A stretch of 64,000 nucleotides of DNA, taken from NCBI RefSeq assembly GCF_001543895.1, contig NZ_JYIJ01000018.1, forward strand, positions 496,001 through 560,000, given 5' to 3'. This document shows positions 1 to 64,000 of this stretch, one piece after another. How positions within the stretch are numbered: the stretch's first letter is position 1; the number at the start of each line of letters is the position of its first letter. Origin of the DNA: Carbonactinospora thermoautotrophica. GTDB lineage: Bacteria > Actinomycetota > Actinomycetes > Streptomycetales > Carbonactinosporaceae. A model generated the notes under the pieces. It had not been told where the DNA came from. It searched no databases and saw nothing but the letters and a program-made list of their open reading frames with translations. A program made the position numbers and the translations under genes.

Positions 1-1
1 G

Positions 2-1216
2 GGCGGCCTGGAGAAGGCGCTGGACCGCGTGCTGGCCGGCCGGAACGGCAAGCTCGTCTACCTGCGGACCGAGTCGGGGTGGGAGATCCCCACCGCCGGT
101 GGCTTCCGGCGTGATCCGCAGCCGGGCGAGAACGTCCAGCTCACGATCGACCGGGACATCCAGTGGTTGGCTGAACAGGAGATCGCCGCCGGGGTCCGCA
201 AGTGGCGGGCGAAGAGCGGCACCGTCGTGGTGATGAACGTCCGCACCGGTGAGATCCTCGCCATGGCCACCGCGCCGTCGTTCGACCCCAACCGGCTGGA
301 CCAGGCCGACCCACGCAACCTCGGCAACCGGGCGCTGACCGAGGTCTACGAGCCGGGCAGCACCGGTAAGGTGATCACGATGGCGGCCGTGATCGAGGAG
401 GGCAAGGCCCAGCCCACCGACCGGTTCCACGTGCCGCCCGCGATCGCGTGCGGCGGCCACGAGGTCCACGACCACTACTCGCACGGCTGGGAGCGCCTCA
501 CGCTGAACGGCATCCTGGCGAAGTCCAGCAACATCGGCACGATCCAGGCCGCGGAGCGGATCGGCCCGGAGACGCTGTACCGGTACGAGAAGCTGTTCGG
601 GATCGGGGAGCCGACCGGGATCGGCTTTCCCGGCGAGGCCAGGGGCATCCTGGAGCCGCCCGGGAAGTGGTACGGGAGCAAGCGCTGCGCGATCTCGTTC
701 GGCCAGGGCATGGCGGTGAACGCCGTCCAGGTCACCTCGGTGTTCGCCACGATCGCGAACGGCGGGGTGCGCGTGCAGCCCACGCTGGTCAAGGGGTACG
801 TCGACGCCGAGGGCCGCTTCCGCCCGGCGCCTGAGCCGAAGCGGACGCGGGTGGTGAGCGAGCAGACCGCGAAGACCGTGACGGCCATGCTGGAGTCGGT
901 GGTGAGCGAGGACGGCACCGCGCCGGCCGCGCGGATTCCCGGTTATGTGATCGCCGGCAAGACCGGGACGGCGCAGAAGGCGGATCCGGCCTGCCACTGC
1001 TACAACGACAAGTACTACACCGCGTCCTTCATCGGGTTCGCCCCCGCGGACAAGCCGGAGCTGGTGGTGTCGGTGACCCTGCAGGACCCGCAGGGCTGGA
1101 TCGGCGGCGGCCGGACCGCGGCGCCGATCTTCCGGCAGGTCACGGAGTTCGCGCTGAAAACGCTCAAGATCCCCCCGTCCCGCTACCAGCCCGTCCGGCT
1201 GCCGCTCGAGTGGTGA
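2..1216 (+). CDS. ftsI: Peptidoglycan transpeptidase FtsI (class B PBP), 5' end outside the window
   Basis: This is the C-terminal part of a septal class B penicillin-binding protein, which crosslinks peptidoglycan at the division site. The reading frame is open from base 2, so the N-terminal anchor and pedestal lie upstream of the window. All three catalytic motifs of the transpeptidase domain are visible: SxxK as S-T-G-K (nucleophile Ser codon at 359-361), SxN as S-S-N (524-532) and K-T-G-T (959-970). It is followed by murE in the usual dcw order, which favours FtsI over other class B PBPs. The TGA stop is at 1214-1216. Confidence 0.95.
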   Translation, partial: GGLEKALDRVLAGRNGKLVYLRTESGWEIPTAGGFRRDPQPGENVQLTIDRDIQWLAEQEIAAGVRKWRAKSGTVVVMNVRTGEILAMATAPSFDPNRLDQADPRNLGNRALTEVYEPGSTGKVITMAAVIEEGKAQPTDRFHVPPAIACGGHEVHDHYSHGWERLTLNGILAKSSNIGTIQAAERIGPETLYRYEKLFGIGEPTGIGFPGEARGILEPPGKWYGSKRCAISFGQGMAVNAVQVTSVFATIANGGVRVQPTLVKGYVDAEGRFRPAPEPKRTRVVSEQTAKTVTAMLESVVSEDGTAPAARIPGYVIAGKTGTAQKADPACHCYNDKYYTASFIGFAPADKPELVVSVTLQDPQGWIGGGRTAAPIFRQVTEFALKTLKIPPSRYQPVRLPLEW

Positions 1217-1253
1217 CGCCGGAGCCGTTTGCTCACCAATCGGGCTCGGCCGG

Positions 1254-1259
1254 TAACCT
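1254..1259 (+). promoter_or_regulatory. Candidate -10 box for a leaderless murE transcript
   Basis: TAACCT fits the actinobacterial -10 pattern TANNNT. It lies 8 bases before the GTG at 1268, so transcription would start at or next to the start codon. TTGCTC at 1229-1234 could serve as a weak -35 with a 19-base spacer. There is no Shine-Dalgarno sequence before that GTG. This is inference from spacing alone. Confidence 0.4.
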
Positions 1260-1267
1260 CACACGCC

Positions 1268-2833
1268 GTGCCCCCCGACACACTACGACCTCGTGACGTG
1301 AAACCCCGGCGGTTGGCGGAGCTGACCCCCCTTCTCGGCTTACCAGAGCCCGTGGGGCCGGTTGGCGAGGTGCGGCTCACCGGGATCACCCACGACTCCC
1401 GGCAGGTTCGCCCCGGTGACCTGTACGCGGCCCTGCCCGGCCGCCGGTTCCACGGCGCCGACTTCGCGGCCGAAGCGGCCCGGCGGGGCGCGGTCGCGAT
1501 CCTCACCAGCCCGGACGGAGCCGAGCGGGCGCGGGCGACCGGCCTGCCGGTGCTCACCGTGCCCGACCCGCGCGCCCGGCTGGGGGAGGTGGCCGCGTGG
1601 GTGTACTCCGAGCCCGCGCGCGACCTGCTGCTGCTCGGGGTGACCGGCACCAACGGCAAGACCACCTGCGGATTCCTGCTGGAGTCCGGGCTGCGCGCCG
1701 GTGGGCATCGCACCGGGCTGGTCGGCACGGTGGAGACCCGCGTGGCCGGCCAGACGCTGCCCAGCGCGCGGACCACCCCGGAGGCGACCGACCTGCAGGC
1801 GTTGTTCGCGGTGATGCGCGAGCGCGGCGTGACCGCGGTCGCCATGGAGGTGTCCAGCCATGCGCTGGTCCTCAACCGGGTGGCCGGCGTCCGGTTCGAC
1901 ATCGCGGCGTTCACCAACCTCAGTCAGGACCATCTGGACTTCCACGCCGACATGGAGGACTACTTCCGGGCGAAGGCCATGCTCTTCACCCCTGAGCGGG
2001 CCGGTCTGGGCGTGGTGAACGTCGACGACCCGTACGGCCGGCGGCTGGCCGGCCAGGCGCGCATCCCGATCGTCACGTACTCGCCGAGCGGCGACCCCGC
2101 CGCGGACTGGCGTGCCGAGGAGGTGTCGCTCAGGCCCACCGGCAGCGTCTTCCGGGTGGTGGGCCCGGGCGGGGCCCGCGCCCAGGCCTCGGTCCGGCTG
2201 CCCGGGATGTTCAACGTGGCCAACGCGCTGTGCGCGATCGTCATGCTGGTCGCCGCCGGGGTGCCGCTGGACCGCGCGGCCGAGGGCGTGGGCGCGGTGT
2301 CCGGCGTGCCGGGCCGGATGGAGCGGATCGAGGCCGGCCAGCCCTTCCTGGCCGTGGTCGACTACGCGCACACCCCGGACGCGGTCGAGACGCTGCTCAA
2401 GAGCCTGCGCGAGGTCACGAAGGGTGCCCTGTACGTGGTGGTGGGCTGCGGCGGCGACCGGGACCAGGGCAAGCGTCCGCTCATGGGGGAGGCCGCGGCG
2501 CGGCTCGCGGACGTGGCGGTGTTCACCAACGACAACCCGCGTTCGGAAGACCCCATGGCGATCCTGGCCGCCATGCGGGAGGGCGCGGAGCGGGTGCCGC
2601 CGGCGCGCCGCGCGGAGATCGTCGTCGAGCCCGACCGGGCCCGGGCGATCGCGCTCGCGGTGGCGCGCGCCGGGCCCGGCGACGCGGTCGTCGTGGCCGG
2701 TAAGGGGCATGAGCAGGGCCAGGAGGTACAGGGGGTCGTACGGCCCTTCGACGATCGGATCGCCTTGCGCGAGGCCATCCGAGGGCGCGGGCCCCTGCCG
2801 AGGACGACAGATCCGACAACGGAGACGCGGTGA
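1268..2833 (+). CDS. murE: UDP-MurNAc-tripeptide synthetase MurE (meso-DAP adding)
   Basis: MurE is a cytoplasmic ATP-dependent ligase that adds the third amino acid to UDP-MurNAc-L-Ala-D-Glu. The Mur ligase P-loop G-T-N-G-K-T-T lies near residue 128. The motif D-N-P-R (about residue 422) is the known signature for meso-diaminopimelate selection, so the wall is probably meso-DAP type. I chose GTG 1268 (521 aa) because a leaderless-type -10 box lies just upstream. TTG 1229 and GTG 1298 are in-frame alternatives. The stop overlaps the murF start by four bases (GTGA), so the two are probably translationally coupled. Confidence 0.95.
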   Translation: MPPDTLRPRDVKPRRLAELTPLLGLPEPVGPVGEVRLTGITHDSRQVRPGDLYAALPGRRFHGADFAAEAARRGAVAILTSPDGAERARATGLPVLTVPDPRARLGEVAAWVYSEPARDLLLLGVTGTNGKTTCGFLLESGLRAGGHRTGLVGTVETRVAGQTLPSARTTPEATDLQALFAVMRERGVTAVAMEVSSHALVLNRVAGVRFDIAAFTNLSQDHLDFHADMEDYFRAKAMLFTPERAGLGVVNVDDPYGRRLAGQARIPIVTYSPSGDPAADWRAEEVSLRPTGSVFRVVGPGGARAQASVRLPGMFNVANALCAIVMLVAAGVPLDRAAEGVGAVSGVPGRMERIEAGQPFLAVVDYAHTPDAVETLLKSLREVTKGALYVVVGCGGDRDQGKRPLMGEAAARLADVAVFTNDNPRSEDPMAILAAMREGAERVPPARRAEIVVEPDRARAIALAVARAGPGDAVVVAGKGHEQGQEVQGVVRPFDDRIALREAIRGRGPLPRTTDPTTETR

Positions 2834-4224
2834 TCTCACTGTCTCTTGCCGAGGTTGAGACTCTCGTAGGGGGCCGGCTCCACGACGTCCCCGACCCCCA
2901 GGCCCGCATCACCGGCCCGGTCGTCATAGACTCCCGGAAGGTCACCCCCGGCGCCTTGTTCGCCGCGCTCAGGGGTGAACGGGCCGACGGCCACGACTTC
3001 GCGGCCCAGGCGGTCGCGGACGGCGCCGTGGCCGTGCTCGCCGCCCGCCCGGTGGGGGTGCCGGCCGTCGTGGTCGAGGACGTGACCGTCGCCCTGGGCC
3101 GGCTCGCCGCCGGGGTGGTCCGTCGGCTGCCGGCCGCCGTGGTCGGCGTCACCGGGTCCTCCGGCAAGACCAGCACCAAGGACCTGATCGCGCAGCTGCT
3201 GCGCCGGCTCGGCCCCACGGTGGCCCCGCCCGGCTCGTACAACAACGAGCAGGGCCTGCCGCTGACCGTGCTGAGCGCCGACGCCGGGACCCGGTACCTG
3301 GTCCTGGAGTACGGCGCCCGCGGGGCCGGCCACATCACCTACCTCACGGGCATCGCCCGGCCCCGGGTGGGCGTCGTCCTCAACGTGGGCACCGCCCATC
3401 TGGGCGAGTTCGGCAGCCGGGAGGCGATCGCCGCGGCCAAGGGGGAGCTGGTCGAGGCGCTGGCCGAGGATGGGCTCGCCGTGCTGAACGCCGACGACCC
3501 CCTGGTCGCCGGCATGGCGGCGCGAACGAGGGCCAGGGTGGTGACGTTCGGCGAGTCCGCGAGGGCGGACGTGCGCGCCGAGGAGGTGACGCTCGACGAG
3601 CAGGCCCGGGCGGCGTTCACCCTGCGGACGCCGGACGGCTCCGCCCGGGTCCAGCTGCGGCTGCACGGTGAACACCAAGTGGGGAACGCGCTCGCCGCCG
3701 CGTGTGTGGCGCGTGAGTTCGGCATGTCCGTCGAGGAGACCGCCGCCGCCCTGTCCGAGGCGACGGCCGTCAGCCGGTGGCGCATGGAGGTCACCGAGCG
3801 GCCGGACGGCGTGACGGTCGTCAACGACGCGTACAACGCCAACCCCGACTCCGTGCGGGCCGCGCTCAAGGCGCTGGTCGCGATGGCGCGTGGCCGGCGC
3901 ACCTGGGCCGTGCTCGGGCAGATGGCCGAGCTCGGCGACGCGTCGGGGGAGGAGCACGACGCGATCGGGCGGCTGGCCGTACGGCTGGACGTGAACCGGC
4001 TCGTGGTCGTGGGACAACAGGCCGCCCGCATCCACGCGGGCGCCAAGCTCGAAGGTTCGTGGGGTGAGGAGTCCGTGTTCGTACCCGATGCCGAGGCCGC
4101 GGTCGAGCTGCTGCACCGCGAGTTGCGTCCGGGTGATGTCGTGCTGATCAAGGCGTCCCGGGCGGCCGGTCTGGAGCGCATCGCGGAGGCGCTGCTGGCT
4201 GACCAGCCGGAGGTGAGCCGGTGA
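2830..4224 (+). CDS. murF: UDP-MurNAc-tripeptide:D-Ala-D-Ala ligase MurF
   Basis: MurF adds D-Ala-D-Ala to the UDP-MurNAc-tripeptide and completes the cytoplasmic pentapeptide precursor. The protein is 464 aa, normal for the family, with an N-terminal substrate domain, a central ATPase domain with P-loop G-S-S-G-K-T-S-T-K (about residues 110-118) and a C-terminal Mur ligase domain. N-D-A-Y-N-A-N-P near residue 335 is a conserved MurF segment. The GTG start overlaps murE and the stop overlaps the mraY start (GTGA at 4221-4224), showing tight operon packing. Confidence 0.95.
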
Positions 4225-5279
4225 GGGCCATTCTCCTGGCGTCCGGCATCGCGTTGATCCTGTCCCTGTTCGGCACGCCGCTGTGGATCCGTTTCCTGGT
4301 CCGGCGCGGGTACGGGCAGGAGATCCGGGACGACGGTCCCACCACCCACCAGAGCAAGCGGGGCACGCCCACCATGGGTGGCACCGTCTTCATCCTCGCG
4401 GCGGTGATCGCGTACTTCGCCGCGAAGGCGATCACGGGCAGCCCGCCGACGATGTCGGCGTTGCTCGTGCTGTTCCTCACCACCGGCCTCGGCGTCGTGG
4501 GCTTCGTCGACGACGCGATCAAGATCTTCAAACAGCGCAGCCTCGGCCTGCGGGCGCGCGCCAAGCTCGCCGGCCAGTTGATAGTGAGCGTCTCGTTCGC
4601 GATCCTCGCGCTGTTCTTCCACAACGAGCACGGCTTGGCGCCCGCCTCGACCGCGGTGTCGTTCATCCGGGACACCAGCCTGGTGCTCGGCCCGGTCCTG
4701 TTCGTGGTCTGGGCGTACCTGCTGATCGCCGCCACCTCCAACGGCGTCAACCTGACCGACGGCCTGGACGGCCTGGCCACCGGCGCCTCGGTGATGGTGT
4801 TCGCCGCGTACACGATCATCGGCGCGTGGCAGTACGGCCAGAGCTGTCCGGTCCAGCCCGGGCCGAGCTGCTATGAGGTGCGCGACCCGCTCGACCTGGC
4901 GGTCGTCGCCGCGGCCCTGATGGGCGCGTGCTTCGGCTTCCTGTGGTGGAACGCCTCGCCGGCCAAGATCTTCATGGGGGACACCGGGTCGCTGGCGCTG
5001 GGCGGCGCGCTCGCCGGGCTCGCCATCACCACCCGCACCGAGCTGCTGCTGGTGATCATCGGCGGCCTGTTCGTGATCATCACCGCATCGGTCATCATCC
5101 AGGTGAGTTACTTCAAGATGACCGGAAAGCGGGTCTTTCGGATGGCTCCGCTCCAGCACCACTTCGAGCTGAAGGGCTGGAACGAGGTCACGATCGTGAT
5201 CCGCTTCTGGATCATCGCCGGCATCTGCGTGGCGTTCGGCGTCAGCGTGTTCTACGCGGAATGGTTGGGTGGCCTGTGA
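4221..5279 (+). CDS. mraY: Phospho-MurNAc-pentapeptide transferase MraY
   Basis: MraY is a polytopic membrane enzyme that moves phospho-MurNAc-pentapeptide onto undecaprenyl phosphate to give lipid I. The 352-aa protein has about ten hydrophobic segments and the family's acidic motifs: F-V-D-D-A-I-K near residue 95, [10 protein letters not shown] near 177 and G-D-T-G-S-L near 253. The His-rich loop M-A-P-L-Q-H-H-F-E (about residues 307-315) is also conserved. A 72-base G+C-rich spacer, longer than elsewhere in this cluster, separates it from murD. Confidence 0.96.
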
Positions 5280-5351
5280 GCAGGGAGCGGGTCTGCGTGC
5301 GGGGAGCGAGCCGGCGACGCTCGGCGCGCGACCGGCGAGCAAGGAGGGTGC

Positions 5352-6791
5352 GTGACGATTCCTGAGTGGCTCCAGACCGCGGACCGGACCGCCCCGTGGC
5401 GAAAGCTGCGGGTGTGCGTGGCCGGCATCCGGCTCGCCGGCTTCTCGGCCGCCGAGGCCCTCGTGCACCTCGGCGCCCACGTGACCGTGGTCGACGCCAA
5501 GGACGGACAGCCTGAGCGCGAGCGGGCGACGATCCTGGAGATCCTCGGCGGGCACGCCCGGCTCGGCGACGCCGAGACCCTGCCCGAGGGAACCCAGCTG
5601 CTGGTGGTCTCGCCGGGGTTCCGGCCGGACGCGCCGATCGTGCGCGCCGCTGAGGAGGCCGGCATCCCGGTCTGGGGCGACGTGGAGCTGGCCTGGCGGC
5701 TGCGGCCCACGGAGAACCCCGCGCCGTGGCTGTGCGTCACCGGCACCAACGGCAAGACCACCACGGTGCGGATGCTCGCCTCGATCCTGCGGGCCGCGGG
5801 CAAGCGGGCGATCGCGGCCGGCAACGTGGGCACGCCGATCCTGGAAGCGGTGCTCGCCGACGAGCCGTACGACGTGATCGCGGTCGAGCTGTCCAGCTTC
5901 CAGCTGCACTACACGCATTCGATGCGCCCGCTGGCCGCCGCCGTGCTCAACGTGGCCCCGGACCACCTCGACTGGCACGGGTCGTTCGAGGCGTACGCGA
6001 AGGCCAAGGGCCGGATCTACGAGAACTGCAAGATCGCCTGCGTGTACAACGTCGCCGACCCGCTGACCGAGCAACTGGTCCGCGACGCCGAGGTCGAGGA
6101 GGGCTGCCGGGCGATCGGCTTCGGGCTCGGCGTGCCGGGCGTGTCGGAGTTCGGCGTGGTCGACGAGGTGCTGTGCGACCGGGCGTTCCTGGCGGAGCGC
6201 TGGACCACGGCGGCGGAGATCGGCACGGTCGCCGACGTCCAGCCGCCCGCGCCGCACAACATCGCCAACGCCTTGGCCGCCGCCGCCCTGGCCCGCGCGT
6301 ACGGGGTGCCCCCGGTCGCGGTCCGCGACGGGCTGCGGGCGTTCCGGCCGGACGCCCACCGGATCGCCCACGTCGCCACCGTGGACGAGGTCGACTACGT
6401 CGACGACTCCAAGGCCACCAACCCGCACGCCGCCGCCGCGTCGCTGGCCGCGTACCGGTCGGTGGTGTGGATCGCGGGCGGCCTGGCCAAAGGCGCGGAC
6501 TTCGACGACCTGGTCAAGAGCGCCGCGGAGCGGCTGCGCGCGGTGGTGCTCATCGGGACGGACCGGGACAAGATACGCACCGCTTTGGAGCGACACGCCC
6601 CGGATGTTCCGGTGGTCGAGGTGGCCGACACCGACACTGGGGTCATGGAGCGTGTGGTTGCCGAAGCACGACGACTGGCCCAGCCGGGTGACACCGTCCT
6701 GCTCGCGCCCGCGTGCGCGTCCATGGACATGTTCCGCGACTACGGGGAGCGCGGCGACCGGTTCGCCGAGGCGGTCCGCCGGCTGAGCTGA
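5352..6791 (+). CDS. murD: UDP-MurNAc-L-Ala:D-Glu ligase MurD
   Basis: MurD adds D-glutamate to UDP-MurNAc-L-alanine in the cytoplasm. The 479-aa protein has an N-terminal Rossmann-like domain, the Mur ligase P-loop G-T-N-G-K-T-T-T (about residues 132-139), the catalytic-region stretch V-E-L-S-S-F-Q-L and a C-terminal domain containing D-D-S-K-A-T-N-P-H-A. The GTG start has a strong Shine-Dalgarno AAGGAGG at 5341-5347, so translation restarts after the spacer from mraY. ftsW begins four bases after the stop. Confidence 0.95.
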   Translation: MTIPEWLQTADRTAPWRKLRVCVAGIRLAGFSAAEALVHLGAHVTVVDAKDGQPERERATILEILGGHARLGDAETLPEGTQLLVVSPGFRPDAPIVRAAEEAGIPVWGDVELAWRLRPTENPAPWLCVTGTNGKTTTVRMLASILRAAGKRAIAAGNVGTPILEAVLADEPYDVIAVELSSFQLHYTHSMRPLAAAVLNVAPDHLDWHGSFEAYAKAKGRIYENCKIACVYNVADPLTEQLVRDAEVEEGCRAIGFGLGVPGVSEFGVVDEVLCDRAFLAERWTTAAEIGTVADVQPPAPHNIANALAAAALARAYGVPPVAVRDGLRAFRPDAHRIAHVATVDEVDYVDDSKATNPHAAAASLAAYRSVVWIAGGLAKGADFDDLVKSAAERLRAVVLIGTDRDKIRTALERHAPDVPVVEVADTDTGVMERVVAEARRLAQPGDTVLLAPACASMDMFRDYGERGDRFAEAVRRLS

Positions 6792-6795
6792 CCCG

Positions 6796-8010
6796 GTGGC
6801 GACCGAGCAGCTTCCCGTGAGCCGGTCCAAGCGACTGCTGGACCGGCCGCTGACCTCGTACTACCTGGTGCTGGGCGCGGGCCTGCTGCTGATCGCCCTC
6901 GGGCTGATGATGGTGTTCTCCGCGTCCCTGTACTGGGCGCAGGAGTACACCGGCTCGATCTGGACGATCTTCGTCAGGCAGGCGCAGTGGGCGGTGGTGG
7001 GCTTCGTGGGCATGGCCGTCGCCGCCCACCTGCCGCCTCAGGCATACCGGGCGTTCGCGTACCCGGGCCTGCTCGTCGCGCTGGTCCTGCTGGCCCTGGT
7101 CCCGATCGTCGGCGAGGACATCAAGGGCAACCAGAACTGGCTCAACCTCGGCGCCTTCCGGCTGCAGCCCTCGGAGTTCGCCAAGCTGGCCCTGATCGTC
7201 TGGGGCGCGGACCTGCTGACCCGCAAGCGCAAGCTGCTCAACCAGTGGAAGCACCTGCTGGTGCCGCTGGTGCCGGTCGCGGCGCTGCTCATGCTCCCGG
7301 TCGTGCTCGGCAGGGACGCCGGCACCGTGGTGATCCTCATGGCGATCCTGCTCGGGCTGCTGTGGATCACCGGGGCGCCGCTGCGTCTGTTCGCCGGGCT
7401 CGCCGCCTGCGTGGGGGCCGGGATCTGGTACCTGGTCACCAGCGCGCAGCACCGGGCGGAGCGGTTCCAGACGTTCCTGGACCCGTTCGCGGCACCGCGA
7501 CGCGCCGGGTACCAGCCCATCCACGGCCTGTTCGCGCTCGGCAGCGGCGGCCTGTTCGGGCAGGGCATCGGCGCCGGCGCCCAGAAGTGGGGCTACCTGC
7601 CCGAGGCGCACACCGACTTCATCTTCGCGGTGATCGGTGAGGAGCTCGGCCTGGTGGGCACCCTCGCGGTGCTCGCGCTATTCGCTACGCTCGGCTATGC
7701 CGGGCTGCGCATCGCCGGTCGTACCAGGGATTCCTTCGTGCGCTTGGCCGCGGGCGGCATCACCACGTGGCTGATGGCGCAGACGGTGGTCAACATCGGA
7801 GGAGTCATCGGAGTACTACCGGTCGCCGGCCTGCCGTTGCCGTTCGTCTCGTACGGAGGTTCCGCGCTGCTCACGTGTATGTTCGCGCTGGGCATGCTGC
7901 TGTCCTTCGCCAAGCACGAGCCGGGCGCGCAGGCGGCCCTGGCGGCGCGCGGTCTCGGTCTGCTTCCTCGCACCCTGTCCTGGCTCGTACCTCACCGGAA
8001 GAAGCGGTGA
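6796..8010 (+). CDS. ftsW: Septal peptidoglycan polymerase FtsW (SEDS family)
   Basis: FtsW is a SEDS glycosyltransferase that polymerises lipid II at the septum together with the FtsI-type PBP encoded upstream. The 404-aa protein starts with a short cytoplasmic tail and has about ten transmembrane helices. Family motifs are [14 protein letters not shown] (about residue 271) and [11 protein letters not shown] (about residue 348), plus a cationic C-terminus. Its position between murD and murG supports FtsW over RodA. Confidence 0.93.
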
Positions 8011-8014
8011 CGTC

Positions 8015-9115
8015 ATGCACGTGGTCCTCGCCGGCGGCGGTACCGCCGGCCACATCGAACCCGCCATGGCGCTGGCCGACGCGTTGCGGCGCCACGACCC
8101 GCGGATCGGCATCACGGCGCTCGGCACCAGCCGGGGCCTGGAGACCCGGCTGGTCCCGGAACGCGGCTACCACCTGGAGCTGATCCCGGCCGTGCCGCTG
8201 CCGCGCAAGCCGACCGCCGACCTGCTGACCGTGCCCGGCCGGCTCGCCGGCACGGTCCGGCAGACCGCGGAGATCCTCGACAAGGTGAAGGCCGACGCGG
8301 TGGTCGGCTTCGGCGGGTACGTCGCCCTCCCGGCGTACCTGGCGGCGCGTCGGCGCGGCATCCCGATGATCGTGCACGAGGCCAACGCGCGTCCCGGCCT
8401 CGCCAACCGGGTGGGCGCCCGGCTCACCCCGTACGTCGCGGTCAGCACGCCGGACTCCAAGCTGCCGCACGCCCGCTACGTGGGCATCCCGTTGCGCCGC
8501 TCCATCGCCACGCTCGACCGGGGGGCGAAGCGTGCCGAGGCGCGCGCCTTCTTCGAGCTGGAGCCGGACCGGCCGACCCTGCTGATCTTCGGCGGGTCCC
8601 AGGGCGCGCGCCGGCTCAACGAGGTGGCCGCCGCGACCGCCGTGGACATCCTGCGCGCCGGCATCCAGGTGCTGCACGCGATCGGGCCCAACAACGAGCT
8701 GCGCCTGGACCTGCCGGACGGCCTGCCGCCGTACCGCATCGTCCCGTACCTGGACCGGATGGACCTGGCGTACGCGGCGGCCGACGCGGCCCTGTGCCGG
8801 GCCGGCGCGATGACGTGCGCGGAACTGGCCGCGGTCGGGCTGCCCGCCTGTTTCGTGCCGCTGCCGATCGGCAACGGCGAGCAGAAGCTCAACGCCCAGC
8901 CGCTGGTGCGCGCGGGCGGCGGCCTGCTCGTGGACGACGCCGAGTTGACCCCGGACTGGCTCCGGCGGAATCTGATCCCGCTGCTCACCGACGCCGAGCG
9001 CCTGGCCGCCATGGGCAAGGCCGCGGCCGAGTTCGGGCGACGCGACGCGGACGAGGAACTGGTCCGCATGGTCTTGGAGGCTGCGGGAAAAGTCGTTGAG
9101 GGAGAGACGCGATGA
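8015..9115 (+). CDS. murG: UDP-GlcNAc:lipid I GlcNAc-transferase MurG
   Basis: MurG is a peripheral membrane glycosyltransferase that converts lipid I to lipid II. The 366-aa protein begins with the diagnostic glycine loop [11 protein letters not shown] (residues 6-16). It has a second glycine-rich segment F-G-G-S-Q-G-A-R-R (about 190-198) and the C-terminal UDP-GlcNAc site [11 protein letters not shown]. It begins four bases after the ftsW stop, and its stop overlaps the murC ATG (ATGA at 9112-9115). Confidence 0.96.
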
Positions 9116-10536
9116 TGGTTCCGGCCCCTGCCCAGACAGTGCCCGCCGAGAAACTCGGTCGGGTACATTTCATCGGGATCGGCGGGGTCGGGATGTCCAG
9201 CATCGCCCGGATCTTCCTGGCCCGTGGCATCCCCACCTCGGGCAGCGAGCTGAAGGAGACCCGCACGGTCGAGGCGCTGCGCGCGCTCGGCGCGAAGGTG
9301 TACATCGGGCACGCGCCCGAGCACCTGGACGGCGTCGACACCGTGGTCGTCTCCACGGCGATCCGCGAGAGCAACATCGAGCTGATCGAGGCGCGCCGGC
9401 GCGACCTGCTGATACTGCCCCGGGCGGCGGCCCTCGCCTCCCTGATGGAGGGCCGCCGGGCGGTGGCGGTGGCCGGCACGCACGGCAAGACCACCACCAC
9501 CTCCATGCTCACGGTCGCGTTGCAGCACTGCGGCGCCGACCCGTCGTTCTCGATCGGGGGCCAGCTCAACGAGTCCGGCACGAACGCGCACGACGGCTCC
9601 GGTGAGATCTTCGTCGCCGAGGCCGACGAGTCGGACGGGTCGTTCCTGCTGTACTCCCCGTTCGCGGCGATCGTCACCAACGTCGAGCCCGACCACCTGG
9701 ACCACTACGGCAGCCCTGAGGCGGTGGACAAGGCGTTCATGGCGTTCGCCGACCAGATCAAGCCGGGCGGGTTCCTGGTCACGTGCGCGGACGACCCGGG
9801 CGCCCGGCGGCTGGCGGAGTCGGCGCGTTCCCGCGGCATCGACGTGCGCACGTACGGGGAGTCCGCGGGCGCGGACTTCCAGGTGGTGGACGTGACCGTC
9901 CGCGAGACCGGCTCCACCTTCCGGGTGGTGCGCGGGGAGGAGGAGCTGGCCCGGATCTCGCTGCAGATCCCGGGCCGGCACAACGCCCTGAACGCCACCG
10001 CGGCCTTCGCGACCGCGCTCGGCCTGGGCTTCGACCCGCGGCGGATCGCGGCCGGGCTCGCGGCCTTCACCGGCGCCCGGCGGCGGTTCGAGTTCAAGGG
10101 CGTCGCCCGTGGCGTCCGGGTGTACGACGACTACGGCCACCACCCCACGGAGCTGGTCGCCACCATCGAGGCGGCCCGCAACATGGTGCGCGACGGCCGG
10201 CTCATCGTGTGCTTTCAGCCCCACCGGTACACCCGCACCGCGGCCTTCTGCAAGGAGTTCGGCCAGGCCCTCGGGCTGGCGGACGTGGTCGTGGTGATGG
10301 AGGTGTACAGCGCGGGCGAGGACCCGATCCCGGGCGCGACCGGCGCGGGCGTAGCGGCGCACGTGCCGCTGCCGCCGGACCGGGTCGTGTTCGAGCCGTC
10401 CTGGTCCGCGGTGGCCGGGCGGCTGGCCGAGCTGGCCCGACCGGGCGACCTGGTGCTCACGCTGGGCGCCGGCGACGTGACGATGATCGGGCCGGAGCTG
10501 TTGCAGGCGCTGGCGTGCGAGGCGAAGCCGGGGTGA
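9112..10536 (+). CDS. murC: UDP-N-acetylmuramate:L-alanine ligase MurC
   Basis: MurC catalyses the first peptide addition, L-Ala onto UDP-MurNAc. The 474-aa protein has the N-terminal Rossmann motif [11 protein letters not shown], the ligase P-loop G-T-H-G-K-T-T-T-T (about residues 122-130), the metal-site stretch E-A-D-E-S-D-G-S-F and D-D-Y-G-H-H-P-T-E (about residues 339-347) in the C-terminal domain. A second ATG at 9115 is possible. The murC stop shares one base with the ftsQ ATG (TGATG). Confidence 0.96.
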
Positions 10537-11288
10537 TGGCCGAGCGGTCCTCGGGGGCTTCCACGGTCTCCCGGACCTCCCGCGAGCGGTTCGCCGCGCG
10601 CAACCGGGCGCGGCGCTGGCTGGCGTTGCGCCCGGCGCTGATCGGACTGGGCTTGCTCGCGCTGCTCGGCGCGCTGGCCTGGGTGGTGTACGTCTCCCCG
10701 GCCCTCGCCGCGCGGCGCATCGAGGTGGTGGGCACCCGCCGAGTGAGCGCCGAGGAGGTGCGCCGGCTCGCCGAACCGGAGCTGGGCCGGCCGCTCGCCC
10801 GGGCTGACGTGCGCGGCGTCGAGCGACGGGTCGGGCGGCTGCGTCCGGTGGCCGCGGTCCACGTGGTGCGCGCCTGGCCGCACACGCTGCGCGTCCAGGT
10901 GACCGAGCGCCAGGTGGCGGCGGTGGTGCCGGACGGTGACCGGTACGCGCTGGTGGACCGCGCCGGGGTCAGGTTCGGCGAGGTGTCCACGGTCCCGCCC
11001 GGGGTGCCGGTCATCCAGGCCGCCGCGGGGCAGCAGGACGCCGCGGCCCTGCGCGGCGCCCTGGACATCCTCGCGGCGCTGCCCCCATCGATCCTGCGCC
11101 AGGTGCGGTCCGTCCGGGCTAACACGCCGGACGACGTGGTGCTACGGCTCTCTGGCGACGTTACGGTGCGCTGGGGCAGCGCCGAACGGTCCGCGGACAA
11201 GGCGACCGTGCTGGCCGCCCTGCTCCGGCAGAAGGGCACGGTGTACGACGTGAGCGCACCCGACGCGCCCGCGGTCCGGCGGGACTGA
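10536..11288 (+). CDS. ftsQ: Cell division protein FtsQ (POTRA domain, DivIB family)
   Basis: FtsQ is a bitopic divisome protein that links early and late division proteins. The 250-aa protein has a basic cytoplasmic tail (residues 1-32), one membrane helix (about 34-56), a POTRA domain starting at R-R-I-E-V-V-G and the FtsQ-type C-terminal domain. I placed the start at ATG 10536, overlapping the murC stop. The frame stays open far upstream, but that part is only a shadow of murC. It is the last gene before a 443-base gap, so transcription probably breaks here. Confidence 0.93.
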   Translation: MAERSSGASTVSRTSRERFAARNRARRWLALRPALIGLGLLALLGALAWVVYVSPALAARRIEVVGTRRVSAEEVRRLAEPELGRPLARADVRGVERRVGRLRPVAAVHVVRAWPHTLRVQVTERQVAAVVPDGDRYALVDRAGVRFGEVSTVPPGVPVIQAAAGQQDAAALRGALDILAALPPSILRQVRSVRANTPDDVVLRLSGDVTVRWGSAERSADKATVLAALLRQKGTVYDVSAPDAPAVRRD

Positions 11289-11634
11289 GAACCGGGCGGG
11301 GCGAGCGGTCGCAGCAGGCGGTGGACCTGGCGTTCGGTGGGCTGGTCTGGTGGGCGCCGGGCGTTCGCGCACGTGGTTGGGGAGACCGCGCGGCACCCCG
11401 GACACCCCGGTATCCTCCGCGAGCCGGGGCTGCCGGCGATTAATTCGGAATGTCCACTGCGGGATTTCGCAAACGCGGGAACGTCATCCTACCGTTGCGA
11501 GAATGCGCCGCAGAGCGACCCGGTGTAGCCCGATGAGCAGCCGGTATGGCAAAAGAATTGGCGTGCTTCGGCGTGTCCGTTGAACCCGGCACTGGAGAGA
11601 CCTACTGTCCATGCATAGCCCCAGGAAGACATAA
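11289..11634 (+). other. Non-coding spacer after ftsQ (first part of the ftsZ upstream region)
   Basis: No convincing gene is present. Short frames at 11337-11528 and 11350-11583 have no recognisable product or ribosome binding site. The stretch from about 11437 is less G+C-rich than the flanking genes, as expected for a promoter region. A GACAC pentamer lies at 11401-11405. Confidence 0.6.
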
Positions 11635-11661
11635 CTCTAAGCCTCTACCTGAGGGTTAGGG
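11635..11661 (+). promoter_or_regulatory. Imperfect inverted repeat upstream of ftsZ
   Basis: Arms CTCTAAGCCTC (11635-11645) and GAGGGTTAGGG (11651-11661) match as an inverted repeat at 9 of 11 positions around a five-base centre. It lies about 70-97 bases before the ftsZ start in the least G+C-rich part of the spacer, so it is a good operator candidate. The binding protein is unknown to me. Confidence 0.45.
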
Positions 11662-11668
11662 TTGTGGA

Positions 11669-11697
11669 GACACGCCGAGGTTTCCGGAACCCGACAC
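11669..11697 (+). promoter_or_regulatory. Two GACAC motifs (WhiA-type) before ftsZ
   Basis: GACAC occurs at 11669-11673 and 11693-11697, 35-63 bases before ftsZ, with a third copy at 11401-11405. In Streptomyces the sporulation regulator WhiA is known to bind GACAC-containing sites, including the ftsZ promoter. A five-base motif is common by chance, so the assignment rests mainly on location. Confidence 0.35.
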
Positions 11698-11731
11698 ACA
11701 ACGAGGGAAATTGAGGCGAGAGGCACTCGAC

Positions 11732-12868
11732 GTGGCAGCACCACAGAACTACCTCGCGGTCATCAAGGTCGTCGGTATCGGTGGTGGTGGCGTCAACGCC
11801 ATCAACCGGATGATTGAGGTGGGGCTCAAGGGCGTCGAGTTCATCGCCATCAACACCGACGCCCAGGCCCTCCTGATGAGCGACGCCGACGTCAAGCTGG
11901 ACGTCGGCCGTGAGCTCACGCGGGGGCTGGGGGCGGGGGCGAACCCCGAGGTCGGGCGCAAGGCGGCCGAGGACCACCGCGACGAGATCGAGGAGGTCCT
12001 CAAGGGCGCGGACATGGTGTTCGTGACCGCCGGCGAGGGCGGCGGTACCGGCACCGGCGGCGCGCCCGTGGTCGCCAACATCGCCCGCTCCCTCGGCGCG
12101 CTTACGATCGGCGTGGTCACCCGGCCGTTCTCCTTCGAGGGCCGCCGGCGCGCGATGCAGGCCGAGCAGGGCATTGCGGCGCTGCGCGAGGAGGTCGACA
12201 CGCTGATCGTCATCCCCAACGACCGGCTGCTGTCGATCTCCGACCGCCAGGTCAGCGTGCTCGACGCGTTCAAGCAGGCCGACCAGGTGCTGCTGTCCGG
12301 TGTCCAGGGGATCACCGACCTCATCACCACGCCCGGGCTGATCAACCTGGACTTCGCCGACGTGAAGTCGGTCATGTCGGAAGCGGGTTCCGCGCTCATG
12401 GGGATCGGCTCGGCGCGCGGCGAGGACCGGGCGGTGGCCGCGGCGGAGATGGCCATTTCCTCGCCGCTGCTGGAGGCCTCGATCGACGGTGCCCGTGGCG
12501 TGTTGCTGTCCATCTCCGGCGGGTCCGACCTGGGGCTTTTCGAGATCAACGAGGCCGCCCAGCTGGTGTCTGAGGCCGCGCACCCGGAGGCGAACATCAT
12601 CTTCGGCGCGGTGATCGACGACGCGCTCGGCGACGAGGTGCGGGTCACCGTGATCGCGGCCGGCTTCGACGGCGGCGAGCCCGCCAAGCGCCGCGAGCCG
12701 CTGCGCCGGGGCGGGGAGGCTGAGTCCACCACGAGCGTGGTGGAGGGGCTTCGCGGTGCCGACCGTCTGGACCACCTCCGTCCGTTGGACAGCCCGCCGC
12801 TGCGCCCCTCCCGCGCTCTGGGGGAGGAGCCCGCGGACGAGCTCGACGTGCCGGACTTCCTGAAGTAG
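11732..12868 (+). CDS. ftsZ: Cell division GTPase FtsZ
   Basis: FtsZ is a tubulin-like GTPase that forms the Z ring or sporulation ladders. The 378-aa protein starts at GTG 11732, because the conserved actinobacterial N-terminus [12 protein letters not shown] begins right there. The in-frame TTG at 11711 would add seven residues that homologues lack. It has the G-G-G-G-V-N-A loop near residue 17, the tubulin signature G-G-G-T-G-T-G (about 103-109), and the C-terminal tail [10 protein letters not shown] that binds SepF and other partners. The long upstream spacer indicates its own promoters. Confidence 0.98.
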
Positions 12869-12878
12869 GTCAAGTCCC

Positions 12879-13619
12879 ATGGGGACGGAGCACATCAGCC
12901 TCAACGGCGCCGACGCGGTCGTTCACTTCGCCTTCACCGACCGCCACGGCGGGGTGAGCCCGGCGCCGTACGACCAGCTCAACCTGGGCGGTCGCGTCGG
13001 GGACGACCCGGAGAACGTGCGGGAGAACCGTCGCCGCGTCGCGGTCGAGCTCGGCCTCGACCCGGCGCGCGTGGTGTGGATGAACCAGGTGCACAGCCCG
13101 GACGTGGCCGTCGTCGACGGCCCCTGGGCCGGGGAGGCGCCGGAGGTCGACGGCATCGTCACGACCAAGCGCGGCCTCGCACTCGCGGTCCTCGTCGCCG
13201 ACTGCACCCCGGTGCTGCTCGCCGACCCGGAGGCCGGCGTCGTCGGTGCGGCCCATGCCGGCCGGCAGGGCATGGTGAAGGGCGTCGTGCCGGCCACCGT
13301 CCGGCAGATGGTCGAGCTCGGCGCGCGTCCTGAGCGCATGTACGCCATGACCGGGCCGGCGGTCTGCGGTGCCTGCTATGAGGTGCCGCAGGAGATGCAG
13401 GACGAGGTGGTCGCGCGCGTTCCCGCCGCGCGCAGCACGACCCGCGCCGGCACGCCGGGCCTGGACATCCCCGCCGGCGTCTGGTCGCAGCTGCGCGAGC
13501 TGGGGGTGCGGCGCGGCACCCGGTCGTCCGTGTGCACGCTGGAGTCTCCTGACCACTACTCCTACCGGCGGACGCGGGTGACCGGGCGGCTGGCCGGGTA
13601 CGTCTGGTTGGAGCCATGA
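12879..13619 (+). CDS. pgeF: Laccase-domain purine nucleoside phosphorylase PgeF (YlmD/YfiH)
   Basis: This is a multicopper-polyphenol-oxidoreductase-fold protein. The family is now known to act as zinc-dependent purine nucleosidase/phosphorylase, with a proposed editing role in peptidoglycan synthesis. The 246-aa protein shows the family pattern: T-D-R-H-G-G-V-S, N-Q-V-H-S (metal His), the C-T-P-V-L-L-A-D segment (its C with the second His gives the metal site), A-A-H-A-G-R-Q-G and C-G-A-C-Y-E-V. It starts ten bases after ftsZ, and its stop overlaps the next ATG (ATGA), so it is cotranscribed with the division genes. Confidence 0.9.
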   Translation: MGTEHISLNGADAVVHFAFTDRHGGVSPAPYDQLNLGGRVGDDPENVRENRRRVAVELGLDPARVVWMNQVHSPDVAVVDGPWAGEAPEVDGIVTTKRGLALAVLVADCTPVLLADPEAGVVGAAHAGRQGMVKGVVPATVRQMVELGARPERMYAMTGPAVCGACYEVPQEMQDEVVARVPAARSTTRAGTPGLDIPAGVWSQLRELGVRRGTRSSVCTLESPDHYSYRRTRVTGRLAGYVWLEP

Positions 13620-14356
13620 CCGGGACCGCACCCGCGGAGCGCCGCGCCGAGCTGGCCAAGAACCTCGCGGTGGTCCGGGAACGCATCGCACGCGCCTGCC
13701 TCCACGCCGGGCGGGCGGCGGACGAGGTCACCCTGGTCGTCGTCACCAAGACCTTCCCCGACTCCGACGTCCGGCTGCTGTACGAGCTGGGGGTGCGCGA
13801 CGTCGGCGAGAACCGCGACCAGGAGGCCGCCCCCAAAGCGGCCGCCTGCGCCGACCTGCCCGGACTCACCTGGCACTTCATCGGCCAGTTGCAGACCAAC
13901 AAGGCCAAGTCGGTGGCCGGGTACGCCCACGTGGTGCACTCGGTGGACCGGCTGCGGCTGGTGACCGCGCTGGATCGGGCCGCCCAGCAGGCCGGCCGCG
14001 TCCTCACCTGCCTCGTGCAGGTCAACCTCGACCCGGTCGCGCCGGAGGAGACGGGGCGGGGCGGCGCGGCTCCCGCGGACGTACCCCGGGTGGCCGAGGC
14101 GATCGCCGCGGCGGAGGCCCTGCGGCTCGGCGGTGTCATGGCCGTCGCGCCGCTTGGCGTCGACCCCGCGGCGGCCTTCGCGCGGCTCGCCGACGTCGCA
14201 AATGCGCTGCGTCAGGATCATCCGGATGCCACCATGGTGTCGGCGGGGATGAGCGGTGATCTGGAGGCCGCGATCGGGGCTGGTGCGACACATGTGCGCA
14301 TCGGCACGGCGGTACTCGGAAGCAGGCCCACGCTCAGGTACCGTCCAAACAGGTGA
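13616..14356 (+). CDS. YggS/PLPBP family pyridoxal-phosphate homeostasis protein
   Basis: Members of this family bind PLP on a single TIM barrel without known catalysis and buffer vitamin B6 and amino-acid pools. The 246-aa protein shows V-V-T-K-T-F-P (PLP-binding Lys near residue 43), G-E-N-R-D-Q-E, W-H-F-I-G-Q-L-Q-T-N-K (about residues 86-96), M-S-G-D-L-E-A-A-I and the C-terminal V-R-I-G-T-A-V-L-G. Location between pgeF and sepF is standard in Gram-positive division clusters. Confidence 0.93.
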   Translation: MTGTAPAERRAELAKNLAVVRERIARACLHAGRAADEVTLVVVTKTFPDSDVRLLYELGVRDVGENRDQEAAPKAAACADLPGLTWHFIGQLQTNKAKSVAGYAHVVHSVDRLRLVTALDRAAQQAGRVLTCLVQVNLDPVAPEETGRGGAAPADVPRVAEAIAAAEALRLGGVMAVAPLGVDPAAAFARLADVANALRQDHPDATMVSAGMSGDLEAAIGAGATHVRIGTAVLGSRPTLRYRPNR

Positions 14357-14400
14357 GCAACATCGTGCTCACTCGACGCTGGATCACAGGGCTGATCTCG

Positions 14401-14456
14401 CTGTCGGATCGGCACCGTCGGATCGGCGCTGTCGGATCGACCCTGTCGGATCCAAC
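14401..14456 (+). repeat. Four tandem 14-bp repeats upstream of sepF
   Basis: The unit is roughly CTGTCGGATCGGCN, with copies at 14401-14414, 14415-14428, 14429-14442 and 14443-14456. All share GTCGGATC; the last copy has drifted most. The array ends 35 bases before the sepF ATG and after the yggS stop, so it lies in the promoter or leader of sepF. A GACAC pentamer follows at 14466-14470. Confidence 0.85.
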
Positions 14457-14491
14457 AGAGCGTCCGACACCAGACCGGAGGACATGGGAGT

Positions 14492-15001
14492 ATGGCCGGC
14501 GCGATGCGCAAGATGGCGGTCTACCTCGGCCTCGTGGAGGACGACGAGCGGTACGACCGCTACGAGGAGTACGACGAGTACGACGAGGTGGACGACGGCC
14601 GTGCCCACCGACGGGACGAGGTGAGCCGCTATGAGGACGACGAACGCGCGTCCGTGGCCCCCTTGCCCGACCGCCGTCCGGTGACCGCTCCTACGATGCA
14701 GCCTGTGGCCAACGAGCACACTCCCTATCGGATCACCACGCTGCACCCGCGCACGTACAACGAGGCTCGCACGATCGGCGAGCACTTCCGCGAGGGCATT
14801 CCGGTGATCATGAACCTCACCGAGATGGATGACACCGACGCCAAGCGGCTCGTCGACTTCGCGGCCGGCCTCGTCTTCGGCCTGCACGGCAGCATCGAGC
14901 GGGTGACCCAGAAGGTGTTTCTGCTGACGCCTGCCAACGTCGACGTGACGGCGGAGGACAAGGCGCGGATCGCGGAGGGCGGGTTCTTCAACCAGAGCTG
15001 A
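14492..15001 (+). CDS. sepF: Cell division protein SepF
   Basis: SepF tethers FtsZ to the membrane and aligns the division machinery. The 169-aa protein starts [14 protein letters not shown], the amphipathic N-terminal membrane anchor typical of actinobacterial SepF. An acidic linker rich in Asp, Glu, Tyr and Arg (about residues 17-50) follows, and then the SepF core (about 70-165) with T-L-H-P-R-T-Y and the G-L-V-F-G-L-H-G-S stretch. GGAGG at 14476-14480 can serve as ribosome binding site. It has its own leader with a tandem repeat. Confidence 0.95.
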
Positions 15002-15128
15002 CGTTCACCTAACCTGGTCTGCAGCGATTCCGCGGGGCGGGCATCGGCTGCAGCGCACCCGTGGGCATGCGCTGGGCCGCGCAGGACGCGGCCCTAGTAT
15101 GCTGCCCTGCTGAGGTGGAGGGGAAGGC

Positions 15129-15224
15129 ATGAGCGACGCCGGAGGCGAGGAGGCGGAGCGGGTTGACGCCCGACACTGCTCAGGCGGCCCTGCTCGCCGC
15201 CTCGGAAGCGAGGAGCCCGCATGA
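15129..15224 (+). CDS. Possible 31-aa leader peptide overlapping yggT
   Basis: A short frame opens with ATG 15129 behind a strong Shine-Dalgarno (GGAGGGGAAGG, 15117-15127) and ends with a TGA that overlaps the yggT ATG as ATGA. The product, beginning M-S-D-A-G-G-E-E-A-E, matches nothing I know. The good ribosome binding site and exact stop/start overlap suggest a translated leader that couples to yggT. yggT also has its own GAGGAG, so coupling is not required. This may be chance. Confidence 0.35.
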   Translation: MSDAGGEEAERVDARHCSGGPARRLGSEEPA

Positions 15225-15520
15225 GCATCGTTGGTCAGGTCCTGACCATCATCCTGTGGTGTTACCTGCTCGTACTCCTCTTCCGGCTCGTGATGGAGTA
15301 CGTTTTCATGTTCGCCCGCTCCTATCAGCCGCGCGGGCTCGTGCTGCTCATCCTCGAGGTGGCGTACTCCCTGACCGACCCGCCGCTGAAGTTCTTGCGC
15401 CGGTTCATCCCGCCGTTGCGTCTCGGGGGTGTGGCCCTGGATCTGTCGTTCCTGGTGCTCCTGCTCATCGTCTACATCTTGATCGACCTGGCTGGCGCGC
15501 TACAACGCGGTAGCGTCTGA
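15221..15520 (+). CDS. YggT family small membrane protein
   Basis: This 99-aa protein has two hydrophobic stretches (about residues 4-24 and 70-95) around the conserved motif T-D-P-P-L-K-F-L-R-R-F-I-P-P, which defines the YggT family. Members sit next to sepF and divIVA across Gram-positives; a role in division or osmotic tolerance is suggested but not settled. GCGAGGAG just upstream of ATG 15221 is the likely ribosome binding site. Confidence 0.9.
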   Translation: MSIVGQVLTIILWCYLLVLLFRLVMEYVFMFARSYQPRGLVLLILEVAYSLTDPPLKFLRRFIPPLRLGGVALDLSFLVLLLIVYILIDLAGALQRGSV

Positions 15521-15554
15521 CAGAACACCGAGGATCACGCTGAGGTGAAAAAAG

Positions 15555-16523
15555 ATGCCGTTGACCCCCGAGGACGTGCGCAACAAGCAGTTCACGACCG
15601 TTCGGCTAAGGGAGGGCTACGACGAAGATGAGGTCGACGCCTTCCTTGATGAGGTCGAGGCGGAGCTGACCCGGCTGCTTCGAGAGAACGAGGAGTTGCG
15701 CGCGAAGCTCGCGGCAGCCACGCGCGCCGCCCAGCAGGCGCAGGCCCAGGCGCAACAGGCCCAGGCGGCCGCGGCCGGCGGACCGCCCGCGCTCCGCAAG
15801 GAGCGCCCGGAACCGGTCCCCACGCCCGTCCCGCAGCTGCCCACGGGCCCTCACCATATGCCGCCGACCGGCGCACACCAGATGCCCGGTGGTGGCGACA
15901 GCGCGGCCCGTGTGCTCGCCCTTGCCCAGCAGACCGCCGACCAGGCCATCGCCGAGGCGCGCGCCGAGGCCAACAAGATCATCGGGGAGGCCCGGCAGAA
16001 GGCCGAGCAGATCGAGCGTGACGCGCGGATGAAGGCGGACGCGCTGGAGCGCGACGCCCAGGAGAAGCACCGGGTGATGATCGGCACGCTGGAGAACCAG
16101 CGCGCCGGCCTGGAGCGCAAGGTCGACGACCTGCGGGCCTTCGAGCGCGAGTACCGGACGCGGCTCAAGTCGTACCTGGAGAGCCAGCTGCGTCAGCTCG
16201 AGGGCCAAGGCGACGAGTCGTCGCTCGCCCCGCCGCCGCGCCCGGCCGCCGCGTCGCTGCCGCAGGGTATGTCCGCGCCGCACACCGGAGCGCACACCGG
16301 GGCACACACCGGGGCACACACCGGGGCACACACTGCGCCGCACACCGGGGCACACACCGGGGTGCACGCCGCGCCGAACACCGGAGCGCACCAGATGCCG
16401 CAGATGGGGCCCGGTCCGCAGATGCCGCAGGCTCCGCGTCCGGCCGCTCCCCAGCCGCAGCCCGTCCAGCAGGCGCCGACGCCGATGCGCGGGTTCCTGC
16501 TCGACGAGGACCCGGACAACTGA
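15555..16523 (+). CDS. divIVA: Polar growth/septum-site coiled-coil protein DivIVA (Wag31-like)
   Basis: DivIVA recognises negatively curved membrane and organises tip growth in actinobacteria. The 322-aa protein has the N-terminal lipid-binding domain (L-T-P-E-D-V-R-N-K-Q-F and the coil E-D-E-V-D-A-F-L-D-E-V, residues 1-55) and a Pro/Gln/Ala-rich linker (about 56-110). A long second coiled coil (about 115-215) follows, and then a disordered C-terminus with tandem H-T-G-A repeats. Length and architecture fit filamentous actinobacteria. The His-rich repeat is unusual. A 476-base gap follows, so this probably ends the division cluster. Confidence 0.95.
   Translation: MPLTPEDVRNKQFTTVRLREGYDEDEVDAFLDEVEAELTRLLRENEELRAKLAAATRAAQQAQAQAQQAQAAAAGGPPALRKERPEPVPTPVPQLPTGPHHMPPTGAHQMPGGGDSAARVLALAQQTADQAIAEARAEANKIIGEARQKAEQIERDARMKADALERDAQEKHRVMIGTLENQRAGLERKVDDLRAFEREYRTRLKSYLESQLRQLEGQGDESSLAPPPRPAAASLPQGMSAPHTGAHTGAHTGAHTGAHTAPHTGAHTGVHAAPNTGAHQMPQMGPGPQMPQAPRPAAPQPQPVQQAPTPMRGFLLDEDPDN
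16278..16395 (+). repeat. 12-bp tandem repeats encoding H-T-G-A in divIVA
   Basis: The unit CACACCGGGGCA (coding H-T-G-A) recurs, with near-perfect copies at about 16281-16328 and more degenerate copies (H-T-A-P, H-T-G-V, H-A-A-P, N-T-G-A) to about 16395. The frame is kept, so copy-number change in steps of one unit would lengthen or shorten the tail without frameshift. Confidence 0.9.
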
Positions 16524-16999
16524 TCTCGCGGTAACCCGGCCGAGCGGGTCGCCTCAGTCTGGCCGCGGTACGGCCCGGGCACGCCGCCGGCGTGATGAAG
16601 GCGTTCCGGGACCGTGCGGCACGTCCACCGCGCCGCACCCGTCTGCGCCGTGTCTGTGCGCGCCGTGTCTGTGCGCGCCGTGCAGCGTGGCGAAGGCGGC
16701 ACGTGCCACGGCGTGCCGAGCATGGAGCCCACGGCGCCTGGCCGGAGCAGCCATGCCCACGGAGGCGTGATCCGCTGGCGCTGCCCGAACGGGCGGCGCT
16801 GCCCGTTCGGGCAGCCGATCCCGCGCGGGCTGGCGAACGCCGCCGAACGCGTCGGCGCGCGCCGGTCTTCCGGTACGCCGACACGTACCGTAGCCGAAGT
16901 GTCGCGGAAAGCCTACCGGAGCGCAAACACGGCGAATTTCCGCGATGGCGAGTAGTCTCCGCGACCCGGTTGCGGCCCGGCTCTGCGAGGATGCGGTAC
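16524..16999 (+). other. 476-base spacer between divIVA and hemH
   Basis: I see no supported gene. The hemH frame stays open upstream to 16592, but that part encodes Arg-rich, low-complexity sequence unlike ferrochelatase. The spacer contains a 15-bp direct repeat (CGCCGTGTCTGTGCG at 16646-16660 and 16661-16675) and a strong hairpin at 16781-16814. The last 130 bases probably hold the hemH promoter. Confidence 0.6.
16781..16814 (+). terminator. Perfect 14-bp hairpin between divIVA and hemH
   Basis: Arms CTGCCCGAACGGGC (16781-16794) and GCCCGTTCGGGCAG (16801-16814) are perfect complements around a six-base loop. There is no T tract, which is common for terminators in very G+C-rich actinobacteria. 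It lies 258 bases past the divIVA stop, so it could instead be a processing or regulatory structure. Confidence 0.5.
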
Positions 17000-18106
17000 A
17001 TGAGTTCGTCCCCCTCCGATGCCACGGCACCCGATCCGAGGCCGTACGACGCCCTGCTGCTGCTGTCGTTCGGCGGGCCCGAGGGACCCGACGACGTCAT
17101 GCCGTTCCTGCGGAACGTCACCCGTGGGCGGGGCATCCCGGACGAGCGCCTCGCCGAGGTCGCCCAGCATTACCTCCGCTTGGGCGGGGTGAGCCCGATC
17201 AACGAGCAGTGCCGGCGGTTGCTCGCCGCGATCCGCGCCGACTTCGCGGCCCACGGCCTGGACCTGCCGGTGTACTGGGGCAACCGCAACTGGACCCCGT
17301 ACCTCACCGACACGCTGCGCCAGATGGCCGAGGACGGGGTCGAGCGGGCGATCGTCTTCGTCACCTCCGCGTACGCGTCGTACTCCGGCTGCCGGCAGTA
17401 CCGCGAGGACCTCGCCGCCGCCCAGGCGGCCGTGGGGGAGCGGGCGCCGCGCTGTGACAAGCTGCGGCACTACTTCAACCACCCGGGCTTCGTCGAGCCC
17501 ATGATCGACAACACCGTGGCCGCGCTGCGCGCCCTGCCCGAGGACCTGCGGGCCGGCGCCCGCCTGGCGTTCACCACGCACTCGATCCCGATCTCCTGGG
17601 CCGAGACCTCCGGCCCGGAGGGGGGTGCGTACGTGGCCCAGCACCTGGAGGTCGCCCGGCTGGTCGCCACGGGGGTCCAGGAGCGCACGGGGGTCGCCCA
17701 CCCGTGGGAGCTCGTGTACCAGAGCCGCAGCGGCCCGCCGTCGCAGCCGTGGCTGGAACCGGACATCTGCGACCACCTGGACGCGCTGCGGTCCGCCGGG
17801 GCGGCGGCCGTCGTCATCGTGCCGATCGGGTTCGTCTCCGACCACTTGGAGGTCAGGTACGACCTCGACACCGAGGCCCTGGACCACGCCGCGAAGCTGG
17901 GCCTGGCCGCGACTCGCGCGGCCACCGTGGGCGTCGACCCGCGGTTCGTGGCGATGATCCGCGAGCTGGTCCTGGAGCGGGCCGTCGCCGAACGCGGCCA
18001 GCCCGTGGCCCGGCGGGCCGTCGGCCGGCTCGGGCCGAGCCACGACGTATGCCCGCTCGACTGCTGCCCCAACCCGTGGGGGCACCGCCCGGCGGCGAAG
18101 GCTTGA
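17000..18106 (+). CDS. hemH: Ferrochelatase (coproporphyrin ferrochelatase in actinobacteria)
   Basis: This enzyme inserts Fe2+ into a porphyrin. In Gram-positive bacteria the substrate is coproporphyrin III in the coproheme pathway. The 368-aa protein starts at ATG 17000, where similarity begins ([14 protein letters not shown]). It has the active-site segments [20 protein letters not shown] and F-T-T-H-S-I-P (metal-binding His), and [11 protein letters not shown] (Glu of the catalytic pair). Cys in S-G-C-R-Q-Y plus three C-terminal Cys (C-P-L-D-C-C) suggest the [2Fe-2S] cluster known in actinobacterial ferrochelatases. Confidence 0.93.
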
Positions 18107-18196
18107 TCGCCCGAGCCCGGCGCCTTCGGAGGCGATCACGCTCGCGTGGAAACCCGGTGAGCCGGAGCGGACGGCCGGACTGGGAGACTGGAAGGC

Positions 18197-19003
18197 GTGA
18201 CGGAGACCATCGACACCCAAGCCCTATTGGAGCTGGCCACCGAGGTGGCGCGCCGTGCCGGGCGGATGCTGCGCGACGAGCGGCCGCGCGACCTCGGTGT
18301 CACCTATACGAAGTCCAGCCCGACCGACGTGGTGACCGAGATGGACACCGCGTCCGAGAAGCTGATCGTGGAGGCGCTGCGCGCCGCGCGCCCCGAGGAC
18401 GGTTTTCTGGGGGAGGAAGGGGCGAGCGACACCAGCGCCAGCGGCGTGCGTTGGATCATCGACCCGATCGACGGCACGGTGAACTACCTGTACGACCTGC
18501 CGGGGTGGGCGGTCAGCATCGCCGCCGAGGTGCGCGGTGAAGTCGCCGCGGGGGTCGTGTACGTGCCGGGCCAGGACGAGACCTTCACGGCCGTGCGCGG
18601 CGGCGGCGCGTTCCGCAACGGCGAGCCGATCCGCTGCACCCGAGGCGTGCCCCTGGAGCGAGCGCTGGTCGCCACCGGCTTCGCGTACGCGGCGGCGCGC
18701 CGCGCCGCCCAGGCCGAGGTGCTGCGCGGCCTGTTGCCCCGGGTCCGGGACATCCGCCGCTTCGGCTCGGCCGCCGTGGACCTGTGCATGGTCGCCTGCG
18801 GCCGGGTGGACGCGTACTACGAGCGCGGCGTGAACCTGTGGGACTACGCGGCCGGGAAGCTCATCGCGGAGGAGGCCGGCGCCCGCGTGGGCGGCCTGCG
18901 CGGCGAGCCGGCGTCGCCCGAGCTGATCCTGGCCGCCGCGCCCGACCTGTACGAGCAGCTGCACGACCTGCTGGCCGAGCTGGGCGCGGACCGCGACTCC
19001 TGA
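18197..19003 (+). CDS. Inositol monophosphatase family phosphatase
   Basis: This belongs to the Mg2+-dependent, lithium-sensitive phosphatase superfamily that acts on inositol phosphates or related small phosphates. The 268-aa protein has the metal-site motifs G-E-E-G (about residue 74), D-P-I-D-G-T-V-N (about 88-95) and W-D-Y-A-A-G (about 215-220). GGAAGG just before GTG 18197 is the ribosome binding site. Actinobacteria often carry several paralogues, so the substrate (inositol-1-P, histidinol-P or fructose-1,6-bisP) cannot be fixed from sequence. Confidence 0.88.
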   Translation: MTETIDTQALLELATEVARRAGRMLRDERPRDLGVTYTKSSPTDVVTEMDTASEKLIVEALRAARPEDGFLGEEGASDTSASGVRWIIDPIDGTVNYLYDLPGWAVSIAAEVRGEVAAGVVYVPGQDETFTAVRGGGAFRNGEPIRCTRGVPLERALVATGFAYAAARRAAQAEVLRGLLPRVRDIRRFGSAAVDLCMVACGRVDAYYERGVNLWDYAAGKLIAEEAGARVGGLRGEPASPELILAAAPDLYEQLHDLLAELGADRDS

Positions 19004-19084
19004 AACGGTCTTGGGCTGCGCACCGTGCAGCCCAAGACCGGAACCGGGTCTGGAAGACTTGAGACCGGAAGGCCGCGGCGGCGG

Positions 19085-19264
19085 TCAGGCGGTCTCCCGC
19101 TCGCAGTGGAGCTGCACGCCGTTGTCCGCCGCCAGCCGACGCAGATCCTCGATCTCCGCCTGGTGGACGTCCACCGAGAAGTCGTCGCCGTCGTCCAGGG
19201 CACGTTTCAGCGCTTCCTCGGCGTCGCGAATGCGTTGCTGGATCCCCGACGTGAACTCACGCAT
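19085..19264 (-). CDS. Small charged helical protein, unknown function
   Basis: A 59-aa protein starting M-R-E-F-T-S-G-I-Q-Q-R. I chose ATG 19264 because GGAGG lies six bases upstream on this strand; a TTG at 19285 would start before that ribosome binding site. The sequence is rich in Glu, Arg, Ala and Leu and should form one or two amphipathic helices (I-R-D-A-E-E-A-L-K-R-A-L and Q-A-E-I-E-D-L-R-R-L-A). It lies convergent to the phosphatase gene and divergent from the response regulator gene. I know no function for it. Confidence 0.7.
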   Translation of the reverse strand: MREFTSGIQQRIRDAEEALKRALDDGDDFSVDVHQAEIEDLRRLAADNGVQLHCERETA

Positions 19265-19600
19265 GCGGCGCCTCCAAGCTCTCAAGGGTCAGTCAAAGGT
19301 TTGAGTTGCTGTCTTCCCCTACCCTGGCGACGAGGAAACCTCTTCCCGGGGTACGGAATCGGAACATCCGGTGAACAGTTGAGCCATTCAGTCCGTGACT
19401 TCAGTCACGTCAGCTCGTCGACGCCGCTGTCGACGGTCTGGGGATCTCAACGGCACCGGGCCCTGAATTGCCTGTTTCCGGCTTACGTCTGTCAACTTAG
19501 GTCTGTCAAGGTGAGGATGACCACACCGCCGGTCCTGGCCGGCCGCGTCCGGGCCGTGTCGAGGCCCGCTCGGTGGTCCGGACTGTCCAGGGAGGAGTGA
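19265..19600. other. Divergent promoter region (small protein / cutR-like)
   Basis: This 336-base spacer lies between two divergent genes and contains no supported ORF. It holds a 14-bp tandem direct repeat at 19482-19509 and a short dyad GTGACT-TC-AGTCAC at 19395-19408. No clear consensus promoter could be assigned. Confidence 0.55.
19482..19509 (+). promoter_or_regulatory. 14-bp direct repeat upstream of the response regulator gene
   Basis: CTTACGTCTGTCAA (19482-19495) is followed directly by CTTAGGTCTGTCAA (19496-19509), differing at one base. It lies about 90 bases before the cutR-like start. OmpR-family regulators typically bind direct repeats of about 10-11 bp period in tandem, so autoregulation is plausible, although the 14-bp period is longer than usual. 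Confidence 0.45.
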
Positions 19601-20257
19601 ATGCGGGTTCTCGTGGTGGAGGACGAGCAGCTGCTCGCCGACGCCATCGCGCAGGGATTGCGCCGCGAGGCGATGGCCGTGGACGTGGCGTACGAAGGCG
19701 ACGCCGCGCTGGAACGGATCATGGCCAACGAGTACGACGTGATCGTGCTCGACCGTGACCTGCCGAAGACACACGGCGACGACATCTGCCGGCGGCTCGT
19801 CGCCGAGGGTGCGACCGCCCGGGTGCTCATGCTCACCGCCGCCGGGGACGTGAGCGACCGGGTGGAAGGGCTGTCCCTGGGCGCGGACGACTACCTCCCC
19901 AAGCCGTTCGCGTTCGCCGAGCTGGTGGCCCGGATCCGGGCGCTGGGGCGGCGCGCCCGCCCGGCCACGCCCCCGGTCCTGGAACGGGCCGGCATCCGGC
20001 TCGACCCGGGTAGGCACGAGGTCTGGCGCGGAGACCGGCAGGTCACGCTCGGCCGCAAGGAGTTCGCGGTCCTGGAGGAGCTGATGCGGGCCGATGGGGC
20101 GGTGGTGAGCGCCGAGCAGCTGCTGGAGAAGGTCTGGGACGAGCACACCGACCCGTTCACGAACGTGGTCCGGGTCACGGTCATGACCCTGCGGCGCAAG
20201 CTCGGTGAGCCGCAGGTGATCCAGACCGTGCCCGGGGCGGGGTACCAGATCCCATGA
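19601..20257 (+). CDS. cutR: OmpR-family response regulator (CutR-like)
   Basis: A 218-aa response regulator: receiver domain (residues 1-115) with acidic pocket E7-D8, phospho-acceptor D51 in V-L-D-R-D-L-P, T79 and K101 region (Y-L-P-K-P-F), then a winged-helix DNA-binding domain (about 125-218). The stop overlaps the sensor kinase start as ATGA, so the pair is translationally coupled. The neighbourhood (hemH, inositol phosphatase, this pair, DUF4193) resembles that of Streptomyces cutRS as I recall it, which is why I give the symbol. Similarity to other OmpR regulators is high, so the name is tentative. Confidence 0.75.
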   Translation: MRVLVVEDEQLLADAIAQGLRREAMAVDVAYEGDAALERIMANEYDVIVLDRDLPKTHGDDICRRLVAEGATARVLMLTAAGDVSDRVEGLSLGADDYLPKPFAFAELVARIRALGRRARPATPPVLERAGIRLDPGRHEVWRGDRQVTLGRKEFAVLEELMRADGAVVSAEQLLEKVWDEHTDPFTNVVRVTVMTLRRKLGEPQVIQTVPGAGYQIP

Positions 20258-21426
20258 GCACGGCCAAGCCCCGGACCCCCGACTGGCTCAAGCCCACCAT
20301 CCGCACCCGGCTCACCGCCCTGTACGGCGGCATGTTCCTGGCCGCCGGGGTGCTGCTCATCCTGCTGATGGTCTCGCTCACCTGGCACGCGATCAACACC
20401 CCGCCCCGGGTGACCCAGCAGGACCTGGTGAGCCACCTGCCCGCCGACTACTGGGAGCTGAACCCGCGGCAGCAGCTCGACGCGTTCCTCAACGCGGTCT
20501 TCACCGCCGAGCAGGAGTACCGGAACCGGCAGGTCAACGCGCTGCTGCGGCGGTCGCTGCTGGCGCTGGTGATCTTCACGTTCGTCGCGTTCGCGTTCGG
20601 CTACCTGATGGCCGGGCGGGTGCTGCGGCCGCTCCACGAGATCACCGCGACCGCCCGCCGGGTGGCCCGGGGCAACCTCGATGAGCGGATCGCGCTACAG
20701 GGGCCGGATGACGAGCTGAAGGAGCTGGCCGATACCTTCGACGAGATGCTGGACCGGCTGAACCAGGCCATGGCCGGGCAGCGGCGGTTCGTCGCCAACG
20801 CATCCCACGAGCTGCGCACGCCGCTCGCGGTGAACCGGACCCTGCTGGAGGTCGCGCTCGCCGACCCAGAGGTCTCCGAGGACCTGAAACGGCTCGGCAA
20901 GACACTGCTCGCCACCAACGAGCGGCACGAGCAGATGATCGAAGGCCTGCTCATGCTGGCCCGGTCCGAGACCGAGCTGGCCGAGCGCCGCCCGGTGCGG
21001 CTGCCGGAGGTGGTCGAGCGGGCCGCCCACCAGGTACGCGAGGAGGCGGAGAAGAACGAGCTCACGATCCGCCGCAAGCTGGACCCGGCGGTGGCGCTCG
21101 GCGACGGCGTCCTGCTGGAGCGGCTGGCGCTCAACCTGCTGCAGAACGCCGTGCGTCACAACGAGCCCGGCGGCTGGGTCGAGGTCACCACGCTGTCCGA
21201 GGCCGACCGGAGCGTGCTGGTGGTGGCCAACACCGGGCCGGTGATCGCCGGGTACGAGGTGGAGGGCCTGTTCGAGCCGTTCCGGCGGTTGCAGCGCACC
21301 GGCCGGGGTGTGGGGTTGGGCCTGTCCATCGTCCGGTCGATCGCGCGCGCCCACGGCGGCGAGGTGACGGCGGAGGCCAGGCTGGGCGGCGGGCTGGTCG
21401 TCCGCGTCGTCCTGCCGGCCGGCTGA
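20254..21426 (+). CDS. cutS: Sensor histidine kinase (CutS-like)
   Basis: A 390-aa membrane histidine kinase with TM1 (about residues 25-45), an extracytoplasmic loop of about 50 residues, TM2 (about 98-117), HAMP (about 118-170), HisKA with phospho-acceptor H185 in S-H-E-L-R-T-P-L, and an ATPase domain with N box L-L-Q-N-A-V-R-H-N and G box G-V-G-L-G-L-S-I-V. The loop contains no Cys; I recall that conserved extracellular Cys pairs matter in Streptomyces CutS, so the signal sensed here may differ. It is cotranscribed with the upstream regulator. Confidence 0.8.
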   Translation: MSTAKPRTPDWLKPTIRTRLTALYGGMFLAAGVLLILLMVSLTWHAINTPPRVTQQDLVSHLPADYWELNPRQQLDAFLNAVFTAEQEYRNRQVNALLRRSLLALVIFTFVAFAFGYLMAGRVLRPLHEITATARRVARGNLDERIALQGPDDELKELADTFDEMLDRLNQAMAGQRRFVANASHELRTPLAVNRTLLEVALADPEVSEDLKRLGKTLLATNERHEQMIEGLLMLARSETELAERRPVRLPEVVERAAHQVREEAEKNELTIRRKLDPAVALGDGVLLERLALNLLQNAVRHNEPGGWVEVTTLSEADRSVLVVANTGPVIAGYEVEGLFEPFRRLQRTGRGVGLGLSIVRSIARAHGGEVTAEARLGGGLVVRVVLPAG

Positions 21427-21692
21427 CGGGTGCCGCTTGGGTCGCTCGACGCATCGGCCCGGGGACCCTGCAGCCGCCCTGGGGTACAGATAACAGGCCT
21501 GAGCGGCCCTGTCATGAGCCGTCCCGCAGACCCGTCCCACAGACTCCGTCAGGGCCCTGTCATAGGCCGCGTCACACCGGCTGTGTCACACCCGCCGCAG
21601 TCGGCGTGCTTGGACCCCTAGCTCGTCCGCGCCCGGCCCGGTCGTGGGAGGAGGTCGAGACCTGCCGGACCCACGTCGAGCCGGCGACCGGT
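21427..21692. other. Convergent spacer between sensor kinase and gamma-CA-like gene
   Basis: No gene seen in 266 bases. GGCCCTGTCAT occurs near 21504 with a close repeat GGCCCTGTCAT near 21553, and ACACCGGCTGTGT near 21576 has partial dyad symmetry. Termination of both convergent genes must occur here, but no single strong hairpin stands out. Confidence 0.4.
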
Positions 21693-22211
21693 TCAGTCGA
21701 GCCGCCGCAACTGCTCCCGGTACCGCTTGCCGTTGGTCACGTACCGGTCGACCGCGTCGGCGAAGCTGCCCGGCGGGACCGCGTCCTCGCGGATCTTGGC
21801 CGGCACGCCGAGCGCCATGGCCCGGGCCGGCACCTCCATGCCGTTCGGCACGACCGCTCCGGCACCGACCAGGGCGCCAGACCGTACCAGGGCCCGGTGC
21901 AGCACCACCGAGCCCGACCCGATCAGACAGCCGTCCTCGACCGTGCACCCCTCCAAGTGGGCGATGTGACCAACTACACAGTCCGAGCCGATCCGGGTCG
22001 GCAGCTCCTCGGTGGCGTGGATCACGCACCCGTCCTGGATCGAAGTCCGCTCGCCCACGGAGATCTCGCCGTAGTCTCCGCGGAGCACGGCGCCGGGCCA
22101 CACCGTCGACTCGGCTCCGATCTCGACCGCCCCGATCACCACCGCGTCCGGATGGATGTATGCGGATGGGTGAATCCGGGGAACACGGTCACCGAGTGCA
22201 TATACTGCCAC
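21693..22211 (-). CDS. Gamma-carbonic anhydrase-like hexapeptide-repeat protein
   Basis: A 172-aa left-handed beta-helix protein of the YrdA/PaaY/gamma-carbonic-anhydrase family; members form trimers with metal between subunits. Hexapeptide turns run from about residue 14 to 130, followed by a C-terminal helix. Candidate metal His are H65 (V-I-H-A-T) and H82 (G-H-I-A-H-L-E-G-C). The position that is a third His in classical members (L-H-G-C) is Glu here, with an extra His three residues after H82, so carbonic anhydrase activity is uncertain. AAGGAGG lies just before the GTG start. Confidence 0.85.
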   Translation of the reverse strand: MAVYALGDRVPRIHPSAYIHPDAVVIGAVEIGAESTVWPGAVLRGDYGEISVGERTSIQDGCVIHATEELPTRIGSDCVVGHIAHLEGCTVEDGCLIGSGSVVLHRALVRSGALVGAGAVVPNGMEVPARAMALGVPAKIREDAVPPGSFADAVDRYVTNGKRYREQLRRLD

Positions 22212-22462
22212 GGTTCCTCCTTATTGGTGAGTTTTCAGTGTCTGCAGTGTCTGGCCGCTGGTTCTTCCGGCCGCGTCCGGTGCGGACCGACCTCGGTGTT
22301 CCGCCGCTGAAATCTTTCGTACTCCGGTCGGGTGGTGAGTACGCGCGCGGGCTCTGGGTAAGGCACAATCTCCGGCTCGGGTCGGGCACAAGTTCGGCTC
22401 GTCAAGCGTTACGCATGCGCTGACAATCTCATCAGAACCACCTGGAGGGGGAGAGAGGCACG
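22212..22462 (+). other. Divergent intergenic region before DUF4193 gene
   Basis: This 251-base spacer separates the gamma-CA-like gene (minus) from the DUF4193 gene (plus). The part from 22212 to 22320 is relatively A+T-rich. I could not assign a confident promoter. GGAGGGGG near 22444 is the ribosome binding site of the DUF4193 gene. Confidence 0.45.
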
Positions 22463-22762
22463 ATGGCAACCGACTACGACGCCCCTCGCAAGGTCGACGA
22501 CGACCTGGGCGAGGACAGCATCGAGGAGCTCAAGGCCCGCACGCGGGTCGACAAGAGTGCGATCTTCGTCGACTCCGAGGACAGCGACGCCGAGCCGATC
22601 GAGCTCCCGGGCGCGGACCTCTCCAACGAGGAGCTGAGCGTCCGTGTCCTACCGCGGCAGGCGGACGAGTTCACCTGCTCGCGGTGCTTCCTGGTGCACC
22701 ACCGCAGCCAGCTGGCCTCCGAAGCCGACGGCCAGATGGTCTGCCGCGACTGCGCCGCCTGA
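22463..22762 (+). CDS. DUF4193 family protein with C-terminal zinc-ribbon Cys pairs
   Basis: A 99-aa acidic protein of the actinobacterial DUF4193 family. The N-terminal half is charged and probably disordered (A-T-D-Y-D-A-P-R-K). The C-terminal part has T-C-S-R-C-F-L-V-H-H-R-S-Q-L and, near the end, V-C-R-D-C, giving two CxxC pairs that look like a small zinc ribbon. A strong ribosome binding site suggests high expression. The function is not known to me. Its genomic partners here (dut, DUF3710) are shared by many actinobacteria. Confidence 0.88.
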   Translation: MATDYDAPRKVDDDLGEDSIEELKARTRVDKSAIFVDSEDSDAEPIELPGADLSNEELSVRVLPRQADEFTCSRCFLVHHRSQLASEADGQMVCRDCAA

Positions 22763-22799
22763 CGTAGTGGTCAGGTAGCGGTCCGGAAGGCACCGGAAG

Positions 22800-23597
22800 A
22801 TGGAGCATTCGGCGGAACACGAGCCGCGCGGGGAAGGCCACTCAGCCGCATCCGAGGCACTGGTGCACCTGGTGTCCGGGGACCGGCCCCTCAACGGGGC
22901 GGACCGCGGACGCCTGCTCACCTCCCTCGCCCGCGCCTTGGTCGCCAGCGCCAAGGCGGCCGGAACGACCGCGGTCGTTACCGGGCGCTGGCTCGCGGAC
23001 CTGTTCGTCGACGTGGCGCCGCGCCTGCCGATCAGGGACGGTCAGACGCTGCGCGCGCATCATCCCGGTCGTACGACGGAGGAGATTGCCGAAGCCCTCA
23101 TCTCAGGGGCGGCGAACGCCACCACGGCCGTCGGAGCCGCCGGCGGTGCGCTGGCAACCGTGGAGTTCGCCGCCCCACCGACCCTGCTCTCGGTGCCGGC
23201 GCAGCTCGCCGCCGAGGCGATGGCGGTGGCCGCGATCGAGGTCAAGCTGGTCGCGGAGCTGCATGAGCTGTACGGCCTGGCAGCGCCGGGGCCGCGCGTG
23301 CCGCGCATGTTGACGTACCTGCAGGCCTGGGCCGACCGTCGGGGGGTCAATCCGCTCGAATTCACCCCGCGCCGCGGTGTCCCCGCCGCGCTCGGGGAAG
23401 CCGCCAGGCGTCAGATCCGCAAGCGGCTGGCCGGCCGCGCCGGCCGTAGCCTCCTCACGCTCGGGCCCATGTTCAGCGGCGCCGTCGCAGGCGGCTACGT
23501 GAACCGTCAGGGGACCCGCAAGCTTGCCGAGGAGGTCCGTGCCGACCTGCGCCGGCTCGCCGCCGAGCGGGAGCTGCCCGGCACGGCCGCGGATTGA
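22800..23597 (+). CDS. Conserved actinobacterial protein, possible EcsC-like
   Basis: A 265-aa protein rich in Ala, Arg and Leu. The central part (about residues 95-165) is small-residue-rich and weakly hydrophobic (A-N-A-T-T-A-V-G-A-A-G-G-A-L-A-T and L-S-V-P-A-Q-L-A-A-E-A-M-A-V-A-A-I). A second Gly/Ala-rich segment, G-P-M-F-S-G-A-V-A-G-G-Y, lies near residue 225. This resembles EcsC-domain proteins, but the match is from memory and weak. It ends three bases before the convergent DUF4235 gene. Function unknown. Confidence 0.7.
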   Translation: MEHSAEHEPRGEGHSAASEALVHLVSGDRPLNGADRGRLLTSLARALVASAKAAGTTAVVTGRWLADLFVDVAPRLPIRDGQTLRAHHPGRTTEEIAEALISGAANATTAVGAAGGALATVEFAAPPTLLSVPAQLAAEAMAVAAIEVKLVAELHELYGLAAPGPRVPRMLTYLQAWADRRGVNPLEFTPRRGVPAALGEAARRQIRKRLAGRAGRSLLTLGPMFSGAVAGGYVNRQGTRKLAEEVRADLRRLAAERELPGTAAD

Positions 23598-23600
23598 CGG

Positions 23601-23882
23601 TCAGGTGGCCTCCAGGCCCGGCGGCAGCCGGCCCGTGGACCGTTTCCAGTAGTTCGCCGCCTTCCGTGCGGCGAACACGCGCATGATCCCGACCAGCGCG
23701 CCGCTCGCCACCACCCAGCCGACCGCCTCGTACCACGTCGTGTCGGGTGATTCCGGCTTCTTCGGCGGCTGCCTGCCGAACGCCCGCTTCCAGGTCTGCT
23801 CCCCGACCTTGCGGGCCAGCAAGGCCGCGGCCACCGTGCTCAGCCCGCCGAACGCCTTCCACGCCACCTTCGCTCCGGCCAT
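23601..23882 (-). CDS. DUF4235 family small membrane protein
   Basis: A 93-aa protein with two predicted membrane segments (about residues 10-25 and 52-70) and the conserved linkers R-K-V-G-E-Q-T-W-K-R-A-F-G-R and A-A-R-K-A-A-N-Y-W-K-R-S-T-G, which fit the actinobacterial DUF4235 family. Function unknown. It is the last of three minus-strand genes and converges with the preceding plus-strand gene with only three bases between stops. Confidence 0.8.
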   Translation of the reverse strand: MAGAKVAWKAFGGLSTVAAALLARKVGEQTWKRAFGRQPPKKPESPDTTWYEAVGWVVASGALVGIMRVFAARKAANYWKRSTGRLPPGLEAT

Positions 23883-23936
23883 GCCCCGCTCTTGCCCGGA
23901 CGAGCCGGGTTCATGCGGCGGTACCGACCGGCCCAG

Positions 23937-24389
23937 TCAACGGGCGTGAGCCTTGGCCGAGTTCAGGGCAGCGGCCAGCTCGTCGGGCCGGCGCGTGGAC
24001 ACGTACCAGTACGGGGTGGGGTCCGCCGGGTCGGCGACCTCGACGTACACCGCGCGGGGGAGGTACCCGCGCAGCAGCAGGTACGCCCGGGGGTCGGCCT
24101 TCGGGCCGCGCAGCTCCCGCGCCTCCTCGGCGGTGAGGGCGCGCACGGTCCCGACCGCCGACAGCGGGATCGCGGCCCGGCCCGCCTCCAGCACGCCGTC
24201 CGCCACCCGGATCCGCGCGGAACCGTAGCCGACCAGCACGCCCGCGGTGATGAGGGCGGCCGCGCCGGTCACCAGCAGCGCCACGCCTGGGCCCAGCCAG
24301 GCCGCGTACGCCACCCACAGCGAGGCCAGAAAGAAGACCAGGACCACCCACCAGCGCCAGGGGACCGTGAGCCGTTCCGAGTACCTCAT
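23937..24389 (-). CDS. DUF3093 family membrane protein
   Basis: A 150-aa protein beginning M-R-Y-S-E-R-L-T-V-P-W-R-W-W, typical of DUF3093, with two adjacent membrane helices (about residues 13-55) and a soluble C-terminal domain containing P-Y-W-Y-V-S-T-R-R-P and ending in a helix. In many actinobacteria it lies close to dut, as here. Function unknown. Confidence 0.85.
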   Translation of the reverse strand: MRYSERLTVPWRWWVVLVFFLASLWVAYAAWLGPGVALLVTGAAALITAGVLVGYGSARIRVADGVLEAGRAAIPLSAVGTVRALTAEEARELRGPKADPRAYLLLRGYLPRAVYVEVADPADPTPYWYVSTRRPDELAAALNSAKAHAR

Positions 24390-24458
24390 GGGGCAAGCCT
24401 CCCAGCGTGTCGCGGAGCCGCTGTCAGGGGTCGCTCTCCATGCTCTCAGGCCGGGGAC

Positions 24459-25352
24459 TCACTCGTAGCCGAGCTTGCGCTTGATCCGGCGTACCAGCCG
24501 GCCGACGCGCTCCGGCGGGGTGCGCAAGCCCACCGCGACCTCCTTGGCGTAGTCGGTCAGGAGGGTGGGGGCGACCGCGTTGAGCAGCGTCCCGGCGACC
24601 GCGTCGGTGCCCACCAGGTACCGGGCGCGCGGGTTCGGCGAGGCGAGCGCGCGCAGCACCGCCCGGGCCACCGGGGCGGGGTCGGGCAGCGACCTGGACC
24701 GGCGCAGCAGTGCCTCGGCCAGCTGGTAGCAGTGCGCGTACGCCGAGTGCCTGCGGTCCGGCAGGCGGCTGACGCCCCGGGCCCAGATGCCGGTGCCGAA
24801 GCTGCCCGGCTCGATCAGCACCACCTTCACGCCGAACTGGGAGACCTCCATGCGCAGCGCGTCGGTAAGCGCCTCCAGGCCATGCTTGCTCGCGCAGTAC
24901 CAACCGATGAAGGGGGTGGAGACCCGGCCGGAGATCGACGAGATGTTGATGATGCGGCCGTCCCGGCGCTGGCGCATCGTGGGCAGCACGAGCCGTGCGA
25001 TGCGGGCCGGCGCGATCAGGTTCACCTCGAGCTGGTAGTACGCCTGGTCGTCGTCGACGTCCTCGATCGCGCCGGGCTGGGCCAGGCCCGCGTTGTTCAC
25101 GACGGCCCAGGGTCCACCGTCGGTCATCTCCGCGATCTGGGTGAAACCGCGGACCGTGGACTCGGCGTCGGCCACGTCCAGCAGCACGGTCCGGATGCCG
25201 ACGCAGTGCCGGTCGGCGATCTGGCGGAGCTTGGCGGCCTTCTCCTCGGAGCGCGCGGTGCCGATCACGTCGTACCCGGTGGCGGCCAGCTCCAGGGCGG
25301 TCGCCAGCCCGATCCCGCTGGTCGCCCCGGTGACGACGACGCTCCTGGTCAT
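24459..25352 (-). CDS. Short-chain dehydrogenase/reductase
   Basis: A 297-aa classical SDR. The cofactor motif T-G-A-T-S-G-I-G is at residues 8-15, N-N-A-G near residue 85, catalytic Ser in N-I-S-S-I-S and Y-C-A-S-K near residue 150. The longer C-terminus (V-A-R-A-V-L-R-A-L-A-S and R-Y-L-V-G-T-D-A) is seen in SDRs acting on lipids or steroids, but the substrate cannot be told. I chose ATG 25352 because the Rossmann fold begins there and GGAAAGG lies just upstream; the upstream extension has no support. Confidence 0.88.
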   Translation of the reverse strand: MTRSVVVTGATSGIGLATALELAATGYDVIGTARSEEKAAKLRQIADRHCVGIRTVLLDVADAESTVRGFTQIAEMTDGGPWAVVNNAGLAQPGAIEDVDDDQAYYQLEVNLIAPARIARLVLPTMRQRRDGRIINISSISGRVSTPFIGWYCASKHGLEALTDALRMEVSQFGVKVVLIEPGSFGTGIWARGVSRLPDRRHSAYAHCYQLAEALLRRSRSLPDPAPVARAVLRALASPNPRARYLVGTDAVAGTLLNAVAPTLLTDYAKEVAVGLRTPPERVGRLVRRIKRKLGYE

Positions 25353-25370
25353 GAGCAACCTTTCCGTATC

Positions 25371-25394
25371 GGAGGTGCGGGGACCTCCCCGCAC
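25371..25394 (-). promoter_or_regulatory. Two mutually exclusive short hairpins in the SDR leader
   Basis: GTGCGGGG/CCCCGCAC (25375-25382 with 25387-25394) forms an eight-bp stem with a four-base loop. GGAGGT/ACCTCC (25371-25376 with 25383-25388) overlaps it and cannot form at the same time. Both lie 19-42 bases before the SDR start. A regulatory role is speculative. Confidence 0.3.
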
Positions 25395-25515
25395 GGGTTG
25401 AGGGAACCGTCACGGCGCGCAGTCGCTCGACCACGCGGGCGAACGTGCCCAGACCGACGGTAGTGTCGAGCGCCGTGGTTAAGCCATGAGCACGAGCAAC
25501 GAGCGAGGAGGGGCG

Positions 25516-26097
25516 GTGAGTCGGTCGACGACATTGGTACTACCCCCGGAAGCGGTCGTTCCGGAGCCGCATCCGGACGCGCCGCCGCCGGGCGCGAAGC
25601 TGGGATCGCACTACAGCCGGTGCTTCGGGTGCGGGCGGGACCACCCGACCGGTCTGCACATGGAGCTGACCGTCGGGGAGGGCTTGTCGGTCGACGCCCG
25701 GTTCACGGTCACCGAGAACCACCAGGGCGCGCCCGGGCTCGCCCACGGAGGGCTGCTCGCGGCGGCGTTCGACGAGGCGCTCGGGTCCATCACCTGGCTG
25801 CTGCGCCGGCCGGCGGTGACCGCCCGCCTGGAGACCGACTTCCTCCGACCGGTCCCGGTCGACTCCACCCTGTACCTCCACGCCAAGTGCGACGGCGTGG
25901 CGGGCCGCAAGATCTACCTGTCCGCCGAGGGCCGGCTGGACGCCCCGGACGGGCCGGTGGCGGTACGGGCCCACGCGATATTCGTGACGGTCACGCTGGA
26001 GCACTTCACCACCCACGGCCGCCCCGAGGACGTGGCGGCGGCCCGCGAAAGCGGTGACGTGCAGGCCGCGGCCCGAGCATTCGAGGTGAACCCGTGA
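25516..26097 (+). CDS. PaaI-type hotdog thioesterase
   Basis: A 193-aa hotdog-fold protein. Key features: [13 protein letters not shown], a motif common in actinobacterial PaaI-like proteins, and the catalytic-loop segment [16 protein letters not shown] (about residues 74-89). Family members hydrolyse acyl-CoA thioesters; substrate unknown. I chose GTG 25516, since AGGAGG lies four bases upstream and homologues start similarly; ATG 25486 is an in-frame alternative. Its stop overlaps the dut start (GTGA). Confidence 0.85.
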
Positions 26098-26579
26098 GCG
26101 ATGTCGACGTGCTGATCCGCCGCCTCGACCCGGAGGTGCCGCTCCCCACCTACGCCCATCCGGGCGATGCCGGCGCCGACCTCGTCACCACCGTCGACGC
26201 CAAGCTCGGCCCGGGCGAGCGGGCCGTGCTGCCCACCGGCATCGCGATCGCGCTGCCCGACGGGTACGCGGCGTTCGTGCATCCCCGTTCCGGGCTCGCG
26301 GCCAAGTACGGTGTGTCCTTGGTGAACGCGCCCGGCACGGTGGACGCCGGCTACCGTGGCGAGATCAAGGTGATCGTGGTGAATCACGACCCCCGGGAGC
26401 CGGTGGTGTTCCGCCGCGGGGACCGGATCGCCCAGTTGGTGATACAGAAGGTGGAGCGGGCACGGTTCCACGAGGTAGCGGAATTGCCCGGATCCGCCCG
26501 GGCCGACGGCGGCTTCGGGTCCACGGGCGGGTACCGCGCGGCTGGCGCGGACAACGAACAGGGAAGGGAAGAGACGTGA
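26094..26579 (+). CDS. dut: dUTP diphosphatase (dUTPase)
   Basis: dUTPase hydrolyses dUTP to dUMP, keeping uracil out of DNA and feeding thymidylate synthesis. The 161-aa protein has the trimeric family's motifs in order: H-P-G-D-A-G-A-D-L (1), P-R-S-G-L-A (2), [14 protein letters not shown] (3, catalytic Asp), R-I-A-Q-L-V (4) and the C-terminal arm [10 protein letters not shown] (5). It overlaps both neighbours by four bases (GTGA), indicating one operon. Confidence 0.97.
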
Positions 26580-27307
26580 TCTTCCGACGTCGTCGCCGTC
26601 AGGACGAGGCGGACGAGCCCATGGAGGCGCTCCCGGCCACGGACGAGGAGACCGCCGAGGCCGGTGAGGACCGTGGACTGCGGCCGCGGCCCGAAGGGCC
26701 GTGGGACATCGCCGAGGTCGAGAACCCGGAGGAGGGCCGGGTCGACCTCGGCGGCATCCTCGTCCCGGTGGTCGAGGGCATGGAGCTGCGCGTGGAGGTG
26801 GCCAACGACCAGATCGTGGCGGCCACGGCCATCCACGGGCAGAGCGCGCTGCAGCTCCAGCCCTTCGCCGCGCCGCGCAGCGAGGGCATCTGGGACGAGG
26901 TGCGACACGAGATCGCGGCGGGCGTCACCCAGCAGGGCGGCATCGTCGACGAGGTGGAGGGGCCGCTCGGCCCCGAACTGCGCGCGCACGTGCCGCTGCA
27001 GCTCCCGGACGGCACCTATGGCACGCAGCTGGTCCGGTTCGTGGGCTGCGACGGGCCGCGCTGGTTCCTGCGCGGGGTGTTCTCCGGCCAGGCGGCCGTG
27101 CAACCGGAGACCGCCGGCGTGCTCGAGGCGGTCTTCCGCGGGGTGGTGGTGGTGCGCGGCAAGGAGCCGATGGCGCCGCGCGACCCGATCCCGCTGCGCC
27201 TGCCGCCGAACGCCATGTCGGCCGGCCCCCAGGACGAGGACGAGCGGTTCGACCGAGACGACCTGAACCCTTTTGAGCGCGGCCCGGAGATCACCGAGGT
27301 CCGCTGA
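26576..27307 (+). CDS. DUF3710 family protein
   Basis: A 243-aa acidic protein. A short basic N-terminus (M-I-F-R-R-R-R-R) is followed by the DUF3710 domain with [18 protein letters not shown] and [10 protein letters not shown]. The C-terminus is charged. It is coupled to dut by a GTGA overlap, as in many actinobacteria. Function unknown. An inverted repeat follows the stop. Confidence 0.88.
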
Positions 27308-27962
27308 GCGGTGAAACGATCATGGGCTTCGCCTGGCCGCGGAGTCTGTGATCGTTTCGCGTCAAGGACACGTTAAAGCCGACCGCCGGCGGCGCTAGGG
27401 GCCCGTCAAGACGGGCAGGGACACCTGTCGACCGGAGTTCACTCGTGGTGCGCCCGAAAGTGAGGGGCGCGGAGTGGGGTGGCTCGGAGATCCCCACCCC
27501 GACCCGTACCCGAGGAAGCCATGTGGCTGGAGCTCATACCCGGTGACGCTGCCGCTCGTCGGCCTGACGCTCCCCACGGCCGCCGCCGGCCGGTGGGGGA
27601 CCGGGCGACAACTCTGTTCACCGCCGTGGCGGGGTTGTGCTCGCTGGGAGCCACGCTGCGGGTCGCCGCCGGCGTCGACATGTTGGCCTGGGCCGGGTTC
27701 TCCGTGCACTCGGACGGTGAGCTGAGCTTCGCCCACCCGCCGGTTCGCTCTGTGCCCGGCCGTCCCGGTCCTGGTGGCCGGGGCGGTGCGGCGCCGCTCG
27801 CCGGGGTTGGCGGACGCTTCCGCGGTGGTACGGGCAACTGTCCCCGTCCCTGTCATGTCCCCATCCCTGTCACGGAGTTCCACGAATGACCGATTCGGTC
27901 TTCCGTCTCATCCCCCACCGTCCCCTGGTGATCGGGCCGTCGGCTGAGGGAGTCGAGCGGCG
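27308..27962 (+). other. 655-base region before kdpF with no supported gene
   Basis: It begins with an inverted repeat (GAAACGATCA 27313-27322 and TGATCGTTTC 27349-27358), a possible terminator or operator. A 136-aa frame at 27479-27889 has no good ribosome binding site, irregular composition and no family I recognise. I looked for the c-di-AMP (ydaO) riboswitch that precedes some kdp operons and did not find its conserved core. The kdp promoter must lie here, but I cannot place it. Confidence 0.5.
27313..27358 (+). terminator. Inverted repeat after the DUF3710 gene
   Basis: A perfect 10-bp inverted repeat, GAAACGATCA and TGATCGTTTC, with a 26-base loop, starts six bases after the stop. It may terminate the thioesterase-dut-DUF3710 operon or act as an operator. 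The long loop makes a strong terminator less certain. Confidence 0.4.
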
Positions 27963-28052
27963 ATGACCGCGGAGAACCTCACCGGCCTGATCGTCGCCGT
28001 GCTCCTGCTCGGCTACCTCGTGCTCGCACTCGTCTTCCCGGAGCGGTTCTGA
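27963..28052 (+). CDS. kdpF: Small potassium-ATPase subunit KdpF
   Basis: A 29-aa single-helix protein beginning [13 protein letters not shown] and ending V-F-P-E-R-F. Its one membrane helix and the ending F-P-E-R-F are typical of KdpF, which stabilises the KdpABC complex. GAGGGAG lies upstream of ATG 27963 and kdpA starts five bases after the stop. It is easily missed by automatic gene finding because of its size. Confidence 0.9.
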
Positions 28053-28057
28053 CCACG

Positions 28058-29719
28058 ATGAACGACACCACTGCGGGTCTACTGCAGGCCGGCGCGCTCG
28101 TCGGCGCGCTGGCCGTGGTACACCGTCCCTTCGGCGACTACCTGGCCCGGGTCTACGCCAGCCCGCGCCACCTGCGCGTGGAACGCTGGATGTACCGGGT
28201 GGTCGGCGTCGACCCCGACGCCGAGCAGCGCTGGGACACCTACCTGCGCGCCGTGCTCGCGTTCTCCCTCGTCTCGATCCTCGGCCTGTACGCGCTGCTG
28301 CGGCTGCAAGACCGCCTGCCGCTGTCCCTCGGCAGGGCGCCGATCCCGCCGGACCAGGCGTTCAACACCGCCGTCTCCTTCGTCACCAACACCAACTGGC
28401 AGTCGTACTCCGGCGAGCAGGTCATGGGCCACCTGGCCCAGATGGCCGGGCTCGCGGTCCAGAACTTCGTGTCGGCGGCCGTCGGCATGGCCGTGGCGGT
28501 CGCCCTGGTGCGCGGTTTCGCCCGGACCCGGACCGACCGGCTCGGCAACTTCTGGGTCGACCTGGTCCGCGGCTGCGTGCGCGTCCTGCTGCCGATCGCG
28601 GTCGTGGGGGCGCTCCTGCTGATCGCGGGCGGGGTGGTCCAGAACCTCGCCGAGCCGCAGACCGTGCGGACGCTCGCCGGCGGCGAGCAAACGATTCCCG
28701 GCGGCCCGGTGGCTTCCCAGGAGGTCATCAAGGAGCTGGGCACCAACGGAGGCGGCTTCTACAACGCCAACTCCGCCCACCCCTTCGAGAACCCGAACCC
28801 GGTCACCAACTGGGTCGAGATCTTCCTGATGCTGCTGATCCCGTCCAGCCTGCCGCGCGCGTTCGGCCGGCTGGTCGGCGACACCCGTCAGGGGTACGCG
28901 ATCCTCGCCGCGATGGCCGTGCTGTACCTCGGCGCGCTCACCGCGATGACCGCGGCCGAGCTGGCCCACCCGGGTGCGGTGCCGCAGGCGGCCGGCGCGG
29001 CGATGGAGGGCAAGGAGACGCGGTTCGGCATCTTCGGCTCCACCCTGTTCGGCACCACCTCGACGGCGACCTCCACCGGCGCGGTGAACTCCATGCACGA
29101 CTCGTACACGGCGCTGGGCGGCGGTGTGGCCTTGCTCAACATGATGCTCGGCGAGGTGTCGCCGGGCGGTGTGGGCTCCGGCCTGTACGGGATGCTCGTG
29201 CTCGCCGTGGTCGCGGTCTTCGTCGCCGGCCTCATGGTGGGCCGCACCCCCGAGTACCTGGGCAAGAAGATCCGCGCCCGGGAGATGAAGCTGGTCGCCC
29301 TGTACATCCTCGTCGTGCCGGCCGTGATCCTGGTGGGCACCGGCCTCGCCCTGGCGCTGGGGACCGGGCGCTCCTCGATCCTCAACCCGGGCGCGCACGG
29401 GCTGTCGGAGGTCCTGTACGCGTTCACCTCGGCCGCCAACAACAACGGCAGCGCCTTCGCCGGCCTGAACGCCGACACGCCCTTCTACAACATCGGGCTC
29501 GGCCTGGCGATGCTCGCCGGCCGGTTCCTGCCGATCACGCTGGTGCTCGCCCTGGCCGGGTCGCTCGCCGCGCAGCAGCCGGTGGCGGCCACGTCCGGGA
29601 CGCTCAGCACCCACCGGTCGCTGTTCGTCGGCCTGCTCGCCGGGGTGACGCTGATCGTCGCCGGCCTCACGTTCTTCCCCGCACTCGCGCTCGGCCCGCT
29701 CGCGGAGGGTGTGTCCTGA
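28058..29719 (+). CDS. kdpA: Potassium-transporting ATPase channel subunit KdpA
   Basis: KdpA is the K+-selective membrane subunit, built from four pore-loop repeats. The 553-aa protein shows the degenerate selectivity loops: [32 protein letters not shown] and [12 protein letters not shown]. About ten membrane helices are visible. The stop shares one base with the kdpB start (TGATG). Confidence 0.97.
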
Positions 29720-31818
29720 TGTCGCTGTCCACTCTCGAAGCTCCGGAACTACGGGACAGAGGCGAGGAGCGGCCGCCACGCCGGGTCGCGGCCGGCTTCT
29801 TCGACCCGCGCCAGCTCGTCCGGTCGCTGCCGGAGGCGCTGCGCAAGCTCGACCCGCGGCTCATGGTTCGCAACCCGGTCATGTTCGTGGTCGAGATCGG
29901 TTCGGTGCTCACCACCGTGCTGGCGATCCGGCACCCGAGCCTGTTCGCCTGGCTGATCACGGCCTGGCTGTGGTTGACCGTGGTCTTCGCCAACCTCGCC
30001 GAGGCCGTCGCCGAGGGCCGCGGCAAGGCGCAGGCGGCCACGCTGCGCAAGACCCGCCAGAACACGTACGCCCGCCGGATCACCGCGGACGGGACCGAGG
30101 AGCGCATCCCCGCCTCCCAGCTCGCGGTCGGCGACGTCGTGGTCTGCGAGGCCGGCGACGTCATCCCCGGCGACGGGGACGTGATCGAGGGTGTGGCCAG
30201 CGTGGACGAGTCCGCGATCACCGGTGAGTCCGCGCCGGTGATCCGCGAGTCCGGGGGCGATCGCAGCGCCGTCACCGGCGGCACCAAGGTGCTGTCGGAC
30301 CGGATCGTGGTGCGGATCACGGCGAAGCCCGGGGAGTCCTTCCTCGACCGGATGATCGCGCTCGTCGAGGGCGCCGACCGGCAGAAGACCCCGAACGAGA
30401 TCGCGCTCAACATCCTGCTCGCCAGCCTCACGATCATCTTCCTGCTCGCGGTGGTGACGCTGCAGCCGCTCGCGGTCTACTCCGGCTCGCCCCAGCCGGT
30501 GGTGGTCCTGGTCGCGCTGCTGGTCTGCCTGATCCCCACCACGATCGGCGCCCTGCTGTCCGCGATCGGCATCGCCGGGATGGACCGGCTCGTTCAGCGC
30601 AACGTGCTCGCCCTGTCCGGCCGGGCCGTGGAGGCCGCGGGCGACGTCCACACGCTGCTGCTGGACAAGACTGGCACGATCACGCTCGGCGACCGGCACG
30701 CGGTCAAGTTCATCCCGGTCGACGGGGTGGACGAACGCCGGCTCGCCGATGCGGCCCAGCTGTCCAGCCTCGCCGACGAGACGCCGGAGGGCCGGTCGGT
30801 CGTGGTGCTGGCCAAGCGGGAGTACGGCCTGCGGACCCGGGAGAAGGGCGTCGTCCTGGGCGCCCACTTCGTGCCCTTCAGCGCCCAGACCCGCATGTCC
30901 GGGGTGGACATGCACGACGGCCGCCGCATCCGCAAGGGCGCGGCAGCCGCGGTGATGAAGTGGGTGCGCGAGAACGGGGGCCATCCGAGCGACGCGGTGG
31001 GCCCCCTGGTGGACGCCATCAGCGCGAGCGGCGGCACCCCGCTGGTCGTCGCCGAGCAGGTACCCGGCGAGCCCGCCCGGGCGCTCGGCGTGGTGCACCT
31101 GAAGGACGTCGTCAAGGCGGGCATACGGGAGCGCTTCGCCGAGCTGCGCCGCATGGGCATCAAGACCGTGATGATCACCGGGGACAACCCGCTCACCGCC
31201 AGGGCGATCGCCCAGGAGGCCGGGGTGGACGACTTCCTGGCCGAGGCCACGCCCGAGGACAAGATGGCGCTGATCAAGCGTGAGCAGGCGGACGGCAAGC
31301 TGGTCGCGATGACCGGCGACGGCACCAACGACGCCCCGGCGCTGGCCCAGGCCGATGTGGGCGTGGCCATGAACACCGGCACGTCCGCGGCCAAGGAGGC
31401 CGGCAACATGGTCGACCTCGATTCCAACCCGACCAAGCTCGTCGAGATCGTCGAGATCGGCAAGCAGCTGCTGATCACCCGGGGCGCGCTGACCACGTTC
31501 TCGATCGCGAACGACGTCGCCAAGTACTTCGCGATCATCCCGGCGATGTTCGCCGGCCTGTACCCGGGCCTGGACGCGCTCAACGTCATGCGGCTGGCCA
31601 CGCCGCGGTCGGCGATCCTGTCGGCGGTGATCTTCAACGCGCTGATCATCGTCGCGCTGATCCCGCTGGCGTTGCGCGGGGTCCGGTACCGCCCGGTGTC
31701 CGCCGACGCGCTGCTTCGCCGCAACCTGCTGGTCTACGGCCTGGGCGGCCTCGTCGCCCCGTTCGTCGGGATCAAGCTCATCGACCTGTTCGTCTCGCTC
31801 ATCCCAGGGATCGGCTGA
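29719..31818 (+). CDS. kdpB: Potassium-transporting P-type ATPase subunit KdpB
   Basis: KdpB is the ATP-hydrolysing subunit. The 699-aa P-type ATPase has the phosphorylation motif [10 protein letters not shown] with the phospho-Asp at residue 316, the actuator loop [11 protein letters not shown], the hinge [12 protein letters not shown] and the nucleotide domain segment F-S-A-Q-T-R-M-S-G. The kdpC ATG shares one base with the stop. Confidence 0.98.
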
Positions 31819-32405
31819 TGACCCACCAGATCACGGCCTTCGCCCGTCAGGCACTCGCCGCGGTCCGGGCCCTCGTGGTCCTCACGATCGTGCTCGGCCT
31901 GCTGTACCCGCTGCTGGTCACCGCGATCGGCCAGCTCGCCTTCCGCGACCAGGCCAACGGCTCGCGGGTGTCGTACCAGGGCCGGATCGTCGGCTCGTCC
32001 CTGCTCGGGCAGGGCTTCACCGGCCCGGAGTGGTTCCACCCCCGGCCCTCGGCGGCCGACGGGTACGACGCGAGCGTGTCCGGCGGGTCCAACCTCGGGC
32101 CGGCCAACCCGGAACTGCTGCGGACCGTCACCGAGCGCCGGGCCCAGGTGGCCCGGGAGAACGGGGTGCCAGAGTCGGCGGTCCCGGCCGACGCGGTGAC
32201 CGCGTCCGGCAGCGGCCTCGACCCGCACATCTCGCCCGAGTACGCGGCCATCCAGGTAAACCGGGTGGCGAGGGCCCGGGGCCTGGACCCGGCGCGGGTC
32301 GCCCAGTTGGTGCGCGCCCACACCCAGGGCCGCCTCCTGGGCTTCCTCGGCGAGCCGCGGGTCAACGTGCTGGAGCTCAACCTGGCGCTGGAGCAGTTGG
32401 GTTAG
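31818..32405 (+). CDS. kdpC: Potassium-transporting ATPase subunit KdpC
   Basis: KdpC is the single-span subunit that stabilises KdpAB and favours ATP binding. The 195-aa protein has one N-terminal helix (about residues 14-38) and an extracytoplasmic domain with G-S-S-L-L-G-Q, W-F-H-P-R-P-S-A and G-S-G-L-D-P-H-I-S-P, all conserved. It is the last gene of kdpFABC and is followed directly by a perfect palindrome that should end transcription. Confidence 0.97.
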   Translation: MTHQITAFARQALAAVRALVVLTIVLGLLYPLLVTAIGQLAFRDQANGSRVSYQGRIVGSSLLGQGFTGPEWFHPRPSAADGYDASVSGGSNLGPANPELLRTVTERRAQVARENGVPESAVPADAVTASGSGLDPHISPEYAAIQVNRVARARGLDPARVAQLVRAHTQGRLLGFLGEPRVNVLELNLALEQLG

Positions 32406-32408
32406 GCG

Positions 32409-32454
32409 GCTTTGCCTCGGGTGTGCGTGTCGACACGCACACCCGAGGCAAAGC
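32409..32454. terminator. 46-bp perfect palindrome, probable bidirectional terminator
   Basis: Arms of 21 bp (32409-32429 and 32434-32454) are perfect complements around TCGA, itself a palindrome. It sits between the kdpC stop (32405) and the stop of the convergent GNAT gene (32459). The hairpin can form in transcripts from both sides. The ends are GCTTTG and CAAAGC, and no long T tract follows on either side. Confidence 0.8.
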
Positions 32455-32458
32455 GGGG

Positions 32459-32968
32459 TCAGCCCTTCCGCCGCTGGCCGTACAGCAGGCTGCGGTGCCC
32501 GTCCGGGCCGACGTACTCGCCCCAGTACTCGTGACCGATCCGCTCGGCCACCTTGATCGAGCGCTGGTTGTCCGGATGGATCAGCGAGCACACCTCGTCC
32601 GCGCCCAGCACCTCGAAGGCGTACCGCACCGAGGCGCGGCCCAGCTCGGTCGCGTACCCCCGGCCCCACGCGAACCGGCCCAGCACCCAGCCGACCTCCA
32701 GCGCCGGCCAGCCCTCCGGGTACCACAGGCCGCCGCGGCCGAGCAGCCGCCCGGTCGCCTTCTCGATCACGGCCGACTGGGAGAACCCGCGCAGGTGCTG
32801 GTGGCCGACGCACTCCGCCATGGCGCGCCACGCCTGCGGGCGGCTGCGCGGGGTGGGGTCGCCGAGGTATCGGGTCACCTTCGGGTCGGCCATGATCTCG
32901 GCGAAGGCGTCGAAGTCGTCCGGAGTGAACGTGCGCAGGATCAGCCGTTCGGTCTCCAGCAGGGTCAT
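32459..32968 (-). CDS. GNAT acetyltransferase, RimJ/RimL-like
   Basis: A 169-aa acetyltransferase beginning T-E-R-L-I-L-R-T-F-T, the usual RimJ/RimL-type start. The acetyl-CoA binding region is W-G-R-G-Y-A-T-E (about residues 102-109), followed by H-P-D-N-Q-R-S-I-K-V-A-E-R-I-G, the typical C-terminal GNAT segment. The substrate may be an N-terminal amine or small molecule. It is transcribed toward kdpC and its start is only 33 bases from the kdpD start, so the two share a promoter region. Confidence 0.88.
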   Translation of the reverse strand: MTLLETERLILRTFTPDDFDAFAEIMADPKVTRYLGDPTPRSRPQAWRAMAECVGHQHLRGFSQSAVIEKATGRLLGRGGLWYPEGWPALEVGWVLGRFAWGRGYATELGRASVRYAFEVLGADEVCSLIHPDNQRSIKVAERIGHEYWGEYVGPDGHRSLLYGQRRKG

Positions 32969-33001
32969 GCGCCGAGCCTACGCAGAGGCACCGGGTCGAG
33001 A

Positions 33002-35548
33002 ATGAATCTCATGGGGCGCGGCACCTTGCGCATATATCTCGGCGCGGCTCCCGGCGTGGGCAAGACGTACGCGATGCTCAGCGAGGGGCACCGTCGCCGG
33101 CAGCGCGGCACGGACGTGGTGGTCGGGTTCGTCGAGACGCACGGCCGGCCCCGCACCGCCGCCCTGGTCGAGGGGCTGGAGGTCGTGCCGCGGCGGCGGA
33201 TCACCTACCGGGGCGCGACGTTCACCGAGATGGACGTGGACGCCGTGCTGGCCCGCAGGCCCCAGGTGGCGCTGGTCGACGAACTAGCCCACACCAACGT
33301 CCCCGGCTCCCGCAACGCCAAGCGCTGGCAGGACGTCGAGGAACTGCTGGACGCCGGCATCCACGTCATCTCCACGCTGAACATCCAGCACCTGGAGTCC
33401 CTCAACGACGTGGTCGAGCAGATCACCGGGGTGCCGCAGCGGGAGACCATCCCGGACGAGGTGGTGCGCCGCGCCGACCAGATCGAACTGGTCGACATGA
33501 CCCCGGAGGCGCTGCGCCGCCGGCTCGCCCACGGCAACGTGTACGCGCCGGAGAAGATCGACGCCGCGCTGTCCAACTACTTCCGGGTCGGCAACCTGAC
33601 CGCGCTGCGCGAGCTGGCCCTGCTGTGGGTCGCCGACCGGGTCGACGAGGGGCTGCGCCGGTACCGGGCCGAGCACCACATCGACCGGCCCTGGCCCGCC
33701 CGGGAACGGGTCGTGGTGGGGCTCTCCGGCGGGCCGGAGGGGGAGACGGTGATCCGGCGCGCCGCCCGGATCGCCGCCCGCGGCTCGGGCGGGGAGCTGA
33801 TGGCCGTGTACGTGGCGCGCAGCGACGGGCTCACCGGCGCGTCACCCAAGACGCTGGCCCGGCAGCGGGAGCTGGTCGAGAACCTCGGCGGGTCGTTCCA
33901 CACCGTGGTGGGCGACGACGTGCCGACCGCGCTGCTGCAGTTCGCCAAAGGGGTGAACGCGACCCAGCTCGTGCTGGGGATCAGCCGGCGCAAACGGCAC
34001 CTGTTCAGCCCGGGCGTCGGCAACACGGTCGCCCGGCTCGCCGACGAGATCGACGTCCACATCGTCCCGCACGAGAAGGCCGGCCGAGGCCTGCGGCTGC
34101 TCCCCGAGCGGCGCGAGGCCCTGTCCCGCCTGCGCCGGCTCTGGGGCTGGGCAGCAGCCGTGATCGGACCGCCGGCGCTCACCCTGCTGCTCGCCCTCAC
34201 CCGGGACATGCACTCGCTGCCCACCGATCTTTTGCTCTTCCTCGCACTCACCGTCGGGGTGGCGCTGCTGGGCGGGTTGTGGCCGGCGCTGTTCTGCGCG
34301 GTCTCCGGATCGCTGCTGCTCAACTTCTACTTCACCCCGCCGATCCACCGGTTCACCATCGCCGAGCCGGAGAACCTGCTCGCGCTGGTGGTGTTCGTGC
34401 TGGTCGGCGTCGGCGTCTCGTCGGTGGTCGACCTGGCCGCGCGGCGCACGCAGCAGGCCGCCCGCAGCCAGGCCGAGGCCGAGGTGCTGAGCGGGCTGGC
34501 GCGCAGCGTGCTCTCCGGGAAGGACGCCCTGCCCGCGCTGCTCAACCAGCTGAAGGAGACGTTCGGCATGCGGGCGGTGGCCCTGCTGGAGCGCGCCGAC
34601 GCCACCGGCGCGTGGCGGTGCGTGGGCGCGGTCGGGGACCAGCCGCCCACCCGACCGGAGGACGCCGACGTGGACGTGCCGATCTCCGATGACTTTGCCC
34701 TGGTGCTCGCCGGACGCGTGCCGTCGGCCGGCGACCGGCGGGTGCTGGAGGCGTTCGCCGCCCAGGCGGCCGTGGTGCTGGAGCGGCAGCGGCTGGCCGC
34801 GCAGGCCGCGGAGGCGCACCGCCTGGCCGAGGCCGACCGCACACGGACCGCGCTGCTTGCCGCGGTCTCCCACGACCTGCGCACCCCGCTCGCCAGCATC
34901 AAGGCGGCGGTGAGCAGCCTGCGCGCCGACGACGTGCGCTGGGACCCAGAAGACGAGGCCGAGCTGCTCGCCGCGATCGAGGAGTCGGCCGACCGGCTCG
35001 ACGCCCTGGTCGGCAACCTGCTCGACATGAGCCGGCTGCAGACCGGCACGGTCACCCCGGTCATGCGGCCGGTCGGGCTCGACGAGGTGGTGCCGGCCGC
35101 GCTCGCCGGGGTGCCGGCCGCCCGGGTCCGGCTCGACGTCCCCGAGTCCCTGCCTCTGGTGTGGGCCGACCCGGGCCTGCTGGAGCGGGTCGTCGCCAAC
35201 GTGGTCGAGAACGCCGTCCAGCACTCTCCGCCGGACCAGCCGGTCCTCATCCAGGCCGGCGCCATCCAGGATCGGGTCGAGCTGCGCGTGGTCGACCGTG
35301 GCCCGGGCGTGCCCGACGAGGCCAAGGACCGGATCTTCGAGCCCTTCCAGCGGCTCGGCGACGCGCCGAAGGGCACCGGGGTGGGCCTCGGGCTGGCGGT
35401 CGCCCGGGGCTTCGCCGAGGCGTTGGGTGGTTCGCTCACCGCGGAGGACACGCCCGGCGGTGGGCTGACCATGGTGCTCGCGCTGCGCGCCGTGGTCCCG
35501 TACGCGACCGCGCCGGACATGGCCGTACGAGACAGGGAGGCTGGATGA
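33002..35548 (+). CDS. kdpD: Potassium/turgor sensor histidine kinase KdpD
   Basis: KdpD phosphorylates KdpE when K+ is limiting. The 848-aa protein has an N-terminal KdpD domain with Walker A G-A-A-P-G-V-G-K-T-Y (about residues 14-23), a USP-like domain (about 240-355), and four short membrane helices (about 380-480). A GAF-like region follows, then HisKA with H624 in S-H-D-L-R-T-P-L, and an ATPase domain with N-V-V-E-N-A-V-Q-H and G-V-G-L-G-L-A-V. ATG 33002 or 33011 is the start; the open frame to 32030 only shadows kdpC and the GNAT gene. There is no clear ribosome binding site. Confidence 0.95.
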   Translation: MNLMGRGTLRIYLGAAPGVGKTYAMLSEGHRRRQRGTDVVVGFVETHGRPRTAALVEGLEVVPRRRITYRGATFTEMDVDAVLARRPQVALVDELAHTNVPGSRNAKRWQDVEELLDAGIHVISTLNIQHLESLNDVVEQITGVPQRETIPDEVVRRADQIELVDMTPEALRRRLAHGNVYAPEKIDAALSNYFRVGNLTALRELALLWVADRVDEGLRRYRAEHHIDRPWPARERVVVGLSGGPEGETVIRRAARIAARGSGGELMAVYVARSDGLTGASPKTLARQRELVENLGGSFHTVVGDDVPTALLQFAKGVNATQLVLGISRRKRHLFSPGVGNTVARLADEIDVHIVPHEKAGRGLRLLPERREALSRLRRLWGWAAAVIGPPALTLLLALTRDMHSLPTDLLLFLALTVGVALLGGLWPALFCAVSGSLLLNFYFTPPIHRFTIAEPENLLALVVFVLVGVGVSSVVDLAARRTQQAARSQAEAEVLSGLARSVLSGKDALPALLNQLKETFGMRAVALLERADATGAWRCVGAVGDQPPTRPEDADVDVPISDDFALVLAGRVPSAGDRRVLEAFAAQAAVVLERQRLAAQAAEAHRLAEADRTRTALLAAVSHDLRTPLASIKAAVSSLRADDVRWDPEDEAELLAAIEESADRLDALVGNLLDMSRLQTGTVTPVMRPVGLDEVVPAALAGVPAARVRLDVPESLPLVWADPGLLERVVANVVENAVQHSPPDQPVLIQAGAIQDRVELRVVDRGPGVPDEAKDRIFEPFQRLGDAPKGTGVGLGLAVARGFAEALGGSLTAEDTPGGGLTMVLALRAVVPYATAPDMAVRDREAG

Positions 35549-36219
35549 CCCGCGTGCTGGTGGTCGACGACGAACCGCAGATCGTCCGCGCGCTCACGAT
35601 CAACCTGCGCGCCCGCCGGTACGAGGTGGACGCCGCGGTCGACGGGCGCGGGGCGCTGGAGCTGGCCGCGCGATGCCACCCGGACGTGGTCATCCTCGAC
35701 CTGGGTCTGCCGGACATGGACGGCGTGGACGTGATCCGGGGCCTGCGTGGCTGGACCAACGTGCCGATCATCGTGCTGTCGGCCCGCCAGGCGTCCGGCG
35801 AGAAGGTGCACGCGCTGGACGCGGGCGCCGACGACTACGTGACCAAGCCGTTCGGCATGGACGAGCTGCTGGCCCGGCTGCGCGCCGCGGTGCGCCGCAC
35901 CACCCCGGCCGAGGAGGTCCCGGTGGTCGCCACCGAGCATTTCACCGTCGACCTGGCGGCCAAGAAGGCGACCCGCGAGGGGCACGACGTGCGGCTCACC
36001 CCGACCGAGTGGCACCTGCTCGAGGTGCTGGTGCGCAACGCCGGCCGACTGGTCAGCCAGCAGCAGCTGCTCCAGGAGGTCTGGGGGCCGCAGTACCGTT
36101 CGGAGACCAACTACCTGCGTGTCTACATGGCGCAGTTGCGGCGCAAGCTGGAGCCCGACCCGTCCCGCCCCCGGTACCTCGTCACCGAACCCGGAATGGG
36201 CTACCGGTTCGAGACGTGA
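35545..36219 (+). CDS. kdpE: kdp operon response regulator KdpE
   Basis: A 224-aa OmpR-family regulator that activates kdpFABC. The receiver domain has D8-D9, phospho-acceptor D52 in V-I-L-D-L-G-L-P, and the K-P-F loop near residue 102; the winged helix contains L-T-P-T-E-W-H-L-L and R-S-E-T-N-Y-L-R-V-Y, both typical of KdpE. The ATG overlaps the kdpD stop (ATGA). Confidence 0.95.
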   Translation: MTRVLVVDDEPQIVRALTINLRARRYEVDAAVDGRGALELAARCHPDVVILDLGLPDMDGVDVIRGLRGWTNVPIIVLSARQASGEKVHALDAGADDYVTKPFGMDELLARLRAAVRRTTPAEEVPVVATEHFTVDLAAKKATREGHDVRLTPTEWHLLEVLVRNAGRLVSQQQLLQEVWGPQYRSETNYLRVYMAQLRRKLEPDPSRPRYLVTEPGMGYRFET

Positions 36220-36236
36220 TCCGGGGTGAACCCGGG

Positions 36237-36242
36237 TAACCT
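36237..36242 (+). promoter_or_regulatory. Candidate -10 box for a leaderless transcript of the OB-fold gene
   Basis: TAACCT fits TANNNT and ends exactly seven bases before ATG 36250, the spacing of leaderless actinobacterial promoters. No Shine-Dalgarno precedes that ATG. It lies just after the kdpE stop, so the OB-fold gene need not depend on kdp transcription. Confidence 0.5.
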
Positions 36243-36249
36243 CTGCGGC

Positions 36250-36654
36250 ATGGACGACAGCGGTACCGGGATCGTGGTCCGGCGCAAGGGCGGTCCGCTG
36301 CGGCGGTTGCTGAGCCGCCTGACCTCCAGTTACCAGGAACTGGAAGCCGAGGAGCTGCTCCAGGAGAGCCAGGAGAGCGGCGCGACCCCGGTCGTGGCAT
36401 GCCCCGACCGGGAGCGGGTCCGGGTGGCGGGCACCCTGCGCACGGTCACGCTGCGCCCCCGGGCGGGCGTGCCCGCGCTGGAGGCGGAGCTGTTCGACGG
36501 ATCGGGGACGGTGATGCTCGTGTGGCTGGGGCGGCGGCAGATCGCGGGCATCGAGCCGGGACGGCAGTTGATCGTGGAGGGCCGCATCGCCAACATCGCT
36601 GGCATGCGGATGATTTTTAACCCGAAGTACGAATTGCGACCTTTCGGCGCATAG
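36250..36654 (+). CDS. OB-fold nucleic-acid-binding protein
   Basis: A 134-aa protein. A basic N-terminal part with R-R-L-L-S-R-L-T is followed by an OB fold: V-R-V-A-G-T-L-R-T-V-T, L-E-A-E-L-F-D-G-S-G-T and G-R-I-A-N-I-A-G-M-R-M-I-F-N-P. This resembles the OB domains of RecG-type helicases and anticodon-binding proteins, so nucleic acid binding is likely. In many actinobacteria it lies between the dut/DUF3710 and DUF3159/trkA genes. I chose ATG 36250 because of the leaderless-type promoter; GTG 36226 would add eight residues. Confidence 0.85.
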   Translation: MDDSGTGIVVRRKGGPLRRLLSRLTSSYQELEAEELLQESQESGATPVVACPDRERVRVAGTLRTVTLRPRAGVPALEAELFDGSGTVMLVWLGRRQIAGIEPGRQLIVEGRIANIAGMRMIFNPKYELRPFGA

Positions 36655-36694
36655 GCTGGTCGGGACGAAAGCCTAGACAGGACGGACCGGACGG

Positions 36695-37408
36695 ATGACG
36701 ACGACCGAACGGCCGGACCACGGCCAAGACGGCCAGGCCTCCGAAACCCCGGACCCGGCGACGCCGAAACGGGCGCCGGCGAGCGGCTGGGCCAAGACGC
36801 TCGGCGCGGAGAACCTCTCGCTGGCGGACACCCTGGGCGGCTCGCGCGGGCTGCTCGACATGGGCCTGCCCGGCGTGCTGTTCGTGGCCGTCTACACGGT
36901 CACCAGGAACCTCACAGCCTCGGTCTGGACCGCGGTCGCGCTGGCCGGCGCGCTGACCGCGCTGCGGCTGGTGCGGCGGGAGTCCCTCCAGCAGGCGGTC
37001 GGTGGCTTCCTCGGCGTGGCGCTGTGCGCGTTCATCGCGGCGAAGTCCGGGCGCGCCGAGAACTACTACGTGCCCGGGTTCTTCATCAACATCGCGTACG
37101 GGACCGCCGCCCTGGTCTCGGTGCTGGTCCGCTGGCCGCTGATCGGTGTGCTGGTCGGCCCGGTCCTCGGGGAAGGCCTGGCCTGGCGGCGCGATCCGGC
37201 GCGGATGCGGGCGTACACGATGTGCACCTGGCTGTGGGTGGGCCTGTTCGCGGTACGGCTGCTGGTGCAGCTGCCGCTGTACTTCGGCCAGCACGTGATC
37301 GCGCTCGGCATCGCCCGGGCGGCGATGGGCTTCCCGCTGTTCGGCCTGGTGATCTACGTCAACTGGCTGATCCTGCACCGGGTGCCGAAGGCGCAGCCAG
37401 CGCCGTGA
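36695..37408 (+). CDS. DUF3159 family membrane protein
   Basis: A 237-aa protein with a disordered, charged N-terminus (about residues 1-55) and six membrane helices. Conserved features include G-G-S-R-G-L-L-D-M-G-L-P near residue 48 and the intramembrane stretch S-G-R-A-E-N-Y-Y-V-P-G-F. This is the actinobacterial DUF3159 family, whose function is unknown. Its constant linkage to trkA genes hints at ion or osmotic physiology, but that is inference. Confidence 0.88.
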   Translation: MTTTERPDHGQDGQASETPDPATPKRAPASGWAKTLGAENLSLADTLGGSRGLLDMGLPGVLFVAVYTVTRNLTASVWTAVALAGALTALRLVRRESLQQAVGGFLGVALCAFIAAKSGRAENYYVPGFFINIAYGTAALVSVLVRWPLIGVLVGPVLGEGLAWRRDPARMRAYTMCTWLWVGLFAVRLLVQLPLYFGQHVIALGIARAAMGFPLFGLVIYVNWLILHRVPKAQPAP

Positions 37409-37443
37409 ACCCGGCCGCCGGGCTTCGCGCGAGCGCCTCGGCC

Positions 37444-38115
37444 TCAGCCCGCGCTGTGGTACGGCGACAGCAGGTTCTCCAGCTCCCGCTCCCGGTCCGG
37501 GGAGGTGACGAACAGCAGCTCGTCGCCCGCCTCCAGCGGGTCGTCCTTGGTGGGGACCACCACGCGGCCTTCGCGGATGATCGTCACCAGCGCGGTGTCC
37601 GGCGGCCACGGGACGTCGCCCACGCGGGAGCCGACCAGCTCGGCGTCGGCCGGCAGGGTCAGCTCGACCAGGTTGGCGTCGCCGTGGCTGAAACGCAGCA
37701 GGCGGACCAGATCGCCGACCGTGACCGCCTCTTCCACCAGCGCCGACAGCAGCCGCGGGGTGGACACGGCGACGTCCACGCCCCAGGCCTCGTTGAACAG
37801 CCACTCGTTCTTGGGATGGTTCACTCGGGCCACCACCCGGGGGACCCCGTACTCGGTCTTCGCCAGCAGCGACACGACGAGGTTCACCTTGTCGTCGCCG
37901 CTCGCCGCGATGACCACGTTGCAGCGGTGCAGCCCGGCCTCCTCCAGCGAGGAGATCTCGCAGGCGTCCGCCAGCAGCCACTCGGCCTTCGGCACGCTCT
38001 CGACCTTGATGGCCGCTGGGTCCTTGTCGATGAGCAGGACCTCGTGGCCGTTCTCCAGCAGTTCCAGGGCGATGGACCGGCCGACCTTCCCGGCCCCGGC
38101 GATGGCGACGCGCAT
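37444..38115 (-). CDS. TrkA-family (RCK) potassium uptake regulator, second copy
   Basis: A 223-aa RCK protein: NAD-binding Rossmann domain starting M-R-V-A-I-A-G-A-G-K-V-G-R (residues 1-13) with the acidic L-L-I-D-K-D-P at the end of beta 2, and a TrkA-C domain from about 135. I set the start at ATG 38115, where the Rossmann fold starts; the frame upstream is only a shadow of the neighbour. It overlaps the first trkA gene by one base, so they are cotranscribed, as with the ceoB/ceoC pairs of mycobacteria. No TrkH/KtrB channel gene is in view. Confidence 0.92.
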   Translation of the reverse strand: MRVAIAGAGKVGRSIALELLENGHEVLLIDKDPAAIKVESVPKAEWLLADACEISSLEEAGLHRCNVVIAASGDDKVNLVVSLLAKTEYGVPRVVARVNHPKNEWLFNEAWGVDVAVSTPRLLSALVEEAVTVGDLVRLLRFSHGDANLVELTLPADAELVGSRVGDVPWPPDTALVTIIREGRVVVPTKDDPLEAGDELLFVTSPDRERELENLLSPYHSAG

Positions 38116-38777
38116 CAGTGCTCCTCCGGGCCTTTCGCGAAGACCCGCTCCACCTGGGCCTGGTCCTCGATCCGCATGATGACGTGCACCAGGTCGCCCT
38201 CCTGCAGGACGGTGTCCTTGGTGGGCAACATCCCCTCGCCGAGGCGGGTCAGGAACGCGACGCGGACCCCGGCCTCCTCCTCCAGGCGGGAGATCCGCTG
38301 GCCGACCCACGCGGTGTCGATGTGGACCTCGGCGAGCTGGATCGTACCGCTCGCGTCCCGCCACTCCGGCTCTGAGCCCGCCGGCAGCAGGCGGCGCAGC
38401 ATCTGGTTCGCGGTCCAGCGTACGGTCGCCACGGTCGGGATGCCCAGGCGCTGGTACACCTCGGCTCGACGGGGGTCGTAAATGCGGGCTACCACGTTCT
38501 CCACCCCGAACGTCTCGCGGGCGACGCGAGCGGAGATGATGTTGGAGTTGTCACCGCTGCTGACCGCGGCGAACGCACCGGCCTGCTCGATGCCGGCCTC
38601 TTTCAGCGTGTCCCGGTCGAACCCGATCCCGGTCACCCGCAGTCCGTTGAAGCCCGAGCCCAGCCGGCGGAACGCCTCGGGGTTCTGGTCGATGATCGCG
38701 ACTGAATGGCCCATCTCTTCCAGGCTGAGTGCGAGCGTGGATCCCACGCGGCCGCAGCCCATGATGACGATGTGCAC
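38115..38777 (-). CDS. TrkA-family (RCK) potassium uptake regulator, first copy
   Basis: A 220-aa RCK protein with N-terminal V-H-I-V-I-M-G-C-G-R-V-G-S (GxGxxG class), D-Q-N-P for nucleotide binding, and a C-terminal TrkA-C domain (about residues 130-215). GTG 38777 is preceded by GGGAAGGG, a good ribosome binding site. The pair with the next gene suggests a heteromeric ring. The gene is divergent from the KimA-like importer with only 115 bases between, so it may gate that transporter instead of a Trk channel. Confidence 0.92.
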   Translation of the reverse strand: MHIVIMGCGRVGSTLALSLEEMGHSVAIIDQNPEAFRRLGSGFNGLRVTGIGFDRDTLKEAGIEQAGAFAAVSSGDNSNIISARVARETFGVENVVARIYDPRRAEVYQRLGIPTVATVRWTANQMLRRLLPAGSEPEWRDASGTIQLAEVHIDTAWVGQRISRLEEEAGVRVAFLTRLGEGMLPTKDTVLQEGDLVHVIMRIEDQAQVERVFAKGPEEH

Positions 38778-38879
38778 GGTGCCCTTCCCATGCCGGTTCG
38801 ACGTCCGACCACAGCCTGTCAGACGTTCGTCTAAGACGGTACATATCGTGGTGGGTGACAACCAGCCGGAGGGATGACC

Positions 38880-38885
38880 TAGCAT
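38880..38885 (+). promoter_or_regulatory. Candidate -10 box for a leaderless KimA-like transcript
   Basis: TAGCAT fits TANNNT and ends exactly seven bases before GTG 38893. GTGACA at 38855-38860 could be a -35 with a 19-base spacer. A dyad AGACG-TT-CGTCT at 38821-38832 lies upstream, in the region shared with the divergent trkA gene, and could be an operator. Confidence 0.5.
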
Positions 38886-38892
38886 CGCCCGC

Positions 38893-40926
38893 GTGCCCAA
38901 TCTGGCGGATCTGTCCAAACGGCTGCTTGTCGGCCGGGCGCTGCGCAGCGCCCAGCTGAGCGAGACGTTGCTGCCCAAACGCATCGCCCTGCCGGTCTTC
39001 GCCAGCGACGCGCTGTCCTCGGTCGCGTACGCCACGCAGGAGATCCTGCTCGTGCTGAGCCTGGCGGGCACCGCGCTTTTGCACCTGACCTGGTACGCGG
39101 CGGCCGCAGTCGTCGTCGTGATGCTGACGGTGGTGGCCTCCTACCGGCAGAACGTGCACGCCTACCCGAGCGGCGGCGGCGACTACGAGATCGCGAACAC
39201 CAACCTGGGGCCCGGGGTCGGGCTCGTGGTGGCCAGTGCCTTGCTCGTCGACTACGTGCTCACCGTCGCGGTGTCCACCAGCGCCGGCGTGGCGAACCTG
39301 GCGTCCGCGTACGAGGTCCTGGCCGGGCACGAGGTGGGGCTGACCCTCGGCATCGTCGCGCTCATCGTGCTGATGAACCTGCGCGGGGTGCGGGAGTCGG
39401 GCACGGCGTTCGCCATCCCGACGTACGCGTTCATGCTCGGCATCCTGGGCATGATCGCCTGGGGCCTGATCCGCATCCTGCTCGGCCACGACATGGTGGC
39501 CGCCTCGGCCCGGTACGAGATCCGGCCCGAATCCGGCTACACGTCCCTCACCACGCTCGGGATCCTCTTCCTGGGGTTGCGCGCCTTCGCCTCCGGGTGC
39601 ACGGCGCTGACCGGCGTGGAGGCGATCAGCAACGGCGTGCCGGCGTTCCGCAAGCCGAAGAGCAAGAACGCGGCCACCACGCTCGCGCTCATGGGCGGCA
39701 TCGCGGTGACCATGTTCACGGGCGTCACGTTCCTGGCGATCCACACCCGGGTCCACATCGCCGAACACACCGAGGACCTGGTCGGCTTCACCGGGGAGTA
39801 CCAGAAGACGGTGATCGCCCAGATCGGCGAGACCGTGTTCGGCACCGGGTCGCTGGGCTTCTACTACGTCCAGTTCGTCACCGCGATCATCCTGCTGCTC
39901 GCCGCGAACACCGCGTTCAACGGCTTCCCGGTGCTCGCCTCGATCCTCGCCCAGCACCGCTACATGCCGCGCCAGTTGCACAACCGCGGCGACCGCCTGG
40001 TGTTCAGCAACGGCATCCTGCTGCTGGCCGCCTTCGCGGGCCTGCTGATCTGGGCGTTCGACGCCAACCCGAGCCGGCTGATCCAGCTGTACATCGTCGG
40101 GGTGTTCGTCTCGTTCACGCTCAGCCAGATCGGCATGGTGCGCCACTGGACCCGGCTGCTGAAGACCGAGACCGACCCGAAGGCCCGGCGCAAGATGTCC
40201 CGGTCCCGGCTCATCAACGGATTTGGCGCCTGTCTGACCGGCACGGTCCTGGTCGTGGTACTGGTCACGAAGTTCGTGTACGGTGCCTGGATCGCGATCG
40301 CCGCCATGGCTGTGCTGTGGGTGACGATGCGCGGCATCAAACGGCACTACGACCGGGTGGCGAACGAGTTGCGGGTGGCCGAGGGTGCCGCGGAGGCGAC
40401 CACGCTGCCCTCACGCGTCCACGCGATCGTGCTGGTGTCCAAGATCCATAAGCCGACGCTGCGCGCGCTCGCGTTCGCCCGGGCGGCCCGGCCGAGCGTG
40501 CTGGAGGCGGTCACGGTCAACGTGGACCCCGAGGACACCAAGGCGCTGCAGGAGGAGTGGGACCGGCGGGAGCTGCCGGTGCCGCTGAAGGTCCTGGACT
40601 CCCCGTACCGGGAGATCACCCAGCCGATCGTCAACTACGTGCGCTCGATCCGGCGGAACAGCCCACGTGACGTGGTCGCGGTGTTCATCCCCGAGTACGT
40701 GGTGGGCCACTGGTGGGAGCACCTGCTGCACAACCAGAGCGCGCTGCGGATCAAGGGCCGGCTGCTGTTCGAGCCGGGCGTGATGGTGACCAGCGTGCCC
40801 TACCAGCTGGCGTCGTCGGCGAAGCTCGAGCAGAAGGCTGACCGGGCCGAGCGGTTCGCCCCCGGAGCCATCCGCCGGGGTGAGCCGGCACGCCCGTCCG
40901 GCGCGGAGGAAATCGTTTCGAGGTAG
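38893..40926 (+). CDS. KimA-like K+ importer of the APC superfamily
   Basis: A 677-aa protein with about 12 membrane helices (to residue ~480) and a cytoplasmic C-terminal USP-like domain (about 505-640). Automatic naming would give amino-acid permease, but the layout and core sequence match Bacillus KimA, a high-affinity K+/H+ symporter. The K+ ligands I recall for B. subtilis KimA (D36, Y43, D117, T121, S125, T230, E233) have matching residues here: D39, Y46, D120, T124, S128, T240 and E243. Its position next to two TrkA genes and kdp supports K+ transport. The start appears leaderless. Confidence 0.8.
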   Translation: MPNLADLSKRLLVGRALRSAQLSETLLPKRIALPVFASDALSSVAYATQEILLVLSLAGTALLHLTWYAAAAVVVVMLTVVASYRQNVHAYPSGGGDYEIANTNLGPGVGLVVASALLVDYVLTVAVSTSAGVANLASAYEVLAGHEVGLTLGIVALIVLMNLRGVRESGTAFAIPTYAFMLGILGMIAWGLIRILLGHDMVAASARYEIRPESGYTSLTTLGILFLGLRAFASGCTALTGVEAISNGVPAFRKPKSKNAATTLALMGGIAVTMFTGVTFLAIHTRVHIAEHTEDLVGFTGEYQKTVIAQIGETVFGTGSLGFYYVQFVTAIILLLAANTAFNGFPVLASILAQHRYMPRQLHNRGDRLVFSNGILLLAAFAGLLIWAFDANPSRLIQLYIVGVFVSFTLSQIGMVRHWTRLLKTETDPKARRKMSRSRLINGFGACLTGTVLVVVLVTKFVYGAWIAIAAMAVLWVTMRGIKRHYDRVANELRVAEGAAEATTLPSRVHAIVLVSKIHKPTLRALAFARAARPSVLEAVTVNVDPEDTKALQEEWDRRELPVPLKVLDSPYREITQPIVNYVRSIRRNSPRDVVAVFIPEYVVGHWWEHLLHNQSALRIKGRLLFEPGVMVTSVPYQLASSAKLEQKADRAERFAPGAIRRGEPARPSGAEEIVSR

Positions 40927-41103
40927 CTGGCCGTAGTCTGGCACCGTAGGGTTTTCAACGGCGTGTGGTGGAGGGGGAGAGGATCGCGGGCCAGGGCGGG
41001 ATGACCGTGCACTCGCCGTACTGGCGCTGATCCATCACCTTCCGCGTCACGTTTGCGTAGTGTTGACAGGAGTTGGCACGGGGACGCGTAGCGAGGAGAG
41101 GAC

Positions 41104-42384
41104 GTGAGTGAGTCCCTCCGGGGGCAGGTCTACGAGTTGGAGATCGGGCCGGTCGCGCACGGCGGCATGTGCGTCGCCCGGCACGAGGGGCGGGTGGTGT
41201 TCGTCCGGCACGCGCTCCCAGGCGAGCGTGTCCGGGCGGTGATCACCGAAGGGCGGTCGAGCGGACGGTTCCTCCGCGCGGACGCGATAGAGATCCTTCG
41301 GCCGGCACCCGACCGGGTCACGCCGCCGTGCCCGTACGCCGGGCCCGGCAAGTGCGGGGGGTGCGACTGGCAGCACGCCACGCCCGAGGCGCAGCGCAAG
41401 CTCAAGGCGGCCGTGGTCGCCGAGCAGCTACGCCGGCTGGCGGGGGTCAAGCGCAAGGTGTACGTCGAGGAGGTGCCGGGCTCTCCGGGCGGACTGGACT
41501 GGCGCACGCGCGTGCAGTTCTCCGTCGATGAGGAGGGCCGCATCGGCCTGCGCAAACACCGCTCGCACGAGGTGGTGCCGATCGACCGGTGTCTCATCGC
41601 ACACCCGCTGATCGAGTCGCTCGGCATCGAGAAGGAGATCTGGACCGGTGTCGCTGGCGTGGAGGCCATCGCCTCCGCGTCCACCGGCGATCGGGCCGTG
41701 GTCGTCACCCCGGTCGAGGGGGCGCGTCGCGTGGACGTGCCCGACCTGGCCGAGGACCACGCCCTCCTGGAGCGTGATCCTGTCAAGGGCCGGGTCCGCG
41801 TCGTGGATGGCCGCGACGGGGTGCGGGAACGCGCCGCCGGGCGGGAGTGGCAGGTGTCGGGCAGCGGCTTCTGGCAGGTCCACCCGAAGGCGCCCGAGAT
41901 CCTGGTCGAGGCCGTGCTCGACGCGCTCGACCCGCAACCCGGCGACACCGCGCTCGACCTGTACTCCGGGGTCGGCCTGTTCGCCGGCGTGATCGGCCAG
42001 CGCGTCGGTCCCGAGGGAGAGGTCATCGCGATCGAGGCCGACCCGCGGGCGGCCGCCGACGCCCGGTACAACCTGCGCGACATGCCGTGGATCACGGTCG
42101 AGCGGGGCCGGGTGGAGCGCCTGCTGCGCCGGGTCGATTTCGGCCCGAAGGATCTGGTCGCCCTGGACCCGCCGCGCAACGGCGCCGGCCGCTCGGTGGT
42201 CGAGGAGATCGTCGCCCTGGAGCCGCAGCGCGTCGCGTACGTGGCCTGCGACCCGGCTGCGCTCGCCCGCGACATCGGGTTCTTCCGCGACCTGGGGTAC
42301 GAGCTGATCGATCTGCGCGCCTTCGATCTTTTCCCGATGACCCACCACGTGGAGTGCGTGGCCACGCTGGAGCCGATCGACTGA
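41104..42384 (+). CDS. TrmA/RumA-family RNA (uracil-5) methyltransferase with TRAM domain
   Basis: A 426-aa class I SAM-dependent methyltransferase. Order of parts: N-terminal TRAM domain (about residues 5-65), a Cys cluster C-P-Y-A-G-P-G-K-C-G-G-C (about 77-88) that with C in D-R-C-L-I-A probably binds a 4Fe-4S cluster, then a Rossmann domain with D-L-Y-S-G-V-G-L-F-A-G and V-A-L-D-P-P-R. Catalytic Cys is C382 in V-A-C-D-P-A-A-L. The target (tRNA U54 or rRNA) cannot be told. Ribosome binding site GAGGAGAGG precedes GTG 41104. Confidence 0.9.
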   Translation: MSESLRGQVYELEIGPVAHGGMCVARHEGRVVFVRHALPGERVRAVITEGRSSGRFLRADAIEILRPAPDRVTPPCPYAGPGKCGGCDWQHATPEAQRKLKAAVVAEQLRRLAGVKRKVYVEEVPGSPGGLDWRTRVQFSVDEEGRIGLRKHRSHEVVPIDRCLIAHPLIESLGIEKEIWTGVAGVEAIASASTGDRAVVVTPVEGARRVDVPDLAEDHALLERDPVKGRVRVVDGRDGVRERAAGREWQVSGSGFWQVHPKAPEILVEAVLDALDPQPGDTALDLYSGVGLFAGVIGQRVGPEGEVIAIEADPRAAADARYNLRDMPWITVERGRVERLLRRVDFGPKDLVALDPPRNGAGRSVVEEIVALEPQRVAYVACDPAALARDIGFFRDLGYELIDLRAFDLFPMTHHVECVATLEPID

Positions 42385-42476
42385 GGGCGCGAGCGGCGTC
42401 CCCCGCGGCAGTGGTGGGACGTGCCGCCGGCGACCAGGCCGTGAGGCGGAGAGCGGGCATCCGAGAGGATGGAGGC

Positions 42477-43406
42477 ATGAAACTTCGGATCTTCACCGAG
42501 CCCCAACAGGGTGCCTCGTACGACACGCTACTCCGGGTGGCCAAGGCCGCCGAGGACCTCGGATTCGACGCGTTCTTCCGCTCCGACCACTACCTGGCCA
42601 TGGGCGGGGACGGGCTGCCCGGGCCGACCGACGCCTGGATCACGCTGGCGGGTCTGGCCCGCGAGACCTCCCGCATCCGGCTGGGCGTGCTCGTGACCGC
42701 GGCCACGTTCCGGTACCCGGGCGTGCTGGCCATCCAGGTCGCGCAGGTGGACCAGATGTCCGGCGGCCGGGTGGAGATGGGCCTGGGCACCGGGTGGTAC
42801 GAGGAGGAGCACACCGCCTACGGCATCCCGTTCCCGCCGCTGGCCGAGCGGTTCGCCCGGTTGGAGGAGCAGTTGCGGATCATCACCGGGCTGTGGCGCA
42901 CCCCGGTGGGGGAGACGTTCGACTTCGAGGGCGAGTACTACCGGCTGAGCGGCTCCCCGGCGCTGCCCAAGCCGGTCCAGCGGCCGCACCCGCCGGTGCT
43001 GCTCGGCGGCAAGGGGGCCACCCGCACCCCGCGACTCGCGGCCCGGTACGCGGACGAGTTCAACGTGCCGTTCGAGCCGCTGGAGGTGAACCGCGACCGG
43101 TTCACGCGCGTGCGCCAGGCATGCGCGGAGCTCGGCCGCGACCCGGACGAGATCGTCTACTCCAGCACGCTCGTGGTCTGCGTCGGCAAAGACGACGCCG
43201 AGGTGGCCCGGCGCGCGGCGAACATCGGCCGACAGGTCGAGGAGCTGAAGCAGAACGGCCTGGCCGGGTCGCCGGCCGAGGTCGTGGACAAGATCGGCCG
43301 GTACGCGGAGGCCGGCGCCGAGCGGATCTACCTCCAGGTGCTCGACCTGGACGACCTCGACCACCTGGAGTTGATCGCCTCCCAGGTGCTGTCGCAGGTG
43401 GGCTGA
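42477..43406 (+). CDS. LLM-class F420-dependent oxidoreductase
   Basis: A 309-aa luciferase-like TIM-barrel protein. It starts M-K-L-R-I-F-T-E after GGAGG, has R-S-D-H-Y-L-A-M (about residues 40-47), and G-L-G-T-G-W-Y-E-E-E-H near residue 104, all typical of actinobacterial F420-dependent members; F-D-F-E-G-E-Y-Y follows. Such enzymes reduce or oxidise diverse substrates with coenzyme F420; FMN use is possible. The frame runs open upstream to 41847, but that part is a shadow of the methyltransferase gene. Confidence 0.88.
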   Translation: MKLRIFTEPQQGASYDTLLRVAKAAEDLGFDAFFRSDHYLAMGGDGLPGPTDAWITLAGLARETSRIRLGVLVTAATFRYPGVLAIQVAQVDQMSGGRVEMGLGTGWYEEEHTAYGIPFPPLAERFARLEEQLRIITGLWRTPVGETFDFEGEYYRLSGSPALPKPVQRPHPPVLLGGKGATRTPRLAARYADEFNVPFEPLEVNRDRFTRVRQACAELGRDPDEIVYSSTLVVCVGKDDAEVARRAANIGRQVEELKQNGLAGSPAEVVDKIGRYAEAGAERIYLQVLDLDDLDHLELIASQVLSQVG

Positions 43407-43484
43407 CCGACCCAGGGCCGGTCAGCCCACCCGCGGACGCCCGGCCGGAAGCCGGAGAGCCCGGCGCGTAACGGCGTGGACCCC

Positions 43485-44378
43485 TCACGGCGTGGGGGCG
43501 GGGGAGGCGGGCGGGCCGGTGAACCGCACGGACGCGACGATCTGGTCGATCAGCGCCGGGTCCGGGTCCTCCGGGTGGCCGGTGTCGAAGTTGAAGAACA
43601 GGTAGCCCAGTTCCTTGTCCTGCCGGGTGCGGGCGCCCAGGTCGAGCACGACGATCTGGGTGATGCCGGTCGCGAAGGCCGGGTTGCTCGGGGTGGCCCG
43701 CCAGCGGATGTAGTACGCCCGGTGGCCGTCGACGGTGAGCTCGCCCTGCTGGAGGACGGTCGTCTCCCGCGCGCCCTGGCTGAACGCCTTGCCGTGGATC
43801 TCCGCGGCCGTGCGCGGCTCATCCCCGGTCACGACGCCGCTCGACACGTAGCCGCGTACGCAGCTCCGCTTGCCGTCCGGGCACCGGTAGCTGCCGGTGG
43901 ACATGCCGGTGGTGCCGCCGGCGGAGCTCGGATACCAGCCGGGCGGCATCTGGTAGGTGATCCCGATGCTCTCGTCGGCGAGCTGCCCGCCAGAGCCGGG
44001 CTGGCCGCCCGGCTGCCCGCCGGCCGCGGGAGGCCAGCGGCTCAGGTCCGGGTACCTGGGTTCCGCGGCCTGATCCACCAGCGCGGCCACCATCATGAGG
44101 ACGAGCACCGCCACGGTCGCCGCTCCGGCGAGCGACCACAGCGTGAGACGGTGCCGCCAGGGGAGCCGCGACCGTGACTTCACCGGCTGGAACCCGCCCG
44201 GTGGAGGCCAACCCGGGGCCCCGGGCGGCGGCATCGGCGGCGGGCCGGCCGGCCGGGTGGTCAGCAGCCAGCGCTGCCCGTCCCAGTAGCGCTCCATGCC
44301 GGGCTGCCCGGCCGGGTCCGGGTACCAGCCCGGGGGTAGCTGATCGCTGCCGGTGGTTCGCTCGCTGTCCTTGCTCAC
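43485..44378 (-). CDS. DUF2510 membrane-anchored protein, third of three paralogues
   Basis: A 297-aa protein: DUF2510 motif near the N-terminus (P-P-G-W-Y-P-D-P-A-G-Q-P, W-D-G-Q-R-W), a Pro/Gly-rich cytoplasmic linker, one membrane helix (about residues 81-103), a Gly-rich stalk, and an extracytoplasmic domain from about 145 with I-T-Y-Q-M-P-P-G-W. A Cys pair C-P-D-G-K-R-S-C probably forms a disulfide. The end, L-I-D-Q-I-V-A-S-V-R-F, matches the two paralogues upstream, suggesting a common fold, perhaps Mog1/PsbP-like. Function unknown. It lies 42 bases from its neighbour, likely one operon. Confidence 0.8.
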   Translation of the reverse strand: MSKDSERTTGSDQLPPGWYPDPAGQPGMERYWDGQRWLLTTRPAGPPPMPPPGAPGWPPPGGFQPVKSRSRLPWRHRLTLWSLAGAATVAVLVLMMVAALVDQAAEPRYPDLSRWPPAAGGQPGGQPGSGGQLADESIGITYQMPPGWYPSSAGGTTGMSTGSYRCPDGKRSCVRGYVSSGVVTGDEPRTAAEIHGKAFSQGARETTVLQQGELTVDGHRAYYIRWRATPSNPAFATGITQIVVLDLGARTRQDKELGYLFFNFDTGHPEDPDPALIDQIVASVRFTGPPASPAPTP

Positions 44379-44420
44379 GGCAGTGAACCTAGTCGGTCCG
44401 GCCGGCCCTGATCACGTAAG

Positions 44421-45692
44421 TCACGAATTCGCCCGCGGGCTCGGGCTCCCCGAGCCCGGCGACGCGCTCGGGGAGGGGCTGGGGGACGGGCTGGGGGACG
44501 GCCGGTCCACCGTGACGCTGCGCAGGATCTGGTCGATCACCGGCGCCGGGACGGCGCTGTCCAGCGTCCGCAGGTGGATCACCGCGAACTGGCGGATCAC
44601 CTTGCTCTGCGCCCCCAGTTCGATGACCGTGACCTGGGTGTGGGAGTTCTGCTGCCCGCTTTGCTCGGCGAATCGCAGCGACCGTGCCGGGTGCCCGCCG
44701 ACCGGGGAGGAATCCTGTTTGACCAGCCGCAGCGAGCTCTTGTTGTCCTTGGCGAGTTTCTCCAGTGTCGCGCGGAACGAGCCGGCCGCCTCGTCGATGT
44801 TCTGGGCGGTGGTGAAGAAGACGGTCACCGCGCCGTCGAAGCAGGTCTCCCGGGCGTTGTCCGGGCAGGGGCGCTTGTTCCGGTACGCGTCGGTGTCCGG
44901 CGTGCCCGGCTCGGCCCGCCAGCCGGGCGGCAGCGTGACGCTGATCCCGGTCTTGGCGTCGTGCAGCGTGATCGGTGCTTCCGCGCGTTTCGGCTGCTCC
45001 TCCCGCTGGGACAGAAACAGCACGCCGCCGGCCAGGCCCGTGGCCAGGACGAGGGCGGCCGGGGCGAGCCAGCGGACCAGCGGGCGTCTGGCCGGTGACG
45101 CCTCCGGCTCACCCGTCTCCGGTTCGGACGTCTCCGGTTCGGACGTCTCGGACGCCGACCGCTCGAACGTGGGCGATCCGAACGCGGCCGAAGACGTGCC
45201 TCCGGCGAACGGCTCGTCGGCCGGTTCCTCCGGAAAGCCAGTCGGCTGCGGATCGCGGTCCGCGAGACCGTAGGAGCCCGTTTCGGGGAAAGCGCCGTAC
45301 CCTTCGAACCGCAGTTCGCCGGTCTCCGGGTACTGGCCGCCGAGCATGCCCTGCGCCGGCGTCTGGGAGAGCGATCCTGGTTCGCCGCCGAACAGGTGCG
45401 CCGTCCCGAACGTACCGGTCGTGGTGTCGGCGTCCTGAAGCCAGCCGGAGCCGAGGAAGCCGGCGTGGTCGTGACGGTCACTCGAAGAGCTGCCTTGGCC
45501 GTCGCCCGACAGGTGCTCGCCGATCCCGGTGGACCAGATCCCCACCAAGTCGGTCTCACCGGTCATGAGCTGGGCCTCCGGTGCGGGGGCGGGCTGCGTG
45601 GCGTCGCTCCACCGCAGCCCGTCCCACCACCGGAGTGATCCGGGCTGACCCAGCGGATCCGGGTACCAACCCGGGGGAGCCTGTTCGGTCAC
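44421..45692 (-). CDS. DUF2510 membrane-anchored protein, second of three paralogues
   Basis: A 423-aa protein with N-terminal DUF2510 (P-P-G-W-Y-P-D-P-L-G-Q-P, R-W-W-D-G-L-R-W), a long low-complexity acidic linker with E-P-E-T-S-E repeats (about residues 185-205), one membrane helix (about 212-230) and an outside domain with G-I-S-V-T-L-P-P-G-W, Cys pair C-P-D-N-A-R-E-T-C, and ending V-I-D-Q-I-L-R-S-V-T-V. A Ser/Pro repeat tail (P-S-P-S-P-S-P) follows. Start GTG 45692. No function is known to me for the family. Confidence 0.8.
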   Translation of the reverse strand: MTEQAPPGWYPDPLGQPGSLRWWDGLRWSDATQPAPAPEAQLMTGETDLVGIWSTGIGEHLSGDGQGSSSSDRHDHAGFLGSGWLQDADTTTGTFGTAHLFGGEPGSLSQTPAQGMLGGQYPETGELRFEGYGAFPETGSYGLADRDPQPTGFPEEPADEPFAGGTSSAAFGSPTFERSASETSEPETSEPETGEPEASPARRPLVRWLAPAALVLATGLAGGVLFLSQREEQPKRAEAPITLHDAKTGISVTLPPGWRAEPGTPDTDAYRNKRPCPDNARETCFDGAVTVFFTTAQNIDEAAGSFRATLEKLAKDNKSSLRLVKQDSSPVGGHPARSLRFAEQSGQQNSHTQVTVIELGAQSKVIRQFAVIHLRTLDSAVPAPVIDQILRSVTVDRPSPSPSPSPSPSASPGSGSPSPRANS

Positions 45693-45726
45693 GGTCCCCT
45701 TAGTTTCTCCCAGTTCGCTGCTGTGG

Positions 45727-47145
45727 CTAGTTCGACTGCGGTTGGCCGACGCGGATGGCCGCGGTGATCTGGTCCAGCAGGTCGGGGCTCAGGCCGGTCT
45801 CATCCGCCCAGCCGATCTGGACCCTCATCACCTTCTGCGGGGTGACCTGGATGAAGACGACCTGGAAGACCGAGTTGACGCCCTGGGCGCTGAGAGCCTT
45901 GATCTTGTACCGGACCGCGTGCGCCTGACGACCGTCGATCGACAGACCGCGCTCGTCCTCGAACTCGGCGGCCACCCGGCCCTGCGGGTCGGACTTCTTC
46001 AGGTTCTCCTTGATGTTGTCGACCGACTCCTGGACGGTCTGGTACGGGTCCGGGCTCAGGATGATCCGGGCGTACGGGCACTGCGCCTGCGGATTGTCCC
46101 GGCAGGGGGCCTTCTTGCCCTCGGCGATCAGCGCGCTCTTGTTCGCGGCCTGGTCGGAGACCTGTGCGAAGCCCTCCGGGAGCGGAACCGAGACGCCGCT
46201 CGCGAGGTCCGTCATGCGGGGACGGTTCGCGAGCGCGCTCTCCCCTCCGCCACCCTTGTCCCGGATCGCGAAGAACACGATGCCGGCGACCACCAGCACG
46301 AGCGCCAGGATGCCCCCGCCGAGCGCGATCCACAGGCCGGTGCGGCTCTTGGCGCTCTCCACCGGCGCCGAGGGGAAGCCGAACTGCTGCTGGTACGAGA
46401 AGGAACCGGCCTCCGCGCCGAACGGCGGCTGGCCGGTGGCCGTTCCCTGGCCCGCGCTCGGCGGAAAGCCGAACCCGGCCGCCGGCGCTGCGGGCTGCCA
46501 CGGCGCGGCCTGTCCCCGGGCGGGCAGCACCGTGGTCGGCTGTTCGGCGCCGGCGCCCGGCGTGCCGGGGAAGACGCCGCCCCCTGCGGGCGTGTCCGGG
46601 ACCGTGCCGCCCTGGACGGGGTCCGCCTGCCGGGCCGTGTCCCCGGCCTCACCCCTGTCCGGGCCGGGTGGGTTCGCCTGTGCCTGGGCCCGTAGCCGGG
46701 CGAGGTCTTCGCGGCTGACTTGGACGGTGGCGTTGATGTCCGGGCTGTTACCTCGTGGGAGGCCGTCCGGGTCGGGTGGGTTTACCTGTGCCTGGGCCCG
46801 TAGCCGGGCGAGGTCTTCGCGGCTGACTTGGACGGTGGCGTTGATGTCCGGGCTGTTACCTCGTGGGAGGCCGTCCGGGTCGGGTGGGTTCGCCTGTGCC
46901 TGGGCCCGTAGCCGGGCGAGGTCTTCGCGGCTGACCTGGACGGTGGCGTTGATGTCCGGGCCGCTGGCTTGGGGACCACCCTGGGCGGGCGCGCCGAAGC
47001 TTGGCGCTTCGGCCTGGCCCTGCGCTCCCGGGCCGCTGAAGGCCGGCTGCGTCGCCGCTGTCCACTGGGTGCCGTCCCACCATCGGAGGGTGTTCGGCTG
47101 GCCGGACGGGTCTGGGTACCAACCTGGTGGAGTCGCCTGAGTCAC
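45727..47145 (-). CDS. DUF2510 membrane-anchored protein with 36-residue repeats, first of three paralogues
   Basis: A 472-aa protein: DUF2510 (P-P-G-W-Y-P-D-P-S-G-Q-P), then three repeats of a 36-residue unit containing D-I-N-A-T-V-Q-V-S-R-E-D-L-A-R-L-R (about residues 60-165), a Pro/Gly/Gln linker, one membrane helix (about 275-295) and the same outer domain as its paralogues (V-P-L-P-E-G-F, Cys pair C-R-D-N-P-Q-A-Q-C, L-L-D-Q-I-T-A-A-I-R-V). The repeat has a Thr followed by Val at +3, the known preference of FHA domains for phosphothreonine. It is first in the probable three-gene operon. Confidence 0.82.
   Translation of the reverse strand: MTQATPPGWYPDPSGQPNTLRWWDGTQWTAATQPAFSGPGAQGQAEAPSFGAPAQGGPQASGPDINATVQVSREDLARLRAQAQANPPDPDGLPRGNSPDINATVQVSREDLARLRAQAQVNPPDPDGLPRGNSPDINATVQVSREDLARLRAQAQANPPGPDRGEAGDTARQADPVQGGTVPDTPAGGGVFPGTPGAGAEQPTTVLPARGQAAPWQPAAPAAGFGFPPSAGQGTATGQPPFGAEAGSFSYQQQFGFPSAPVESAKSRTGLWIALGGGILALVLVVAGIVFFAIRDKGGGGESALANRPRMTDLASGVSVPLPEGFAQVSDQAANKSALIAEGKKAPCRDNPQAQCPYARIILSPDPYQTVQESVDNIKENLKKSDPQGRVAAEFEDERGLSIDGRQAHAVRYKIKALSAQGVNSVFQVVFIQVTPQKVMRVQIGWADETGLSPDLLDQITAAIRVGQPQSN
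46681..46962 (-). repeat. Tandem 108-bp repeats inside the first DUF2510 gene
   Basis: Near-identical copies start at 46681, 46789 and 46897; the third is partial. The unit is 108 bp (36 codons), so the frame is kept. Only a few bases differ between copies (for example Ala/Val at one codon), which suggests recent duplication or ongoing gene conversion. Confidence 0.95.
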
Positions 47146-47188
47146 GCCGCTAGAAGTTACCCCGCCGGGACTGGATGGATCTACCCCG

Positions 47189-47236
47189 CATTCGTCCCTT
47201 CGCCTGGATAGACATTCGTCCCTTCCTCTGGATAGA
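47189..47236 (-). promoter_or_regulatory. 24-bp tandem direct repeat upstream of the DUF2510 operon
   Basis: Copies at 47189-47212 and 47213-47236 (CATTCGTCCCTTCGCCTGG followed by ATAGA; plus-strand text) match at 22 of 24 positions. They lie 44-91 bases upstream of the GTG start on the minus strand, in the expected promoter zone. An operator or promoter duplication is plausible. Confidence 0.5.
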
Positions 47237-47354
47237 TGCTCCCGTCCTGCCGGACCCGTCAGGTCTCCGGAGGTCAGGGGGCGGGGTCACCCGGCTGCTC
47301 GCACCGTGCCGAGGCGACGATCGAGGCACGTGGTCCCACCAGCAGAACCTTTCG

Positions 47355-47383
47355 GCTGCCCGGACGGATGCCGTCCGGGCAGC
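47355..47383 (-). terminator. Terminator-like hairpin after the SodC-like gene
   Basis: A perfect 13-bp stem with loop ATG: GCTGCCCGGACGG (47355-47367) and CCGTCCGGGCAGC (47371-47383). It lies 64 bases beyond the stop of the minus-strand SodC-like gene. No T tract follows, as often in high-G+C genomes. Confidence 0.6.
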
Positions 47384-47446
47384 GGCACATCGAGAAAGCC
47401 GCGGCTGCCGGAACCTTCATCCGCGCGACCCCGAACGACCCGCGCC

Positions 47447-48046
47447 TCAGAAGGGGACGGTGAGGCAGGCGAGGCGCTCGCCCGCGGTTCCGGCGTGGCC
47501 CGGCTCGGTGTGGGTGTGCTCGGCGTGGATCACCACGGAGTTGGCCTCGCCGGGCCGGAACATCCAGCCCTGGCTGGCCACGGCCACCCCCGTGCCGGTG
47601 GCGTCCGTGGTGAAGTCGAGCCACACCTCGTTGTCCGGGTTCGCGTACCTGGGGTCGACCGAGGGCGACACCGGGTCCTTCACGTGCTGGTAGTGCGGCC
47701 CGGAGTCAGCCGGCTTCGCCCCGCACGGCTTGGTGTGCACGTGGGCGCCGTACTGCCGGTTCGGCTTCAACCCGTGGACCGCGAGCATCACGAGGGTTCC
47801 GTGCGTGGAGGTGATGCTGATCACGCCGGCGCGGGCGCCAACGGGGACCAGGTCGGGCCGGTACGTGACGGCCTTGCGTCCCGGCGCGTACGGCCCGAAC
47901 ACGCCGGACTGGAGGACCAGCGGACGGGCATGCGGCGTGGCCGGCGTGGTGGCCGCGGCGGCGGGCTGCGCGGTGACGGTCGAGAGCAGTCCCGAGACCA
48001 GCGCGGAGGCCGACGCCACCGCGACGAGCACGAGGCTTCTGTTCAT
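47447..48046 (-). CDS. Secreted SodC-like (Cu,Zn superoxide dismutase family) protein, zinc site apparently missing
   Basis: A 199-aa protein with a Sec-type signal peptide (basic start, hydrophobic core to about residue 22, cleavage near A-Q-P-A-A-A). The SodC fold is suggested by G-A-H-V-H (two Cu His), S-G-P-H-Y-Q-H (bridging His position), V-V-I-H-A-E (fourth Cu His) and G-E-R-L-A-C-L (active-site Arg and disulfide Cys; partner in H-T-K-P-C-G). The two His and Asp that bind zinc in classical enzymes are not found in the loop between, so it is probably Cu-only, as reported for M. tuberculosis SodC. Confidence 0.75.
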   Translation of the reverse strand: MNRSLVLVAVASASALVSGLLSTVTAQPAAAATTPATPHARPLVLQSGVFGPYAPGRKAVTYRPDLVPVGARAGVISITSTHGTLVMLAVHGLKPNRQYGAHVHTKPCGAKPADSGPHYQHVKDPVSPSVDPRYANPDNEVWLDFTTDATGTGVAVASQGWMFRPGEANSVVIHAEHTHTEPGHAGTAGERLACLTVPF

Positions 48047-48327
48047 CGTGGACCTTCCTGTCGGGCGCGCTGTCAGGTGATCGTAGCGGCCGCGTCCGGA
48101 AAAGACGGCCCACCCCGAGGATCATCCAGCCGCTGGGAGAGGGTGACGGGTGGGGTCGTGGGAAAAGAAGAAGAGACAGAAGGGGTGTGGTAGGTTTATC
48201 TTGACGTCGAGATATCTGTGGTCGCGCGCCGAACCAAGGCTTGCCCCACCTGCGGGAGGGTCTGACGGGGGCGGCAGGATGGGCAGGCAGCGCTTCAGAC
48301 AGGGCGCGTAGTTGACGAGGAGAAGCC
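48047..48327 (+). other. Divergent intergenic region before acnA
   Basis: This 281-base spacer separates the minus-strand SodC-like gene from acnA. It contains the palindromic operator candidate at 48197-48214 and the ribosome binding site GAGGAGAAG just before GTG 48328. A short purine-rich stretch (near 48165) precedes the operator. No ORF is supported. Confidence 0.55.
48197..48214 (+). promoter_or_regulatory. 18-bp palindromic operator upstream of acnA (TamR-like)
   Basis: TATCTTGACGTCGAGATA is a palindrome apart from one symmetric position pair. It contains TTGACG, so it could overlap a -35 box. In Streptomyces the MarR-family regulator TamR controls an aconitase gene through a palindromic site of this general kind; I cannot confirm the exact consensus from memory. 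It lies 114 bases before the start codon. Confidence 0.5.
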
Positions 48328-51126
<2,799 letters not shown>

Positions 51127-51231
51127 TCGCGGCGGGGGGCGCCCCGGGCCGGGCACCCCCCGCTGTCGTTTTCCCGCCATCCCGGCCGGTGACACCCGCG
51201 GCGCTACCGCCGCGGGCGGTCGGCATCGGTG

Positions 51232-51717
51232 CTACCGGGCGCGCCGGTTCGCGAGCGCGGCGCGCAGCCGGAACAGCCGGGTCGCCAGCGCATACATCGG
51301 CCCCTCGGTGGGCACCGGTCGGACACGCGTGTTGTGGAACGCGGTGATGCGCCAGCGGCCGTTCTCGCGGACCAGCACCAGCGTCTGCCTGGACAGCCGC
51401 CGCCGGGCGGGCCGCGTGTGCCAGGCCAGCAGCACCGTGCCGACGGCGTGGACCACCGCCACGTCCGGGGCGATCAGGCGGATGCTCTCCACCTCCCCCT
51501 GCAGGCGGCTGTCCTTCAGGACCCCGGCGAACAGCTTGCGGTGCGAGTCGGCGTTGGCCTGCCGGCCACGCTGACGGGTGCCGTCGAAGGCCACGTAGTC
51601 GCTGTCCTCGGTGAACAGGGCGGCGTAGGCGTCGGCGTCCCCGCGGGTCCAGCTCTCGTTCATGCGGGACACCACGTCCCGCAGCTCGGCCTCCGTGTGA
51701 GCGTCGGGCCTGGGCAT
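51232..51717 (-). CDS. SnoaL-like/SgcJ-type NTF2-fold protein
   Basis: A 161-aa protein of the SgcJ/EcaC (DUF4440-like) NTF2 superfamily: helix E-L-R-D-V-V-S-R-M-N-E-S-W-T-R-G-D-A, the F-T-E-D-S-D-Y-V-A-F-D-G segment, and W-R-I-T-A-F-H-N-T-R-V at the end of the fold. Family members are small enzymes or binding proteins in oxidation or antibiotic pathways; specific function unknown. AAGGAGG precedes ATG 51717. The upstream region carries three copies of an AT-rich operator-like motif. Confidence 0.82.
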   Translation of the reverse strand: MPRPDAHTEAELRDVVSRMNESWTRGDADAYAALFTEDSDYVAFDGTRQRGRQANADSHRKLFAGVLKDSRLQGEVESIRLIAPDVAVVHAVGTVLLAWHTRPARRRLSRQTLVLVRENGRWRITAFHNTRVRPVPTEGPMYALATRLFRLRAALANRRAR

Positions 51718-51772
51718 CTCGCGTCCTCCTTGGTCGGGCCGCCGGGCGGGCCGCGGTCCCCGCCGGCTTGAT

Positions 51773-51835
51773 GCGATATATCTCGTTCCCGAGAAGATAT
51801 ATCGCGTCTTCTCGCAAGTGCAAGATATATCGCGT
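51773..51835 (-). promoter_or_regulatory. Cluster of three AT-rich operator-like motifs before the SnoaL-like gene
   Basis: The motif AGATATATCGC occurs as AAGATATATCGCGT at 51794-51807 and 51822-51835 (perfect 14-bp direct repeat, 28-bp spacing) and once inverted as GCGATATATCT at 51773-51783. The inverted and first direct copies form a dyad. They lie 56-118 bases upstream of the gene on the minus strand. The AT-rich core in a very G+C-rich genome is typical of operators for PadR- or TetR-type repressors; no such gene is adjacent. Confidence 0.6.
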
Positions 51836-51877
51836 TCCTGGTCGTGTGCGGGCAGGTACCGCGTCGGGCGGGGCCGG

Positions 51878-52498
51878 CTACGACTCGATCGCCGCGTACC
51901 CGCCGAGGGCCACGAGGGTGCTGCCGGAGACCAACCGGGGCCAGCGGCGCCGCCGCGTCCGGAGTGCGCGCCCGGCCAGCGTGCCGGCCAGTGCTGCGAC
52001 GACCAGGTCGGCCAGCGTGTTCAGGGTCACGGAGAGGAGCCCCAGCACGAGGGACTGGACGGCGACCGAGCCGGCCGCCGGATCCACGAAGTGCGGCAGG
52101 AAGGCGAGGAAGAAGAGCGCCGTCTTGGGGTTGAGCGTCTCGGTCACCACGCCCTGCCGGAACGCGTTCCGGTCGGAGGGGCCACCGGCCGGGTCCGGCC
52201 GCGATGCTTCCTCACGGCGCAGCAGCGTACGGACCCCAAGGTAGACCAGGTACGCGGCGCCGACGTACTTCACCACGGCGAACGCGGTCGCGGAGGTGGC
52301 CAGGATCGCGGAGATGCCGAGAGCCGCCGCAGCCACGTGCGCGGCTCCCCCCACCGCCGTGCCCAGGGAACTGCGCGCGCCCGCCCGCCAGCCCCCGCCG
52401 ACGCTGCGGGCGAACACGTACAGCATGCCCGGCCCCGGGATCACGGCGAGCACGAGCGCGGCGGCCAGGAACGCGGGCAGGCGGTCGATGTCGGGCAC
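51878..52498 (-). CDS. LysE/RhtB family amino-acid exporter
   Basis: A 206-aa membrane protein with five to six helices. The N-terminal motif L-A-V-I-P-G-P-G-M-L-Y-V (about residues 16-27) and N-P-K-T-A-L-F-F-L-A-F-L-P (about 122-134) are diagnostic for LysE/RhtB exporters. I chose GTG 52498 because GAGGGG lies eight bases upstream and the fold begins there; GTG 52504 or an upstream ATG are alternatives. Substrate unknown. Confidence 0.87.
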   Translation of the reverse strand: MPDIDRLPAFLAAALVLAVIPGPGMLYVFARSVGGGWRAGARSSLGTAVGGAAHVAAAALGISAILATSATAFAVVKYVGAAYLVYLGVRTLLRREEASRPDPAGGPSDRNAFRQGVVTETLNPKTALFFLAFLPHFVDPAAGSVAVQSLVLGLLSVTLNTLADLVVAALAGTLAGRALRTRRRRWPRLVSGSTLVALGGYAAIES

Positions 52499-52539
52499 GG
52501 TCACCACCCCCTCGGTACGGGCCGGCCGGCCCGTACCGA

Positions 52540-53215
52540 TCATAAGTTAGCGCTGGCCGGTCCCCGCGCGGGCGTGCGGGACGGGGCAGGCGGGAACCCG
52601 CCGCCGTCTTGGAGACCGAACAGCGGCAGGCACGGCTCCAGGCCGTGGATCTCGACCGGAACCGTCCGGTGGCGTTCCCAGGATTCGCGGTCGACCAGAA
52701 GGCAGGCGCCTCGTCGCGGCGCTTCTGGCGCTCGACCGGCCGGTAGCCGAGCTTGGACCGCCAGGGAGGCGGCGTTGTCCGCCGGCGTGCGCGGCGACCG
52801 CGGCGAAGGCGGGGTGGCGGACCGCCGCGCGCATCCCGGTGCCGATGCCCCGGCCCTGGAACCGCCGGCCCAGCCACGAGCCGGTGGCGACCAGGGCGAA
52901 GTCCCTGCCGTGCACGCCCTGGGTGCCGACCACGTCGCGGAGCAGGCCAGCTCCAGGCGAGTCGTCCGGTTGCCAGGCGCCCCACGCGCTCCAGCGGTAC
53001 TGGAGCAACGCCAGCGCCAGCCGCCGCGGCGGCTGGTCGGTCCACAGCACGCCGAGCGGCATGTACCCCGGGTCGTGGCCGCCCTCGACCCCCAGGTCAG
53101 CGAGCGCGTCCAGGTCCTCGAACGTGGGCAGGCGCAGTTCGCGGCGGGGCGTGACAGGCGCAGGCCGAACAGCGGCCAGTGACGGGAACGCATGTGCCGA
53201 CTGCTCCTCCGCCAC
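52540..53215 (-). pseudogene. GNAT acetyltransferase broken by several frameshifts
   Basis: The first frame (from 53215) gives a good GNAT start: E-L-R-L-P-T-F-E-D-L, then G-R-R-F-Q-G-R-G-I-G-T-G-M-R-A-A-V (acetyl-CoA loop). Near 52775 the expected A-D-N-A-A-S-L-A-V continues in a second frame, near 52753 K-L-G-Y-R-P-V-E appears in a third frame, and near 52710 C-L-L-V-D-R-E-S-W-E-R returns in the second frame to a stop at 52540. At least three shifts are therefore needed. It is a recent pseudogene, or the assembly has errors here. Confidence 0.75.
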
Positions 53216-53257
53216 GTCCCGGACCGCACGCGAATTTCGCCCGGGGCGGCCATCCGC

Positions 53258-53830
53258 TCAGCCGTACACGAGGGCCTGGATGGCCAGCAGCAGGCCGAAG
53301 AGCGCGAACAGCGCGCCGGCGCCGATCCGGATCACCCGCTCCGGCAGTCGCTTGCCGAGCTGCATGCCGACGACGATGGCGAGCGCGTCGGCGGCGACCA
53401 TGCCGAGAGTCGACCCGGCCCAGGTGCCGAACAGGCCTTCCCGGGTGGCCAGGGTGACCGTGGCCAGCATGGTCTTGTCGCCCAGCTCGGCCAGGAAGAA
53501 GGCGATGGACGCGGCGAGCACCGCGGACTTGGCGGACCGGTCGAGCCGGTCGATATCTCCTTCGTCCAGATCGTCGCCGCGCCAGGTCCAGGCGGCGAAG
53601 CCGAGGAAAGCCAGGCCGGCGAGCAGCGTGACCCAGCGGGTGGGGATGGCGGCGCCGAGCCCGGCGCCGAGGAACACGCTGATCAGGTGGACGACGGCGG
53701 TGGCCGCGGTCAGGCCGATGAGGACGGGGAGCGCCCGGTACCGGGCGGCGAACGCCATCGCCACGAGTTGGCTCTTGTCGCCGAGTTCCGCGAGGAAGAT
53801 GATCCCGAAGCTCACCAGGAAAGCTGTCAC
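53258..53830 (-). CDS. TMEM165/GDT1 (UPF0016) family transporter, probable Mn2+ exporter
   Basis: A 190-aa membrane protein with two repeats of three helices. Each repeat carries the family motif: E-L-G-D-K-S near residue 15 and E-L-G-D-K-T near residue 107. The family exports Mn2+ or Ca2+. The start GTG 53830 follows GGAAGGG, and the upstream leader is a yybP-ykoY manganese riboswitch, which strongly supports Mn2+ export. The frame open to 54100 is part of that leader and not coding. Confidence 0.93.
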   Translation of the reverse strand: MTAFLVSFGIIFLAELGDKSQLVAMAFAARYRALPVLIGLTAATAVVHLISVFLGAGLGAAIPTRWVTLLAGLAFLGFAAWTWRGDDLDEGDIDRLDRSAKSAVLAASIAFFLAELGDKTMLATVTLATREGLFGTWAGSTLGMVAADALAIVVGMQLGKRLPERVIRIGAGALFALFGLLLAIQALVYG

Positions 53831-53834
53831 GACT

Positions 53835-53872
53835 GCCCTTCCAAGCTCCGGCTCACCGCCGGAGCGAAGGGC
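53835..53872 (-). promoter_or_regulatory. Hairpin hiding the ribosome binding site (riboswitch expression platform)
   Basis: In the transcript, GCCCTTC (plus-strand complement of 53866-53872) pairs with GAAGGGC (53835-53841), which covers the Shine-Dalgarno of the GDT1 gene. Between them an inner hairpin, GCTCCGGC/GCCGGAGC, stacks on the stem. Closing this would block translation initiation. This fits an off state that the Mn2+-bound riboswitch would prevent, although the switching path is inferred. Confidence 0.6.
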
Positions 53873-53913
53873 GCGAGACCGTTCGATCCGGCAGTGAGCG
53901 TACGACTGCCAGA

Positions 53914-54022
53914 CCGAAGGTCTCGCCCGCCTCGGGGTACGAGGCTCGGCTGACCGGGCCACGTCCCGCCCGGAAGCGGGGGCCAGTGTGTCGATCAGCC
54001 GATTGGGGCTACTCCCCTCCGG
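53914..54022 (-). ncRNA. yybP-ykoY manganese riboswitch
   Basis: On the minus strand the leader reads CCGGAGGGGAGTAGCC at its 5' end (from 54022) and GGCGAGACCTTCGG at its 3' end (to 53914). GGGGAGUAG and GAGACCUU are the conserved core parts of the yybP-ykoY motif, a known Mn2+ sensor. P1 forms from CCGGAGG with CCUUCGG. The motif lies 83 bases before the GTG of a GDT1-type transporter, a usual target of this riboswitch. Confidence 0.9.
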
Positions 54023-54211
54023 GTTCCGACAGAGCCTACCAAGGTCTTCGTGTTTCGGCCAGGTCACCGGAGCGGGGCGTCTGGCGACCGGGGTCACCAT
54101 CCGGTCAAGGGTTCAGATTTGACGCGATACTAGGCCGAACGTGTCCCGTAGGCTTCAAAGCTTGTAGATGAGGGCACCAGCTGGGCCCTGCACCAGCAGA
54201 GGGAGGACAGC
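54023..54211. other. Divergent promoter region between the riboswitch and the ROK gene
   Basis: This 189-base region must contain promoters for both the riboswitch transcript (minus) and the ROK regulator (plus). TTGACG at 54119-54124 is a possible -35 for the ROK gene, but no good -10 follows at normal spacing. TTCAAAGCTTG near 54153 resembles the dyads upstream of the ABC importer and may be an operator. Confidence 0.4.
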
Positions 54212-55387
54212 ATGACGGCGACGATGCCCGGGTCGCAGTCTTCACTACGCGAAGCGAACCAGCGGCGGGTCATCCGAGCTGTGCGTGCGGCCGGGTCGCT
54301 CACACAGGCCGAGATCGCCCGCGCCACCGGGCTGTCCGCCGCCACGGTGTCAAACATCGTGCGCGAGCTCAAGGAGGCGGGCACGCTCCTCGTCACCCCC
54401 ACCTCCGCCGGTGGCCGGCGTGCCCAGAGCGTGTCGCTGAGCCGCCGGGCCGGGCTCGCGCTCGCGGTGGACTTCGGGCACTCCCATCTCCGCGTGGCCG
54501 TCGGGGACATGGCCCACGAGGTGCTGGCCGAGGAGACCGTGCCGCTCGACGTCGACGCCTCCGCGGAGGAGGGGCTGCGCGTCGCCCAGCGGCTGGTGGA
54601 GGCGGTGCTGCGGCGTGCGGAGGTGGACCGGAGCGAGGTCGTGGGCGTGGGGCTCGGCGTGCCCGGGCCCATCGACACCCGGACCGGCACGGTCGGGTCC
54701 TCCACGATCCTGCCCGGTTGGGTGGGGGTGTCGCCGCAGGACGCATTGGCCGAGCGGCTCGGCCTGCCCGTCCACGTCGACAACGACGCCAACCTGGGCG
54801 CGCTCGGGGAGCTCGTGTGGGGCGCGGGCCGGGGGATGACCGACCTCGCGTACATCAAGGTGGCCACCGGCGTCGGCGCCGGGCTGGTCATCGGAGGACG
54901 GATCTATCGGGGCTCCGGCGGCACCGCCGGCGAGATCGGGCACATCACGATCGACGACACCGGCAAGGTCTGCCGGTGCGGCAACCGCGGCTGCCTGGAG
55001 ACGTTCGTGGGCGCCCCGTTCCTGCTGGAGCTGCTGCGCCACAGCCACGGCGAGCTCTCTTTGCACCAGGTCATCACCTTGGCGAAGGAGGGCGACCAGG
55101 GCAGCCGCCGGGTGATCGCCGACGCCGGGCGGCACATCGGCGTCGGCGTCGCCAACCTGTGCAACCTGCTGAACCCGCAGGCCGTCATCGTCGGCGGCGA
55201 GCTGGCCCAGGCGGGGGAGATCCTGCTTGGGCCGATCCGGGAGACCGTGGACCGGTACGCGATTCCGAGCGCGGCACGGGCCCTGACCGTCACGCAGGGC
55301 GCGCTGGGGGAGCGCGCGGAGATGCTCGGCGCTCTCGCCCTGGTGTTGCACGAGTCCGAGCTGCTACCCGGCGACGTGGTGACCTGA
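54212..55387 (+). CDS. ROK family transcriptional regulator (XylR-type)
   Basis: A 391-aa protein with an N-terminal winged helix (Q-A-E-I-A-R-A-T-G-L-S-A-A-T-V-S, about residues 32-47) and a ROK sugar-kinase-like domain. The ROK zinc motif is C254, C256 and C261 in C-R-C-G-N-R-G-C-L-E. D-N-D-A-N and G-E-I-G-H are also conserved. Such proteins usually repress sugar genes until sugar binds. A xylose-type ABC importer lies directly downstream, so it is probably the target. GGGAGG precedes ATG 54212. Confidence 0.9.
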   Translation: MTATMPGSQSSLREANQRRVIRAVRAAGSLTQAEIARATGLSAATVSNIVRELKEAGTLLVTPTSAGGRRAQSVSLSRRAGLALAVDFGHSHLRVAVGDMAHEVLAEETVPLDVDASAEEGLRVAQRLVEAVLRRAEVDRSEVVGVGLGVPGPIDTRTGTVGSSTILPGWVGVSPQDALAERLGLPVHVDNDANLGALGELVWGAGRGMTDLAYIKVATGVGAGLVIGGRIYRGSGGTAGEIGHITIDDTGKVCRCGNRGCLETFVGAPFLLELLRHSHGELSLHQVITLAKEGDQGSRRVIADAGRHIGVGVANLCNLLNPQAVIVGGELAQAGEILLGPIRETVDRYAIPSAARALTVTQGALGERAEMLGALALVLHESELLPGDVVT

Positions 55388-55594
55388 CCTGAGTCCGCCT
55401 GCGTGACTTGAAGACCTGTTCGGCAGGGCTGAGCCGCGCTGCTGCCGGGCGGTCGCGCGCACTGTCATGCGTTCAAGACAAAAATTATATCGGGTCGTTA
55501 TCTGATATGTGTGTTCAAGTCTTGACGACAAGTCAATAAGTGCATTGACTCTGCTCAACTTTGGTCGCCGTACGCGGTTGTCAGGAGGTTGCCA
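55388..55594 (+). other. Promoter region of the sugar ABC importer
   Basis: The 207-base spacer is unusually A+T-rich from about 55478 to 55550. GTTCAAG occurs at 55471-55477 and 55513-55519, 42 bases apart. Two dyads follow (see next entry). AGGAGG at 55583-55588 is the ribosome binding site of the binding-protein gene. Confidence 0.55.
55515..55550 (+). promoter_or_regulatory. Two dyads, candidate ROK operators
   Basis: TCAAG-T-CTTGA (55515-55525) is a perfect 5-1-5 palindrome, and AGTCAAT-AAGTGC-ATTGACT (55531-55550) is a perfect seven-bp inverted repeat with a six-base centre. They lie 45-80 bases before the substrate-binding protein gene. Regulation by the adjacent ROK protein is inferred from position only. 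Confidence 0.5.
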
Positions 55595-56695
55595 GTGGAG
55601 AGATTCGCGCGCCGCACGGTGGTGGCCGGCACCGCGCTGGTGCTTGCCCTGAGCGTCGCCGGTTGCGGGCAGCAGGCGGATGGCGGCGGCGGCAAGGCCT
55701 CGGTCGAGGAGGGCTTCAAGGTCGGCCTCCTGCTGCCCGAGAGCAAGACCGCCCGCTACGAGGCCTTCGACAAGCCGATCATCGAGAAGAACATCAAGGC
55801 GCTCTGTGCCAAGTGCGAGGTCCTGTACCAGAACGCACAGCAGGACGCGGCCAAGCAGCAGACCCAGGCGGACTCGCTGCTGAGCCAGGGCGTCAAGGTG
55901 CTCATCCTGGACGCTGTCGACGCCAAGTCCGCCGGCGGCATCGTGACCAAGGCCAAGCAGCAGGGCGTGCCGGTGGTCGCGTACGACCGCTTCGCCTCTG
56001 GCCCGGTCGACTACTTCGTGACCTTCGACAACCGGAAGGTCGGCGAGGAGCAGGGCAAGGCGCTGCTGGAGGCCCTGCAGAAGGGCGGCGACCCCAAGCG
56101 CGGCCAGGTCGTGATGATCAACGGCTCCCCGACCGACCCGAACGCCGCTGACTTCAAGGCCGGCGCCCACTCGGTGCTCGACGGCAAGGTCAACATCGGC
56201 GCCGAGTACGACACCCCGGACTGGAGCCCGGACAAGGCCCAGCAGGAGATGGAGCAGGCCATCACCAAGCTGGGCGCCGACAAGATCATCGGCGTGTACG
56301 CGGCCAACGACGGCACCGCCAGCGGTGCGATCGCCGCGCTGAAGGCCCGCGGCGTGAAACCGCTGCCGCCGGTCACCGGTCAGGACGCGGAGCTGGCCGC
56401 CATCCAGCGGATCATCGCCGGCGACCAGTACATGACCATCTACAAGCCGTACGCCCCGGAGGCGGAGACGGCCGCGAAGATGGCGATCGCCGCCGCGACC
56501 GGGCAGAAGTACGCCGGGCAGACCCAGGAGCTGACCAACGGGAGCGGCGACAAGGTGCCCTCGGTGCTCCTGCCGGTCGTCCGCGTGACCAAGGAGAACG
56601 TCAAGGACACCGTCATCAAGGACGGCGTCTACACGGTCGACCAGATCTGCACCCCGCAGTACCAGGCCGCCTGCCGGCAGGCGGGTATCTCCTGA
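55595..56695 (+). CDS. xylF: Sugar ABC transporter substrate-binding lipoprotein, xylose type (XylF-like)
   Basis: A 366-aa lipoprotein: signal peptide with lipobox V-A-G-C (Cys near residue 26), then a type 1 periplasmic binding fold. Segments such as V-V-A-Y-D-R-F, F-D-N-R-K-V-G-E, I-N-G-S-P-T-D-P-N-A, T-I-Y-K-P and D-T-V-I-K-D-G closely follow E. coli XylF, so xylose is the best guess. I chose GTG 55595, six bases after AGGAGG; TTG 55589 is unlikely. It is the first gene of a three-gene importer. Confidence 0.85.
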   Translation: MERFARRTVVAGTALVLALSVAGCGQQADGGGGKASVEEGFKVGLLLPESKTARYEAFDKPIIEKNIKALCAKCEVLYQNAQQDAAKQQTQADSLLSQGVKVLILDAVDAKSAGGIVTKAKQQGVPVVAYDRFASGPVDYFVTFDNRKVGEEQGKALLEALQKGGDPKRGQVVMINGSPTDPNAADFKAGAHSVLDGKVNIGAEYDTPDWSPDKAQQEMEQAITKLGADKIIGVYAANDGTASGAIAALKARGVKPLPPVTGQDAELAAIQRIIAGDQYMTIYKPYAPEAETAAKMAIAAATGQKYAGQTQELTNGSGDKVPSVLLPVVRVTKENVKDTVIKDGVYTVDQICTPQYQAACRQAGIS

Positions 56696-56787
56696 CCGTG
56701 GACAGGCCCGGCGGCGCCCCCTTGGCCGGGGCGCCGCCCGGGGCGACACCACGCGCGCACCCCGCAATCTCAAGGAGTTGATAGAGC

Positions 56788-57624
56788 GTGACGAGCACTT
56801 CGGTGCTGACCGGCACTCCGGTGCTGTCGCTGCGCGGGATCTCCAAGCGATTCGGCGCGGTCCAGGCGCTGACGGACGTCGAGCTCGACGTGTACGCGGG
56901 TGAGGTCGTGGCCCTGGTCGGCGACAACGGCGCGGGCAAGTCGACCCTCATCAAGGTCATCTCCGGCGTCGGCCCCGCGGACGAGGGCACGATCGAGTGG
57001 CAGGGCCGACGTGTCGAGATCAACCGGCCGTACGACGCGCAGCAGCTCGGCATCGCCACCGTGTACCAGGACCTCGCGCTGTGCGACAACCTCGACGTGG
57101 TGGCCAACCTCTTTCTCGGTCGGGAGCGGACCCGCCGCGGGGTACTCGACGAGATCGAGATGGAGCGGCGCGCCCGCGAGCTGCTGCAGTCGCTGTCCGT
57201 CAAGATCCCGAGTGTGCGGATCCCGGTGGCCTCGCTGTCCGGCGGCCAGCGCCAGTCGGTGGCGATCGCCCGGTCGCTGCTCGGCGAGCCGAAGATCGTG
57301 CTGCTCGACGAGCCGACCGCCGCGCTCGGCGTCGAGCAGACCGCCCACGTCCTCGACCTGATCAAGCGGCTGCGCGAGCAGGGGCTCGGCGTCATTCTGA
57401 TCAGCCACAACCTCGCCGACGTGCGGGCGGTGGCGGACCGGATCGCGGTGCTGCGGCTCGGCAGGAACAACGGCTTCTTCAAGACCGACGAGGTCACCCA
57501 GGAGGAGATCGTCGCGGCGATCACCGGAGCGGTGGACAACAGCCTCGTCCGCCGCCACGCCCGGGTGGCCGAGCTCGGTACGGACGCAAGCCAGACGGTT
57601 CCCCAGGAGGCGAACGACTCGTGA
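56788..57624 (+). CDS. xylG: Sugar ABC transporter ATP-binding protein (single domain)
   Basis: A 278-aa ATPase with Walker A G-D-N-G-A-G-K-S-T (about residues 44-52), signature L-S-G-G-Q-R-Q-S-V (about 149-157), Walker B V-L-L-D-E-P-T-A-A and the switch His in L-I-S-H-N-L. E. coli XylG has two ATPase domains in one chain, but this protein has one, so two copies must pair. The stop overlaps the permease start (GTGA). AAGGAG at about ten bases upstream precedes GTG 56788. Confidence 0.9.
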   Translation: MTSTSVLTGTPVLSLRGISKRFGAVQALTDVELDVYAGEVVALVGDNGAGKSTLIKVISGVGPADEGTIEWQGRRVEINRPYDAQQLGIATVYQDLALCDNLDVVANLFLGRERTRRGVLDEIEMERRARELLQSLSVKIPSVRIPVASLSGGQRQSVAIARSLLGEPKIVLLDEPTAALGVEQTAHVLDLIKRLREQGLGVILISHNLADVRAVADRIAVLRLGRNNGFFKTDEVTQEEIVAAITGAVDNSLVRRHARVAELGTDASQTVPQEANDS

Positions 57625-58883
57625 GCTCCTCGAAGGTTTCCGCCCAGGCGCCGTCCGGCGCCGCCCTCGACGTCGTCGATCCCCGGCTGATCATCCGGCA
57701 GGAGGGGCTCCGCGGGTACTGGGACGTCTTCCTGCGCCGGGTGCGCGGCGGTGAGCTGGGCGCGCTGCCGGTGGTCATCGGCCTCGTCCTCATGGCCGGC
57801 GTCTTCCAGTCGCTGGCCCCGACCTTCCTCTCCCCGGGCAACATCTCCAACCTGACCCTGCAGATCGCCTCCACCGGGCTGATCTCGATCGGCGTGGTGC
57901 TGGTGCTGCTGCTCGGCGAGATCGACCTCTCGGTGGGGTCGGTCAGCGGCTTCACCGCGGCGATCATGGCCGTGATGAGCGTCAAGAACGGCCAGCACCC
58001 CATCCTGGCCATGGCGGTCGCCGTCGCGGTGGGCGCGCTCATCGGCGTCTTGCAGGGGACCGTGTTCGCCAAGGTCGGCGTGCCGTCGTTCGTCGTCACG
58101 CTGGCCGGCCTCATCGGCTGGCAGGGCGCGCTCCTGTACACGCTGGGTGAGACCGGCACGGTCAACATCCCCTACGACGGCGCGGTCGCGTTCCTGGCGA
58201 ACACGTTCTTCCCGCCGGTGGTCGGGTACCTCCTGGCGGCCGTTCCGGTGCTGGTCTACCTGCTCGTCATGGTGCGGACGAACGCGCGCCGGGCGCGAGC
58301 CGGCCTGCCCACCCAGGCGACCATGGACATCGCGCTGCGCATCGCCGGGATCGCGGTGATCGGGTTCGTGGTGGTGTACGTGCTCAACCTGACCCGCGGG
58401 GTGCCGCTCGCGTTGGTGATCTTCGTCGGGTTCGTGATCGCCTTCGACCTGTTGCTCCGCAAGACCCGGTACGGCCGGCAGATCTTCGCCGTCGGCGGCA
58501 ACGCCGAGGCCGCCCGCCGCGCCGGGATCAACGTGGACCTGGTCCGCATCTCGGTCTTCGCGATCGCCTCGGCCATGGCCGCCGTCGGCGGCCTGATGGC
58601 GGCGGCCCGGCTGTTCGCGGTCAACCAAGCCTCCGGAGGCGGTGACGTGCTGCTCAACGCGATCGCGGCGGCCGTCATCGGCGGCACCAGCCTGTTCGGC
58701 GGCCGGGGCAGCACCTGGTCCGCGCTGCTCGGCATGCTCGTCATCGGCTCGATCCAGTCCGGCATCCTGCTGCTCGATCTGCAGGCCGACGCGCAGTACA
58801 TGATCACCGGGGCGGTCCTGCTGGTCGCGGTGATCGTCGACTCGCTGTCGCGGCGGGGCCGGATGGCGAGCGGTCGCGCGTAG
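57621..58883 (+). CDS. xylH: Sugar ABC transporter permease (XylH-like)
   Basis: A 420-aa permease with about 11-12 helices. L-G-E-I-D-L-S-V-G-S-V-S-G (about residues 92-104) and G-G-N-A-E-A-A-R-R-A-G-I (coupling region, near 292) are typical of the ribose/xylose class. G-G-T-S-L-F-G-G-R-G near residue 350 is also conserved. I chose GTG 57621, overlapping the ATPase stop; the frame upstream is a shadow. A strong hairpin follows the stop. Confidence 0.9.
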   Translation: MSSSKVSAQAPSGAALDVVDPRLIIRQEGLRGYWDVFLRRVRGGELGALPVVIGLVLMAGVFQSLAPTFLSPGNISNLTLQIASTGLISIGVVLVLLLGEIDLSVGSVSGFTAAIMAVMSVKNGQHPILAMAVAVAVGALIGVLQGTVFAKVGVPSFVVTLAGLIGWQGALLYTLGETGTVNIPYDGAVAFLANTFFPPVVGYLLAAVPVLVYLLVMVRTNARRARAGLPTQATMDIALRIAGIAVIGFVVVYVLNLTRGVPLALVIFVGFVIAFDLLLRKTRYGRQIFAVGGNAEAARRAGINVDLVRISVFAIASAMAAVGGLMAAARLFAVNQASGGGDVLLNAIAAAVIGGTSLFGGRGSTWSALLGMLVIGSIQSGILLLDLQADAQYMITGAVLLVAVIVDSLSRRGRMASGRA

Positions 58884-58899
58884 GGCGGCCCGGCTCTAC

Positions 58900-58952
58900 G
58901 CGACGTCCGGCCTGGGATGAGGCGCCGCCCCTCACCCCAGGCCGGACGTCGC
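58900..58952 (+). terminator. Strong hairpin terminator after the sugar importer
   Basis: A perfect 17-bp stem, GCGACGTCCGGCCTGGG (58900-58916) with CCCAGGCCGGACGTCGC (58936-58952), starts 17 bases after the stop. The loop region can pair further (TGAGG with CCTCA). No T tract follows. It should separate the importer from dxs. Confidence 0.8.
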
Positions 58953-58969
58953 ACCGGATGAGCGCGGTC

Positions 58970-58975
58970 TAAACT
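58970..58975 (+). promoter_or_regulatory. Candidate -10 box for dxs
   Basis: TAAACT fits TANNNT and lies just downstream of the hairpin terminator. Transcription would start near 58983, giving a leader of about 80 bases that contains the two direct repeats. There is no clear -35. Confidence 0.35.
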
Positions 58976-58979
58976 CAAG

Positions 58980-59021
58980 GGGTTCACCCCGCCGGGGGAT
59001 TGGGTTCACTCCGCCGGGGGA
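58980..59021 (+). repeat. Two 20-bp direct repeats, 22 bp apart, upstream of dxs
   Basis: GGGTTCACCCCGCCGGGGGA (58980-58999) and GGGTTCACTCCGCCGGGGGA (59002-59021) differ at one base. The 22-bp period is about two helical turns, so both face the same side of DNA. They lie 41-82 bases before the dxs start. They may be operator copies or leader RNA elements. Confidence 0.7.
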
Positions 59022-59061
59022 CCGGGGTGAGACGAACAGAGTCGCGGGAAGGGAGGCACGT

Positions 59062-60966
59062 GTGGCCCTGCTGGACCGCATTCGGGGTCCGCACGATCTA
59101 CGGGGGCTCAGCCCTGAGGAGCTGAGGCAACTGGCACAGGAGATCCGCGACTTCCTGATCCACCACGTGTGCCGAACCGGCGGCCACCTCGGGCCCAACC
59201 TGGGTGCGGTCGAGTTGACGATCGCGCTGCACCGGGTGTTCGACTCGCCGAAGGACCGGATCCTGTTCGACACCGGCCACCAGGCGTACGTGCACAAGAT
59301 CCTCACCGGCCGCCAGGAGGGGTTCGCGCGGCTGCGTCAGAAGGGCGGCCTGTCCGGATACCCGAGCCAGGCCGAGTCCGAGCACGACGTCATCGAGAAC
59401 TCCCACGCCTCCACCGCGTTGAGCTACGCCGACGGCCTGGCCAAGGCGTTCGCGCTGCGGGGGGTGCGGGACCGGCACGTGGTCGCGGTGATCGGCGACG
59501 GCGCGCTGACCGGCGGCATGGCCTGGGAGGCGCTGAACAACATCGCCGCGGCCAAGGACCGGCCCGTCATCATCGTCGTCAACGACAACGAGCGCTCGTA
59601 CGCGCCGACCGTCGGAGGGCTGGCGAATCACCTGGCCACGCTGCGGCTCACCCGGGGATACGAGCGATTCCTGGAGTGGGGCAAGAACGTCCTGAACCGC
59701 ACCCCGGTGGTCGGCCACCCGCTGTACGAGACCCTGCACGGGGTCAAGAAGGGGATCAAGGACATCATCGCCCCGCAGGGCATGTTCGAGGACCTGGGCC
59801 TTAAGTACTTCGGCCCGATCGACGGCCACGACATCGAGGCCGTGGAGTCCGCGCTGCGCCGGGCCAAGGGCTTCGGCGGGCCGGTCATCGTGCACTGCAT
59901 CACCCAGAAGGGCCGCGGCTACCCGCACGCGGAGAACGACGAGGCCGACCGGTTCCACGCGGTGCGTGTGATCGACCCGGAGACCGGCCGGCCGCTGAGC
60001 GAGTCGGCGCCGGACTGGACGAGCGTGTTCGCCGACGAGATGGCGCGCATCGGGGCCGAGCGCGACGACGTCGTGGGCATCACCGCGGCCATGCTCCATC
60101 CGGTCGGCCTGCACAAGTTCGCCCAGGCGTTCCCCGACCGCGTGTTCGACGTCGGCATCGCCGAACAGCACGCGGTGACCTCGGCGGCGGGCCTCGCCAT
60201 GGGCGGGTTGCATCCGGTCGTGGCGGTGTACGCGACGTTCCTCAACCGCGCGTTCGACCAGGTGCTCATGGACGTCGCCCTGCACCGGTGCGGGGTCACG
60301 TTCGTGCTCGACCGTGCCGGCGTGACCGGCGACGACGGGCCCAGTCACAACGGCATGTGGGACATGTCGATCCTTCAAGTGGTGCCGGGGCTGCGCATCG
60401 CCGCGCCGCGGGACGCGGCCACGCTGCGCGCCGAGCTGCGCGAGGCGCTCGCGGTGGAGGACGCGCCCACCGTGGTGCGCTTCCCCAAGGGCACGGTGGG
60501 CCCGGACATCCCCGCGGTCGACCGGGTCGGCGGGATGGACGTGCTGCGCCGCCCCGCGGAGCCGGAGGAAGAGCCGGACGTGCTCGTGGTCTCGGTCGGC
60601 GCGATGGCGCAGACCTGCCTGGACGTGGCGGACCGGCTGGCCGACCAGGGGATCGGCGTGACCGTGGTCGACCCGCGCTGGGTGAAGCCGGTCGCGCCTG
60701 AACTGGTGACGCTCGCCGCCCGGCACCGGCTGGTGGTGACGGTGGAGGACAACGGCCGCGTCGGCGGCGTGGGCGCCGCGATCGCCCAGGCGCTGCGCGA
60801 CGCGAACGTGCCCACGCCGGTACGGGATTTCGGCATCCCGCAGCGCTTCCTCGACCACGCGAAACGGCCGGAAATCCTCGCGGAGATCGGTCTGACCGCG
60901 CAGGACATCTCGCGTCAGGTGGTCGAGGCCGTCGCGCGGCTGGACGCGGTCACGCTGACCCCTTAG
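59062..60966 (+). CDS. dxs: 1-deoxy-D-xylulose-5-phosphate synthase
   Basis: Dxs condenses pyruvate and glyceraldehyde-3-phosphate with thiamine diphosphate, the first step of the MEP isoprenoid pathway, which also supplies the lipid carrier used by MraY. The 634-aa protein has T-G-H-Q-A-Y-V-H-K (about residues 73-81), the ThDP motif G-D-G-A-L-T-G-G (about 149-156), [10 protein letters not shown] (catalytic Glu, about 365-374) and [10 protein letters not shown] (about 414-423). GGGAGG precedes GTG 59062. Confidence 0.97.
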
Positions 60967-61018
60967 GCGATCACCGGTGACGAAATCCTGAAAAGATCCT
61001 AATGATAGTTTTTTTCTA

Positions 61019-61084
61019 GTCCGCCTTGGTTGTGGTAAACCAGGGCGGACATATTCGTATCGGGTCAACCTTCCCGGACCCGAT
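61019..61084 (+). promoter_or_regulatory. Two hairpins in the region between dxs and the permease gene
   Basis: Hairpin 1: GTCCGCCTTGGTT (61019-61031) pairs with AACCAGGGCGGAC (61038-61050), 13 bp with one G-U. Hairpin 2: ATCGGGTC (61059-61066) pairs with GACCCGAT (61077-61084). A run of seven T (61009-61015) precedes hairpin 1, so it is not a standard terminator for dxs. The structures may lie in the leader of the permease mRNA or end dxs transcription. Confidence 0.5.
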
Positions 61085-61115
61085 GCTTCCATGAGACCTT
61101 TCGGGAGGCCGTCGC

Positions 61116-62648
61116 ATGAGTCTGCTCCGGACCAAATCGGTCGAGCAGTCCATCCGGGACACCGAGGAGCCGGAGTACAGGCTCCGCAAGGATCTCACCG
61201 CCCTGGACCTGACCGTCTTCGGCATCGGCGTGATCATCGGTACCGGAATCTTCGTGCTCACCGGGGTAGCGGCCAAGGACTACGCCGGTCCCGCCGTGGC
61301 GCTGTCCTTCGTGGTTGCCGGCGTCGTCTGCGCGCTCGCCGCTTTGTGCTACGCCGAGTTCGCCTCGACCGTCCCGGTCGCCGGCTCGGCCTACACGTTC
61401 TCGTACGCGACCCTCGGCGAGCTGCCGGCCTGGATCATCGGCTGGGACCTGGTACTCGAGTTGGCGCTCGGCGCGGCCGTCGTCTCGGTCGGCTGGTCGA
61501 ACTACTTGACCAACCTGCTGGAGAATTTCGGAATCAGCCTTCCCGGTGTCATCGCCGATAGCGCCGACGGCGTCTTCAACCTGCCGGCCGCCATGATCGC
61601 GCTTCTGCTGACCGCCGTTCTCACGATCGGTATCAAGATCTCGTCACGAGTCAATCTTGTGATCGTCACGTTGAAGGTCGCGGTCGTCCTTTTCGTGATT
61701 TTTGCCGGATTGTTCTTCGTCAAGGGCGAGAACTACCGGCCCTTCATCCCGGACCCGGTTTCCGGTAAGGCGGTCGAGGGCCTGCGCGCTCCGCTCGTCC
61801 AGGTGCTGTTCGGCGTCGCCCCGGTCAGCTTCGGCGTCTTCGGCATCTTCACCGCGGCGGCCGTGGTCTTCTTCGCCTACATCGGCTTCGACGTCGTCGC
61901 CACCGCCGCCGAGGAGACGCGCCGGCCGCAGCGGGACCTGCCCATCGGCATCATCGGGTCGCTCGCCATCTGCACGGCGCTGTACGTGGCGGTGTCGCTC
62001 GTCGTCACCGGCATGCAGCACTACACGAAGCTGGACGAACACGCCCCGCTCGCGGCGGCGTTCGCGGCGGTCGGGCACCCCGGCTTCGCCGTGATCATCG
62101 CCCTCGGCGGGCTCGCTGGCCTGACCACGGTCGTCATGATCCTCATGCTCGGCCAAGCCCGCGTGCTCTTCGCGATGAGCCGCGACCACCTGCTGCCGCC
62201 TGCCTTCGCGAAGGTCCACCCGCGGTTCGGCACGCCCTACCGGATCCAGATCACCGTCGGCGTCATGACCGCGATCCTGGCCGGCTTCATCCCGCTCGCC
62301 GCCCTCGCTGAGATGGTGAACATCGGCACGCTGTGCGCGTTCGTGCTGGTGTCGATCGCGGTGATCATCCTGCGGCGCACGCGTCCGGATCTGCGCCGCG
62401 CGTTCCGCACGCCGCTCGTCCCGCTGGTCCCGGCCTTCTCGGCGCTCGCCGCCTTCTACCTGATGCTCAACCTGGCGGTCGAGACGTGGCTTCGGTTCCT
62501 GGTCTGGATGGTGATCGGCTTCTTCATCTACTTCCTGTACAGCCGCAGCCACTCCAAGCTGGCCCGGCTCGTCGGCGACGAGGTCGCCGGCGAGCGGGAG
62601 GTGCTGGCGGAAACCACCTTCCCGAGCGACCGCGACGGCAAGCAGTGA
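61116..62648 (+). CDS. APC family amino-acid permease
   Basis: A 510-aa transporter with 12 helices and the cationic amino-acid transporter start, R-L-R-K-D-L-T-A-L-D-L-T-V. G-I-G-V-I-I-G-T-G-I-F (about residues 36-46) is the substrate-binding loop of helix 1, and A-Y-I-G-F-D-V-V-A-T-A-A-E-E (about 257-270) is typical of the YfnA/CAT subgroup. The substrate is a guess: basic or neutral amino acids. In contrast to the KimA-like protein at 38.9 kb, it has no C-terminal soluble domain. GGGAGG lies upstream of ATG 61116. Confidence 0.9.
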   Translation: MSLLRTKSVEQSIRDTEEPEYRLRKDLTALDLTVFGIGVIIGTGIFVLTGVAAKDYAGPAVALSFVVAGVVCALAALCYAEFASTVPVAGSAYTFSYATLGELPAWIIGWDLVLELALGAAVVSVGWSNYLTNLLENFGISLPGVIADSADGVFNLPAAMIALLLTAVLTIGIKISSRVNLVIVTLKVAVVLFVIFAGLFFVKGENYRPFIPDPVSGKAVEGLRAPLVQVLFGVAPVSFGVFGIFTAAAVVFFAYIGFDVVATAAEETRRPQRDLPIGIIGSLAICTALYVAVSLVVTGMQHYTKLDEHAPLAAAFAAVGHPGFAVIIALGGLAGLTTVVMILMLGQARVLFAMSRDHLLPPAFAKVHPRFGTPYRIQITVGVMTAILAGFIPLAALAEMVNIGTLCAFVLVSIAVIILRRTRPDLRRAFRTPLVPLVPAFSALAAFYLMLNLAVETWLRFLVWMVIGFFIYFLYSRSHSKLARLVGDEVAGEREVLAETTFPSDRDGKQ

Positions 62649-62781
62649 CCCTGCCCGCCCCGACGGCCCCGGGGTTACGCCTTGCCCGAAGGCCGGCAAG
62701 GGTGTGGTTTTCCCGCGAATGGTGCGAGAATGCCGCAACGGGTCTGACGATCCGCAAGGCGAAAAGGAATGCAGAAAAGGA

Positions 62782-63945
62782 ATGCCTCAGACGGAGCTGG
62801 GCAAAGTGGTGGCGATCGCGCGGGAGATCGCCGATGACGTCATCGCCCGCGACGCTGAGGCTGTGGACCGGGAGAGCCGCTGGCCGGAGGCGGGGCTGCG
62901 GGCACTGCAGGAGCGGCTGGGCGGGCTGACGGTCCCCGCGCGGCTGGGCGGGCTGGGGCACGGGCTGCTCGCGGTCGCCAGGGTGTGCGAGACCATCGGC
63001 CGGTACTGCGCGTCGACCGGCATCTGCTTCGGCATGCACACGGTCGCGACGGCGGTGCTCGCCGCGAAGGCGAGCCCCGACCAGGAGGAGCGCTACCTGG
63101 GGCCGATCGCCCGGGGCGAGCACTTGACCACCCTCGCGTTGAGCGAACCCGGCACCGGTGTGGAGTTCTGGCTGCCGCAGACCCGCATGGCCAGGACCGA
63201 GGACGGCCTGCTGCGTCTTCACGGGACCAAGAGTTTCGTGACCAACGGCGGGCACGCGGACTCGTACGTGGTGGGCGTGGTCGCCGCCGAGCCGGATGCT
63301 CCCCCGGGGGAGTTCTCCGTCGTCGTCGTGGACGGCGACGCCTCGGGCCTGGCCTGGCAGGGCGACTGGCAGGGGTTCGGGATGCGCGGGAGCGCGGCGC
63401 GCACGGTCCGGCTGCAGGACGTGCCGGTGCCGGCCCAGAACCTGCTGGGCAAGGGCGGGGACCAGATCTGGTACGTCTTCAACGTGGTCACCCCCTACTT
63501 CCTGATGGCCATGGCCGGCACCTACCTCGGTGTCGCCTCCGCCGCCGTGGAGGATGCGCGCCAGCACCTGCGGCGGCGCAGCCACGTCCTCAGTGGTCCG
63601 CGGCTCAGCCAACAGGACGTCCCGCAGCACCGTCTCGGCACGTTGTGGGCGCAGGTGGAGCGCACCCGGAGGCTGATCTACCACGCGGCCGCGGATGCCG
63701 AGGCGGGCGGGCCGGAGGCGCTGCTGGGGCTGTGCTCGGCCAAGGCCGAGGCGGCCGAATGCGCAGTCGAGGCGACGAACGAGGCGATGACGCTCGTCGG
63801 CGGGATCGGGTATCGGGAGGGCTCGCCGCTGCAGCGTTACCTGCGCGACACGCGGGCCGCGCACGTGATGTCCCCGCCCACGGACCTGCTGCGCGTCTGG
63901 GTCGGCAGGGCGCTGCTCGACGAGCCGTTGCTCGGCAGGGTCTGA
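62782..63945 (+). CDS. Acyl-CoA dehydrogenase family protein
   Basis: A 387-aa flavoprotein of the acyl-CoA dehydrogenase superfamily. The FAD/substrate segment is L-A-L-S-E-P-G-T-G (about residues 118-126), followed by K-S-F-V-T-N-G-G-H-A-D-S-Y (about 151-163); F-G-M-R-G-S-A-A lies near residue 200. The end, V-G-G-I-G-Y-R-E, R-Y-L-R-D-T-R-A, is conserved. I chose ATG 62782; the open frame to 62704 has no similarity. Substrate unknown. It is followed after two bases by the next gene, likely one operon. Confidence 0.85.
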   Translation: MPQTELGKVVAIAREIADDVIARDAEAVDRESRWPEAGLRALQERLGGLTVPARLGGLGHGLLAVARVCETIGRYCASTGICFGMHTVATAVLAAKASPDQEERYLGPIARGEHLTTLALSEPGTGVEFWLPQTRMARTEDGLLRLHGTKSFVTNGGHADSYVVGVVAAEPDAPPGEFSVVVVDGDASGLAWQGDWQGFGMRGSAARTVRLQDVPVPAQNLLGKGGDQIWYVFNVVTPYFLMAMAGTYLGVASAAVEDARQHLRRRSHVLSGPRLSQQDVPQHRLGTLWAQVERTRRLIYHAAADAEAGGPEALLGLCSAKAEAAECAVEATNEAMTLVGGIGYREGSPLQRYLRDTRAAHVMSPPTDLLRVWVGRALLDEPLLGRV

Positions 63946-63947
63946 CC

Positions 63948-64000
63948 ATGCGCCGGGTGGCCCTGGTGGGTTGCGCCGTGGACGTCGAGTCCCGACTCCG
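63948..64000 (+). CDS. First codons of a further gene, cut by the window end
   Basis: ATG 63948 starts two bases after the acyl-CoA dehydrogenase stop and the frame stays open to the window end: M-R-R-V-A-L-V-G-C-A-V-D-V-E-S-R-L. The tight spacing supports a real, cotranscribed gene. Too little is visible for identification. The start resembles that of thiolases or Rossmann-fold enzymes, but this is only a guess. Confidence 0.5.
   Translation, partial: MRRVALVGCAVDVESRL

Follow-up and report, generated by a model that had tools for sequence, protein, structure and literature searches.

The best-described relative of the transporter discussed here is KimA (YdaO) from Bacillus subtilis, for which several structures are available (6s3k, 8b70 and 8b71). 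In the 3.3 Å structure, the K+ ligands are Tyr43, Asp36, Thr230 and Tyr377, with S125 too distant to take part (PMC10284832). Y377 is at the same time a direct K+ ligand and a gate (PMC6994465, PMC10284832), forming the thin gate together with D36, T121 and T230 (PMC6994465). Mutational work showed that uptake is abolished by D36A/N, Y43A and E233A/Q, that Y377A raises the KS from 0.09 to 11 mM, that T230A behaves much like the wild type and that D117 mutants still transport, with E233 being the proton-coupling residue (PMC6994465). Escherichia coli Kup (PF02705) belongs to the same superfamily and its D23, E116 and E229 correspond to D36, D117 and E233 of KimA (PMC6994465), although it lacks R337, Y118 and N237 (PMC10284832). 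Its sequence is too distant for a confident family match.

TrkA proteins are soluble regulators, and in the TrkA–TrkH and KtrA–KtrB systems such proteins, built of RCK_N and RCK_C domains, regulate a K+ uptake protein. The mycobacterial 'Trk' has been presented as a K+ transporter consisting of the TrkA proteins CeoB and CeoC, with its membrane subunit left unnamed (PMC4553272, PMC12136442, PMC13163235); Thermotoga maritima TM1088A/B likewise has two different TrkA subunits (PMC4380455). Which membrane protein do the mycobacterial regulators serve? TrkH, KimA and Rv2690 go unmentioned in the mycobacterial K+ papers PMC12136442, PMC13163235 and PMC6375644, as do TrkH, TrkG and Rv2690 in PMC4553272. 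Transposon insertions in ceoB and in the adjacent Rv2690 of M. tuberculosis both enhance survival in rifampicin (PMC12216072), and Rv2690c, named an integral membrane protein, has come up in genome-wide pyrazinamide and starvation-rifampicin screens (PMC8805019, PMC10534295); we found no paper calling it KimA. In Streptomyces venezuelae, a KimA-like protein, Vnz_27465 (Sven5551), has been reported, with 39% identity to KimA, in a genome from which TrkH and Ktr are absent (PMC10117811). Its locus number adjoins that of Vnz_27460, an RCK_C protein, much as the gene studied here has TrkA neighbours, and Vnz_27460 is not proposed as its partner in the text consulted.

The window, a stretch of 64,000 nucleotides from Carbonactinospora thermoautotrophica, contains, at the coordinates given in the earlier note, an open reading frame (ORF) with a GTG start and a 677-residue product, surrounded by genes for K+ transport:

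28058..29719, plus strand: kdpA (PF03814, E=1e-236)
29719..31818, plus strand: kdpB, a P-type ATPase
31818..32405, plus strand: kdpC (PF02669)
32030..35548, plus strand: ORF containing kdpD (PF02702); the KdpD domain runs from residue 330, the true start lying downstream
35161..36219, plus strand: ORF containing the kdpE response regulator, with the domain from residue 132
36695..37408, plus strand: DUF3159 protein, convergent with ceoC, a class-specific conserved neighbour
37444..38115, minus strand: ceoC-type trkA (RCK_N + RCK_C), from domain matches
38115..38777, minus strand: ceoB-type trkA (RCK_N + RCK_C), from ortholog placement, with an inferred GTG start
38893..40926, plus strand: kimA-like gene, 677 aa, with predicted K+ site D39, Y46, T124, T240 and Y400, proton residue E243 and K+ sensor D120
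38977..40371, plus strand: its transmembrane domain (TMD), 12 helices, residues 29-493 (AF2/DSSP)
40417..40812, plus strand: its cytosolic alpha/beta domain, residues 509-640, with the putative c-di-AMP motif H613-N614-Q615-S616 (alignment, AF2 model)
41104..42384, plus strand: TRAM-domain RNA methyltransferase, a conserved syntenic neighbour downstream of kimA

The kdpABCDE genes (28058-36219) are followed by an OB-fold ORF and then by the DUF3159 gene. A context of kdp plus trkA had been noted before; kdpABCDE is indeed there, but the TrkA genes number two, one of the CeoB and one of the CeoC type. The genes kimA and ceoB are divergent, with 115 bp between their starts, and the ATG of ceoC overlaps the stop codon of ceoB by one base (TGATG), which makes joint translation of the two probable. 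The methyltransferase probably does not belong to the transport system.

What does the 677-residue protein transport? Searched with phmmer against all PDB chains (threshold E ≤ 0.001), it returned one distinct sequence, that of B. subtilis KimA (6s3k/8b70/8b71), with E=5.2e-115 over residues 9-639, a similarity that chance could not produce. The two proteins are 40% identical in an alignment over about 600 residues, with 44% identity in the TMD and 26% in the cytosolic domain. In Pfam, the protein is labelled PF13520 (AA_permease_2) with E=1.4e-27, a value from a different search than the 5e-115 for KimA; judged by sequence, this label is a superfamily match only. It does raise the possibility of an APC amino-acid or polyamine permease, which shares the LeuT-type fold, and AdiC and ApcT are among the Foldseek matches of the AF2 model. 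Yet KimA is far ahead in both sequence and fold scores: the best three Foldseek PDB matches are KimA entries (8b71 with an rmsd of 2.9 Å and a TMt of 0.91), non-KimA transporters do not exceed a TMq of 0.52, and there are no amino-acid transporters among the PDB sequence matches. The glycine-rich TM1 motif (G-S/T-G) of amino-acid permeases is also missing, TM1 here reading ASDALSSVAYA. The genome encodes nine PF13520 proteins, namely this one, a paralogue and seven ordinary APC permeases, none of which gave a phmmer match to the protein or carries the joint K+ signature, a comparison in which the TM1 column is approximate because APC permeases are hard to align with KimA in TM1 and two were left unanchored. 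One ordinary APC amino-acid permease, encoded at 61116-62648 of the window (PF13520, E=5e-52), served as a control. Since, in addition, the K+ signature is near-invariant in 154 KimA relatives and the surrounding genes are K+ genes, an amino-acid permease is extremely improbable; homology, fold and site residues led to its rejection.

Independent alignment with KimA placed all seven residues singled out in the earlier note at their KimA positions and none outside the K+ site. D36, Y43, D117, T121 and S125 correspond to D39, Y46, D120, T124 and S128, at the constant offset of +3 that had been claimed, and T230 and E233 to T240 and E243, at an offset of +10 past a 7-residue insertion. These positions had been presented as seven ligands, and here the description needs amending: all are conserved, but D117, S125 and E233 are not K+ ligands, and the ligand Y377 (Y400 here) had been missed. 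Y118 (Y121 here), N237 and Y377 are further identical positions absent from that list. Among the 154 relatives, no change is seen at D36, Y43, D117, Y118 or T230, and a single one each at T121, E233 and Y377 (153/154). The acid at E233 has no diagnostic value by itself: it is frequent in ordinary APC permeases, several of the seven in this genome included. By analogy with KimA, K+ would be bound at D39, Y46, T240 and Y400, with T124, and E243 would carry the proton; Y46 would form the outer gate, and D39 and Y400 the inner one. Could the protein have kept the KimA fold and shifted its substrate, to another monovalent cation, or might it sense K+ instead of importing it in bulk? Two tunnel residues differ from KimA (S320 to N and Q324 to V), and the two KimA copies of the genome could have diverged; the K+-coordinating, gate and proton residues are nevertheless all identical and near-invariant, which makes such a shift very unlikely.

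Full-length homology to KimA and a complete putative set of K+ site, gates and coupling glutamate were thus found in the sequence, along with the KimA fold in the model. Together with the genomic context, these features make it almost certain that the protein is a KimA-type K+/H+ symporter of the KUP/APC superfamily, which bears out the proposal that it is an importer of this type rather than an amino-acid permease. The assignment is right yet not new, since the same one has been published for Streptomyces orthologues (PMC10117811); KimA identity was already anticipated there and the present protein adds another member.

The AF2 model (mean pLDDT 77.8, pTM 0.70) has 12 TM helices, as had been predicted, followed by a C-terminal alpha/beta domain at about residues 509-640. 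This domain had been called USP-like, a description that fails: Pfam Usp gives no match, and the published description of the domain is PPAT-like. The USP domain was therefore rejected. In the putative c-di-AMP pocket, the residues R337 (R360 here), V457, V506 and H579-N580-Q581-S582 (H613-N614-Q615-S616 here) are identical to KimA, whereas P479, a backbone contact, is replaced by L and W592 by F. R360, the partner residue of the motif, is located in TMD loop 8-9. The protein thus shares with B. subtilis KimA its layout of 12 TM helices and cytosolic domain, the fold, the K+ site, the gates, E233, D117, R337 and H579-N580-Q581-S582, and differs in the two tunnel and two pocket substitutions, in its position beside two TrkA genes and in that no riboswitch was found in the window.

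The genome encodes a diadenylate cyclase (DAC), and it is reasonable to expect, from the predicted pocket, that c-di-AMP binds there and locks the transporter in an inward-occluded state. On one side the nucleotide would contact H613-N614-Q615-S616 of the cytosolic domain, and on the other R360 in the loop joining TM8 and TM9. The R337/HNQ core is altered in 2/9 KimA proteins from genomes without a detected cyclase, compared with 0/36 from genomes with one; conservation of the pocket is no proof of c-di-AMP use, as an intact core also occurs in several genomes where no cyclase was detected. Two other routes for c-di-AMP were considered. The (I/L)(I/L)X2DX1RX5N(I/L)(I/L) signature of c-di-AMP-binding RCK_C domains (CpeA/KhtT/KtrA type) is absent from both CeoB and CeoC, and control through these proteins was rejected on this ground. 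The result is in line with PMC10117811, which reports no c-di-AMP binding by the RCK_C domain of S. venezuelae Vnz_27460. A c-di-AMP riboswitch, as found at kimA in Firmicutes, was rejected as well, since an Rfam scan of the whole window gave nothing at the gathering threshold.

If the transporter is KimA, what are CeoB and CeoC regulating? TrkH (PF02386) has no match in this genome (98.9% complete), and TrkH was therefore rejected as the CeoB partner here. Linkage, defined as KimA within 1.5 kb of CeoB, was scored in 118 genomes of the class, of which 106 have a KimA homologue, 113 a CeoB-type TrkA and 38 TrkH (PF02386). KimA is linked in 89 of the 113 genomes with CeoB, always in divergent orientation (89/89), with gaps of 39-531 bp (median 113). 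TrkH is in no case adjacent to CeoB, the nearest on a shared contig lying about 80 kb off. The order ceoC-ceoB-kimA-methyltransferase was seen in most of 80 named loci, including Mycolicibacterium canariasense and Mycolicibacillus koreensis, where the kimA-ceoB arrangement is confirmed and parallels Rv2690c-ceoB; the likeness of Rv2690c, an integral membrane protein gene adjoining ceoB as kimA does here, is taken from its published description. In several Streptomyces the ceoB-kimA spacing is 2-4 kb. TrkH is absent from 78 of the 113 genomes with CeoB, and KimA is present in 75 of these 78; the other three are G167, which has Kup, G205, which is 76% complete, and G227, in which the CeoB match is cut at a contig end.

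Outside the class, CeoB-like proteins were defined by at least 45% identity and more distant TrkA proteins by at most 40%, with a neighbourhood of 8 kb. KimA lies within 8 kb in 30 of 43 CeoB-like loci, 22 divergent and eight co-directional with kimA upstream, and TrkH in 3/43. The 18 more distant TrkA proteins are never near KimA (0/18) and adjoin TrkH in 7/18. Such a split between KimA-linked and TrkH-linked proteins is what one would expect if TrkA comes in two kinds. Mapped onto a tree of 59 rows, linkage requires eight changes, compared with 19.5 in shuffles, so linkage is inherited and sometimes lost, and genome counts are not independent events. The position of B. subtilis KimA in the tree is uncertain because of long branches. 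A general mutual exclusion of KimA and TrkH was rejected: outside the class the two are largely exclusive, 40 genomes having KimA only, 71 TrkH only, nine both and 17 neither, with a p of 8e-13 that ignores kinship and is phylogenetically confounded, and inside the class they do not exclude each other (p=1.0).

This conserved linkage makes a functional link likely, in which the orphan CeoB and CeoC have KimA, rather than TrkH, as their membrane partner; that CeoBC and KimA form a physical complex, or that the regulators gate the carrier, is a more tentative suggestion from the same linkage. CeoB and CeoC, encoded divergently 115 bp away, would serve KimA in place of TrkH and thereby place a KimA-type carrier under nucleotide control. 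Unlike in TrkA–TrkH or KtrA–KtrB, the proposed partner is a LeuT-fold carrier and not a channel-type subunit of the TrkH/KtrB kind. In its widest form, to which we assign a probability of about 0.42, the proposal is that in the Actinomycetota the LeuT-fold KimA symporter has replaced TrkH as the partner of CeoB/CeoC, that its gating is twofold, with nucleotides acting via the RCK proteins and c-di-AMP via the cytosolic domain of KimA, and that it supplies the conducting subunit so far missing from the mycobacterial 'Trk'.

KimA may, on the other hand, work alone and have ceoBC as neighbours only through a shared role in K+ homeostasis and a divergent promoter, with CeoBC acting on TrkH, Kup or a channel without RCK domains. 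In B. subtilis, KimA needs no TrkA for its activity or for its regulation by c-di-AMP (PMC6994465, PMC10284832), and in one family KimA has moved off from ceoBC. Five genomes (G164, G209, G236, G239 and G247) have a CeoB-type TrkA and TrkH without KimA, so CeoB may serve either membrane partner; G167 has Kup. Standing against independence are the 78/113 CeoB genomes without TrkH, 75 of which have KimA, the fact that within the class no TrkH lies near CeoB, whereas elsewhere TrkH adjoins more distant TrkA proteins, and the persistence of the linkage across classes in two orientations. We regard independence of KimA as a serious candidate, at somewhat less than even odds.

The DUF3159 protein (36695-37408) might instead be the membrane partner of CeoB/CeoC. 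It is found in 114 of the 118 class genomes, more than kimA, is usually beside ceoC and remains there where KimA has moved away (L080, L081). Outside the class, however, it occurs in just 2/43 CeoB genomes, and four class genomes without CeoB retain it; DUF3159 is therefore not a general partner and was rejected as such, making this reading quite improbable.

As far as we found, the linkage of kimA and ceoBC is unreported, and no title or abstract we found proposes a KimA-TrkA partnership in Mycobacterium or Streptomyces, in a search that covered few subscription papers. The linkage offers a testable answer as to which membrane protein the mycobacterial Trk regulators serve. If KimA is the partner, this would explain K+ uptake in actinobacteria without TrkH and the alike behaviour of ceoB and Rv2690 mutants, and RCK regulation would be tied to a carrier, not a channel. 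Even without the pairing, genes of this kind should be re-annotated as KimA across the phylum wherever they now carry the name 'amino acid permease' or 'integral membrane protein'.

Several variants of the family deserve mention. In L079 (G207:C294) and L075 (G128:C1), KimA is either apart from ceoBC or of a divergent subfamily and adjoins kdpA; in G207, about 270 bp separate KimA from TrkH. KimA proteins in other classes of the phylum have about 750-800 aa and a second, tandem cytosolic domain (L017, L019-L024, L027, L028, L030, L032). A divergent long subfamily (L072-L074, L076; 34-36% identity) carries S125 to Q and, in the pocket, N580 to D and V457 to E; its hosts are small genomes without a diadenylate cyclase, plus one genome with a cyclase. 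The second KimA of the Carbonactinospora genome (G000:C19:210409-212421; L002, L003:8401-10413) is 67% identical to the first and lies away from TrkA, with a DUF389 protein upstream and a PAS/GAF/SpoIIE protein downstream. It clusters in the tree with the second KimA of Streptomyces and Kitasatospora and, like many KimA genes of the class, gives a weak match to the Kup profile PF02705.

Follow-up and report, generated by a model that had tools for sequence, protein, structure and literature searches.

A yybP-ykoY manganese riboswitch and its probable translational switch ahead of a GDT1-type gene in Carbonactinospora thermoautotrophica

The yybP-ykoY riboswitches of X. oryzae and L. lactis, both known from crystal structures, act by transcription antitermination through the helix P1.1. 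In X. oryzae, the third letter of the L3 bulge (A48) contacts Mn2+ through its N7, and the A48U change abolishes the stably docked state (PMC6754395). For E. coli, two Mn-sensing riboswitches are reported, alx and mntP (PMC9603457). The mntP element is a translational ON switch for an Mn2+ exporter (PMC11647493); the alx element controls a TerC-family protein, with a pH-linked response also reported (PMC9603457). Genes of the UPF0016 family are frequent targets as well, lying under this riboswitch in 328 of the 333 screened bacterial strains with such a gene (review, PMC7380456). Actinobacterial members of the class are already known, and the class is therefore not new in the phylum: yybP-ykoY leaders of C. 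glutamicum, for example before terC, had been compiled using a previous Rfam release, one of them with an observed transcript (PMC3890552). These leaders belong to another genus than the one described here, the leader with the transcript has TerC in place of GDT1, and in a control scan with the present Rfam copy C. glutamicum did not exceed the cut-off of RF00080. A search of the literature open without subscription found no paper describing experiments on a Mn2+ riboswitch from actinobacteria.

Carbonactinospora thermoautotrophica (GTDB lineage Bacteria; Actinomycetota; Actinomycetes; Streptomycetales; Carbonactinosporaceae) carries a member of this class on the minus strand of the window, a 64,000-nt stretch of assembly GCF_001543895.1 (NZ_JYIJ01000018.1, positions 496,001-560,000; coordinates below are within the stretch). 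It is very probably a yybP-ykoY manganese riboswitch that turns on the translation of a GDT1-type Mn2+ exporter (Table 1). An initial annotation of this DNA had proposed a manganese riboswitch ahead of a GDT1-type gene; homology supports the class, from which Mn2+ sensing would follow. The assignment of the gene to UPF0016/GDT1 holds, as its product has two PF01169 domains over the cut-off and contains ELGDKS and ELGDKT, which fit the pattern E-x-G-D-(K/R)-(S/T) of each domain. Family and riboswitch together make Mn2+ export by this product likely, which gives a poorly characterised UPF0016 membrane protein both a likely function and a named regulator.

Downstream of gdt1 on the same strand (51878-53215, minus) lie a LysE-type translocator (111 bits) and a possible GNAT-like protein (weak, below the cut-off). 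Divergent from the riboswitch (54212-58883, plus), a gene for a ROK-family regulator (211.7 bits) is followed by those of an apparent sugar ABC transporter (binding protein, ATPase, permease), likely a sugar regulon with no relation to Mn2+. An open frame in phase with gdt1 also covers the riboswitch from end to end (53831-54100, minus; 280 aa from ATG 54100), and automatic gene calling could therefore wrongly extend the protein across the leader.

Table 1. Features of the gdt1 leader, its downstream gene and the second riboswitch copy (window coordinates unless a locus is given).
Feature	Position	Strand	Basis
Putative -10 box TAGGCT, just 5' of the aptamer	54033..54038	-	TANNNT recurrence in leaders
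yybP-ykoY (Mn2+) aptamer, class by homology	53914..54022	-	leave-one-out covariance model, fold, covariation
P1.1, CCGGAGG with CCUUCGG	54022..54016 with 53920..53914	-	sequence, fold
L1 core GGGGAGUAG	54009..54017	-	invariant across the alignment of 66 aptamers
L3, putative metal-sensing bulge ACACACU	53985..53991	-	ACA..CU invariant among 66 aptamers; roles from PMC6754395
3' core GAGACCUU	53917..53924	-	exact match; AGACCUUCG invariant in relatives
Alternative (OFF) hairpin, takes the aptamer 3' strand and excludes P1.1	53875..53924	-	MFE of full leader and platform
Switching strand, able to form the 3' arm of the OFF hairpin or to pair with the anti-SD strand	53877..53897	-	duplex energy
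Anti-SD strand	53852..53873	-	pairs with SD strand or switching strand
SD-sequestering hairpin	53835..53872	-	MFE of platform
Shine-Dalgarno (SD) GGAAGG before GTG 53830	53837..53842	-	sequence; best SD window
gdt1 (UPF0016), likely Mn2+/H+ antiporter	53258..53830, GTG start 53830	-	PF01169, 152.6 bits
terC riboswitch copy	L171:2355-2485, contig C15	-	R2 match; ends 38 nt before terC start

The aptamer has the architecture expected of the class. Its segment folds at -69.9 kcal/mol (z -3.3) into P1.1, the L1 loop, P1.2 (GCCC/GGGC), a long helix whose L3 bulge faces CCGG, and a third hairpin. The GGGGAGUAG of L1 is closed by P1.1 with the 3' AGACCUU, and the spaced pair of GGGGAGUAG and GAGACCUU occurs once in the 64 kb and in none of 100 shuffles. 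The initial annotation had already named these two motifs on the 5' and 3' sides together with a P1 stem, all found exactly as placed, and its ends for the element coincide with those of P1.1; it gave no strand. L1, L3 and the sensing adenosine are shared with the X. oryzae and L. lactis structures. The adenosine A53989, invariant opposite an invariant CCGG in 66 aptamers, is the counterpart of the Mn2+-contacting A48 in X. oryzae and A41 in L. lactis (residue roles from PMC6754395). Many relatives have the L3 of X. oryzae, ACAUACU, where C. thermoautotrophica has ACACACU.

These features recur ahead of related genes. The upstream regions of 80 loci whose products are the closest GDT1 relatives were examined for the aptamer motifs, and in 67 of them GGGGAGUAG lies about 150-230 nt, and AGACC about 65-155 nt, before the gene; among these 67 are Micromonospora, Actinoplanes, Pseudonocardia, Actinopolymorpha, Actinomadura and some Acidimicrobiales. 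In 12 of the 80 the covariance model finds no aptamer either, and the association of GDT1 with the aptamer is thus not universal; in one more locus without the motif the upstream region is cut off by the contig edge. Across an alignment of 66 distinct aptamers, L1, UCGACA..CUG, CCGG and AGACCUUCG are invariant. Two-sided changes are present at 14 of the 29 pairs, and 97.2% of the alignment cells pair, a share that falls to 34-45% on sliding the partners; P1.1 is itself nearly invariant, so that the covariation is no proof of that particular helix.

How does the element relate to the described members of the class? The check that had been suggested was a search with the Rfam covariance model. 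At the gathering score of RF00080 (45 bits) the aptamer falls below the threshold, and loose E-values likewise gave no passing match, yet the site is the best RF00080 match in the whole 5.1-Mb genome (10.1 bits, E 3.4). For the mntP and alx leaders of E. coli, too, the same Rfam copy yields no match at gathering; mntP reaches 41.6 bits against the cut-off of 45, and alx is absent from the direct-scan list. Since reported E. coli Mn riboswitches miss the same cut-off, the RF00080 miss carries little weight and was set aside as a refutation. A covariance model built from 45 relatives with the C. thermoautotrophica gdt1 aptamer left out (R2) gives that aptamer 67.6 bits (E 3.6e-15 genome-wide) and further recognises the leaders of alx (38.0 bits, E 3.2e-9) and mntP (24.0 bits, E 3.5e-5), each E. 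coli value referring to 12 kb. The element is thus homologous to experimentally known members, and together with the core features conserved in the relatives and the covariation, this match to alx and mntP upholds the earlier assignment to the yybP-ykoY core. Both E. coli leaders share the aptamer core; mntP differs in controlling MntP instead of GDT1, in a longer insert after L1 and in another platform sequence, and alx in controlling a TerC-family protein.

The region around the aptamer points to control of translation. In 64 of 67 leaders a TANNNT box precedes the aptamer by 11-16 nt (shuffled mean 5.7, maximum 13), a position from which the transcript probably starts at the aptamer. A U-tract between the aptamer and the start codon is absent from all 67 leaders, which makes intrinsic termination unlikely, and an intrinsic terminator was rejected on this ground; in this respect the C. 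thermoautotrophica leader, with no visible terminator, departs from the antitermination mechanism of X. oryzae and L. lactis. Three strands would compete instead. The switching strand and the anti-SD strand form a duplex of -30.4 kcal/mol (z -4.2), matched by none of 300 shuffles and covering all nine anti-SD positions. Against the targets of other species the C. thermoautotrophica switching strand pairs more weakly (mean -17.1 kcal/mol). Within the relatives, the best duplex of the switching strand falls on the anti-SD strand in 55 of the 61 leaders with a definable anti-SD, and both pairings of the switching strand reappear at corresponding positions across 66 leaders; taken one by one, the switching duplexes of only about half of the relatives beat shuffles at 0.05. 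An opposite reading, in which Mn2+ turns the gene off because the alternative hairpin would weaken the SD hairpin, was dropped since the switching strand can pair with the aptamer 3' strand as well as with the anti-SD strand.

The energies bear on when the switch would be thrown. At full length with P1.1 enforced, the SD-paired fold (-114.3 kcal/mol) wins over the SD-freed fold (-107.3 kcal/mol) at equilibrium, and the equilibrium SD accessibility of the C. thermoautotrophica leader is 0.17 in both states; a clear change in accessibility is predicted for many Micromonospora leaders but not for this one. The SD thus stays paired at equilibrium even with P1.1, and the ON state would need kinetic control. 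In a nascent transcript ending just before the SD strand, the MFE structure is the helix of switching strand and anti-SD strand when P1.1 is enforced, and the alternative hairpin when P1.1 is absent.

Read most simply, the leader is a translational ON switch with the decision taken during transcription. At low Mn2+, P1.1 would fail, the aptamer 3' strand would pair with the switching strand, and the anti-SD strand would be left to pair with the SD strand, turning translation off. At high Mn2+, the ion would dock L1 onto L3 via A53989 and lock P1.1, and the freed switching strand would capture the anti-SD strand ahead of transcription of the SD strand, which would keep the SD accessible. High manganese therewith probably switches gdt1 translation on, as it does for the exporter gene mntP in E. 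coli. The platform is a directly testable design of a translational switch for GC-rich bacteria.

A riboswitch of the same class whose main effect falls on the transcript, for example through Rho-dependent termination within the untranslated leader, is the alternative that survives best, and an unlikely one. Rho does terminate in the E. coli mntP riboswitch region, alongside translation control (PMC11647493), and the persistence of the SD hairpin as the equilibrium fold would suit such a mechanism, whereas the conserved anti-SD strand with its competing strand is best explained by translation control and the missing U-tract speaks against termination of the intrinsic kind. Still less probable is an aptamer fold that responds to something other than Mn2+, for instance a different divalent metal or pH. 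The pH-linked response reported for alx, a leader of the same family (PMC9603457), lends this some plausibility; against it stand the invariance of the Mn2+-contacting adenosine and of the L1, L3 and CCGG core, the identity of many relatives' L3 to that of X. oryzae, and the Mn2+ exporter families encoded behind the aptamer. Chance resemblance, or an N-terminally extended coding region reaching to 54100, has next to no probability despite the lack of an Rfam match at gathering and the 280-aa frame across the leader, being refuted by the leave-one-out match and by covariation with insertions of varied length, and there are relatives whose genes begin at the position of GTG 53830.

Beyond the gdt1 leader, the homology model reveals how widely the class is spread. 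Scans of 197 actinomycete genomes, both with strict filters and rough E-values, gave R2 matches at E<=0.01 in 120 genomes and RF00080 matches over the cut-off in none, which means that automatic annotation overlooks the regulator across actinomycetes. Inspection of 70 R2 match loci (the 30 best and 40 picked for diversity) found a GDT1, TerC or MntP gene present in the fetched locus in 62 of them (42 GDT1, 18 TerC and 2 MntP), and a gene of Mn2+ homeostasis is thus found with the aptamer at these loci as it is downstream of the aptamer here. The chances are about even that actinomycetes, in more than half of the genomes, hold a large and mostly unannotated clade of Mn2+ riboswitches missed by Rfam, together with a GDT1 branch that uses a kinetic three-strand translational switch in which the freed strand takes up the anti-SD ahead of SD synthesis. 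Of use here are the extent of the current annotation gap and the three-strand platform.

Some matches lie before other genes. One further inspected locus has an R2 match ahead of a gene of the Na+/Ca2+ exchanger family (76.7 bits), and in one genome two matches (L153 and L154) precede genes for two long proteins that resemble N-terminal parts of large P-type ATPases; the one of the two that was tested had no Pfam match. Two L3 types can be distinguished among loci L131-L170, GUCGACAYRCUG mostly before GDT1 and MntP genes and UCGUCA..ACG mostly before TerC genes, which suggests separate aptamer lineages.

C. thermoautotrophica itself has more than one copy. No MntP gene was found in its genome; a second member of the class lies ahead of its terC gene (R2 34.6 bits, E 9.2e-9 in 3.6 kb). 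The idea of a single copy in this genome, based on a whole-genome scan that scored 150 of 17,027 candidates, was dropped once direct inspection of the terC locus found this second one, which bears the TerC-type L3 loop (GUCAGCACGG).
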